Shown: piece after piece, positions 1 through 34,481 of the stretch
How positions within the stretch are numbered: position 1 is the first letter of the stretch
Layout of the letters: every line of letters starts with the position of its first letter
Source of the DNA: a virus
Direction: 5' to 3' (one strand)
Virus record (IMG/VR): IMGVR_UViG_3300012270_000010
Span: 1-34,481 of that record
DNA: 34,481 bases
Notes under the pieces: model-generated
Told to the model about the DNA's origin: nothing
Databases searched by the model: none
Seen by the model: the letters and a program-made list of their open reading frames with translations, nothing else
Made by a program: the position numbers and the translations under genes

Positions 1-2
1 AT

Positions 3-686
3 AACAACACGGTGGGGAGTACATCAGGTAAAATAGGAACCGCAGCAGATTTAGAGAGAAGTAACAGTGAATACTTTGACATTACAGACGCATCACAAAC
101 AGGACTTGACCTACAGCTAAACGGAGGAGACCATTCCTTTATGATGTGGATTAAGCCAGAAACCTTACCTTCTGTAGCTGGTGATGCAATGGCCTTAATT
201 TCAAAAGATAAAGTTAATGGAGGTGCTGACCGTTCATACTTATTTGAGTATCACGAATCAGCAAACAAACTTCGACACCTTTATTTTGATTCAAGCGGTT
301 CACTTACAAGAAATGAATATGCAACAGCTCTTGCAGCGGGAACTAACTATCACGTAGTGTCTACAGTAGATGTTTCAGCGAAAGTATTTGTAGGTTATTT
401 AAATGGAGTAACTAACTCAAGTACTAACTTAAATACATCAGCTACTTCTTTAAGTGACTCAGCAGTAAGTTTTGAACTGGGGAATAACACCGAGGTAACA
501 GGAACTTCCTATTTCGATGGAATAATGGATGAAGTAAGAGTAAAAAACTCTATTATATCTTCTGGTGAAGCTGAAACTACGTACAACAACCAAAACGACG
601 AAGCAGATTTCTGGGGTAGCTGGACCACGATATCAACTGGTCCAGCAAAATATCTAGGAATGTTCTCGTTAGTAGAAAAAGCATAA
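3..686 (+). CDS. LamG/concanavalin-like jelly-roll protein, C-terminal part
   Basis: The reading frame is open to the left edge, so the true start is outside. The GTG at 12 is probably an internal valine. The visible part resembles a Laminin_G_3 jelly-roll: an early GKIG segment, a central strand with FMMWIKPE, and a late FDGIMDEVRV strand, which is the usual final LamG motif. Such domains bind glycans and occur in phage tail or head decoration proteins. It lies directly upstream of a glycosyltransferase and other virion genes on the same strand, which suits a receptor-binding or decoration role. The LamG assignment is fairly firm; the role in the particle is inferred. Confidence 0.75.
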   Translation, partial: NNTVGSTSGKIGTAADLERSNSEYFDITDASQTGLDLQLNGGDHSFMMWIKPETLPSVAGDAMALISKDKVNGGADRSYLFEYHESANKLRHLYFDSSGSLTRNEYATALAAGTNYHVVSTVDVSAKVFVGYLNGVTNSSTNLNTSATSLSDSAVSFELGNNTEVTGTSYFDGIMDEVRVKNSIISSGEAETTYNNQNDEADFWGSWTTISTGPAKYLGMFSLVEKA

Positions 687-704
687 AAATAAAAAAATAA
701 TATC

Positions 705-2240
705 ATGCACAAATTAAAATTCTCAGTCGTACTCATAGCTAAAAACGAAGCCAATACTCTCCCGAGATTAATGTCTTCATTGGCGAGCTTTCATGAAAAT
801 GGAGGTGAAGTAATTTTAGTCGATACCGGCTCAACTGATAGGACCGCTGAAATCGCTACCAAGCTAGGATGCAAAGTAACTGAGGTTGGGGATCGATTTA
901 AAAGGACCATCACTAAAGATGAGTTCGATGGAATTAATAGCATGATAGATCTTAGTGAAGGCTATATCGTAAAGGAGGGAGATACCTTGTTTGACTACGC
1001 ATCAGCTCGAAACTTTGCTGCCACACTGGCTTCAAACGATATGATTGCTACTCCAGATTGCGATGAAGTATTCACCAAGTTTGACCTAGAACAAATAAAT
1101 AAAGAGATTGAAGCTGGAGCCGACCAGTTCGAATACAACTTCGTTTTCAGTCACGATGCTGAGGGTGGTGACTTAATCAAGTTCCGTCATTCAAAATTCT
1201 ACAACCGGACCAAGATGCGGTGGGTTGGAATTATCCATGAGGTACTTGAGGAGAAAGCTCCAGTCAATCGAAAGTTTTTTGAAGAATCAGTCATTAAACT
1301 CGAGCACTGGCAGAACCCGACCACTGATCGAACTCATTACTTGAAAGGCTTAGCTCTTTCAGTTTTTGAGAATCCGGACAATGATCGAAACATGCACTAC
1401 TTTGGCCGAGAGCTAATGTATAAGGACCGACCAAAATCAGCTATCAACGTTTTGACTAAGCACGTCGAAATGAATCGATGGCCGGTTGAGCGTTCACAAT
1501 CAATGATTCATATCGGAGAATGTTGGCATCGGCTCGGGAATCATCAAAAAGCTATTCACTCTTTTGTGGATGCTTTTGATACGTGTCCAGCCCGGAGAGA
1601 GCCGCTAATGAAAATCGCTGAATGGTATCGAAGTGTCGGGTCAGTCGATCATGTTATCGCCTACGCAGCCGCAGCACTTCAGATCCCTGGTGATGATTTC
1701 TACGCGAACTATCAGCCGTACTACGAGTACGTTCCGCATGAGCTAATGTACTGGGCTTTATGGGAGAAAAAAGAATACAACGCTTCGAAGCGTCACTTTG
1801 ATCAGTGCTTTGCTTACCTACCTTTCAAGTCTGAGTACCTGAGAGATTTCTCTAATTATTATGAGGTCCCCAAAATGACACTGATAATTGACGGAACAAG
1901 CACTGAAGCTCAAACAAATCAGACGATTGCTTCGATTGAAGGATTGAACTATCCGGCAGCTAAAAAGGAAATTAGTTTTGAAGGGGACCCGGTTGAAAAT
2001 AGAACCGGCACTTGGACAATTATTCTTCCAGCCGGGACAATTCTTCATCCGGATTCAGTCATGTGTGCCTTCAAGCAAGCAATGGATAACAATAAAATGT
2101 TCATGGCTTTTGAAGACAATGAGACATACATGATTAATGAGAAGCTGATAAAAAAAATGAAAGAAGGGGAGATTTTTCCTCAAGTGAAAGCACTGGCTCA
2201 AATGATGACCTGTGCTCGAGCGAAAGTTAAAAAATCTTAA
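705..2240 (+). CDS. family 2 glycosyltransferase with TPR-like C-terminal region
   Basis: The N-terminus is a GT-A fold: SVVLIAKNEA near residues 7-16, VDTGSTDRT near 39-47, and a DxD metal-binding motif at D118-C-D120. These are the nucleotide-sugar and metal-binding parts of GT2 enzymes. WVGIIHEVLE lies further on. Residues about 240-385 are helical and look like tetratricopeptide repeats, as in SunS-type transferases. At 511 residues it is longer than a bare GT2 domain. It sits inside the virion gene run, so its target may be a virion protein or the host surface. The ATG at 705 is preceded by an A/T-rich leader with no Shine-Dalgarno sequence. Fold confident; substrate unknown. Confidence 0.85.
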   Translation: MHKLKFSVVLIAKNEANTLPRLMSSLASFHENGGEVILVDTGSTDRTAEIATKLGCKVTEVGDRFKRTITKDEFDGINSMIDLSEGYIVKEGDTLFDYASARNFAATLASNDMIATPDCDEVFTKFDLEQINKEIEAGADQFEYNFVFSHDAEGGDLIKFRHSKFYNRTKMRWVGIIHEVLEEKAPVNRKFFEESVIKLEHWQNPTTDRTHYLKGLALSVFENPDNDRNMHYFGRELMYKDRPKSAINVLTKHVEMNRWPVERSQSMIHIGECWHRLGNHQKAIHSFVDAFDTCPARREPLMKIAEWYRSVGSVDHVIAYAAAALQIPGDDFYANYQPYYEYVPHELMYWALWEKKEYNASKRHFDQCFAYLPFKSEYLRDFSNYYEVPKMTLIIDGTSTEAQTNQTIASIEGLNYPAAKKEISFEGDPVENRTGTWTIILPAGTILHPDSVMCAFKQAMDNNKMFMAFEDNETYMINEKLIKKMKEGEIFPQVKALAQMMTCARAKVKKS

Positions 2241-2254
2241 ACAAATTATTTATT

Positions 2255-2662
2255 ATGGATATATCAACATTACCAGGGTGGGTGGGAGAAGTCGGAGGAT
2301 GGTTCGTAGGAGCTATCGCCGTCGGTTTTGCCGTGATCCAAGCATACTCATCAAAGTTTTCAGCGACTGAAAAAATAAAAGACCAAGCCTCAAAAGACTT
2401 GGTAAAAATTCTTCAAGTGACTGTTGACACTTTGAGAACTGAAATGAAAGAGCTTCAGTTACACCATCTTCAAAATGTTGAAGCTATTGCAAACCTTAAA
2501 GGGGAAAATGCTACTCTGGCAAAAATTCTTCAAGGTCGAGATGAAACTTATTTGAAGTTCCAGCAAGATGGTTTCGTGGCCTTTAGAAAAATTGAAGAAA
2601 ATAACAACGGTATTAAGGAGCTGGTCCAGCTGTTAGACAAACACTTAACAAAGCGTAATTAA
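2255..2662 (+). CDS. small membrane-anchored coiled-coil protein
   Basis: This 135-residue protein has one hydrophobic segment at about residues 12-31 (WFVGAIAVGFAVIQAY), followed by a long charged helix with heptad-like spacing from about residue 35 to the end. The layout, membrane anchor plus coiled coil, is seen in phage accessory lysis or tail proteins, but I recognise no family. It lies between the glycosyltransferase and a structural protein with short gaps, so it is probably translated from the same mRNA. Real gene likely; function unknown. Confidence 0.7.
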   Translation: MDISTLPGWVGEVGGWFVGAIAVGFAVIQAYSSKFSATEKIKDQASKDLVKILQVTVDTLRTEMKELQLHHLQNVEAIANLKGENATLAKILQGRDETYLKFQQDGFVAFRKIEENNNGIKELVQLLDKHLTKRN

Positions 2663-2668
2663 AAATTT

Positions 2669-4117
2669 ATGAGTAACTATTCACTTCCAAATTTTAGAGT
2701 CGACAAAAAGGATTGGCTCGGAGGAAACAACTCTTATGACCACTTCCCGGAAGGAGGTGCTTTAGCTGCGACTGTTGGTATTAATTCATTTTCAAAACCA
2801 GGACTTCTTTCTCAAGCACCAGCACTCGGAGCTGCTGTAACAGGGAGCCTTCCTACTACCGGAATTATCTCCTGGGGAATCGGTTCCGGGGCATCTGATC
2901 CAGCCGTCATCAGTGTCTTTGGAAACGCTAGTAACGATGCTTCGTTCTACAGCGTCAACGAAGCAACCGGAGGGATGACAAAAGTGGGCGCTAATGATGC
3001 CGCTCGAAATTATTCACTCGGGGTAACAGATACAGTCTGGTATGACGGAAGTTTTTATACAACTTCAGATAGCGATATTTGTAAAAACTCAGCTGACCTA
3101 GCTACTCGAGATACAACTTTCTGGACCGGGACTAAGAGCCAGTCGGCTCTGACTGTCGGTATCCCCCACCCACTTTTGGTGTACGAATCAATCATGTATA
3201 TCGCTGATGGCCGGTATCTGCATAAGCTAGATGGTACGACCGTATCAACTCAGGTATGGGATGCTCCACCGGATCATATCATTACTGCTATGGCTGAATA
3301 CAATGGCCTGATGTACATCGTGGCTGAACCATACAAAAACCTTGCCGGCTCAGTTCATGGACTATCACAAATGTTCTCATGGGATGGGCTTCTCGAATCT
3401 TGGTACGAACAGTACTTCTTGGATTACCGAGTCAACTCGATGTATGTGTATCGAAATGCCTTGTACCTCTGGACCAATGACTATGTTGGCCTTTGGACCG
3501 GTACTCAAGCTGAGCCGGTGTACCCGGTTTCGAACCAGGTATTCAAATGTCATATCACGGCAACCTCTGACTCAATGTTCTTTGTCGATGGAGGAACCTT
3601 GGTTCGATACGGAAAACCATTCATCCCCTCTCTCTCTCGAAAGTTCTACAACTACATGAGCTCAGCCGCCCTACCGTTTGCTGGAATCCTTTCTGCCTCC
3701 GGGGACAGTTTGATTCTCACTGAGACTCACGCTTCAGCTGCACCAAACTATTTCATCTCAAACATCAATGCCCCAGCCACAACAGGATCACGAACACTCA
3801 CTTTCAACAGTCGGTACTTCTTCCGGCCAGTCCGGGCCAGGGGAGTGGTGATTAACTGTGAACCCCTTGATGCTGGTCAATCGATCAAGGTTGGATATGT
3901 TGACAGTAATGGGGATACAAAGTTTGCTGCTGCGGCCGCTTCCTTCGACGGAGATGTGGCAACTATGGTGGGTCGAACAACTCAGGGTTTTGATGTGCTA
4001 AGTACTCCACCAACAAGATCGATGGATCCGGTAATTATTATTGAAGGGAACCCTCACATTCGTAGCGTCGACTTCTTGTACGAAGGTTCCGAATCTAAGC
4101 CGGAAGGCAATAGTTAA
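2669..4117 (+). CDS. virion structural protein, probable beta-propeller
   Basis: The 482-residue protein is rich in Gly, Ser, Thr and aromatic residues, with repeated short strands of the type VWYDGSFYTT, IMYIADGRYLHKLDG, LMYIVAEPY and ALYLWTNDYVGLW. These recur at roughly 40-50 residues and look like propeller blades. Similar propeller proteins occur in the tails of podovirus-like and other phages. A compact beta domain may follow after residue about 380. It is directly followed by the tail fibre gene after 5 bases, supporting a tail role. No catalytic motif is visible. The fold is inferred from strand periodicity, not from a recognised family. Confidence 0.7.
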   Translation: MSNYSLPNFRVDKKDWLGGNNSYDHFPEGGALAATVGINSFSKPGLLSQAPALGAAVTGSLPTTGIISWGIGSGASDPAVISVFGNASNDASFYSVNEATGGMTKVGANDAARNYSLGVTDTVWYDGSFYTTSDSDICKNSADLATRDTTFWTGTKSQSALTVGIPHPLLVYESIMYIADGRYLHKLDGTTVSTQVWDAPPDHIITAMAEYNGLMYIVAEPYKNLAGSVHGLSQMFSWDGLLESWYEQYFLDYRVNSMYVYRNALYLWTNDYVGLWTGTQAEPVYPVSNQVFKCHITATSDSMFFVDGGTLVRYGKPFIPSLSRKFYNYMSSAALPFAGILSASGDSLILTETHASAAPNYFISNINAPATTGSRTLTFNSRYFFRPVRARGVVINCEPLDAGQSIKVGYVDSNGDTKFAAAAASFDGDVATMVGRTTQGFDVLSTPPTRSMDPVIIIEGNPHIRSVDFLYEGSESKPEGNS

Positions 4118-4122
4118 AATAT

Positions 4123-5280
4123 ATGGAAGACAACAAGAAACAAAATGACTTGATGGAGCCTTCAACCGATACGATACCGTATGGGGATCTTGTTGACCTT
4201 GTAAATGACTTCCGGGACCAACTGCAATCACTCGACTACCGGGTTACGAATAAAAACTTCGGATCAAAGCTCTACCAAACAAAAGAAACTATCAATTCAA
4301 AAGCTCGTTTTGTAGCCGGGGCTGATGAAGATGTTGCTATCTTGGATGCTCAGAATCCAACCTGGAGACTCTGGGTTGGGGCCAAAGCGCCTCTTAATGC
4401 TCCTTTCCGGGTAGACAAGAATGGAAATATGACGGCTTCGTCAGTAACCTTGAGCGGGTACCTACAGGTTGGAGATGCTCTGGCTGATGTAGGGGTTGGA
4501 AATATTACCTCAACATACCTCGGTCCCAACTCAGTAACTACAGCAAAGATTAATGCTAATGCTGTGACTGCTACAAAAATTAGTGTATCAAGCCTCTCAG
4601 CCATCTCAGCAAACATCGGTACTATTACAGCCGGAACCATTACTGGTATCACTATTACCGGCGGTACGATCCAGACATCAAGCTCCGGACTCAGGACAGT
4701 CCTCGGAGGTGGAGATGACTCTATTAAGTTTATGAATGGTAGTACTGTTTATGGGTCAATTACTCCGTTCGTTTTTGCTGGAGGAAATGGAATGATTGGA
4801 GAAACTCTATCCGGAGACGCTTATTGGTACATCCAGGAAGGAACCACCGACGAGGCTGGTATGAAGATAGGAAATGGTGATGGTATTTCAATCAGGAATA
4901 ATGACATCGATATCTCTGGGGATGTGGCAATCAACGACGACCTAGATGTCACTGGAACCTTAACCGTCGGCTCGTTCAGTCCAGGAGCTCTATCGATGGG
5001 AGGAAGTATCGACATGAACGGTTACGATATCACTGACTGTGATGACATCACCTGCGATGACATCACCTGCGATGATATTTTCTGCGACGACATCGATGCC
5101 GGCATCGTAGATCTCAACGGTGGTGGTTACATCGATAATGCTCGAGCTATTTATTTAGAAACCGGTCGAACAAATCGTGCCAGTATTTCAGGAGAAATTC
5201 GGTACTACGATGGTGGCTCAAAATTCTTTGAGGTATACGTCAACGGTTTCCGGGGGTCAATCGATTTAACTGCATCATAA
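4123..5280 (+). CDS. tail fibre / receptor-binding protein
   Basis: This 385-residue protein has typical trimeric fibre features: a short charged N-terminus that may attach to the virion, a segment with WRLWVGAKAPLNAPFRVD and GNMTASSVTLSG (common in phage fibres), then Ser/Thr/Ile/Gly repeats such as ITAGTITGITITGGTIQTS that suit a triple beta-helix shaft. Residues about 302-326 are five pentapeptide repeats of the type CDDIT, listed separately. The C-terminal 60 residues form a compact tip. Position in the virion gene run fits. Role as a fibre is well supported by composition; receptor unknown. Confidence 0.8.
   Translation: MEDNKKQNDLMEPSTDTIPYGDLVDLVNDFRDQLQSLDYRVTNKNFGSKLYQTKETINSKARFVAGADEDVAILDAQNPTWRLWVGAKAPLNAPFRVDKNGNMTASSVTLSGYLQVGDALADVGVGNITSTYLGPNSVTTAKINANAVTATKISVSSLSAISANIGTITAGTITGITITGGTIQTSSSGLRTVLGGGDDSIKFMNGSTVYGSITPFVFAGGNGMIGETLSGDAYWYIQEGTTDEAGMKIGNGDGISIRNNDIDISGDVAINDDLDVTGTLTVGSFSPGALSMGGSIDMNGYDITDCDDITCDDITCDDIFCDDIDAGIVDLNGGGYIDNARAIYLETGRTNRASISGEIRYYDGGSKFFEVYVNGFRGSIDLTAS
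5026..5100 (+). repeat. five tandem 15-bp repeats encoding cysteine-bearing pentapeptides
   Basis: Within the fibre gene, five successive 15-base units encode DITDC, DDITC, DDITC, DDIFC and DDIDA. Units two and three (5041-5055 and 5056-5070) are identical at the base level. A cysteine every fifth residue beside paired aspartates could stack in a ladder along a beta-helix. Confidence 0.9.
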
Positions 5281-5281
5281 T

Positions 5282-5677
5282 ATGGAAAAGAAAATAAAAA
5301 CAATTAAAACGAAGTTTAAGCCAGCTCCTACTTCTTTGGATATAGAGGCAGGAAAAGTTGCAGACAAAACACTATCTCTCGAAGAGAGGAAGGCAGCTCA
5401 TCTGAAAGTGATGACAAGTCTACTGAATCCAGTTCCGGAAAAAGATTTTAATCCAGAAACTTTCGATCCATTAAATGATGACCCGGACATTGAGGTAAAA
5501 AAACGACCCCGGAAAATCCCTTCATCCAGACTCCCCACAATGGGGATGAAACCCAAGGAATTATTAGAGGGGCAAATGGTTGGGATGTACGAATCAAAGC
5601 AAGACCTATACCTGACTATGGCATACTTTATAAACGATCTATTGGACCGCATCGAAGCGTTAGAAAATAAAAAATAA
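5282..5677 (+). CDS. hypothetical virion-module protein
   Basis: A 131-residue protein with a basic N-terminus, a proline-rich and charged middle (PSRLPTMGMKPKELLEGQ) and a short C-terminal helix ending in IEALENKK. I recognise no domain. It starts one base after the fibre stop codon, so it is probably translationally coupled. It could be a small tail or scaffold-like protein; this is inference from position only. Confidence 0.65.
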   Translation: MEKKIKTIKTKFKPAPTSLDIEAGKVADKTLSLEERKAAHLKVMTSLLNPVPEKDFNPETFDPLNDDPDIEVKKRPRKIPSSRLPTMGMKPKELLEGQMVGMYESKQDLYLTMAYFINDLLDRIEALENKK

Positions 5678-5687
5678 TCATCACTTT

Positions 5688-5924
5688 ATGGACACATCAA
5701 AATTAGAGGAAAAAGAAATTGAAATCGGCAACCAATTTGAAAAAATTCAAGCCGAGATCAGAAACATTGAGCTCCAGGAAAATGCCCTGGGCCAAAGAAA
5801 GAAGGAGATGAACGTTGAGCTGTTTCGTCTCCAGGGTGAACACCGGCTCATCAAGGATTTATTAGAACCGCCAGCAGCAGAAGAAGAAGGATTCAAGGAA
5901 GCTGTCGAGGCAGATAAAGTATAA
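5688..5924 (+). CDS. small coiled-coil protein
   Basis: The 78-residue product is almost entirely a charged helix with heptad-like hydrophobic spacing from residue 3 to about 62, rich in Glu, Gln and Lys, with an acidic tail. No family recognised. It lies between two virion-module genes with gaps of 10 and 5 bases, so it is probably a virion or assembly accessory protein. Confidence 0.65.
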   Translation: MDTSKLEEKEIEIGNQFEKIQAEIRNIELQENALGQRKKEMNVELFRLQGEHRLIKDLLEPPAAEEEGFKEAVEADKV

Positions 5925-5929
5925 ATATC

Positions 5930-7357
5930 ATGGCAAACGGATCAATAGTCGACTACCTAAAAGAAAGCGGGCAGGATAGTTCCCTATCTTCACGTGCAAA
6001 GCTGGCCACCCAGTATGGTTTTGCTGGTTCTGAACAAGAATATCTAAATTTAGCCGGCCAAGGAAAAAATGCTGACATCAACACCAAGCTGCTAGGGGCT
6101 TTGCAATCAAAAACTCCTGCTCCAAATGCACCAGCTGGAGGATCGAGTGAGGCAGTCAATGCGGCTCAGTACAATAACTCAACCATTACCTCTTCTCAGA
6201 TTGAGCAAGGGTCAAATCTTCCGGAACCAACGACCTACGCGAACACTGAAGCTACTACTCCATTTTCCGATCGAGTATCGAGCGTTGCGAAATCAACACT
6301 TACATCCAGTCAGCTGGAAATCGATAAGCTCCGGAAAGAACTTCAGGATATGACGACGGCTGACAAAGCTGCTGCTCAAAAGAGACAGGATGCTGCTCGA
6401 GATGGTATCCAAGAACAAGTAGGAAGTACCGATGCTCAAGATGCCCTGGAAGCTAACAATAAAAAATTCAAGGTCGAGCAAAATATTAAATTGTATTCTG
6501 ACATCCAGACAAAACTGGTAGATGCTCAGCAAGCACTTGAGGTCGGACTCATTTATGAAAAAGATCGACCAGCTCGAATGAAGTTCATCACCGGAGCAGA
6601 GTCGACGCTGATGAAACAGGGGCTCGCTACCATCGGAGCTCTTCAAGGTACTGCCGCGGTTATCAAAGGAAACCTGGATCTTGCCCGGGCGTTTGGCGAT
6701 TCTACTATTGCTGCCATCAAGCAGGATAACGAACAGAGTTTCAAAGCTCTCACTACATTGTTGGATCTTGCGACCAATGACCTCATCAACCTGGATGCTC
6801 GAGAAAAAGAAATCATCGACCAACGGCTCAGTGCTATCGAAACTGAAAACTCTCGAGTGCAACAAAATAAAGATGACGTGGTGGATCTGATGACACAGTA
6901 CCCTCGAGCCTTCTTAGCTGGTGGAGTTACTCTACTTGATTCAAAGGAAGAGGCGCTCAAAAAGATGTTGCCACAAATGGCAGCAGATGAGACAGCTTTG
7001 TTTAATGCTAGTACCGCCACCAGTAGTAGTACCAAATCGGACAAAGATGGTCCTGCTGCTGACAAGCAACAAATGCTTCAGCTCAAGGCAAACGGACTAA
7101 CCTACGAAGAAGCGATCGATGCATTCAGTGACACACTATCAGTTTCTTGGATTCAGGCAGTGTATGGTAAGGGTGGAAGTGACACTTCAAATCAAGACAA
7201 GGTAACAGAAAATTATTACGGACAATTCCTTAATCCGGATGGGTCGATGAAAGAAGGTTACAGCGTATCGGTTGACCCCTCAAAAGGAGATCCTTCTGTA
7301 ACAAAAACCAAAGCTGAAGGAGATTCTAAATGGTGGAATCCTCTCAGCTGGTTCTAA
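5930..7357 (+). CDS. predicted helical virion protein
   Basis: This 475-residue protein has an N-terminal region with YGFAGSEQEYLNLAGQGKNAD (about residues 29-49) that resembles a small helical domain. A Ser/Thr/Ala-rich linker follows, then long amphipathic helices from about residue 125 to 340. The C-terminus ends in WWNPLSWF. Long helical proteins just before a very large internal protein are typical of podovirus-like ejection or internal virion proteins. No enzymatic motif is visible. Assignment rests on composition and position. Confidence 0.6.
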   Translation: MANGSIVDYLKESGQDSSLSSRAKLATQYGFAGSEQEYLNLAGQGKNADINTKLLGALQSKTPAPNAPAGGSSEAVNAAQYNNSTITSSQIEQGSNLPEPTTYANTEATTPFSDRVSSVAKSTLTSSQLEIDKLRKELQDMTTADKAAAQKRQDAARDGIQEQVGSTDAQDALEANNKKFKVEQNIKLYSDIQTKLVDAQQALEVGLIYEKDRPARMKFITGAESTLMKQGLATIGALQGTAAVIKGNLDLARAFGDSTIAAIKQDNEQSFKALTTLLDLATNDLINLDAREKEIIDQRLSAIETENSRVQQNKDDVVDLMTQYPRAFLAGGVTLLDSKEEALKKMLPQMAADETALFNASTATSSSTKSDKDGPAADKQQMLQLKANGLTYEEAIDAFSDTLSVSWIQAVYGKGGSDTSNQDKVTENYYGQFLNPDGSMKEGYSVSVDPSKGDPSVTKTKAEGDSKWWNPLSWF

Positions 7358-7368
7358 AATAAATTATT

Positions 7369-10300
7369 ATGGCAAACCCTCTTAGAGAAGCACTAGCGAC
7401 AAAATACAGTGGCTCAAGTCCAGGAGTCACTGAAAGTCCTGGCGGGTCATCAAACTCGCTCCGGGAATCGCTGACAAAAAAGTATGGACCAAAAGCAGAA
7501 CTCAACCCGGTTACAATCGCTGGCTCTGGGAGGAATGTATATAATTCCGGACCAAGCGTTACTCCGGCTGACAACCGAACCAATCGTGAGAAATATACTA
7601 CCAAGTATGCTGAGCCGGTAGCTAACTCTCGAGTTGGAAAAGAACGTGCAACGGTAGCTGAGGCTATAAAGAAAAAAAATATTGAAGAAAACGGAAGCAT
7701 TGCCTCTCCGGAATATTTTGCTACCTCAGTCGATGTACGATCACCGTCAGGAAAATTCTTGAAGACTTTTGAAGCAGAAGGACCAGGTGAGGCAAAACGC
7801 CTGGCTACTGAGTATGCGATTGAGAACGACGGCTACATCCAAGTCACCCCCCCTGGTGGTGTTTTCGGAAAAGTCTACACTCGAGTCAAAGAAGCGTTCC
7901 AGGGAGCTCTTGATAATTACCAGGAAAAAGCTGGTGGATTTTTAACTGACCTTGGTGGACAGATGCCAAATCCTGATGGTGGTCCAAATCGAGTAGATGA
8001 TCCGAACGCTGGACCACTGCGTCGAACCACTTCAGGTATTGAGCTCGGAGTCGCGGGAGTAGAAGTTCTTCTCTCGCCACTCTCAGCTGCCTTTATGGGA
8101 GCTGAAGAGCTCCCTATTGCTGGTAAGCCAGTACAAGGAATAAACTATATTTTTGGAAAACTAGGGGAAGGAGGTGGATGGGCAGCTGACAAAGCGGTTG
8201 ACGCTCTTCCAGTTACTGATGCAACCAAGGATGAAATTAGACCGGCGGCCGAGGAACTAACTTCCCTCCTTGCTCAGCTGGCTGGTGGTAAAGCTACTGT
8301 GGTAGGATATAAAAAGTCAGCCGCGCTTCGTGAAAAAATAAAAGTCTCAATGACAAAGGATATTATTGAAACTAATCAACTCCCGAGGAATGTATATATC
8401 TCTCCGGAGGCCGTTCGATCGATTTTCATCGACAGTAGCAAGCTCACTGAGGCTGAGGCATCAATGATTAAAGATCTCGGACTCGATGGAAAAGGGTACC
8501 GCCAGGCAATCAAAGATGGTATCTCAATCGAAATTCCAGCCGAGAGAATCATCACCATCGTGGACAAGCCCTGGTTCGCTCAAGTAAAATCGATTTTCAA
8601 CATCGAACCCACATCTGAGAGAGTTGTGAACACTCAGGGTAAAACGGTCCAGAGAACCCCTCAAAAAGAGGTACTGCGACTAGACGAAGGAAAGTCACCA
8701 AACTCTACTCCTGTGCCAATTCAGCCGGTTAAAAACGCCCCTGAAACTCTTATCACAGAGTCAATTACCCCGAATTTACTTGAAAGAGTTAATTCTTTGA
8801 CTCCTGAAGAGTCTTCAGCGTTCGGTAAGAGAGTGTTTGAATCTATCAATGAAACCCTGGGCCTCAAGGTCGAGGGTGAAAAAGCTAATCTCCCTGACAA
8901 CATTAAGGTTGTTGAGTCACCATCCGGAGACGGTCGGCCGGCTCAAATTAAAAACGGTCAGATTGAAATCTTTTTACCAGATCTTTTGAGTGATATTCAA
9001 AGCATGGCGAATGGAGGAACTATCAAAGCTCACGAAGGTGAGTACTCAACTGTATACAAAAAACTTGAAGATGAATCGATGGAAGAGTTGGCTACTCGAT
9101 ATGTCCGGGACATCGTGATGCACGAAGCCTCTCACCAAAAGACCATGACCATGGCCGACCAGACCACCATCCGGAATCTCTCCAGTAAAATAAACGAAGC
9201 GAAACTGGCTCAAGACAGCAAGGCTGTGACGACGGCCCGGCAGGATCTTGAAAAGTTCATGGCATCGATGGAAGACAAAGCTAATGCTTACATGAAGGAA
9301 AACAAAGTTGCCCTTGAGCAAGAGTTTTTCGGCGGCGCGAAAAGAGAAAGCCAAACATCTTTGCAACGTAAAATAAATAAAAAAGTATCAAACTCAGATA
9401 GCGGCAAAAGTTTAAAAAGATCTGAGAAACAAGTTCTTAAAAATAAATTAAAAGTTGAAGCAAGAGGATCTCGATTCGGTAAAAAAGCGGGGACCAAAGA
9501 AGAAAGATCTCGATCTAAAAAAGAGGCAAAAAATAAAAAGGATATTTTAGAAGAATCAAACAAGAGGTCTACTGAACTTAAAACTCTCAAGCAGAGAATT
9601 CTCGATAGAGATCGTTCAAATAAAAAAGTTGATGAGCAGCGTAGCATGAGAGAGACAGCTGTTGAAAAAATCAATAAGAAAAGTGCGACTATTGCTGAGC
9701 GTAAAAAGGCAGCTATCGACTACGCTCAAATCCTACCGTTCCGGGAGCGTGGAAAATTTTTGAAAGCTATCAACAACCTTTCTTCACAAAAGCAGTTCCT
9801 TGATGTACTCGAAAGGATTTCAAAAGCTTCCCGAGCATCGGAACGAAAGGTGTTGATTCAGAAAATTCAAAAAGAACTCAAGGGCGCGATTGTTAAAAAG
9901 AAGAGCGGTTTACCTGATGTAAAATTCGAGATCGAAGCTCAAAGAACTTTGAACGAAATGATTCGGTTGCAAAAAACAATGAGCTATCAGGAGGCTCAGA
10001 TGGCAATCGTAAATAAAATATCTTCTTGGCAAACCGAAAACCCGGATGGAGCAATACCGGTTGATTTGTTGAGAGATATCGAAGTGTTGAAGACGGTCGG
10101 GATAAAGGACCAGACAGTAAGCGAACTGTCCTACACTCTTTCGGCGATTGAAAGCCTTAAAGAAACTGGCCGAACCAAAAAAGAGATTGAAATATTCAAT
10201 CGGGAAACTGATATTCAGCAGATGAAAGATAAAATTTCTGATGTCATTACAGGAGGACTACCTCTACCAAGCGATAAGTTGTCGGTGAAAAATAGGCAAA

Positions 10301-12231
10301 AAGAAAACACCACAACAAAAAACATTAAAGAATTTCTCACTACTCAGCAGTATGGGTTTGAAGAAATTCTCGATGTATTTTCATTGCGAGACAAAAATTC
10401 CTTACCGTACGAGTCATTCTTATCCCGAAACATTGGAGACAAAGTCAATGATTCTTTCAACAATCAAAATCGTGGCGAAATGAAGGTGATCGAAGGTGTG
10501 AGTAATTCTTTAAAAGAAATATACGGACTGGACAAAAACACTGAAGTGATGCTGACTCTTGGAAATCTGAAAGAAGTTTCTAACCTTGGAGACTTCCGTC
10601 ATGCTGATGGGGTGGTCCGAACACTTGAGCTTAGTCGAGGTGAAGCAATACAGTACCACATGTGGATGCAAGATGAAACATTACTTGAGACATTTACTGA
10701 CACACTAAACTGGACTCCAGAGATTATGAAGGCAGTGAGCGACAGCCTGACAGCCAACGATAAAAAAATGGCTGACTTCCTGATCGATGAGTTCTACCCA
10801 AAATATTATGAATCGATCAATGAAGTTTACTCCAAAGAGTATGGCGTGGATCTACCATTCAACTCTAACTATTCTCCCGTACATCGTGCTGTTGATGCTG
10901 TTATTCCCGAGAATGTGTTACTAGCTCAAGAATCAGCCAAGTACGCGACTGCTCGTAATGGGTCACTTAAAGAAAGACAGAATAGTCGTATTGATCTAGT
11001 GGCGACAGATGCTTTTGAAAACGTGATGCGGCACGTGGCAAAGATGGAGCACTACAAAGCCTGGAGCAATACAATGTTTGAGCTTCGTCGAGTATTCGGA
11101 GATAAACAGATCCGACAAGCCATCACCGATATCCACGGCCCCGGCTACATGAAAGTAATGGACAACTTCTTAAATGACTTCGCTCGAGACGGAGTTGCCC
11201 GGGAAAAAATCATCAAGGCTGTCGATACACTTCGAATGAATACAACTAAGGCACTGCTCGGACTCAACTTGAAAGTTGGTATCAAGCAGCTGACTGGTGT
11301 ACTCAACTACGGAATCGAACTGCCGGCAAAAGATCTCTTTGGAGGGATTGGAGACTTCTGGCTAGATCCTATTGGCAAGTCACGGTTCTTGTATGAAAAA
11401 TCAGCCACTCTCCAGGAACGATTTGGAGAAGGGTATGAGCGTGACGTTAAATTTGCTATCCAAAAAGGGTATGACAAAAAGCTCGCTAAGGCCAACAACT
11501 TGAGTGAGGTGTTGTTTATCCCGATTCGAAACGCAGACAAATTTACTGTGTACCAAGGAGCCTGGGCTGTATACAAGAGCGAGCACACTCGAGCAAAAAC
11601 TGCCGGTAAAAGTGATGCGGAAGCTGAGCGCTTAGGTATTAGAGCAGCTGAAAACATCACCAACCGTATTCAAGAATCAAGTCGACTCGATACTCTTTCA
11701 GCTATTCAGCGAGGTGGTTCATTAGCAAAGCTCTTCACGATGCTCGCTGGTCAACCAAACAAGTACCTACGAGTGATGAACAATGCCGGTCGAAACTATA
11801 AAGCCGGTCGACAGTCAGGTTCAGTAGCAGCACGCCGAGTGCTGTGGACATGGATTGTAGTTCCTCTTGTATACAACATTGTAGCTGACCAGCTTATCGA
11901 TGAAGAATATCGAGACTCTCCAGGAGGATTAGTCACCCGGACATTACTTGGACCGTTGTCATACCCACTCATTATTGGGCAGCTATGGCAGCAGATCTAC
12001 GGATGGACCCAGGGTGAGCAGTTCACTTACCAGGCTTCACCGGTTGAGTCATTCTCAAATGATATTAAAAAAGGTATCGAGAATTTCTTAGCTGACGACA
12101 TGGTTGATGCTGTTACCTATGCAATAGATACGATGGGTAAGTTTGTAGGATTACCAACAACAATTATTACTCGACCAGTTCGAAATGCGAATAAAGAAAA
12201 AGATTCGGATGTTGAAACGGTTTCATTCTAA
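7369..12231 (+). CDS. 1620-residue internal-virion-like protein with HExxH metalloprotease motif
   Basis: This is the largest gene in the window. Residues 1-100 are low-complexity. A zinc-metallopeptidase signature HEASH lies at 585-589, and E635 in an EDKANAY context could be the third zinc ligand. A very Lys/Arg-rich helical stretch follows (about 655-790), then long helices. The C-terminal 450 residues include amphipathic segments such as LAKLFTMLAGQPNKYLRVMN and a hydrophobic stretch near 1505-1525, as seen in large phage internal-virion or polyvalent proteins that enter the host with DNA. It precedes the lysis genes. The protease role is inferred from the motif; a tape-measure-like role is an alternative. 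Confidence 0.75.
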   Translation: MANPLREALATKYSGSSPGVTESPGGSSNSLRESLTKKYGPKAELNPVTIAGSGRNVYNSGPSVTPADNRTNREKYTTKYAEPVANSRVGKERATVAEAIKKKNIEENGSIASPEYFATSVDVRSPSGKFLKTFEAEGPGEAKRLATEYAIENDGYIQVTPPGGVFGKVYTRVKEAFQGALDNYQEKAGGFLTDLGGQMPNPDGGPNRVDDPNAGPLRRTTSGIELGVAGVEVLLSPLSAAFMGAEELPIAGKPVQGINYIFGKLGEGGGWAADKAVDALPVTDATKDEIRPAAEELTSLLAQLAGGKATVVGYKKSAALREKIKVSMTKDIIETNQLPRNVYISPEAVRSIFIDSSKLTEAEASMIKDLGLDGKGYRQAIKDGISIEIPAERIITIVDKPWFAQVKSIFNIEPTSERVVNTQGKTVQRTPQKEVLRLDEGKSPNSTPVPIQPVKNAPETLITESITPNLLERVNSLTPEESSAFGKRVFESINETLGLKVEGEKANLPDNIKVVESPSGDGRPAQIKNGQIEIFLPDLLSDIQSMANGGTIKAHEGEYSTVYKKLEDESMEELATRYVRDIVMHEASHQKTMTMADQTTIRNLSSKINEAKLAQDSKAVTTARQDLEKFMASMEDKANAYMKENKVALEQEFFGGAKRESQTSLQRKINKKVSNSDSGKSLKRSEKQVLKNKLKVEARGSRFGKKAGTKEERSRSKKEAKNKKDILEESNKRSTELKTLKQRILDRDRSNKKVDEQRSMRETAVEKINKKSATIAERKKAAIDYAQILPFRERGKFLKAINNLSSQKQFLDVLERISKASRASERKVLIQKIQKELKGAIVKKKSGLPDVKFEIEAQRTLNEMIRLQKTMSYQEAQMAIVNKISSWQTENPDGAIPVDLLRDIEVLKTVGIKDQTVSELSYTLSAIESLKETGRTKKEIEIFNRETDIQQMKDKISDVITGGLPLPSDKLSVKNRQKENTTTKNIKEFLTTQQYGFEEILDVFSLRDKNSLPYESFLSRNIGDKVNDSFNNQNRGEMKVIEGVSNSLKEIYGLDKNTEVMLTLGNLKEVSNLGDFRHADGVVRTLELSRGEAIQYHMWMQDETLLETFTDTLNWTPEIMKAVSDSLTANDKKMADFLIDEFYPKYYESINEVYSKEYGVDLPFNSNYSPVHRAVDAVIPENVLLAQESAKYATARNGSLKERQNSRIDLVATDAFENVMRHVAKMEHYKAWSNTMFELRRVFGDKQIRQAITDIHGPGYMKVMDNFLNDFARDGVAREKIIKAVDTLRMNTTKALLGLNLKVGIKQLTGVLNYGIELPAKDLFGGIGDFWLDPIGKSRFLYEKSATLQERFGEGYERDVKFAIQKGYDKKLAKANNLSEVLFIPIRNADKFTVYQGAWAVYKSEHTRAKTAGKSDAEAERLGIRAAENITNRIQESSRLDTLSAIQRGGSLAKLFTMLAGQPNKYLRVMNNAGRNYKAGRQSGSVAARRVLWTWIVVPLVYNIVADQLIDEEYRDSPGGLVTRTLLGPLSYPLIIGQLWQQIYGWTQGEQFTYQASPVESFSNDIKKGIENFLADDMVDAVTYAIDTMGKFVGLPTTIITRPVRNANKEKDSDVETVSF

Positions 12232-12239
12232 AAAAAAAT

Positions 12240-12923
12240 ATGTTTGGAAAATTAAAGGAAGTGTCAAAAACAATTATCATTAATGCTGGGCACTGGGATG
12301 ATCCTCATACTCCCCGGGTAGATGATCCTGGAGCTTCTCACAATCATGTGCTTGAAGCCGTCGAGTGTATGAAGATTCGAGATGAGCTAGTTCCATTACT
12401 CGAACATCGTGGCTACGTGGTACACGCGGTACCGGATGAACTAAATCTTCGGAAGTCAATCGACTGGGCGAACGAAAAAGCTGTTAGCTTAAATGCTGGT
12501 TTAGCAATCGACATCCACCTCAACTCGCTTTCAGATCCATCCGCTCGAGGTACTGAGGCGTTCTTTGGAACCTCAAAAATCTCTGAAGATATTGCTACTG
12601 TATTGGCATCTAGTGTTTCTGAAAAACTAAAACTACCGAACCGTGGGGCTAAGCCTGATACACAAACAGCAGTCGGATCACTTGGATGGATTAGGCAGAC
12701 TAAAATGTGGGCATCATTGATTGAAGTTTGTTTTGTTTCAAACGCTGAAGATATGGCAGCACTCCAAGGCGATGGTGGATACCGAAAAGCAGCTGTTGGA
12801 ATTGGTGATGCTGTTGACTATCTCTTTGGGATGCAACAGTCGGCTGAAAATCCTCTTGAGGCATACACCACTATGCAGCTGATAACTGAGCTTCAGCTGA
12901 GGATCAAGAATGGTACTCTATAG
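12240..12923 (+). CDS. N-acetylmuramoyl-L-alanine amidase, endolysin
   Basis: This is an Amidase_3 zinc hydrolase that cuts the bond between muramic acid and L-alanine in peptidoglycan. Visible zinc ligands are H18 (INAGHWDD), E39 and H93 (IDIHLNS); the catalytic glutamate is E162 (LIEVCFVSN). The catalytic domain fills about residues 10-195. The last 30 residues are a short tail without an obvious cell-wall-binding module. No signal peptide is present, so export would rely on the holin gene that follows. The 227-residue length is normal for a globular endolysin. Confidence 0.93.
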   Translation: MFGKLKEVSKTIIINAGHWDDPHTPRVDDPGASHNHVLEAVECMKIRDELVPLLEHRGYVVHAVPDELNLRKSIDWANEKAVSLNAGLAIDIHLNSLSDPSARGTEAFFGTSKISEDIATVLASSVSEKLKLPNRGAKPDTQTAVGSLGWIRQTKMWASLIEVCFVSNAEDMAALQGDGGYRKAAVGIGDAVDYLFGMQQSAENPLEAYTTMQLITELQLRIKNGTL

Positions 12924-12958
12924 AAAGCCAACTTTAGAAAAATAATACATATAAATTT

Positions 12959-13270
12959 ATGATAACTTTAGGAGCAATTACTCTCATTATCAACGTAGCA
13001 ACATCACTACTCAAGCAGTTTGTATATCCTCGCTTCGGTAAGCTGGGAGTCCAGATATTCGCGTTCGCCTGTGCTCTTATTGCAGCACTGTACGTCACCT
13101 ACAAGGAACAGTTCCCTGGACTTGAAGAGTTCATCATAACTGTCCTGGCCATCTTCAGTATGGCGGTAGCGTTCTACGAAGTAGTGCTACAAAATATCTC
13201 CTGGTTTAAAGTAAATACTCCGGAGATCGAAGAGGCTCGAGCCATCGAAAAGAAACTCTCACTGATGTAA
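12959..13270 (+). CDS. holin-like membrane protein
   Basis: The 103-residue protein has three hydrophobic segments at about residues 2-20, 30-49 and 58-78 and a charged C-terminal tail (EEARAIEKKLSLM). This size and layout fit a class I holin. It directly follows the amidase and is the last gene before a strong terminator, the usual place for a lysis cassette. I do not recognise the exact holin family. Confidence 0.75.
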   Translation: MITLGAITLIINVATSLLKQFVYPRFGKLGVQIFAFACALIAALYVTYKEQFPGLEEFIITVLAIFSMAVAFYEVVLQNISWFKVNTPEIEEARAIEKKLSLM

Positions 13271-13277
13271 TAAAAAT

Positions 13278-13304
13278 GCCCCGGCTGATCCGGGGCTTTT
13301 TTTT
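13278..13304 (+). terminator. intrinsic terminator ending the virion/lysis gene run
   Basis: A perfect 7-bp GC stem (GCCCCGG / CCGGGGC) with a CTGAT loop is followed by eight T on the + strand. On the - strand it is followed by five T, so it may also end the converging replication transcript. Confidence 0.92.
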
Positions 13305-13515
13305 ATTTGTCTAGTGAAAAATCACTAGGGAATATTGTTGCTGTTCTCCAATGAAGATTATTGTAGCCTCTCTTAATTGGTTTTTCTGTAAAAATATAGA
13401 GACAGCCTTCTGGACAATGCTCGAGGATGGTTGCTCGAATATCTTTAGCTTTAGAATCATCTGAGGCTGGTTTGTGCCAGGTTCCAGTATCTCCAAACTT
13501 TAATTTCTTTTCCAT
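13303..13515 (-). CDS. hypothetical protein at the end of the leftward run
   Basis: A 70-residue protein starting MEKKLKFGDTGTWHKP. The ATG at 13515 is chosen over an upstream TTG because it lies one base after the stop of the upstream gene, a coupling pattern also seen at 15053. It contains two cysteines (EHCPEGC) but no complete zinc motif. No family recognised. Last leftward gene, ending within the T-run of the shared terminator. Confidence 0.6.
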   Translation of the reverse strand: MEKKLKFGDTGTWHKPASDDSKAKDIRATILEHCPEGCLYIFTEKPIKRGYNNLHWRTATIFPSDFSLDK

Positions 13516-13516
13516 A

Positions 13517-13774
13517 CTATTTGCATGGCAGATACACATCAATCCCCTTCGAAGTCATTATCAGTGTGTAACTATATTCCCCTGGTCCGGATTCAGAAAT
13601 TCCTTGCCCTGGCTGGATTGTTTTCCAGTAGCAAAGGTTGTCGCTCTGTACCGAAGGAATCGGCTCGTTAGCAACCTTCTGTACATCAAACACAATCAAT
13701 GTCAGTGCTAGAGCAAACATTGCTACAAGAACCGATAGACCTATCTGCAATAAGATTTTTGTTTTTTCGTTCAT
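13517..13774 (-). CDS. small single-pass membrane protein
   Basis: Starting at the ATG of MNEKTKILL (13774), the 85-residue product has one hydrophobic helix at about residues 8-28 and a C-terminal region with two cysteines and SYTLIMTSKGIDVYLPCK, outside the membrane if the N-terminus is inside. The gene overlaps the zinc-ribbon gene upstream by about 89 bases in another frame. Function unknown. Confidence 0.6.
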   Translation of the reverse strand: MNEKTKILLQIGLSVLVAMFALALTLIVFDVQKVANEPIPSVQSDNLCYWKTIQPGQGISESGPGEYSYTLIMTSKGIDVYLPCK

Positions 13775-13880
13775 TTTTATTTTGATTATAGAACTCACGG
13801 CATTTATCGCACGTAGCTCCGTTGTCGATCTGTTTTTTCTTTTGACAGATGTAGCAGCTAATAATTCTTTTATTTACCAT
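13686..13880 (-). CDS. small zinc-ribbon protein
   Basis: A 64-residue protein with a C-x2-C ... C-x2-C pattern (SCYICQKKK and TCDKC) near its N-terminus. The ATG at 13880 overlaps the stop of the upstream gene by 11 bases, supporting coupled translation. Its C-terminal third lies inside the overlap with the membrane-protein gene downstream, so one of the two may be shorter than given. Possible nucleic-acid or protein adaptor. Confidence 0.5.
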   Translation of the reverse strand: MVNKRIISCYICQKKKQIDNGATCDKCREFYNQNKNERKNKNLIADRSIGSCSNVCSSTDIDCV

Positions 13881-14046
13881 AACTTCGCTCCCAAAGTTCA
13901 GCAGCTTTGCTGAAACCCATTTCATCCGGAGTCATTTTACAACCTTCATCGGTAGTAGTGGCATGTGCCATCAGTCTTATGTAGCAAAAATAAACAAGTC
14001 GAGAAGGAATGAGGTATGCCAACTTTTGATATATTTTATCTTTCAT
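13870..14046 (-). CDS. small conserved phage protein
   Basis: A 58-residue protein from the ATG at 14046. The central VYFCYIRLMAHATT is a sequence type I recognise from many uncharacterised small phage proteins, and the C-terminus SKAAELWERSY is also typical of that group. No function is known. It follows the RuvC-like gene by 5 bases and overlaps the zinc-ribbon gene, so it belongs to the same transcript. Confidence 0.65.
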   Translation of the reverse strand: MKDKIYQKLAYLIPSRLVYFCYIRLMAHATTTDEGCKMTPDEMGFSKAAELWERSYGK

Positions 14047-14051
14047 AATTA

Positions 14052-14648
14052 TTATTTTAAGCACCCCATTTCATCGCCGGGGATATAGCGACCGCACACT
14101 TTGCAGATCTCTGGTGTTGATTCTAACGGCGTGTGTGGTAAGCCGGTTCCTTCATCTGAAGACTTGTGAGTACGCCTACCATACTCAGCGATGCAAGCTG
14201 CATCGGTGAGGCCGTCGTTAGCTACTCGAGCCCGGGCGCTGCGTCTGAAATCAGCACCAGGAAAGAGACGCTTTGCGACGATCTCGGATCTCGCTTTTGT
14301 ATCGTACTTTGGACTGGTCCCGGAGAAGAGATTCGTTTGCCATTTCTTTGCGTGAACTACTTGATGAGGTATCTCGAGGCCAGCCAGGAGGCCGAGCCAT
14401 ATTCCAAAACCTTTGCCGGTTTGCAGGGTACTTGTCAGCCCCTGCCCTGGCATCGAGATCTGATTTTCAATCGTGGCGAATACTGCGCTGGCTGGAAACT
14501 CTTTCAGAATTAATTTCATGTCCTGGACATCGTAGTCTTTACCACCGATGAGCGGAGTTTTATGAAGGTCAAGCATCGTAGCTGGTCCTTCGTTCCGAAT
14601 GTATGCAAGACCGCCATCGAGGCCCGGATCAATTCCAAGGTAGATCAT
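14052..14648 (-). CDS. RuvC-like Holliday junction endonuclease
   Basis: The protein has an RNase H-fold start, IYLGIDPGLDGGLAYI with D7, then E61 in IENQ, and D145/D149 in NDGLTDAACIAEY. These match the acidic metal-binding residues of RuvC resolvases, which cut four-way DNA junctions. Residues 182-196 add CKVCGRY...C, a possible zinc-binding tail not found in bacterial RuvC. The start overlaps the upstream stop as ATGA. In phages such enzymes debranch DNA before packaging. Confident family call. Confidence 0.85.
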   Translation of the reverse strand: MIYLGIDPGLDGGLAYIRNEGPATMLDLHKTPLIGGKDYDVQDMKLILKEFPASAVFATIENQISMPGQGLTSTLQTGKGFGIWLGLLAGLEIPHQVVHAKKWQTNLFSGTSPKYDTKARSEIVAKRLFPGADFRRSARARVANDGLTDAACIAEYGRRTHKSSDEGTGLPHTPLESTPEICKVCGRYIPGDEMGCLK

Positions 14649-14857
14649 TGTGGCTTTCTTTTATTTTCAATGAACGGCCTCTCATACTGAGTATGACCGC
14701 AGCCACATGAGTAAACTTCAACGTCACAATTTCTAAGTATCGACATTTGAGTACCAATAAACCCGGCTGGAGTTTTACAGTGCGGGCAAATTCTTTGAGG
14801 TCCACCGGGTCCTCCGATTGGTAGGGCAAATATTACTCGCATAATTTTATTCATCAT
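14645..14857 (-). CDS. small zinc-finger protein
   Basis: A 70-residue protein with ICPHCKTP and YSCGCGHTQYE, a C-x2-C ... C-x-C pattern that can bind zinc. The ATG pair at 14857/14854 overlaps the upstream stop by about 11 bases; its TGA stop overlaps the RuvC-like start as ATGA. Part of the leftward replication operon. No specific function can be assigned. Confidence 0.6.
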   Translation of the reverse strand: MMNKIMRVIFALPIGGPGGPQRICPHCKTPAGFIGTQMSILRNCDVEVYSCGCGHTQYERPFIENKRKPQ

Positions 14858-15053
14858 CCTTTGATTTCACATTAATGAAATTATCCAGGACATATTTACG
14901 CATGACTTTTTTGTAGGTTTCTATCGGAGTGATATGCCCACACTGGTTGCAGTGGATTCCTCGATCGTAACAAGTTGCGTCTTTGAAGAAGGTTGACCCG
15001 CACGTCATCACTGGGCAACAGTTACTCTCAAGATTTTTCAAATCCAAAGTCAT
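14847..15053 (-). CDS. small zinc-ribbon protein
   Basis: Starting at the ATG one base after the upstream stop (MTLDLKNLES), this 68-residue protein has cysteines in NCCPVMTC and CYDRGIHCNQCG, a probable two-knuckle zinc ribbon. An in-frame upstream start would overlap the deformylase-like gene and is less likely. Function unknown. Confidence 0.6.
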   Translation of the reverse strand: MTLDLKNLESNCCPVMTCGSTFFKDATCYDRGIHCNQCGHITPIETYKKVMRKYVLDNFINVKSKDDE

Positions 15054-15054
15054 A

Positions 15055-15531
15055 CTATTTGAGCTGATAAATATTAGCCCCTCGAGCATGTTCGACCTCA
15101 TGCTGGAATATCTGAGCCATGAAGCCGGACATCTCTTCTTCCTTGTGCTTCATTTTTTTACCGTCTTCGATTGGTACATCATACGAAACTTTGATCGTAT
15201 CGTACCTCACAACCTTCTGGCTGGGCCGGAACGGAAAACTCATACATGATTCCCGGACCATCTTTTTTGTTGAACGATCTTTTTCTAAGATTTTTGGATT
15301 CACCACAACAACGATTGAATTTGGGTCGAGCCCCATCACTGAAGGATTGACTACAAAAAAGTTGTAAGGGTCGTTGCTGAACTGAGAGTGGTGGATGGCG
15401 TAGTGATTCTCAGAACCTTTTCCTTTTGGATCTTTGTAGTCACGCAGCAATTTATTCATCAGCCGGGCATCACGCGCAATCGTTTCAAATTCCAGCACCT
15501 TCCGTGAGGCTTTTTTAGGTGTTTTTATCAT
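15055..15531 (-). CDS. def-like: peptide deformylase-like protein
   Basis: The 158-residue protein has the order and spacing of peptide deformylase motifs. Motif 2 is E94-S-C96-M-S (usual EGCLS), and motif 3 is H144-E-V-E-H148 in QHEVEHARG (usual HExDH). The third metal ligand set, C96, H144 and H148, is present, as is the catalytic E145. Motif 1 (normally GxGxAAxQ) is degenerate: HYAIHHSQ around residues 43-50. The enzyme removes the formyl group from new protein N-termini. It follows a 51-residue gene with a 17-base overlap. Confidence 0.82.
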   Translation of the reverse strand: MIKTPKKASRKVLEFETIARDARLMNKLLRDYKDPKGKGSENHYAIHHSQFSNDPYNFFVVNPSVMGLDPNSIVVVVNPKILEKDRSTKKMVRESCMSFPFRPSQKVVRYDTIKVSYDVPIEDGKKMKHKEEEMSGFMAQIFQHEVEHARGANIYQLK

Positions 15532-15670
15532 TGGGATTATTTGGGATTAGCGCGTCGCGGATATCTACAAGTATTGCAAAGAATTTTACGATAGCTTTGT
15601 TTCCGGATTCTGAAGTATCCTCCTTGACTAGATTTTCAAATTCAACTACTTCTGGTTTTTTGTAAGACAT
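15515..15670 (-). CDS. small hypothetical protein
   Basis: A 51-residue reading frame starting MSYKKPEVVEFENLVKED and ending NNPNDKNT. It fills the gap between the exonuclease and the deformylase-like gene and overlaps the latter's start by 17 bases. Composition is protein-like (an acidic N-terminal half, then AIVKFFAILVDIRDAL as a probable amphipathic helix). No family recognised. Confidence 0.55.
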   Translation of the reverse strand: MSYKKPEVVEFENLVKEDTSESGNKAIVKFFAILVDIRDALIPNNPNDKNT

Positions 15671-15673
15671 AAA

Positions 15674-16288
15674 TTAAATAATTAATTTTTTATAAATTTC
15701 GTAGGTCAGCTCAACATCTCCCAAAGCTCGGTGAAGAGCAATCTGTGATCGATCGATCCCGAGCTCATCGCAAGCAATACCGACATTGTACTTCACTCCG
15801 TATGCCTTGGTGTTGAGAACGCGGTCGGCAAAATCTTTGAAGTCTTCAATCGGCTGCTGAGTAGTTCCTAGCTTCTTGGCTTTGTACATCGCGGCTGAAT
15901 CTTGCCCGAAGTCACGCAGCTCTCGCTCGAGTGACAGGTGCATCACTTCCGGGAGGAAGGACCACATACGACGAATCTCTTTGACAAAGAATGGGATATC
16001 GAACCGGTAGCCATTGTGAGTTAGGTGATATTCCTCTTTGTTTAGGAACCGTAGAAATTCTCTGATAGCTAGCTCCGGATCAATACCTTCAGCATCGATC
16101 ATCTCTTTGGTGATGTTTGTAATTTCAGTAATTTTTTCCGGAATCTCGATATGATGATTCAATAACCAACTTTTTCTTTCAACTATTTCACCGTCTTTTA
16201 CGTGGACTGCTCCGATCTCAATGATGCGGGCCTCCGGGTTATCAACGAAGCCGGTGGTTTCGAGGTCCCATACAATTAAGTTTTTCAT
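15674..16288 (-). CDS. DnaQ-like DEDDh 3'-5' exonuclease
   Basis: Exo I is D8-L-E10 (WDLETTG), Exo II is around D97 (HNGYRFDIPF) and Exo III is H186...D191 (LHRALGDVE). This is the full DEDDh set of the DNA polymerase III epsilon/RNase T family, which removes nucleotides from 3' ends with two metal ions. At 204 residues it is a stand-alone exonuclease domain. It could proofread or trim DNA ends; it sits next to the Cas4-like nuclease. Confidence 0.9.
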   Translation of the reverse strand: MKNLIVWDLETTGFVDNPEARIIEIGAVHVKDGEIVERKSWLLNHHIEIPEKITEITNITKEMIDAEGIDPELAIREFLRFLNKEEYHLTHNGYRFDIPFFVKEIRRMWSFLPEVMHLSLERELRDFGQDSAAMYKAKKLGTTQQPIEDFKDFADRVLNTKAYGVKYNVGIACDELGIDRSQIALHRALGDVELTYEIYKKLII

Positions 16289-16290
16289 AA

Positions 16291-17598
16291 TTAGTAGTCT
16301 AATACAGCATCAGCTGTGCTTACTTCATCTGATAATACTTGTGGAGCTGGTACTCCCTTGCTCTCAAATCTTGGGCCCGCAACCATTACCGGATCTCCCG
16401 GCTTCATTGAGAATGGACAGAATCTACATTCTGAACAGGTGTAGCACTTTTGGTGCCAGCCATGTTTCTCTTTTGCTGAGACGTATTTACCTGACTGTTG
16501 ACCGGCCCACCATAAATGGACCCAGGCTTCAACGTCTCCTTTCAATTCATCCAGTGAGGCTTGAGTGTACTCAAACAGTTCACACTTCTTGAAGTCATTG
16601 TTTGCTTTGTCAGCTGCCAATATTCGGCAACGTACATTTTCAACCGGGATCAATAATGTGTCGCTCACTAGGTCCTGGTAGAACCCGAGCTGACCTCGGT
16701 AGTGTTTATTGTACGGCTCGATCTCAGCAATACTTTTGCACGTCTTCACATCGGTGATGATTGCCCACATATCTTGATGATGTACATCAGTTCGGATTCG
16801 AGCCTGTAGTTCCTCGAGCGTCATTTGCTCGGCTGCATACAAGGCATAGAGCCTGGTGAGTGATGGTGACAATTTTAAGTGGTCCAACTTACCTTTGCGC
16901 GGGATACCTCCTTTGTTTGTCCGGAAGATCTGCTGACTGGTAGCTTGGTTGAAAGTAATGTTTGAGAAGGATGGGTGAGCCTGTATAGCTAATGCCGTCT
17001 CTTCTGAATTTTTCCAGATAGCATTACTAACCTGAATCTTGTCTGAGAGCTCTTTAATAGCATTGAGTTTTTGCTGAACCAACACCACAGCTTCTTCCCG
17101 GCTGGCAATTCCTTTTTCAATCGTCTTATCCGGTGCCACTTTCCCTAGATCCTCAGCCAGCTTGTCGAGCTTTTTCTGAGTAGCCGGTGTGATTTTATCC
17201 TTGTTGAGTTCAATCAGGTTGTCGATTTTCTTTTGGATCTCTTCACGTTTGGTTTTCATTTTATCTTCCATCTGACCCTTCTTTTCAGAAATTTCTTTTC
17301 TGATTTCGTGGATCTCATTCTCATGCTTCAAAGCATCCTCCGGATTTACTTTCCGGTCGACACGCACAAAATTCGCAGGGATGAAATCCTCCGGCTCAGA
17401 AACCATTGCATCAACGAGTTTCCCATAGGTGAAGTAGTCGTGGTCCGGCTCTTCGTATGTTTTATCAACGAACAAATCTCTGTACAGAGTCTCGCACCGG
17501 CTGAATACCTTTAAGGCAGAAAAAGATATACAGCGAGTGTCTTTATAGTAATCCTCTTTGGATACTAATTCTTCAGTGGCAAGCGATTCTTTCATCAT
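16291..17598 (-). CDS. PD-(D/E)XK nuclease with Cas4-like iron-sulfur cysteines
   Basis: The catalytic core is GKLDH with D239, D283-V-K285 in ITDVKT, and a Q303 motif (RGQLGFYQ), as in RecB/Cas4/exonuclease VIII-type nucleases. One cysteine near the N-terminus (C35) and a C-terminal group C385/C388/C391/C394 match the pattern that holds a 4Fe-4S cluster in Cas4 and AddB. A long charged coiled-coil insert (about 90-200) splits the domain. At 435 residues it is larger than Cas4. Probable role: DNA end resection for recombination. The two-Met start lies one base after the upstream stop. Confidence 0.82.
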   Translation of the reverse strand: MMKESLATEELVSKEDYYKDTRCISFSALKVFSRCETLYRDLFVDKTYEEPDHDYFTYGKLVDAMVSEPEDFIPANFVRVDRKVNPEDALKHENEIHEIRKEISEKKGQMEDKMKTKREEIQKKIDNLIELNKDKITPATQKKLDKLAEDLGKVAPDKTIEKGIASREEAVVLVQQKLNAIKELSDKIQVSNAIWKNSEETALAIQAHPSFSNITFNQATSQQIFRTNKGGIPRKGKLDHLKLSPSLTRLYALYAAEQMTLEELQARIRTDVHHQDMWAIITDVKTCKSIAEIEPYNKHYRGQLGFYQDLVSDTLLIPVENVRCRILAADKANNDFKKCELFEYTQASLDELKGDVEAWVHLWWAGQQSGKYVSAKEKHGWHQKCYTCSECRFCPFSMKPGDPVMVAGPRFESKGVPAPQVLSDEVSTADAVLDY

Positions 17599-17599
17599 A

Positions 17600-17887
17600 T
17601 TAGAGAGGTCGCGGTGCTGCCGGAGTTGTCGCTGCGTTCGGATCCATCGTAGCTGGAACAGTCGACGTTGGTGCTGCCTTTACTTTATTAATGATTGCAC
17701 TGATCTGGTCAGCCACATCTTTTTGAGCTTGCTCAGCTAGGATTCCTGACACTTGGATTGGGTCATCGGCTGACTCACACACTGCTGTGTAGGTTGCTTC
17801 TGCTTTTACCCATGATTCAGTTTGGCTGCCGTAGCTCTTTAGGTTGATCGAACGTGAATACGATCGGGTTACTTTTTCGATTATCAT
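17600..17887 (-). CDS. small conserved phage protein, unknown function
   Basis: From the ATG at 17887 the 95-residue protein begins MIIEKVTRSYSRSINLKSYG, a strand-rich start I associate with small phage proteins found beside recombination and SSB genes. The C-terminal third is Ala/Pro/Thr-rich and probably disordered, like the tail of the SSB-like protein upstream. An ATG 27 bases earlier is possible. Same transcript as the nuclease downstream. Confidence 0.6.
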   Translation of the reverse strand: MIIEKVTRSYSRSINLKSYGSQTESWVKAEATYTAVCESADDPIQVSGILAEQAQKDVADQISAIINKVKAAPTSTVPATMDPNAATTPAAPRPL

Positions 17888-17930
17888 AATGGTATTAATT
17901 TTATTTTTTTTCATACCATCTTGAGGTGGG

Positions 17931-18098
17931 CTAGGGCCCGGGGGTAAAATTGTCTAAAGGGTTCTTAACCGGGTCGAAACCCGAAGATCCGGTCCAACAA
18001 TCTTCAGTGAACATTGGGTTGAAGCATTGTTTGCTTTAACTCTTCAACCTGCTCAGCTGTTGCAAACCCCACGCCCTAGTCCATCTCGTAAGATGGAC
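17931..18098 (-). ncRNA. structured intergenic RNA element, candidate
   Basis: On the - strand a 5' hairpin (GTCCATCT / AGATGGAC, loop TACG, 18079-18098) is followed by a domain whose ends pair: CTAGGGC with GCCCTAG (18073-18079 and 17931-17937), then GGGG with CCCC. Inside are an 8-bp arm (GGTTGAAG / CTTCAACC) and a stem capped by a UUCG tetraloop (CGGGT-TTCG-ACCCG). No T-run follows, so it is not a simple terminator. Lies between the SSB-like gene and its downstream neighbour. Function unknown. Confidence 0.5.
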
Positions 18099-18111
18099 AA
18101 AGGTGATTAAT

Positions 18112-18717
18112 TTAGAATCCGTCTCCTACTGGAGCGGCTGGAGCTGGTTCAGCAGCTACTGGTGCAGCTACTGGAGCGGCTGGAGCTGGTTCAGCAGCTA
18201 CTGGTGCAGCTACTGGAGCGGCTGGAGCTGGTTCAGCAGCTACTGGTGCAGCTACTGGAGCTGCAACTGGAGCTGCAACTGGAGCTGCTGCCGGTGCTAC
18301 TGGAGCACCTGTCGCTGGAGCAACTGTTGCTCCTTGAGCTGGAGCTGCTTCAACTAAGTTTGCTGGCTTTACTGAATCCTTGTCGAACTCAACTTTAAAA
18401 TTCATGTACGGTCGACCAGCTGGAGTCTTCGGCTGTGTCTCTCCGAGACAAGTTACCCGAACCTCACAGTTTTTAGGGATGTCATTGAATTTGCCATCAA
18501 GCAAACCACTTCCCCAAAATGCGTACTTCTCACCATTAGCAAGAAGGATCTCGTACACGGTTGAATCGTTTTTACCGACTCCTTCACGTTTTGCAACGTA
18601 GTACCCCTGTACAACAGTTCCAATAAAAACGGTTTTCTCAGCTTGGACAGCATCCTTTGGAGTTTCAGTCCATCGGAGCATTTTTCCAAACTCTTCTGTT
18701 GCTTCTGTCATTGACAT
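18112..18717 (-). CDS. single-stranded DNA-binding-like protein with repeat tail
   Basis: Residues about 1-118 have a strand-rich, OB-fold-like pattern (VFIGTVVQGYYVAKRE, YEILLANGEKYAFWGSG, CEVRVTCLGE, YMNFKVEF). A long Ala/Pro/Val linker follows, with a 14-residue unit repeated three times and a short end GDGF. This layout (DNA-binding domain, disordered linker, terminal acidic-aromatic tip) resembles bacterial SSB, whose tip recruits partner proteins. The tip is weak compared with DDDIPF. The OB fold is inferred, not recognised at family level. Confidence 0.65.
   Translation of the reverse strand: MSMTEATEEFGKMLRWTETPKDAVQAEKTVFIGTVVQGYYVAKREGVGKNDSTVYEILLANGEKYAFWGSGLLDGKFNDIPKNCEVRVTCLGETQPKTPAGRPYMNFKVEFDKDSVKPANLVEAAPAQGATVAPATGAPVAPAAAPVAAPVAAPVAAPVAAEPAPAAPVAAPVAAEPAPAAPVAAPVAAEPAPAAPVGDGF
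18127..18252 (-). repeat. three tandem 42-bp repeats in the SSB-like gene
   Basis: Units 18127-18168, 18169-18210 and 18211-18252 are essentially identical and encode 14-residue Ala/Pro/Val/Glu units. Shorter related units follow to about 18295. Near-identity suggests recent expansion or slippage. Confidence 0.93.
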
Positions 18718-18792
18718 AATATTTTTGAATTATTGATTTTGTATTTTAAGTAATTGTGTATTTCGTATCTCTTTTAAGTTTAAAAGATTTAC

Positions 18793-18951
18793 CTACGCAG
18801 CTGGTGCTTCTTCTGCGGGAGCAGTTTCAGTAGCAGGTGCCTCTTCAGCTGGTACTTCAGCTTCAGGGGTAGTATCCGGAGTAACTTCAGGAGTTGCCTC
18901 AACTGGAGTTTCTTCTGGAGTAGTTTCATTTGGAGTTTCATTTTCGTTCAT
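18793..18951 (-). CDS. acidic Pro/Glu/Thr-rich low-complexity protein
   Basis: A 52-residue reading frame starting MNENETPNETTPEETP and ending EEAPAA, made almost only of Glu, Thr, Pro, Ala and Val. It has an ATG, a stop and no competing frame. Similar tails end the SSB-like protein and the protein at 21346. It may be a detached disordered tail or a DNA mimic; function is not assignable. Confidence 0.55.
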   Translation of the reverse strand: MNENETPNETTPEETPVEATPEVTPDTTPEAEVPAEEAPATETAPAEEAPAA

Positions 18952-18991
18952 AGTCTAATGTAGTTAGTAGTTTGTATAAATTTTCGACCAA

Positions 18992-19109
18992 TCAGCTCAA
19001 TGTGGGCTGAGTCCTGGAAGTGGTGAGTGCGTACAACGTAGAGCTTACTTTTCGAACTGTAGCCTCAATTCGTAAGAAAATGTGATTTGTGCACTACCAC
19101 TTCCAGGAC
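18992..19109 (-). ncRNA. long-hairpin intergenic element, candidate RNA
   Basis: The arms 19091-19109 and 19011-19030 pair over 19 bp with a single bulged base, enclosing a 60-base loop that itself has a CTTAC / GTAAG stem. Directly 3' on the - strand is a 7-bp hairpin (18992-19010, TCAGCTC / GGGCTGA with one wobble). There is no T-run. It fills the gap between the winged-helix regulator and the acidic low-complexity gene. Confidence 0.55.
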
Positions 19110-19119
19110 CCAACCGGCA

Positions 19120-19356
19120 TTACTGCAACGGTTTAAGGATCTTTATCGACCTGCGTCGATAGGGTTCCTTCTCCAGATATCCTAGCACGCAAAGATCCTC
19201 GATCACCCGGTAGGTGTGTCGAAGGGTCAGCTTGATACCTTTAGAGATTTCCTCCATCTCAGGGGCTATGATATTTTTCGAAGTATATTTTTCAACGAAC
19301 CGGTAAGCCTTGATGTGAGCCGGCTGTAAATTTATTTTCTCCTTTGCTTTTTTCAT
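19120..19356 (-). CDS. winged-helix DNA-binding regulator
   Basis: A 78-residue protein resembling the N-terminal HTH of LexA/MarR-type regulators: HIKAYRFVEKYTSKNIIAPEMEEISKGIKL, then LRHTYRVIEDLCVLGYLEKEPYRRRSIKIL as recognition helix and wing. No effector or protease domain is present. The start at 19356 is chosen because a TTGACG-17-TACAAT promoter ends 7 bases before this ATG; the in-frame ATG at 19374 lies in the spacer. It may control itself and other promoters with the same TGAC repeats. Confidence 0.7.
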   Translation of the reverse strand: MKKAKEKINLQPAHIKAYRFVEKYTSKNIIAPEMEEISKGIKLTLRHTYRVIEDLCVLGYLEKEPYRRRSIKILKPLQ

Positions 19357-19363
19357 ATTTGTT

Positions 19364-19392
19364 ATTGTAGACATAAGTCAGGTAAACGTCAA
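19364..19392 (-). promoter_or_regulatory. sigma70-type promoter for the winged-helix regulator
   Basis: -35 TTGACG (19387-19392), 17-base spacer, -10 TACAAT (19364-19369). The regulator's ATG follows after 7 bases, so the mRNA would be leaderless or nearly so. The -35 overlaps a TTGAC-N7-TGAC repeat with 11-base period, shared with two other promoters here. Confidence 0.75.
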
Positions 19393-19410
19393 AATTTTAA
19401 CTGGGGATAA

Positions 19411-20799
19411 TTAGCTCTTCATTATTTTTAAGAACCTGTTCATCTTCCGGGAATCGAATATGTACTGGTCATAAACGAACCAGAGAGTGCCGTGAGTTTT
19501 TCCTTTTGCTGTTCTCATCAGCCGGCCCCGGATCTGGTGGATTAATAATTCATTGTTGTAAATCGGCGAAATCAACACGATGTCGTCTAGGTCAGAGATG
19601 GAAACTCCGGTCGAAATGCATCCAACGGTAGCGAATATGACCTTAGAGTCACCGTGCTTCATTCCCTGGTAGCTCTCTACGGCTCCTTTTGAGTCCTTAC
19701 CAGTGATTACACCGGATTCGATACCGAACCGCTCCTGGAGCCGTTCCTGGAGCTCCAGGCAGGGCGCTACATACCTGGATAGAACGATTGTTTTACCCCC
19801 TTGGTCGTAGAGCCGTTTCACTTGGTCCAAAACCATATCGTTCCGAACTGGATCGTGAGCAATGGTCTGCTCCTGGAGGTGTCGAGCCTTCATGGTGGGA
19901 TTCTTGTCTCCCTGGTCAGTCAGTGCCGTGACCACATGGTCCCAGTCGAACCGGGTATCGCTCTCAATTATTTTTGTGTGTACCGGGACCACTCGCCCCA
20001 TCTTCTCGAGCGTTTCTTTGTCTATAGTGCAGATGACACCACCAAACGTCGCGTACATGAGGAATTGTTTTTCGTCTTTGCGTTTAAGAGTCCCACTAAA
20101 ACCAAACCGTCTTTTGGTATTGATCTGATTGACAAGGTTGAATATCGTTGCAGCCGGTGCAAGGTGGCACTCATCAAGAATGAGTACCCCGAACTGTCCA
20201 GCATATTCACGTAGATTATTCGAGAGGGTCTTGTCAATAGCAATCGTAATATCTCCGATGCGTTTTTTTCCGGAGCCGATAATCCCGGGTTTAATTTTTT
20301 TTCCATTTTCATCACGTATATATTTATCAATGTCTTCTAAAAATTGTTCCATCAATACTTTTCGGTGGACCACTATCAGTGCCCGCTGGCCGAGCTCTAC
20401 GATACCTTTGAGGATGGTCAATGACTTACCAGCTGAAGTCGTCGCGTGCACGATCCCCTGCCGGTATTGTTGCATCGATGCCACCGCACGTTCTTGGTGT
20501 TGGTCTAGCTCAAAATCTTCGTTGATATATTGCAGTTTGGTTGGGTGGTCCGGGTGATCGAACTCCGGCTGATATGGAGTGATGAAGTAAGGTTTAATTT
20601 TTTGAACCTCGCCTCGGGGAATCTCCAGGACTCGCTCTTTAATTTCGTAGGTTTTTATTTCCTTTGGCACACCGTATACCGAGATACCCATGTTCATTTT
20701 TTGAAAGTAGTCGGGATTCCGGTATGTCAATTCAGCCAGAACCGTATCGGCTATCTGTTCCTGGTCCAAGTTGATGTAAATTTTATCGCTTACTTTCAT
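19411..20799 (-). CDS. superfamily II DNA helicase, UvsW/RecG-like
   Basis: A 462-residue two-RecA-domain helicase. Motif I (Walker A) is TTSAGKS at 120-126, motif II DECH at 209-212, motif III SGT at 235-237, motif V around ISTGVSISDLDDIVL (395-409), and motif VI QIRGRLMRT at 422-430. In phages this type (UvsW-like) unwinds branched DNA during recombination and repair. About 90 residues precede the motor. It starts 2 bases after the upstream stop. Confidence 0.9.
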   Translation of the reverse strand: MKVSDKIYINLDQEQIADTVLAELTYRNPDYFQKMNMGISVYGVPKEIKTYEIKERVLEIPRGEVQKIKPYFITPYQPEFDHPDHPTKLQYINEDFELDQHQERAVASMQQYRQGIVHATTSAGKSLTILKGIVELGQRALIVVHRKVLMEQFLEDIDKYIRDENGKKIKPGIIGSGKKRIGDITIAIDKTLSNNLREYAGQFGVLILDECHLAPAATIFNLVNQINTKRRFGFSGTLKRKDEKQFLMYATFGGVICTIDKETLEKMGRVVPVHTKIIESDTRFDWDHVVTALTDQGDKNPTMKARHLQEQTIAHDPVRNDMVLDQVKRLYDQGGKTIVLSRYVAPCLELQERLQERFGIESGVITGKDSKGAVESYQGMKHGDSKVIFATVGCISTGVSISDLDDIVLISPIYNNELLIHQIRGRLMRTAKGKTHGTLWFVYDQYIFDSRKMNRFLKIMKS

Positions 20800-20801
20800 A
20801 T

Positions 20802-21263
20802 TTAATCAATTTCGTGGAATGTGGATTCGTCACAAGCCGCACATCCTTCATCCAGTCCAGCTACTCCTTTGCAGATTTGGCACGTTCTTTCTTCTAACTC
20901 CTTATTACTAATTTCTTTTTTGTTTTTTATAAATCCAAGTGGATCTTTACGATACTCTATCAATTCAAGTTCCTCCGGAGTCGGAGGCTTTGGTGGCTCG
21001 ATAGTTGGATTGAATAGTTCATCCATCTTTTTAACGAGGTCCCGGTAGTAACTGGCCCCGGAATCTCTATCGACCATATACTTTCCAGCTGTCGGCCAAA
21101 CGTTCACCAGCAAATTGCTGTCTTGCTTTCTCACATGTAGGTGCCAGGGAGATTTGACCGTGACTTTATAGCCAGCACGTGAAAGGTTGTTGCGATCGTA
21201 ATATGTTGGAGCAGGGAGTTTGGGTCCTCTGCTACTACTGTTTCCTACTTCTTTAAAACTCAT
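20802..21263 (-). CDS. hypothetical protein with C-terminal zinc ribbon
   Basis: The 153-residue protein has an N-terminal strand-rich region (AGYKVTVKSPWHLHVRK, LLVNVWPTAGKYM), a proline-rich linker (PPKPPTPEEL) and a C-terminal C-x2-C-x9-C-x2-C zinc ribbon (CQICKGVAGLDEGCAAC). A promoter ends 6 bases before its ATG, so it is probably the first gene of a leaderless mRNA that also carries the helicase. Possible DNA-binding helper; not recognised. Confidence 0.7.
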   Translation of the reverse strand: MSFKEVGNSSSRGPKLPAPTYYDRNNLSRAGYKVTVKSPWHLHVRKQDSNLLVNVWPTAGKYMVDRDSGASYYRDLVKKMDELFNPTIEPPKPPTPEELELIEYRKDPLGFIKNKKEISNKELEERTCQICKGVAGLDEGCAACDESTFHEID

Positions 21264-21269
21264 ACGAAA

Positions 21270-21297
21270 AGTATATCAGATGTCATTTATATGTCAA
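21270..21297 (-). promoter_or_regulatory. leaderless promoter for the zinc-ribbon/helicase pair
   Basis: -35 TTGACA (21292-21297), 16-base spacer, -10 TATACT (21270-21275), then 6 bases and the ATG at 21263. A 27-base stretch (21280-21306) matches 30467-30493 at 24 positions, so both promoters probably bind the same regulator. Confidence 0.8.
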
Positions 21298-21302
21298 TGT
21301 TA

Positions 21303-21348
21303 TAAGCTGCCGGGGGATTCGAACCACCGGCTAGTACCATACAGCTTA
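21303..21348 (-). ncRNA. tRNA-like minihelix at the 3' end of an mRNA
   Basis: On the - strand a perfect 7-bp acceptor-like stem (TAAGCTG / CAGCTTA) is continuous with a 7-bp T-arm-like stem with one mismatch (CCGGTGG / CCCCCGG) and a canonical 7-base T-loop TTCGAAT. An 11-base connector containing GG replaces the D and anticodon arms, as in tRNA-like domains of tmRNA. Its first three bases are the TAA stop of the upstream gene. No CCA is encoded. Confidence 0.6.
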
Positions 21349-21897
21349 ACCAGCTGGTGTTGCCGGTGTTTCAGGAGCCTTTGGAGCTTCTGGAGTAGTT
21401 GGAGCTGTTGCTGTTGCAACGGCAGCTTCTGGAGTAGTAACTGGTACTACTTCTGGAGCTGGTCCATCTACGGTAGGTTCTGCTGAATCACTTGGAGATG
21501 GTGAAGCATCAGCGACTTCTTCGCCAACTTCTTCAGTGTCCAATTCAGCAAGCTGAGCATTAAGCTGAGCTCGACGTTCTTCAATCTTTGGTTCTGGCAA
21601 GTCCGGTTCAACCTCGAAAGGTTCTTCGATCTTGTCTTCCAACTTAGCAGCTGCTACTGACCTCTGGGCGATGAGGAAATCATCACCAACGAGCTTAGTG
21701 CGCTGACTTTGAAGATCCATAATGTAGTTGAAGGCTCCAACTACAATCTTGACGTGCACAGCCTCTTTGCCATTGAAATGGTTGTTGAGGAATTTGTGCA
21801 AGTCTCGGCCGAGCGCCTGGATCTGTACCTTGTCATCTTTGGTGACAGGCCAGTTGTCCTGTGGATTTTCTGGGGGTCTTTGGTTTTGTGGGGGCAT
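21346..21897 (-). CDS. hypothetical protein with disordered Thr/Pro/Ala tail
   Basis: Residues about 20-85 form a compact helical region (IQALGRDLHKFLNNHF, VHVKIVVGAFNYIMDLQ). After that come acidic stretches (FEVEPDLPEPKIEER) and a low-complexity tail of Thr, Pro, Ala and Glu to residue 183. No family recognised. The stop codon is the first codon of the tRNA-like stem. The tail resembles those of the SSB-like protein and of the small acidic protein at 18793. Confidence 0.65.
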   Translation of the reverse strand: MPPQNQRPPENPQDNWPVTKDDKVQIQALGRDLHKFLNNHFNGKEAVHVKIVVGAFNYIMDLQSQRTKLVGDDFLIAQRSVAAAKLEDKIEEPFEVEPDLPEPKIEERRAQLNAQLAELDTEEVGEEVADASPSPSDSAEPTVDGPAPEVVPVTTPEAAVATATAPTTPEAPKAPETPATPAG

Positions 21898-21933
21898 GAT
21901 AAATATGAATTAATTCGTGGTTAATGAAGGTCT

Positions 21934-22152
21934 TTACTTCTTCTTTTTTGCCACTTTGGTTGCAGCCTTCTTTTTAGCTGCCATTGTTTTTGCTCGCTTC
22001 GCGTTCGTCGCAGCCTTCTTATCTTCAGCAGCTTGCTTTTGAGCTTTAGCAACTCGAGCCAGCCCACCTTTGCGAGCCATCTCTGATCGTTGAGCTTTGG
22101 TCATTGCTGCAAAGCCAACTTTCTTAGGGGCAGCTTTTTTCTTAGTAGCCAT
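21934..22152 (-). CDS. histone H1-like basic protein
   Basis: A 72-residue, very Lys/Ala-rich protein with a central KAQRSEMARKGGLARV segment; the RKGG core is like the KGG motif of small stress-related proteins. Both ends are AxKKK-type repeats as in bacterial H1-like (HctA/AlgP-type) proteins. It probably coats or condenses DNA non-specifically. It has its own gap upstream with a long hairpin. No enzymatic motif. Confidence 0.75.
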   Translation of the reverse strand: MATKKKAAPKKVGFAAMTKAQRSEMARKGGLARVAKAQKQAAEDKKAATNAKRAKTMAAKKKAATKVAKKKK

Positions 22153-22210
22153 ATACTTCGTAGATTTTCTTATCTGTCTATTAAATTTGTTTCGACCTTG
22201 GTGGAGCTTA

Positions 22211-22274
22211 GCTGCCCCTGCCCCGGCTCGATCCAGGCTTGCCAGCTAGAATCGAGACGCGGGGAAGGGGAAGC
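22211..22274 (-). ncRNA. GC-rich intergenic hairpin, candidate RNA element
   Basis: Arms 22211-22225 and 22260-22274 pair at 13 of 15 positions, with two symmetric mismatches. Inside is a 6-bp stem (CTCGAT / ATCGAG; 22227-22232 and 22251-22256). It lies in the leader of the histone-like gene, about 60 bases before its ATG, and has no T-run on the - strand. It could regulate or process that mRNA. Confidence 0.5.
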
Positions 22275-22283
22275 CAATACTCC

Positions 22284-23030
22284 CTAGTACTCTTCCCGGG
22301 CCAATGCTTCCATTTCCGGGTCGTACTTCATTTCTTTAAACCGACTACCGGTTGCTTCCTGGAACCTGTCTACATCCGGCCGGTGCTCCAGCTGGCCATC
22401 TTTTACTTCTCCCAGCATACCTTCTTCGATATCTTCTCTAGTGAGAACTACTTCTTCGAACCGGCGTTCGGTATTGTCGAATCCATCATCGATAAGATCT
22501 TCATCTCGAGGTAGTTCCTCATCATCTTCCTCCGGCTCACTCACCGGGTCAGCTTCAACCGTTACTCCTTCGATGCTTTTGTCTTCGTTGATAGCTGCAA
22601 ACTTTGATCGAGTCTCAGCTGGCACATCTTTTCTCATTACTAGCGGTCCAATGTGCCAGATCTGAGCAACTCCTACGCGCCAGGTGACAAACTCCCAATG
22701 GTTTTTGTAGTACCGTAAGTTCCTTACAATGATACTGAAAATGTACCGGGACTCAATCTTGGTAGTGTAATCCTTTTCTTCCCGGAACAGCCGGTAAAGG
22801 TCATAGAGATCTCCAAGCGACATGTTTTTATCTTCAGAAATTTTTCGCATCGACTTTTCTCCGAGGGGCATCCCCGGTGTTGGTTCAAAACTTTGAGGTA
22901 GAAAGAATTTTGTCGGCATAAACGTTACCGCTAGAAATTCCAACACAATCGATGCGTCGTAGATGTGTGAGCGTTTTGATTCTGGTATTCCAGCCAGTCG
23001 CTCTTTTACTTTTTCTTTATCTATTTTCAT
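22284..23030 (-). CDS. hypothetical protein with acidic C-terminal half
   Basis: A 248-residue protein. The N-terminal 150 residues are helical with aromatic patches (YIFSIIVRNLRYYKNHWEF). From about 155 the chain is strongly acidic (SEPEEDDEELPRDEDL) and probably disordered. No motif recognised. The start overlaps the upstream gene by 4 bases (ATGA). Its place beside the primase-helicase suggests a replication accessory role, which is only inferred. Confidence 0.65.
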   Translation of the reverse strand: MKIDKEKVKERLAGIPESKRSHIYDASIVLEFLAVTFMPTKFFLPQSFEPTPGMPLGEKSMRKISEDKNMSLGDLYDLYRLFREEKDYTTKIESRYIFSIIVRNLRYYKNHWEFVTWRVGVAQIWHIGPLVMRKDVPAETRSKFAAINEDKSIEGVTVEADPVSEPEEDDEELPRDEDLIDDGFDNTERRFEEVVLTREDIEEGMLGEVKDGQLEHRPDVDRFQEATGSRFKEMKYDPEMEALAREEY

Positions 23031-23428
23031 GGTCGTATGAATTTAATTTTTAAATGCTCTGGCTTAATCTGTACCTCATAATCGTCTCCTTCTAGCTGGA
23101 CCACCACTCCGTACTCGTTGTGCCGGGTAACTATTCCGGCCCTTGGTTTGATTGTAGTGTCTGGTCCCCAGTCATCAATATCATCCGGAGGTGGAGGAAT
23201 GTAAAACTCTACATGGTAGCCGACCTTGAAGAATTGAGGATCCATCCGGTTGAGCTCTTTTAGTGGATAGAATACAGCAGATCTCATTTCGGCCAATTCT
23301 TTCCTGATCCTGTTTAGCTTAGTTGGGAGTATCTCTTTTTTTGCCTCATGCTTTTGCAGCATCAACTCTGTGCGTTGAATAGCTTTTACCAAAGCATCCG
23401 TTGTTAATTGTCCGTAAGGGTTATACAT
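23027..23428 (-). CDS. hypothetical coiled-coil plus small beta-barrel protein
   Basis: Residues about 10-50 form a charged helix (KAIQRTELMLQKHEAKKE), and residues about 65-133 look like an SH3/KOW-type barrel (KVGYHVEFYI, AGIVTRHNEYGVVVQLEGDDYEVQI). The layout suits a nucleic-acid or protein adaptor. Overlaps its neighbours by 4 and 8 bases, so it is translated together with the primase-helicase. Confidence 0.65.
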   Translation of the reverse strand: MYNPYGQLTTDALVKAIQRTELMLQKHEAKKEILPTKLNRIRKELAEMRSAVFYPLKELNRMDPQFFKVGYHVEFYIPPPPDDIDDWGPDTTIKPRAGIVTRHNEYGVVVQLEGDDYEVQIKPEHLKIKFIRP

Positions 23429-25805
23429 ATTGATCTGGATAAATTACTTTAGCTCCCCCTAGTGCTGAAACTTTTCGAAGTCCAAAAATAGTTTTTTTGC
23501 CATCAACCGGTCGAATATTTAGATTAAAACCATCGACTCGGTTATGAACTATCTCCCGGCTGAAGTTTGCCATAGCTTTCGGCTTATAGCCATGGTCCAG
23601 GCAGTAGCCACGATACTGAGAATAGAGGTCACTCACGGTGAGACTATACTTACTCTCGTCACCAGCTGGGGGTGCTTGGTAGTAAGAATTGATAAACTCG
23701 ACCACTGGAGAGTTATCGCTCTTGAATGAGCGCATCACTTCAAAGTTTCGTTCCGTCTCGTTGAACCGACCATCGGCGCGCAACATCTTGAGTCCTTCGA
23801 CTGCCCAGTTAAGAATCCCCGGCAACTCATCTGTGAGCTTCTGCTCCAGCTGGAGGTCCGGCTTCGCTTCGAAGGACCGATCGAACGGTACAATTGTGAA
23901 CCGTCGATAGAGTCCTGGTGTTGTGTCATTAATTTTTGGTAGCTCGTTGACTGAGAAAATCAATTTCACTGTCGGGGTGAACTCTAGCGGCTCCGGCCGG
24001 TACTTCACTTCAGCTGAGATTCTTTCACCGGAGATCAATCCCTTAATCACGTTCGACTCAAAATAATTCCCGGAGATCTCATCAATGAAGTTTACTTTTT
24101 TACCGATGAGCCCGGTCAGCCCGAACTGCCTGGTGATGGTTGAGAGGTTGAGTGTTGATACAGAATCTCGGCCAACAATTTTCCCGAGCATCCGAGTGAA
24201 CATAGATTTACCGTTAGCTCCCATTCCAAAGAAAATAAACGCCTTGGCAAAATTAGTATCAGTTGTCAGTGAGTAGCCGGCTATCTGCTGGAGCAATTTT
24301 GCTTGTTCAGGATCATCACTGGTGACTTCTTGGATAAATTGCAGCCAGCGTGGACACCTCGCCTCATGGTTAAACATCACAGGGATCTGCGAGGTTGAGA
24401 GATAATTTGGTGTATGAGCCGTCAGCTGGTATGTCGTGATATCGAGTAGCCCATTTTTAAAGTTGATGATGTTTGGGTTCGGGTTCTCATCCTCTTGCTT
24501 AAAGGTTCGGCCGTCGAGTGATTTGAAAGTAGCAATTTTATCGTTGGCTTTTGAGGTGGTTCGGTAGTTAGTGAGCCCATCCTTGAGCATCTCCCGAAAG
24601 AGCATCGATCGAACCTCTTCAGCCTGGAGTGATCGATACATCCCCTCTTGGTACTCATAAAAATCTCCCCGGTCCTTGTACTTGAGTGTCGGGTACCGGT
24701 CAGCAATCACGTACTCATACGTGGCATATTTTTCCTTCTGCTGGTTGTTGCTGCTGGCTCGCTCTTCTTTGGTCGACTTCGACAAAACTTTACTGGTGAC
24801 TTCAGAGAGTTTTACTCGCTCGTCTTGAGTCACTACGGCTTGCATCACTTCATTGTTGTATCCAAAATCATAGTTATGATCGAATGCACTACGAACCGTC
24901 TTCCGGACCTCCCGGAGAGAGAGTCCTTGATAGTCAGTGAAATGTGAGCATGTTTGCTCGAGTCCCCAGCCGGCTTCTTTTGCAGCGTGAGCCGCAACCA
25001 GTAGAGCTTTGTTTCTCATTCCTTCCGGGACCGGGGCATTATTAAAAAGAGCTTTGTAAGAATCGCGCTCTAATTTTGGGTACTCCTTTTCAATACCCTG
25101 CTTCACTTCATCATTAATTGCGTTCTCACTAGCGGCCAGTGCCCAGCCTTGAGCTGCTGGTTGTTTTAGAAAAGCCTCACGCACTTCTTCAAACGTGTAA
25201 ATACACTCATCTGGTGAGGCGTGAGTAATTTTTACTGTAAAAGGGTCAGCCGGGTCCTTCTGGTGAAGGCTTCCGGGGATACGCAATACTCGAGCCGCGT
25301 CTTTTGCTCCCGGGTCCCCATCGAACCGAGCCAAAATAGCTTCCTCAACTTGACGGTACTGTAGCTTCAATTCCTCGCGCTGGTTTTCATTAAGCTCATT
25401 GAGCATTACTGGTGCCTCGAGTATCCAGTACACGTGGAATCCATTTTTAGTTTCAATAACGTAGGTAGGAATCGGCAACTCATCTTCCATCATTTCCATT
25501 AAAAGCTCCTGCTTGTACTGCTTCACTGCTTCGGGAGTCCGGTTGATCTTGTCCGGGTAATCAATGTCAGCAAAAAAAGCATTGATGTTTGTCAGCGTGT
25601 CATTAGTTCGACGGCCTCCAGTGAAACCGTTGACTGTAAAAAAAATTCCGTATCCCTGCTGTTGGCGATCCAACTGGAGTACCTCACTATGAATAATTGG
25701 TGAAGCATCGTTTGAGTCGTGGATGTAGCAGTAAAGTGTATTCTTAAAAAACGATAGGAATTTATTTTGTTTTGAATCTAATTTTAATTTTATGGTGGCA
25801 AGCAT
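23421..25805 (-). CDS. AEP-type primase fused to superfamily III helicase (P4/D5-like)
   Basis: A 794-residue replication protein. The N-terminal part shows archaeo-eukaryotic primase signs: D80-I-D82 (FFADIDYP), H124 (NGFHVYW) and an acidic D164/D169 region (DGDPGAKDA). A middle D5_N-like region follows. The SF3 helicase has Walker A at GMGANGKS (527-534), followed by the usual downstream motifs. Such proteins prime and unwind DNA at the origin, as in P4-type phages and plasmids. It is the probable main replication enzyme here. Confidence 0.88.
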   Translation of the reverse strand: MLATIKLKLDSKQNKFLSFFKNTLYCYIHDSNDASPIIHSEVLQLDRQQQGYGIFFTVNGFTGGRRTNDTLTNINAFFADIDYPDKINRTPEAVKQYKQELLMEMMEDELPIPTYVIETKNGFHVYWILEAPVMLNELNENQREELKLQYRQVEEAILARFDGDPGAKDAARVLRIPGSLHQKDPADPFTVKITHASPDECIYTFEEVREAFLKQPAAQGWALAASENAINDEVKQGIEKEYPKLERDSYKALFNNAPVPEGMRNKALLVAAHAAKEAGWGLEQTCSHFTDYQGLSLREVRKTVRSAFDHNYDFGYNNEVMQAVVTQDERVKLSEVTSKVLSKSTKEERASSNNQQKEKYATYEYVIADRYPTLKYKDRGDFYEYQEGMYRSLQAEEVRSMLFREMLKDGLTNYRTTSKANDKIATFKSLDGRTFKQEDENPNPNIINFKNGLLDITTYQLTAHTPNYLSTSQIPVMFNHEARCPRWLQFIQEVTSDDPEQAKLLQQIAGYSLTTDTNFAKAFIFFGMGANGKSMFTRMLGKIVGRDSVSTLNLSTITRQFGLTGLIGKKVNFIDEISGNYFESNVIKGLISGERISAEVKYRPEPLEFTPTVKLIFSVNELPKINDTTPGLYRRFTIVPFDRSFEAKPDLQLEQKLTDELPGILNWAVEGLKMLRADGRFNETERNFEVMRSFKSDNSPVVEFINSYYQAPPAGDESKYSLTVSDLYSQYRGYCLDHGYKPKAMANFSREIVHNRVDGFNLNIRPVDGKKTIFGLRKVSALGGAKVIYPDQYV

Positions 25806-25830
25806 ATTAGTTTTGGCAAGACTTAAATAA

Positions 25831-25980
25831 TTTATTGACGGGGAAGGCCCCTACCATCGGTGAAGAGGATTCGAACCTCATCCGACCCCTGGGAGCGCTC
25901 TACCAACTGAGCTACAGAATCCCGCTTAACGCAGCCACTGGTGGGACTCGAACCCACGCCATCTCTCCCCCGTCAATAAA
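25831..25980 (-). ncRNA. tRNA-arm cassette closed by a 13-bp inverted repeat
   Basis: On the - strand, TTTATTGACGGGG and CCCCGTCAATAAA close a 150-base segment. In order it contains a perfect T-arm (GTGGG-TTCGAGT-CCCAC), then a perfect D-arm preceded by TA and followed by G and CTCCC (GCTC-AGTTGGTA-GAGC), then a second T-arm-like hairpin (GAGG-TTCGAAT-CCTC). No intact acceptor stem or anticodon arm can be drawn in the normal order. CTCCC is complementary to GGGAG near the 5' end, which allows a circularly permuted reading. Confidence 0.5.
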
Positions 25981-26033
25981 CTATGATGAACTCATCTCAG
26001 CATTGTACACACGTGTCAGTCTTACGACAAATT

Positions 26034-26198
26034 TTATATGGTGGATAACTTTCCTACCCGGCTACGGACCCTGAAATACTTGTCGCTTTCAAGCTCTCCC
26101 TTTTTTAAAATTTCGTAGTGGACCTGGCAAACCATTACCCTGGCTCGGAGATCATTCTCTTCAATCGCTGGCTTTTGACACACCGTGCACTTTGACAT
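26034..26198 (-). CDS. small zinc-finger protein with leaderless start
   Basis: A 54-residue protein with C4-x2-C7 (KCTVC) and C24-x2-H27 (VCQVH), a zinc knuckle. The extended -10 box TGC-TAGAAT lies 6 bases before the ATG at 26198, so it is probably made from a leaderless mRNA. It lies between a terminator and the tRNA-arm cassette. Function unknown; a regulator role is possible. Confidence 0.65.
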   Translation of the reverse strand: MSKCTVCQKPAIEENDLRARVMVCQVHYEILKKGELESDKYFRVRSRVGKLSTI

Positions 26199-26204
26199 TG
26201 CAAT

Positions 26205-26210
26205 ATTCTA
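26205..26210 (-). promoter_or_regulatory. extended -10 promoter box
   Basis: TAGAAT preceded by TGC forms an extended -10. The matching -35 region (GGTTGC) lies in the stem of the terminator just upstream. Six bases separate the box from the ATG of the zinc-finger gene. Confidence 0.55.
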
Positions 26211-26216
26211 GCACAT

Positions 26217-26253
26217 AAAAAAAAGACGCAACCAGAGCTGGGGTAGTTGCGTC
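26217..26253 (-). terminator. intrinsic terminator of the accessory operon
   Basis: On the - strand a perfect 8-bp stem (GACGCAAC / GTTGCGTC) is followed by eight T. It ends transcription of the genes from 30398 to 26277. Confidence 0.88.
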
Positions 26254-26264
26254 AGTTAGATATA

Positions 26265-26277
26265 GATCACCTCCTTT
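26265..26277 (-). promoter_or_regulatory. orphan perfect Shine-Dalgarno sequence
   Basis: AAAGGAGGTGATC on the - strand is complementary to the 3' tail of bacterial 16S rRNA; the + strand reads the rRNA tail itself. It begins in the stop codon of the gene upstream and has no ATG, GTG or TTG at usable distance before the terminator. Confidence 0.7.
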
Positions 26278-26456
26278 CAGCGTGGGTCACAATAAGGGCA
26301 ACCCGAAACGAAGATCCTGTGGTGTGGACATCCGCCATCGATCATGTAATCCGGCGAGCCCGGTTGTGGTTTCGGTACCGGCGTAAAATCGAACGCATAT
26401 TGCTCGGCCTGGCGAAACCTTTCATCGAGTGGCAGATTCGGTTGGTCATGGTCCAT
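26277..26456 (-). CDS. small zinc-binding protein with a true Shine-Dalgarno site
   Basis: A 59-residue protein with GGCPHHRIFVSGCPYC at its C-terminus, a likely zinc knuckle, after a Pro/Gln-rich middle. AGGAGG (26462-26467) lies 5 bases before the ATG at 26456; the ATG at 26459 is too close to it. This is the only clear Shine-Dalgarno start in the window. Last gene before the terminator. Confidence 0.65.
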   Translation of the reverse strand: MDHDQPNLPLDERFRQAEQYAFDFTPVPKPQPGSPDYMIDGGCPHHRIFVSGCPYCDPR

Positions 26457-26481
26457 CATCTCCTCCTGTGCTGGTCTACAT

Positions 26482-26994
26482 TTATTCTACCACTGTCACC
26501 TCAACTGTGCGCCGGCCCCAGTGGAAAGCCTCGGCCTTTGTTTCAATCCAGATATCGAAGTAATCACCACCAGCGTAACGAGGATTCATGCGGTCGTCGC
26601 ACGAAAACTCATCTGTGCCAATAATAACCTTAGTCCCGAAAGCGTAGCGCGTCGGGCACGCGATCGATCCGGGTCCCGGCTTGGTCCCCATAGCATTGAT
26701 GTTTGGGGTCGAGTCAGTCTCATCTATGCTCGAAGTGTAGGCAGACACTTCTGCAAAAAACGATAACTCATGTGGAATCTCAGTGGTCACTTTTACTGTC
26801 TCGAGTCCTGCATAATCCGGCTCTATAAATTCGGCCGGAGTCTCGGGCGGTAGCTCGGCTGGTCTTGGTTCTGTCTCTGTTACTGCTTCAGCTCGAGGCG
26901 CATGGTACGCCACACTCACACTTATATTGCTAACGACGACAACAACTACGGCAACAGAAAGTGATACGACTAGGGTTTTAAAATGGTGGTTCAT
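26482..26994 (-). CDS. 3D-domain (double-psi barrel) cell-wall protein
   Basis: The 170-residue protein has an N-terminal membrane anchor or signal (about residues 8-30), a Pro/Glu-rich linker, and a C-terminal 3D domain: AYTSSIDETD (D94), CDDRMNPRY (D134) and FDIW (D147), the three conserved aspartates. This domain is found in MltA-type lytic transglycosylases and Rpf/YabE-like proteins that cut peptidoglycan. It could aid lysis or entry. It overlaps the upstream gene by 17 bases and lies far from the amidase. Confidence 0.82.
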   Translation of the reverse strand: MNHHFKTLVVSLSVAVVVVVVSNISVSVAYHAPRAEAVTETEPRPAELPPETPAEFIEPDYAGLETVKVTTEIPHELSFFAEVSAYTSSIDETDSTPNINAMGTKPGPGSIACPTRYAFGTKVIIGTDEFSCDDRMNPRYAGGDYFDIWIETKAEAFHWGRRTVEVTVVE

Positions 26995-27232
26995 CTTGAA
27001 ATTTTAATGGTCCAATAAAGTATGCGCGGCCACTGCCTCGCATCGTTTTGTTTGGGATCTTGATCCCGCATCCGTAACAGGTCCAGCGGCTCGCGTGTTT
27101 AAATTCCTCGAGCAGCTGGCGGCATCGTGGGCATTGTTTAGATTGTAACAGCTGCCACTCATGCGGCAATCCAAAAGGCCCGATTAATTCCGGGCCTCCT
27201 GGATCTACTGGTGTTGATTCTTTAAATGCCAT
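26978..27232 (-). CDS. small zinc-ribbon protein
   Basis: An 84-residue protein with CPRC (residues about 34-37) and CYGCG (about 52-56), a two-knuckle zinc ribbon, followed by a basic patch (NKTMRGSGRAY). The stop lies inside the start of the 3D-domain gene. Possible nucleic-acid-binding accessory protein. Confidence 0.65.
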   Translation of the reverse strand: MAFKESTPVDPGGPELIGPFGLPHEWQLLQSKQCPRCRQLLEEFKHASRWTCYGCGIKIPNKTMRGSGRAYFIGPLKFQDEPPF

Positions 27233-27235
27233 AAC

Positions 27236-27385
27236 TTAAGGTACTAGCAGCCGGGCCAACGCCTCAATTACTGAGCCGGCCACAACGAGCGCTGCAATAC
27301 AGAAAACTAATTGGTACATTTCTTTTTTGATTTGTCGCCACTGTCGATAGTTTAACGGCTTTGAACTATAGATTCTTTTACTCAT
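27236..27385 (-). CDS. very small membrane protein
   Basis: A 49-residue reading frame starting MSKRIYSSKPLNYRQWRQIKKE, with a basic N-terminal half and one hydrophobic helix (LVFCIAALVVAGSVIEAL). The start overlaps the upstream stop as ATGA and the stop lies 3 bases before the next start, so it is well embedded in the operon. Confidence 0.6.
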   Translation of the reverse strand: MSKRIYSSKPLNYRQWRQIKKEMYQLVFCIAALVVAGSVIEALARLLVP

Positions 27386-27564
27386 AGGCTAGCACATACT
27401 TTTAAATTCTGTTCGAGGTTGTGACCGTACCGGCTCGCCTGGTATGCGCTGGCCTCGCATCCTCTTTTTGCGTTTGATTCTGGCGTACCGTTCGCGGCTG
27501 CTAGCAGCACGATCGATCCGGACACTATAGCCGCAGTAACGGCTGCAATTATAATTTTTCTCAT
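27382..27564 (-). CDS. small secreted or membrane protein
   Basis: A 60-residue protein with MRKIIIAAVTAAIVSGSIVLLAA, which could be a signal peptide or a membrane anchor, then a short polar tail with two cysteines (RGCEAS and KVCASL). It overlaps both neighbours by 4 bases (ATGA). Function unknown; a disulfide in the outside part is possible. Confidence 0.6.
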   Translation of the reverse strand: MRKIIIAAVTAAIVSGSIVLLAAANGTPESNAKRGCEASAYQASRYGHNLEQNLKVCASL

Positions 27565-27731
27565 AATTCTCGCACGATTATATTTTCTGCTTTTAAGTAG
27601 TCGTGTGCTTTCATTCTAGCATTGTTGTGGGTCCAGGCTCGCACTTTTACGCGCAAGCCGGGGCCGTCGTCGTACTCATACGGCGTGCACTCATACCAGC
27701 GCGGCCAGAATAATTTTAGTAGCTGGATCAT
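27561..27731 (-). CDS. small hypothetical protein
   Basis: A 56-residue reading frame starting MIQLLKLFWPRWYECTPYEY and ending NIIVREL. ATGA overlaps join it to both neighbours, which strongly supports translation. Composition suggests a small alpha/beta protein. No family recognised. Confidence 0.6.
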   Translation of the reverse strand: MIQLLKLFWPRWYECTPYEYDDGPGLRVKVRAWTHNNARMKAHDYLKAENIIVREL

Positions 27732-28126
27732 ATAGCTGTTACATTGTAGCCGATAGACTCGAGCTCATTTTTAAGATCCTGGTATTCTGCTGGCGTGGCA
27801 CGCTTGCGGCGCTGTATACCGTCGTAGCACTCGCCATGCTGCCCTACGTGTTGATAGCAGCCGCGTACCCATTGCCGGCCGTCGTAGCGGCGGCTGGCAC
27901 TCGATCCCATAAAGACTGCTAGTAACTCGCCTTTAAACCAAACAAAGCGGCACTGTAAATTTTCTGTATGTTCCGGCACGCCGGCTGCCTCGAGTAGTTG
28001 AACATCACCAGGATCTATATGCTTGGCCAGTCCCGCGAGCTCGGCCAGCTCGCCATAACTTATACACTCTTTTTCAAGTTCGCCGCGCAAGTATTCGAGT
28101 CGGTTTTTTATTTTTTGAGTAGTCAT
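27728..28126 (-). CDS. conserved phage protein, unknown function
   Basis: The first 50 residues (NRLEYLRGELEKECISYGEL, then HIDPGDVQLLEAAGVPE) form a helical module I have seen in many uncharacterised phage and plasmid proteins. The second half has strands and cysteines (CRFVWFKGELLAVFMG, RGCYQH, GECYDG). Length 132. It lies in the accessory operon with an ATGA overlap downstream. Confidence 0.65.
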   Translation of the reverse strand: MTTQKIKNRLEYLRGELEKECISYGELAELAGLAKHIDPGDVQLLEAAGVPEHTENLQCRFVWFKGELLAVFMGSSASRRYDGRQWVRGCYQHVGQHGECYDGIQRRKRATPAEYQDLKNELESIGYNVTAI

Positions 28127-28128
28127 AT

Positions 28129-28869
28129 TTATTTTGTTAATGCTAGTAACTCCTGGCGTTTTGCTTCTTTTTGTGCCTCGGCTCGGTTCTTTTTATACTC
28201 GTATGTCTTTTCATTCTCGGCCCGCCTTGCCTCCTGTTCGCGCTTTTTTGTACTGTACTTAGTGCGTGCCATTCCATCGATACAATTCTCGAGCCACTCG
28301 CGCGCAGCCTTTTTACTTTTTCGCTCGATCTCGCCGTCGTTTTTTAATTCCTGTATAAATTCCGGCGTAATATCCGCGAGCACGTCGCCTTTTTCTTCTT
28401 CAAATTCTATACCCCACTCTTTTTTTGCTTGCGGCAATAGGCCGGCAAAATTTCCGCGATAGTCACCATTAAGCCAGTCATTCCACAATTGCGTTTGAGC
28501 ATCTGAAAGATCTTTTTCCATTGCATCCGCACACGCTTTTTGAGCATCACAATCTTCCGGCCAGTCACCGGCTCGCACTTCCTCAAAATTAGTGTCTTTG
28601 TACTCTGTTAGGGCTGCCTCATACGCTACTAGATCATCCGCGTATTGTTTCGCTTGCTTTTTAGTAAGTGACTTCTGAAAAAAAGCCTCGGCCTCACTAT
28701 CGATCCAGTATTTTTTTGCACTGTCTTCTGCCTCCCACATCCATTCATAGTTGTATTCCTCGAGTTCGTTATAGTCCCGGCCGCCAATCGCTATTGCTAG
28801 TGTATCGATCGCGGTCCCGGTACTGTTACCGTTTAGATCGTAGCTGGTTTCTAAGTTTAATTTTTCCAT
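28129..28869 (-). CDS. hypothetical acidic helical protein
   Basis: A 246-residue protein, rich in Glu, Asp and aromatic residues through most of its length, with a very basic, Arg/Lys/Glu-rich helix from about residue 200 (TKKREQEARRAENEK). No motif recognised. It resembles early phage proteins that bind host factors only in its composition. It is separated from the next upstream gene by 43 AT-rich bases. Confidence 0.6.
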   Translation of the reverse strand: MEKLNLETSYDLNGNSTGTAIDTLAIAIGGRDYNELEEYNYEWMWEAEDSAKKYWIDSEAEAFFQKSLTKKQAKQYADDLVAYEAALTEYKDTNFEEVRAGDWPEDCDAQKACADAMEKDLSDAQTQLWNDWLNGDYRGNFAGLLPQAKKEWGIEFEEEKGDVLADITPEFIQELKNDGEIERKSKKAAREWLENCIDGMARTKYSTKKREQEARRAENEKTYEYKKNRAEAQKEAKRQELLALTK

Positions 28870-28912
28870 AAAAATATTTTTTTTAATTTTTCAAGTACTC
28901 ATGCGGCGGGGA

Positions 28913-29734
28913 TTATACCCACGCCGGCACAATTTTAGTTTCTGCTAATGCTTCAAATGTGTGTAGTACGTTTTTAGATAGCGGCATTAATTGCCACGCG
29001 CTGCCGTATGCGTAGCCGCACACGTCGCACTTTTTACCTAGTAGGCCGCGGGGATCCTCGGCATGAGTGATCCAGCCGCGCGCCTTTTCTTTTACTGGCG
29101 CGAAATAATCGCCGCCGCTGGTGTTTTTAGTCGGTACATAAAACCGGGCCAGCTCGCCTATATCCTCGGCTGGTGTTGTTATAAATTGATCAAGTTTTAA
29201 GATCTTGCGCTCGAGCGGGTTAAAACCTACAGAACGGCCAGCCGGTACACTCGCGGCCCGCTCGATCGCCTCGGACTCGAGCTCTTTTTTCTTGCTGCCA
29301 ATATCCGGCTTTAATTGCCACATATAAGATTTAATTTTTTGCCGGGCCTGTTGTGGCCAGCCGCTCGCACGTTGGTGTTCGCACTCGGGGTGCATATCGT
29401 TTAAGTGGTATTGATCCCAAAGATACAGGAACGCGAGCACGTCGGGCACTGTCCAGCCTTGCGCGTCGTTCGCTTTAAATTCCCCGGCGTTGATAGCCTC
29501 GCGTATTGTGTCGCTAATTTGCCCGCAGGATCCCCACGCATCACCGTTGGATCGTGGACCTACTACGCCGCTAATTGATAGCCGGCCAGTGCCTAGATGC
29601 TTTTTTACATACGGCGCGAATCCTTGCCGCTCTTTTTGCTCGGCCTCGCTTTCTTTATACTCGATCCGGCAAAATACTTGCCGGTATTGCCCGGCCTCGA
29701 GCATTGCGCCGGGGTTGATAGTCTTATAAATCAT
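28913..29734 (-). CDS. conserved phage protein, unknown function
   Basis: The 273-residue protein has LSISGVVGPRSNGDAWGSCG near residues 52-71 and YLWDQYHLNDMHPECEHQRA near 108-127. I recognise this pair of motifs from a widespread uncharacterised family in phages of many hosts. A C-terminal CDVCGYAYGSAW adds a possible zinc site. The context suggests early expression. Confidence 0.7.
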   Translation of the reverse strand: MIYKTINPGAMLEAGQYRQVFCRIEYKESEAEQKERQGFAPYVKKHLGTGRLSISGVVGPRSNGDAWGSCGQISDTIREAINAGEFKANDAQGWTVPDVLAFLYLWDQYHLNDMHPECEHQRASGWPQQARQKIKSYMWQLKPDIGSKKKELESEAIERAASVPAGRSVGFNPLERKILKLDQFITTPAEDIGELARFYVPTKNTSGGDYFAPVKEKARGWITHAEDPRGLLGKKCDVCGYAYGSAWQLMPLSKNVLHTFEALAETKIVPAWV

Positions 29735-29738
29735 ATCT

Positions 29739-30173
29739 TTATTTTGCTACATTAATGAGCTCATAAAGTTGTTGTATACGTTCCTCGGCCGCATCGATTG
29801 CGCGTTGGTATACATGTTCGTACCGGGGCCGCTTGATCTGTCGCTCTAATGCCTCGGCAATAGTTGCATCCTGGCGCTTGATTTCCGCACGTGCAGAATC
29901 AATAACAGCTGCCGCGCTAGTGTCGCTGCCTTGTAGCTCGACGTTAAAATCTGAGTATGGCCGCGCCTGGCCTATATGCTTGCTAGTGGTAACGCTATGC
30001 CCTCGATCGTTGCATACCCATTGCCCGGCCACTTTGAAAAGCAGCGGGTAATGTGGACCGTAACTATAGAGCGTCTCACCATCCCACATAACACTGGCCA
30101 CTGTTTTGGTGCCGCGTTGCGGGGTTCCCTCGTAACCGTTCGCGCATCGTTCTATAAATGTTGATGTTTTCAT
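29739..30173 (-). CDS. conserved phage protein, unknown function
   Basis: A 144-residue protein. The N-terminal part (LYSYGPHYPLLFKVAGQWVC, then SVTTSKHIGQA) is typical of another widespread uncharacterised phage family; the C-terminal part is helical and charged. It lies 4 bases before the next gene and near the start of the leftward operon. Confidence 0.65.
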   Translation of the reverse strand: MKTSTFIERCANGYEGTPQRGTKTVASVMWDGETLYSYGPHYPLLFKVAGQWVCNDRGHSVTTSKHIGQARPYSDFNVELQGSDTSAAAVIDSARAEIKRQDATIAEALERQIKRPRYEHVYQRAIDAAEERIQQLYELINVAK

Positions 30174-30233
30174 ATTGTATAAGTGGCATTTTACCGGTGG
30201 GCCACTGTCCCCGGGATCTTAGTATATTTTTAA

Positions 30234-30398
30234 TTAAATCAATCCAGCCTGTACCGCGGCAAAATCCGCATTTCCCGCGCCAATAAAGGCGGCGAGCACT
30301 AGCAGCGACAATATAAACATTGTGCGCCGTGATAGCTCAAGCGGTGCGGCCGGTGTTCGTTTGATCCGGTCCGCTGCTGTTTTGTGATCGTTGTACAT
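30234..30398 (-). CDS. small membrane protein, first gene of the leftward operon
   Basis: A 54-residue reading frame starting MYNDHKTAADRIKRTPAAPL, with a basic N-terminal half and one hydrophobic helix (MFILSLLVLAAFIGAG). It is the first gene after the strong leftward promoter, with a leader of about 50 bases. No family recognised. Confidence 0.6.
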   Translation of the reverse strand: MYNDHKTAADRIKRTPAAPLELSRRTMFILSLLVLAAFIGAGNADFAAVQAGLI

Positions 30399-30455
30399 GG
30401 TTGTATTAATTTAAAGGATCGCGCCGGGTCTAAATGCCTGGCTTGATCTGTACCT

Positions 30456-30484
30456 ATTGTATACGCATGTCATGTATATGTCAA
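30456..30484 (-). promoter_or_regulatory. strong leftward promoter of the accessory operon
   Basis: -35 TTGACA (30479-30484), 17-base spacer, -10 TACAAT (30456-30461). It shares the TTGAC-N7-TGAC repeat and the downstream CTTATAA-type block with the promoter at 21270. The predicted start of transcription is near 30449. Confidence 0.85.
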
Positions 30485-30536
30485 CATTATAAGAGCATAA
30501 AATGGGGACAGATATAGCCTTCAAAGTAGGCGTTTT

Positions 30537-30581
30537 TTAAATGTCACTATATAGAGTGGGGATAACTTTTATTAAATGTCA
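30537..30581. promoter_or_regulatory. pair of TTAAATGTCA boxes
   Basis: The 10-base sequence TTAAATGTCA occurs at 30537-30546 and 30572-30581, each followed by a TATA-type stretch. Their TGACA core matches the repeats at the nearby promoters, so they may be further regulator sites. Confidence 0.45.
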
Positions 30582-30732
30582 TGTATATAGCATCTGGACC
30601 GGGATTAATACGCGCATATATATTGAGGTCCAGGAATGGCCGCGGGCCGTCGATCCTGGCGGCGTGGTGGTGTTGATCCTGTTGTTACTGTGGGCCGGTA
30701 GGCTGTTGGCTTGTGGCCTTGGTGGCTTGTAA
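30541..30732 (+). CDS. doubtful small membrane protein
   Basis: A 63-residue frame whose second half (EVQEWPRAVDPGG then VVVLILLLLWAGRLLACGLGGL) is GC-rich and looks like a short membrane helix, unlike the AT-rich surroundings. The first half overlaps the TTAAATGTCA boxes and has no ribosome-binding sign. It may be a real short gene, or a relic. Confidence 0.3.
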   Translation: MSLYRVGITFIKCHVYSIWTGINTRIYIEVQEWPRAVDPGGVVVLILLLLWAGRLLACGLGGL

Positions 30733-30860
30733 TAGATTGCTTGAGACGTGCAAAGGAATAAGAGACAAGTATTTATATAGGTATTATGCTGTTTTGTAAT
30801 AGATTGCTTGAGAGACAAAAAAGAATAAGAGACAAGTATTTATATAGGTTTTTTAGTGTT
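30727..30860. repeat. two tandem 67-bp iteron-like repeats
   Basis: Both units begin TTGTAATAGATTGCTTGAGA and share a 26-base block starting GAATAAGAGACAAG; they differ mainly in a 9-base middle part and the last 12 bases. A partial third unit begins at 30861. Confidence 0.9.
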
Positions 30861-31134
30861 TTGTATTAATTAAAGTATATATTTTCTATATAAAGTGGTC
30901 TATATAAAAAAGAGTACAAAAAGGTATATATTATACAATTATTTATATATACGTCAATAGGTTATATTTAGAGCCGTTTTTGTATGTTTATTATAAGAAA
31001 AGTTTTTTATTTTTAAAATGTGCTTTTATTCTTACAAATTGAGTATATATAGTATATAAAGCCTTGTTTATTATTCTTTTTTGAGTAAAAAGGAATCTAT
31101 TACAAAACAGCATAATAACTATATAAACACTTGT
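30765..31134. repeat. 45-bp inverted repeat spanning the AT-rich tract
   Basis: Positions 30765-30809 and 31090-31134 are reverse complements at 42 of 45 positions. They could form a large hairpin or bind an initiator in opposite directions. Confidence 0.88.
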
Positions 31135-31483
31135 TTGCTATTGATTGTTTAAAAACTTGTATTTTATTGATTAAATAGGAATCTTTTACAAGTTGCACGC
31201 AAGCGCGATAAAGGGCTGGAGTTGTCAAGGCCCCAGGAAACACTAAAAAAGCGCCTTGCTTACCTTTTCAACGCTTTGAACAGTTCCGAATGTATTACAA
31301 GGTGGCACTCTAGTACCTTTTAACTATTACAAGGTGCTTAGAATCGATTGTGTGGCCTCGATATCGAGGGCAATGGCTCATATTGTGCCGATTGTGAGCC
31401 AATAGAATGGGGACCGGCTCAGCTGGTCCAGGTGGTGCGCGTGTATTGTGGCCATGTCAAAAGGAATCACGCGCGTGAGTGTG

Positions 31484-31512
31484 TGCTTATAGCCTTGCGC
31501 GTGGGGTATAAT
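31484..31512 (+). promoter_or_regulatory. leaderless promoter of the terminase operon
   Basis: -10 TATAAT (31507-31512) lies 6 bases before the ATG at 31519. The -35 position (TGCTTA, 31484-31489) is poor, so activation by a phage factor is possible. From 31194 to 31483 I see no convincing gene. Confidence 0.65.
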
Positions 31513-31518
31513 ACTGGT

Positions 31519-32226
31519 ATGACTGGCATCAATTCTCAGAAGCAAATGATAGCCCCCCGGCAGACCCCCGGCACCCTTTTCTCGGATCGTGGCCGTCCCC
31601 CTTTGGGAGGCCATATTAAAAATGCTACCAAAAACCACCCGACAATTGCCCAATCTATTACAAGCTCAGCTGAAACAGCTAACGAGTTCAACGTAGAACA
31701 GGCACCGGCTGCTCAAATTCAGCCGGCACCCAAAAACCATTCCGACGTTTTGACAGTTGAAACAGTCCAGCCGGGCCAGTATCACCCCGGCTACTGTGAG
31801 CAAATGATTGAGTACTTCGATCGACCGAAGATGAAGGAGATCATCGACTCATATACCTGGAAGTCCGGAGCCGTTAGTGAAAAAAGTCGCTTTGTTCCAA
31901 ACACCCCGCCTCACTTTTCAGAGTTTGCGCGGTCCATTGGTGTTACCACCCGGACCTTAAATAAATGGGCTCGAGAGAATCCGGAGTTCCGCAACGCGCA
32001 TCAGATATGCCAGGAGATCTTGGAGGAATTTCTTATCGACAATGGTTTGGTTGGGGCTTACGGTGCAATTGCGATGAAGTTCGTCGCGGTCAACCGATCG
32101 AAGATGAAGGATAAGCAGGTCCACGAAAATCAGGCTATCGATTTGAATCAGGTGCTTGATGCTATTGCTGACGGTAAGGTTCGGCCTGGTGGACAGATGG
32201 AGCTTCCTGGCGAAGAGGAATATTAA
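31519..32226 (+). CDS. terS: terminase small subunit-like protein
   Basis: The start at 31519 is set by the -10 box 6 bases upstream; a TTG extension to 31348 is rejected. The first 80 residues are polar and probably disordered. Residues about 85-200 match small-terminase-like proteins: GYCEQMIEYFDRP, a helix-turn-helix FSEFARSIGVTTRTLNKWAR (about 133-152), and helices ending in KFVAVNRSKMKDK. This subunit binds phage DNA for packaging. It is followed after 4 bases by the large subunit. Confidence 0.8.
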   Translation: MTGINSQKQMIAPRQTPGTLFSDRGRPPLGGHIKNATKNHPTIAQSITSSAETANEFNVEQAPAAQIQPAPKNHSDVLTVETVQPGQYHPGYCEQMIEYFDRPKMKEIIDSYTWKSGAVSEKSRFVPNTPPHFSEFARSIGVTTRTLNKWARENPEFRNAHQICQEILEEFLIDNGLVGAYGAIAMKFVAVNRSKMKDKQVHENQAIDLNQVLDAIADGKVRPGGQMELPGEEEY

Positions 32227-32230
32227 TAAT

Positions 32231-34099
32231 ATGGAATCACTAAAACGACAAAATCATGCAAACTTTTTTACTTCAGCTCCGGCTGTCAGTGGCTTCCCTG
32301 GTGTTGATTCTGCACAACCGGTACAGCACCAGCCGGCGCAAGATGACAGTGAAATTTCTCGAGAAGAATCCCGGGGAGCAGAACGAGTTACTGAAAGCGT
32401 ACCTTCCGCAGCTATTGCTAGCGGGCCTAGTGCTACTACTCGTACTGCTGATGCCCCTGACCATGTTGTAGCGGGTGATTTCAGTACCTACGTTGTACCG
32501 ATCGCTTCGACGGACTATGAGGGACTGGAAAAATTAGATGCGAGATTGGCTGATCGGATTTGGCGGCTGAATAATTTATATTGGGTAGTGGATGAGGATG
32601 GTAATTTGATGAAGTTTAAATTGCGACCGGCTCAGATTTATCTGATGGAGAACATGCACTACAAAAATATTGTGCTGAAAGCGCGTCAGTTGGGATTCAC
32701 CACCTTCATTTGTATCTTCATGCTCGACTACGCGCTGTTCAACCGGAACAAATCTCTAGGTATCATCGCCCACACGAAGGATGATGCTTCGGTCATTTTC
32801 CGGAAAGTAAAAATTGCCTGGGAAAATTTCCCAAAGCACTTGAAGGATTGGTTCAAACTACAATCAGTCGGTGACTCGGCTGTCGAATACCAATTTACAA
32901 ACGGTTCAGTAATGCGTGTCTCTACTTCCCTTCGATCAGGTACCTATCAGATGGTACTCATTACTGAGTTTGGAAAGATTTGCGCTCGGTTCCCGGAGAA
33001 GGCGACTGAGATCATCACTGGTACACTGCCGGCTGTCCCGAGTAGAGGTGTAGTCTTTATGGAGTCAACAGCTGAAGGTGAGGAAGGTCACTTCTACGAT
33101 TACTGTCAGGATGCGATGGAGACGAAGAGATTGCAGCGGCCACTCACCACGAAGGATTACAAATTCTTCTTCTTCCCCTGGTACCAGAACCCGGTCAACC
33201 TCATCGAAGGTGATATTCAAATCACTCCGGAGATTAATGAGAAGCTCGACAAGGACCAACGATTAGTAAAGGTTGTTTTCACCCAGGAACAGCGCAACTG
33301 GTACTACCTCACCAGCAAGGATCTCAAATTCAAAATGCCTCAAGAGCACCCTTCCACTCCGGAAGAGGCGTTTCTTACATCCGGTAACAAACTATTCAAC
33401 GGTGAAGTCATCGATGCTCAGCGTGAGAAGTACATAGCTGACCCGATAATGATCGATGGCGACTTCCATATATATAAGCGGTACGTTCCGACTCATGTAT
33501 ATGGGCTCGGAGCTGACGTATCGGTTGGAGTTAAGCGAGACTCATCCACGATCGTCGTTATCGACTTCACTACCGGAGAGGTGGTAATGACATACCGCAG
33601 CAATACGATTGACCCGGTACTCTTCGCTCACGACATTAAGAAAGCGGCGCTGATGTACGGCGGATGTATAGCTGCTCCGGAAGCCAACAGCGTCGGTATG
33701 ACCACATGTGTAACGCTTAATGCTATCTATCCATACATTTATACTCAGGTGCGCGAAGGGCTTCTGGAGGAAGTGGCTTCAAACAAACTTGGCTGGCTGA
33801 CCACCTCGGCAACGAAACCTCGGATGATGTACGAAATGTCTGAAGCCGTCGAGAATGATGAATTGAAACTGGTAGACGAAGGAATTTTATTAGAAGCCAA
33901 AAAGTTCAACAAAGAAGATACGTTGTCGGTCCGGACAGATGAAAATACTACCCGGCACTTCGACCTTCTTACCGCAGCTGGAATAGCTTGGGCCATGAGG
34001 ACCTACAGCACGAAAGGAAAAGCTGATCCGGAAGATGTTTCCAGGGTTGAAGAGAGGCGCGAGCGAGTGAGGACAGGGGGCCGTAAAGCATATCGATAA
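32231..34099 (+). CDS. terL: terminase large subunit
   Basis: With the ATG at 32231 the protein has 622 residues. The ATPase part has an atypical Walker A, K150-A-R-Q-L-G-F-T157, and a Walker B end ending in T245-E246 (MVLITEF). The RNase H-like nuclease has D429 (GADVSVG), E484 (APEANSVG) and D578 (RHFDLLTAAG). The enzyme pumps and cuts DNA during packaging. An in-frame ATG 75 bases earlier would overlap the small-subunit gene and is rejected. About 95 polar residues precede the motor. Confidence 0.92.
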   Translation: MESLKRQNHANFFTSAPAVSGFPGVDSAQPVQHQPAQDDSEISREESRGAERVTESVPSAAIASGPSATTRTADAPDHVVAGDFSTYVVPIASTDYEGLEKLDARLADRIWRLNNLYWVVDEDGNLMKFKLRPAQIYLMENMHYKNIVLKARQLGFTTFICIFMLDYALFNRNKSLGIIAHTKDDASVIFRKVKIAWENFPKHLKDWFKLQSVGDSAVEYQFTNGSVMRVSTSLRSGTYQMVLITEFGKICARFPEKATEIITGTLPAVPSRGVVFMESTAEGEEGHFYDYCQDAMETKRLQRPLTTKDYKFFFFPWYQNPVNLIEGDIQITPEINEKLDKDQRLVKVVFTQEQRNWYYLTSKDLKFKMPQEHPSTPEEAFLTSGNKLFNGEVIDAQREKYIADPIMIDGDFHIYKRYVPTHVYGLGADVSVGVKRDSSTIVVIDFTTGEVVMTYRSNTIDPVLFAHDIKKAALMYGGCIAAPEANSVGMTTCVTLNAIYPYIYTQVREGLLEEVASNKLGWLTTSATKPRMMYEMSEAVENDELKLVDEGILLEAKKFNKEDTLSVRTDENTTRHFDLLTAAGIAWAMRTYSTKGKADPEDVSRVEERRERVRTGGRKAYR

Positions 34100-34104
34100 T
34101 TATT

Positions 34105-34481
34105 ATGTCAACATCAACAGTAAAACAACAATACGAATGGACAGCCGATTCAAAAACCGGCAAGGGTCCACAATCTGTAGCCGGCATGGTGGGGAATTTC
34201 AAAGAAAACTTTCTTAAAAAAGAGATTGAGATTGTTCCTGGCTTGATGCACAACCAGTACGAAGTAGTGAAGCGAACTTATTTCTACCAGCACAACCAGT
34301 TTGAGTCTGGACCAACCGATGAGAATGGCGACCCTAAATATTTCTACGACCTGGTGACTGATCGAAATGATGACGCGAGCAAAAACATCGACCTCGATAC
34401 CAAAGACGTTTACATCAAGGGTGAATCTGAAGGGGCATATCTGAAGAGCTGGATGCTTCGTCGAGAGTTCATGGGGTATGC
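34105..34481 (+). CDS. portal-like protein, N-terminal part
   Basis: The frame starts at the ATG 5 bases after terL and runs off the right edge with about 125 residues visible. YFYQHNQFESGPTDENGDPK and NIDLDTKDVYI are sequences I associate with portal proteins of podovirus-like phages. Position directly after the large terminase is the usual portal place. The portal ring is the DNA gate of the head. The rest is outside the window. Confidence 0.75.
   Translation, partial: MSTSTVKQQYEWTADSKTGKGPQSVAGMVGNFKENFLKKEIEIVPGLMHNQYEVVKRTYFYQHNQFESGPTDENGDPKYFYDLVTDRNDDASKNIDLDTKDVYIKGESEGAYLKSWMLRREFMGY

Follow-up and report, generated by a model that had tools for sequence, protein, structure and literature searches.

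A tRNA-like minihelix on a stop codon

Does the RNA at the end of one phage gene, where the stop codon forms the first bases of a tRNA-like fold, take part in expression of the phage genome, or is its likeness to a tRNA accidental? The DNA analyzed (below, the window) is the whole of a 34,481-base IMG/VR virus record from an uncultivated phage, which carries genes for terminase, tail, helicase and primase. The element occupies 46 nt of the minus strand, from 21348 to 21303, and reads 5′-TAAGCTG TATGGTACTAG CCGGTGG TTCGAAT CCCCCGG CAGCTTA-3′. The features of the locus are listed below; alignment A2 is described in a later section.

21346–21897, minus strand: upstream gene (ORF), 183 aa, C terminus rich in Pro, Thr and Ala
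21349–21299, minus strand: minihelix, comprising an acceptor-like stem that overlaps the stop codon, an 11-nt connector and a T-arm
21346–21348, minus strand: TAA stop codon of the upstream gene (columns 2–4 of alignment A2), its third base being position 1 of the acceptor-like stem
21342–21346, minus strand: 5′ strand of the acceptor-like stem, AGCUG in the family register (alignment A2, covariation, family model)
21331–21341, minus strand: 11-nt connector UAUGGUACUAG, a stem-less D-loop; the family consensus is AAUGGUUCnnG with an invariant GG
21324–21330, minus strand: 5′ strand of the T-stem, CCGGUGG (alignment A2, covariation)
21317–21323, minus strand: T-loop UUCGAAU (sequence, alignment A2)
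21310–21316, minus strand: 3′ strand of the T-stem, CCCCCGG, with one U·C mismatch to 21326
21305–21309, minus strand: 3′ strand of the acceptor-like stem, CAGCU (alignment A2, covariation)
21301–21304, minus strand: discriminator-like U followed by the tail AUA; the family consensus is N-C-N-A where a tRNA has N73-C74-C75-A76
21270–21297, minus strand: strong promoter-like site TTGACA-16-TATACT, directly 3′ of the minihelix, as if for the 153-aa ORF
20802–21263, minus strand: downstream gene (ORF), 153 aa

A sequence-only reading of this DNA had described a perfect 7-bp acceptor-like stem, a T-arm with a canonical TTCGAAT loop, an 11-base connector in place of the D and anticodon arms, and the TAA stop of the upstream gene as the first three bases. 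The perfect outer stem is indeed present, on the minus strand (the reading had named no strand), two outer UA/UA pairs beyond the family register bringing it to 7 bp, and the TAA ends the 183-aa ORF. The T-loop is as described, but the T-stem contains a U·C mismatch (21326 with 21314), and the connector, though of the length given, is not a simple replacement of the D-arm but a stem-less D-loop with an invariant GG.

The locus is not a full tRNA: ARAGORN called 0 genes, the Rfam tRNA model had no match at 21.3 kb, and neither a cloverleaf nor an anticodon arm is present. What looks like a D-arm farther upstream (CAGCTGGTTAAGCTG) belongs to the last part of the coding sequence and lacks D-stem pairing. 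Nor is it an intrinsic terminator, the element being followed by AUAACAUUG with no U-run and being absent from the terminator-like sites. No family match was obtained for the product of the upstream or the downstream gene. The −10 part of the promoter-like site (TATACT) ends 6 nt upstream of the ATG of the 153-aa gene, whose mRNA would be leaderless if this site is used.

Conservation in the nearest relative

Taken alone, the shape of the window minihelix is only moderately surprising, since 4 of 300 dinucleotide-shuffled versions of the window (1 in 75) contained the same geometry (T-loop, at least four of five T-stem pairs, 7 perfect outer pairs and a connector of at most 20 nt). Folding of the minihelix strand by itself is likewise unremarkable (z −1.2).

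Protein comparison with 2.9 million viral contigs returned only one close relative, G001 (IMGVR_UViG_3300031697_000015). Over the 46 nt it differs from the window at four positions. Three of these lie in the connector and the fourth at the U·C mismatch; no pair, outer-stem base or T-loop base is lost, and the other stem and loop positions are unchanged (34/34). Third-codon identity in the flanking coding sequence is 0.60–0.76, and the connector is identical at 8 of 11 positions. These figures suggest constraint on the minihelix between the two phages, and the 46 nt contain no compensatory change between them. Since the T-stem mismatch is present in both relatives, the window minihelix may be a weakened member of its family. 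A longer fold, in which CACCGGC pairs with the T-stem, is broken in G001. This phage also has an additional gene of about 135 codons inserted between the promoter-like site and the 153-aa gene.

Pairing and covariation in a phage-borne family

Because protein comparison gave a single close phage, the family had to be sought by RNA letters. A pattern for the T-arm hairpin retrieved three unrelated virus contigs in addition to G001. The third of these, L075, contains three minihelices with differing stems, each built on a TAG stop, two of them being CGCCTA AATGGTTCTC GCCCGG TTCGATT CCGGGC A TAGGCG and GCCTA GACGGTCTCCG GCCCGG TTCGACT CCGGGC A TAGGC. A scan with the letters of connector and T-loop as the only anchors (ATGGTTCN{4,10}GGTTCGANTCC) yielded at least 120 stretches, or at least 104 distinct sites. 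The connector of G001, AAUGGUUCAAG, is identical in L101, L104, L106 and L118. In this first set, conservation of the anchored bases is by construction, since the sites were found by a sequence pattern; that pattern is silent on the outer stem, so pairing could be tested without bias. Of the 104 distinct sites listed, 59 combine a T-stem of at least 4/5 pairs with a closing stem of at least 5 pairs, whereas 3.4 are expected after 3′ flanks have been swapped among the sites, and stem sequences differ throughout the 59. Among the matches listed, 23 sites share the spacing of the window; they form on average 8.8 of 10 pairs, compared with 4.7 after swapping of flanks.

A gapless alignment of 18 rows (A2) gave a covariation score of 0.91, compared with 0.20 when shuffled and at most 0.19 when slid. 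Model R1 was built on A2, whose rows included the window and G001, and gathered the 62 elements of alignment A3, from which both were left out. In A3, 98.5% of cells are paired (58.6% expected), both sides of a pair are changed in 247 cells (59 expected from shuffling), double changes occur at 11 of the 12 pairs, and covariation reaches 0.885 (0.167 shuffled, at most 0.152 slid). Since A3 was fitted to a model, the exchange of flanks is the cleaner test of pairing. The sequence-only reading had named a lack of compensatory changes in related phages among the grounds for abandoning it; the double changes in these 62 elements of other phages show the opposite.

Model R2, made from A3, scored 51.7 bits on G001 (E = 6.6e-12) and 45.2 bits on the window (E = 4.6e-10) and had no other match of note in either genome; its independence of these two phages concerns its rows and not the way in which the rows were gathered, although the anchors-only scan alone would have brought in most of these rows in any case. 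Other loci from phages and genomes, 409 kb in all, gave 28 bits at best. Under stricter filters, matches with E ≤ 1e-4 occurred in only three of 397 bacterial genomes, and the family is therefore essentially phage-borne. The window has the 12-nt acceptor/T stack and T-loop UUCGANU of the family, with one T-stem mismatch, as well as its stem-less D-loop with GG (UAUGGUACUAG). As judged from these comparisons, it is conservation in G001 together with the independent family-model match that lifts the window minihelix above chance, the elements of unrelated phages being decisive.

The letters GGTTCGAATCCCCCGG alone were rejected as a family marker, as many of the 31 contigs found with them turned out to hold ordinary or odd tRNAs. 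A single form of the minihelix, GGGAGT..ACTCCC, is nearly unchanged in six contigs (L085 5715–5768, L119, L127, L145, L148 and L162).

Anatomy of a minimal tRNA mimic

In its structure, the family is a minimal tRNA mimic consisting of an acceptor/T stack, a reduced D-loop and an N-C-N-A tail. From T-loop to discriminator the 3′ strand measures 12 nt, as in tRNA (5 of T-stem and 7 of acceptor), and the D region is inserted at a break 5–7 pairs up the stack. The family connector, AAUGGUUC(nnG), resembles a D-loop (A14-R15-Y-G18-G19-...) without its stem. Its GG is kept in all 15 elements that were not selected by the anchor pattern and in all 12 elements of Mycobacterium phage Indlulamithi.

Downstream of the T-loop, in 76 elements, nt 13 is A or U, nt 14 is C in 56, nt 16 is A in 51, and nt 15 is C in only 7. 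Both tail letters, C and A, stand at this one distance in 44/76 elements, which makes the pair frequent and not universal. The tail thus copies a CCA end minus its middle C, position 75 being rarely C. In the window and G001 the tail is U-A-U-A and departs from N-C-N-A. A G·U at the third acceptor pair was seen in 0 of 62 elements; with this, no CCA and no tmRNA call, tmRNA was rejected as an identity for the elements.

One Indlulamithi element (L203 5596–5649) seems by eye to possess a real D-stem and thereby connects the minihelices with tRNA-like genes that lack the anticodon arm. About 18 distinct phage genes of the latter kind with at least 6 acceptor pairs were found by a separate pattern (L012 1566–1623, L013, L014, L015, L018, L022, L023, L029, L034, L037, L039 and others). 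They have a full acceptor stem, a D-arm and a T-arm, with 8–18 nt where the anticodon arm would be, and several score 46–49 bits as Rfam tRNA yet cannot decode.

Placement between genes

An ORF of at least 60 codons ends within −12 to +6 nt of the stem start in 45 of 76 elements, compared with 5.6% of random places on the same strand. The commonest stop offsets are −2, which is that of the window (TAA, 21348–21346), and −3. The annotated genome of phage Indlulamithi carries its 12 elements in a single 8-kb block (34.7–42.7 kb); eleven start 6–13 nt past an annotated CDS end and the twelfth 135 nt past, and most end 35–46 nt upstream of the next start. Within this block every junction with a gap above a few bases carries an element, except gp49/gp50, and overlapping gene junctions have none. 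In Corynebacterium phage PSonyx, one element lies on the gp122 stop and another directly after gp92, in front of an RtcB-like ligase.

The idea put forward from the sequence, that an mRNA ends in a tRNA-like domain, therefore holds as to the domain, given the covariation and the placement at stops (45/76; 11/12 in Indlulamithi), and needs refinement as to the end: the minihelix is intercistronic, and the downstream RNA begins with it as much as the upstream RNA ends with it. The family probably acts as punctuation between genes of many unrelated phages.

The other two contigs retrieved by the T-arm hairpin pattern, L073 (3459–6910, minus strand) and L074, contain 9–10 identical T-arm hairpins between small genes. 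A near-identical module follows each of about ten small genes there, running from the T-arm hairpin to a CCCCATTAGGGG hairpin, GATGAAGGGAGAAA and the next start codon. A weak match to manA RNA (30.9 bits, gathering threshold 55) lies close to several minihelices in L101 (2738–2973, minus strand).

Proposed processing at stop codons and competing explanations

Bacterial RNase P recognizes a 12-bp acceptor/T stack, a shape that is its classical minimal substrate, and reads ruler, elbow and C74. The comparisons above establish the fold, the D-loop/T-loop signature, the 12-nt ruler, the tail, the placement at stops, the many copies per genome and the membership of the window minihelix, whereas docking, cutting, the enzyme and the benefit are inferred. 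We give a probability of about 0.5 to the reading that an enzyme able to read the elbow and acceptor stack of a tRNA, RNase P foremost, recognizes the minihelix in phage mRNA and cuts by the stop codon. The connector GG would dock on the T-loop in three dimensions, like G18-G19 on U55-C56, in an element lying at or a few nt from a stop between genes of a single transcript. RNase P, the best candidate, would then cut just 5′ of the stem, by the stop codon, separating the cistrons and leaving the downstream piece capped by the minihelix; a cut by RNase Z after position 73 would complete processing, presumably to the benefit of the phage. Protection of the 3′ end and recruitment of RNase P or RNase Z, as proposed from the sequence, are plausible roles. 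A cut just 5′ of the stem adjoins the stop codon and falls within it in members with offset −2, so nonstop mRNA could result.

The tail carries the main point against RNase P. The enzyme normally contacts C75 together with C74, and the rarity of C75 weakens this contact; the window itself has AUA instead of C-N-A. The rare C75 also speaks for a product that stays outside translation. Features that overlap with those read by RNase P are also read by RNase Z, TruB/TrmA, the CCA-adding enzyme and SmpB, all of them live rivals for the part of the reader. More tentatively, we envisage that many unrelated phages have independently spread a covarying, minimal tRNA mimic as general gene-end punctuation, with host tRNA maturation cutting polycistronic mRNA at stops and the C-N-A tail barring the product from translation.

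Loss of C75 is easier to accommodate if the element is never cut, as a roadblock or cap does not need an exact CCA. A compact tRNA-like knot could halt 3′-to-5′ exonucleases behind the stop and stabilize the upstream mRNA, or could stall or insulate ribosomes at the stop. The fold is compact and stable and the elements stand directly after stop codons, as such a role asks; however, a plain hairpin would suffice for it, and the exact 12-nt ruler, the invariant D-loop GG, the T-loop and the tail C and A are left unexplained, which makes us regard this explanation as unlikely.

A decoy or docking site for an elbow reader that does not cut, i.e., SmpB (by mimicry of tmRNA), TruB/TrmA or the CCA-adding enzyme, is to our mind similarly improbable. 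At stop codons, such a site could hold off tmRNA or bring in a factor. The architecture is nearest to the tRNA-like domain of tmRNA, and G3:U70 and CCA are both absent, so that no aminoacylation of the minihelix is expected. The T-loop GUUCGAUUC agrees with the T-arm consensus that the T-loop modifying enzymes TruB and TrmA read; these enzymes, however, do not need an exact N-C-N-A tail.

A role at the DNA level, as an attachment site, a relic of an earlier insertion in a tRNA gene or a promoter-adjacent operator, is very improbable. The 3′ ends of tRNA genes are common att cores (PMC9897764), and a promoter-like site lies directly downstream of the window minihelix. Against such a role, a tyrosine-integrase domain was found in neither the window nor G001, the 20-mer GGTTCGAATCCCCCGGCAGC occurs in 0 of 84,980 genomes, and the spacing between minihelix and −35 box shifts by 3 nt between the relatives. 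Compensatory changes across the family indicate selection on pairing, which also speaks against it. An attP in a tRNA gene, which calls for an integrase and a host tRNA with an identical 3′ end, was rejected on the first two of these results. No T-run or T enrichment follows the 76 elements, which are thus not ordinary terminators. Finally, a chance hairpin with a resemblance to a T-arm, though its shape by itself arises in the shuffles (4/300), is scarcely credible, as it is contradicted by the independent family-model match (E = 4.6e-10) and by conservation of the window minihelix in G001.

Relation to known RNAs

No Rfam 15 family reached its gathering threshold at the minihelix in the window. 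Six member loci, compared with the whole of Rfam at E ≤ 1, showed weak matches only, the T-arm being at best a tmRNA fragment (13.4 bits), and the tmRNA model scored at most 13–15 bits on T-arm pieces. A search of mostly open-access papers found no description of the minihelices, so an earlier one is possible. By these comparisons a covarying minihelix without anticodon or D-stem, present in many copies at phage stops, appears to be a new RNA family, while tRNA mimicry and tRNA punctuation are already known kinds of device.

The tRNA-like domain of tmRNA (RF00023) shares the acceptor stem, the T-arm, a stem-less D-loop, the lack of an anticodon arm and a position inside a longer RNA. Unlike it, the minihelix has no long P2 helix, mRNA-like part or G3:U70, and ends in C-N-A rather than CCA. 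Punctuation of transcripts by tRNAs is textbook knowledge for mitochondria. Like the tRNAs of animal mitochondria and the MALAT1 mascRNA-type 3′ ends, the phage elements are tRNA-shaped, lie between genes or at an RNA end and would be cut by RNase P and RNase Z, but they are minihelices and not tRNAs and overlap or adjoin a stop codon. The bacterial Y RNA YrlA (RF02553) and other phage Y RNAs are also tRNA-mimicking noncoding RNAs of bacteria and phages; in YrlA, T-arm and D-arm form a permuted module carried by a long stem and encoded near Ro, whereas the minihelix is unpermuted and part of an mRNA, and a TROVE domain is found in neither the window nor G001. D-armless and armless mitochondrial tRNAs (e.g., PMC12221289, PMC4013460) are similarly reduced, with arms missing, but keep an anticodon and decode, whereas the minihelices have no anticodon. 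Mycobacteriophages also have short intergenic repeats in many copies, the 17-bp palindromes of Cluster O and the start-associated sequences of Cluster K (PMC4351075), which, in contrast to covarying tRNA-like structures, are DNA palindromes or start-linked and invariant in their letters.

If the preferred reading of processing at stop codons is correct, compact punctuation between phage genes, often on the stop itself, would add a new layer to phage gene expression and provide a minimal processing signal ready for use. The family shows how little of a tRNA (elbow, 12-nt stack, tail C and A) suffices for some cellular machine, whose identity is directly testable in laboratory phages, and accounts for T-arm fragments that tRNA finders pass over in phage genomes.

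Other structures in the window

A second, different tRNA-like RNA is encoded at 25820–25994 (minus strand), nearly identical in G001, with a promoter-like site upstream. A T-arm, a capped acceptor-like hairpin and a D-arm, in permuted order, are enclosed together with another T-arm in a 20-bp closing stem (z −3.5). Its match to Rfam YrlA is 30.7 bits (E = 0.006, gathering threshold 69), and a Ro/TROVE gene to accompany it is found in neither the window nor G001; it looks like a divergent phage Y RNA. At 18990–19130 (minus strand) lies a very long noncoding hairpin with near-perfect pairing (z −7.3, −61 kcal/mol). The AT-rich noncoding region at 30720–31150 contains a 67-nt stretch copied in tandem and an inverted repeat of 90 nt with 83% complementarity, and is possibly a replication origin or control region.

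What the first reader, a model, noticed from the sequence alone, without database searches (positions are those of the whole stretch)
25831..25980. 150-base cassette of tRNA arms, possibly permuted, inside a 13-bp inverted repeat
Two T-arm motifs flank a perfect D-arm, yet no normal cloverleaf can be drawn. Reading the 3' half first gives a near-complete permuted tRNA: GGGAG pairs fully with CTCCC, T-arm and D-arm are perfect, and the acceptor pairs at 4 of 7 positions plus one wobble. The closing 13-bp repeat could bring the ends together. Alternatives are a decayed tandem duplication or a novel RNA built from tRNA arms.
Basis: partly seen in the sequence, partly recalled or inferred. Interest (0 to 1): 0.78.

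Follow-up and report, generated by a model that had tools for sequence, protein, structure and literature searches.

The report
Phage Y RNA mimicking permuted tRNA
This stretch of a bacterial virus most likely encodes a small RNA of the known 'bacterial Y RNA' (YrlA) type, which imitates the body of a transfer RNA with its ends opened at the anticodon; it carries an extra tRNA arm and no partner-protein gene was found beside it, which makes it an unusual variant rather than a new kind of tRNA gene.

Summary
On the minus strand, 25831-25980 holds a 13-bp perfect inverted repeat enclosing T-arm, acceptor-like hairpin, D-arm and a second T-arm, 25 nt upstream of a D5-type primase gene in an IMG/VR phage record. 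It is not a tRNA gene. The order T-arm / closed acceptor / D-arm, opened at the anticodon stem, is that of the tRNA-mimic module of bacterial Y RNAs. Rfam's best match is YrlA (RF02553, E=4.6e-5, 30.7 bits; gathering score 69). Phage Y RNAs beside annotated Ro60/TROVE genes score 30-31 bits themselves. The permuted helices covary strongly over 14 independent loci. A model built without the window finds it at E=1.8e-18, although true tRNA arrays also reach 56 bits against its 59. A relative phage keeps the element at 98% identity while primase third codon positions are at 83% and upstream spacer below 55%. Unusual: a second T-arm, and no Ro60 gene in the record. A distant phage (L004) has two complete modules inside one long closing stem. 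Verdict: new variant of a known kind; tethering or decoy function is inferred.

The parts
25831..25980 (-). whole YrlA-like RNA element
   Evidence: IR, fold z=-3.3, 98% conserved in L002/G002
25968..25980 (-). 5' half of basal (closing) stem, TTTATTGACGGGG
   Evidence: perfect 13-bp pairing with 25831-25843
25831..25843 (-). 3' half of basal stem, CCCCGTCAATAAA
   Evidence: as above; the change at 25840 in L002 keeps pairing as G-U
25965..25969 (-). GGGAG, 3' half of the module-closing ('anticodon') helix; can alternatively extend the basal stem
   Evidence: 5/5 pairing with CTCCC; equivalent helix covaries in relatives
25941..25957 (-). T-arm 1, GTGGGTTCGAGTCCCAC
   Evidence: RF02553 alignment
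25915..25940 (-). acceptor-like hairpin (closed acceptor stem), CAG...CTG with inner CTGC/GCGG
   Evidence: equivalent helix has double changes at all 7 pairs in relatives
25897..25914 (-). D-arm with positions 8-9, TAGCTCAGTTGGTAGAGC
   Evidence: RF02553 alignment
25891..25895 (-). CTCCC, 5' half of the module-closing helix
25856..25886 (-). second T-arm (25865-25879, GAGGTTCGAATCCTC) on a GTCGG/CCGAT stem; probable truncated second module
   Evidence: fold; two full modules in L004
26002..26030 (-). promoter-like TTGTCG-17-TACAAT just upstream of the element
   Evidence: 9 of 12; 1.2 expected by chance in the region; 58/60 conserved across 25981-26040
23421..25805 (-). D5-like primase/helicase gene 25 nt downstream
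   Evidence: PHROG 864 E=8.7e-92; Pfam D5_N, DUF5906

Best explanation
The element is a phage-encoded small RNA of the bacterial Y RNA (YrlA) type. SHOWN by sequence: a long basal stem formed by its ends, carrying a permuted cloverleaf in which the acceptor stem is closed by a loop, the anticodon stem is opened and joined to the basal stem, and T- and D-arms are kept so that a tRNA elbow can form; a second T-arm hairpin in the same RNA, read as a truncated second module; conservation by selection. INFERRED: the RNA is made from its own promoter or cut from the primase transcript and works as an RNP scaffold, the elbow mimic holding a tRNA- or structured-RNA-binding enzyme (PNPase in known Y RNAs) and the basal stem holding a Ro60-type ring supplied by the host or an unseen phage gene, thereby redirecting RNA turnover in infection. 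Identity is much surer (about 0.88) than this tethering function (about 0.5).
For: Rfam RF02553 YrlA is the best family, E=4.6e-5, 30.7 bits, aligned over T-arm, acceptor hairpin, D-arm and closing helix. Phage Y RNAs next to annotated Ro60/TROVE genes score the same with that model: Tonenili 31.4, CcrColossus 30.5 and 29.9 bits, and they were reached by plain blastn with the window's element. Permuted, not normal, acceptor pairing: 5/7 against 1/7. The permuted helices covary in 14 other loci; a model built without the window finds it at E=1.8e-18. Tandem modules lie in the same 8 kb as TROVE genes in L024 and L028. L004, found without using the repeat, has the same closing-stem architecture. 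The element is 98% identical to G002 against 83% at primase third codon positions. Published description of YrlA (90-150 nt, large stem from paired ends, D/T/acceptor-like domain; PMC8394870).
Against: RF02553 score is below the gathering score of 69. No TROVE gene in the window, G002 or the contigs continuing past the window, whereas classical Y RNAs lie beside Ro60. The acceptor hairpin is imperfect. The folding optimum extends the basal stem rather than closing the module, by 10 kcal/mol. A Ro60-binding motif was not demonstrated in the basal stem. No transcript data.
Confidence: 0.8

Rival explanations
1. Same Y RNA-like RNA, but a Ro60-independent decoy: the phage uses an anticodon-less tRNA elbow with an extra T-arm to occupy host tRNA-binding enzymes (tRNA-targeting defence nucleases, RNase P, T-/D-loop modifying enzymes).
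For: No Ro60 gene found in this or several other phage records with such modules; anticodon arm missing so it cannot be cut there; YrlA is a known substrate of TruB and DusA (PMC8394870) and has been proposed as a competitive inhibitor of an anticodon nuclease (PMC7790460).
Against: Host Ro60 or an unseen part of the phage genome could supply the ring; no defence target known here.
Confidence: 0.2
2. Cis-acting 5' leader of the primase mRNA: the tRNA-like fold regulates primase expression (for instance by binding a tRNA-processing enzyme), rather than acting as a free RNA.
For: It ends 25 nt before the primase start codon with no terminator found between; 25 of 25 leader bases are conserved.
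Against: Relative G029 has the primase without the element; L004's copy follows a 218-aa gene near its contig end, so the gene context differs.
Confidence: 0.12
3. Decayed tandem tRNA array: remains of the 3' half of one tRNA followed by a tRNA that lost its anticodon arm.
For: T- and D-arms are canonical; blastn also aligns the element to tRNA-Pro/tRNA-Ser junctions in cyanophages; the held-out model also scores true tRNA arrays up to 56 bits.
Against: Acceptor halves pair in permuted and not in normal order (5/7 against 1/7); perfect closing repeat; no tRNA in the window; 98% conservation, above neighbouring silent sites; the same architecture in L004.
Confidence: 0.05
4. A true circularly permuted tRNA gene whose transcript is circularised and processed to a functional tRNA.
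For: Permuted order; GGGAG/CTCCC pairs 5/5; closing repeat brings the ends together.
Against: Acceptor pairs only 5/7; no identifiable anticodon loop at the junction; no RNA ligase or splicing endonuclease found among the window's proteins; YrlA explains the same features without splicing.
Confidence: 0.02

Closest known systems
Bacterial Y RNA YrlA (Rfam RF02553), partner of Ro60/Rsr and PNPase
   Same: Basal stem from paired ends; permuted tRNA mimic with T-arm, closed acceptor hairpin and D-arm; size within 90-150 nt; score equal to phage Y RNAs next to Ro60 genes
   Different: Extra second T-arm; no Ro60 gene found nearby; below the Rfam gathering score; no Ro60-binding motif shown in the stem
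Tandem two-module Yrl RNAs in phage L004 and Bacteroidota L024, L027-L032
   Same: T-acceptor hairpin-D unit followed closely by another T-arm; in L004 the whole is inside a long closing stem
   Different: They have a second acceptor hairpin and D-arm; the window has room only for the T-arm
Circularly permuted tRNA genes of red algae and archaea
   Same: 3' half encoded before 5' half
   Different: Those need splicing or ligation and give tRNAs; here the acceptor is a closed hairpin with imperfect pairing and no usable anticodon is seen
tmRNA (RF00023)
   Same: T-arm and tRNA mimicry
   Different: Only an 18-nt T-arm match; canonical D-arm present and no tag reading frame

Membership tests
YrlA / bacterial Y RNA | tRNA-like module: T-arm, closed acceptor, D-arm in permuted order | tested here: met
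YrlA / bacterial Y RNA | long stem formed by the 5' and 3' ends | tested here: met
   13-bp perfect, about 15 bp in the fold
YrlA / bacterial Y RNA | Rfam RF02553 gathering score (69 bits) | tested here: not met
   30.7 bits; but Ro60-adjacent phage Y RNAs also fail it at 30-31 bits, so the cut-off does not discriminate here
YrlA / bacterial Y RNA | encoded near a Ro60/TROVE gene | tested here: inconclusive
   none in the 34.5-kb record or relatives' contigs, but the genome is not closed and the host is unknown
YrlA / bacterial Y RNA | binds Ro60 through the basal stem | not testable with these tools
   needs a binding assay
YrlA / bacterial Y RNA | transcribed as a discrete RNA | not testable with these tools
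   no expression data; promoter-like site only
tRNA gene or array | acceptor halves pair in the normal order | tested here: not met
   1/7 normal against 5/7 permuted
tRNA gene or array | detected by ARAGORN or Rfam tRNA model | tested here: not met
   none by ARAGORN; Rfam tRNA 20.9 bits, below 29
circularly permuted tRNA gene | full 7-bp acceptor and an anticodon loop rebuilt across the junction | tested here: not met
   acceptor 5/7, no clear anticodon

The most novel reading that the evidence does not exclude
A class of 'orphan' phage Y RNAs, with one-and-a-half or two tRNA-mimic modules on one stem, works without Ro60 as a multivalent tRNA-elbow decoy against host tRNA-targeting enzymes.
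Probability: 0.17. Interest if true: 0.7.

Novelty: new variant of a known kind. Interest (0 to 1): 0.42.

Why it matters
It accounts for a striking sequence that standard annotation misses: neither ARAGORN nor Rfam's gathering threshold reports it, although its module is that of a Y RNA. It suggests that Y RNAs in phages are commoner than gathering-score scans show, can carry two tRNA mimics on one stem, and may travel without a Ro60 gene. That makes it testable whether the tRNA mimic has a job of its own during infection. If it proves an ordinary Ro60 tether using a host protein, it is one more Y RNA.

Tried and rejected
Permuted group I intron-exon arrangement: considered when 'T-acceptor-D' units appeared in Bacteroidota, dropped because gathering-threshold Rfam scans showed no intron there and TROVE genes lie in the same loci. 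True permuted tRNA and decayed array: tested by acceptor pairing and rejected. Finding relatives through the primase protein returned only the 98% relative; through the terminase 18 loci, but the fifteen searched with RF02553 gave no match. The held-out covariance model alone does not separate the window (59 bits) sharply from tRNA arrays (up to 56 bits), so it was not used as the deciding evidence. The original papers on bacterial Y RNAs (Chen 2014; Wang 2018; Sim and Wolin 2018; Burroughs and Aravind 2016) are not in the held library, so I could not check whether tandem modules in one Y RNA were already described. Literature searches for permuted tRNAs in bacteria or phages returned nothing matching.

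Full report
OBSERVATION. The cassette reads on the minus strand. From 25980 down to 25831 it has a 13-bp stem half, GGGAG, T-arm 1, an acceptor-like hairpin, a perfect D-arm, CTCCC, a second T-arm and the other stem half. It is the only 13-bp perfect inverted repeat of this spacing in the window, and three shuffled windows gave none. It folds at -64.8 kcal/mol, z=-3.3. ARAGORN finds no tRNA and no Rfam family reaches its gathering score.

SURROUNDINGS. The window is a 34,481-base IMG/VR phage record with amidase, RuvC-like resolvase, helicase, D5 primase and terminase genes. The element ends 25 nt before the start codon of the primase (23421-25805, minus). A promoter-like TTGTCG-17-TACAAT lies just upstream, though such sites are expected by chance at 1.2 per region of this size.

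CONSERVATION. One close relative is in IMG/VR (L002 = G002, primase 98% identical). Aligned with it, the element is 147/150 identical, the leader 25/25 and the promoter region 58/60. Primase third codon positions are 83% identical, and 26211-26481 only 39-54%. One of the three changes turns a G-C pair of the closing stem into G-U; the other two lie in the acceptor hairpin. The element is therefore probably kept by selection. A more distant relative (G029, primase 63%) has only about 115 nt between the same two neighbouring genes and no element.

WHAT IT IS. A search for T-arm / D-arm / T-arm with a short D-to-T gap split into two kinds, with a few loci in between. In true tRNA arrays the acceptor halves pair in normal order. 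In the others, including the window, the 3' acceptor half pairs with the next 5' half (5-7 of 7), and an 'anticodon' helix closes the unit (window GGGAG/CTCCC, 5 of 5). One of these, L004, found without using any inverted repeat, also has a long closing repeat around two complete units; its terminase is a distant relative (31%) of the window's. On 14 such units with the window and L002 left out, the permuted cloverleaf is paired in 93.5% of cells, with covariation score 0.774 against 0.193 for shuffles and at most 0.185 when slid. These loci were partly picked for pairing and the helix offset was chosen per locus, so the numbers are somewhat flattered; but every pair of the acceptor and closing helices has double changes.

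THE FAMILY. A low-threshold Rfam scan names it: YrlA, the bacterial Y RNA, E=4.6e-5, 30.7 bits, covering the module. The gathering score is 69, so a positive control was needed. Two of the best unannotated or hypothetical blastn matches in annotated phages turned out to lie directly upstream of 'Ro RNA binding protein' in Mycobacterium phage Tonenili and of 'putative TROVE-like domain protein' in Caulobacter phage CcrColossus. With RF02553 these score 31.4 and 30.5/29.9 bits, like the window. Bacteroidota loci L024 and L028 carry such units and a TROVE gene in the same 8 kb. A model built without the window finds it at 59.1 bits, E=1.8e-18; ordinary tRNA arrays reach 56 bits with that model, so it alone would not decide. 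Literature: YrlA RNAs are 90-150 nt, with a large stem from the paired ends and a domain resembling D, T and acceptor arms; the stem holds Rsr/Ro60, the domain PNPase (PMC8394870). Y RNAs have been identified bioinformatically in mycobacteriophages (PMC12282133).

WHAT IS UNUSUAL. (1) A second T-arm hairpin (25865-25879) lies inside the same closing stem. There is no room for a second acceptor hairpin and D-arm, so I read it as a truncated second module. (2) There is no TROVE gene in the window, in G002, in L004's record, or in the other phage records searched, except G006, where it lies about 12 kb away; contigs continuing past the window's right end add none. The genome is not closed, so this is not proof of absence. 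(3) GGGAG can pair with CTCCC (closing the module) or with the basal stem; folding prefers the latter by 10 kcal/mol, so the RNA may switch, or the elbow may sit on a five-way junction.

HOW IT LIKELY WORKS. Shown: the structure and its conservation. Inferred: a free RNA acting as a scaffold, with the tRNA-elbow mimic as handle for a structured-RNA enzyme and the basal stem as handle for a Ro60 ring; or, without Ro60, a decoy for tRNA-binding enzymes.

VERDICT. A YrlA-like phage Y RNA of a variant form; moderate interest. Whether tandem modules are already described could not be checked, because the primary papers are not held.

Noticed in passing
L016 (= G005, 164-kb phage contig) 1865-2394: A permuted tmRNA gene (RF04321, 82 bits) lies directly upstream of two tandem Yrl-like modules in one phage.
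   Followed up: no
L094 (CcrColossus) 2474-3085 and beyond: At least three YrlA-like matches, two of them unannotated, lie in a row before a TROVE gene; the first overlaps a region annotated near tRNA-Gln.
   Followed up: partly
L028 5440-6240 and L031 6960-7240: Bacteroidota tandem Yrl-like modules lie upstream of slipin-like genes (my reading of the protein), with a repeated 'TACTTCG' motif nearby in L028 that also occurs in CcrColossus; possibly part of the Ro60-binding stem. It is absent from the window's element.
   Followed up: no
window 30720-31142: AT-rich region between divergent gene sets with two 67-bp direct repeats and 90-nt inverted arms (83%); possible origin or divergent promoter region.
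   Followed up: no
window 26030-26200, minus strand: Small reading frame (MSKCTVCQKPAIEENDLRARVMVCQ...) with CxxC-type spacing between an intrinsic-terminator-like hairpin and the element; 87% conserved in G002.
   Followed up: no
window 15055-15531, minus strand: Phage-encoded peptide deformylase (PF01327, E=5.4e-16).
   Followed up: no
window, both ends: The record is not a closed genome: relatives L067 and L069 continue about 6 kb past its right end.
   Followed up: partly
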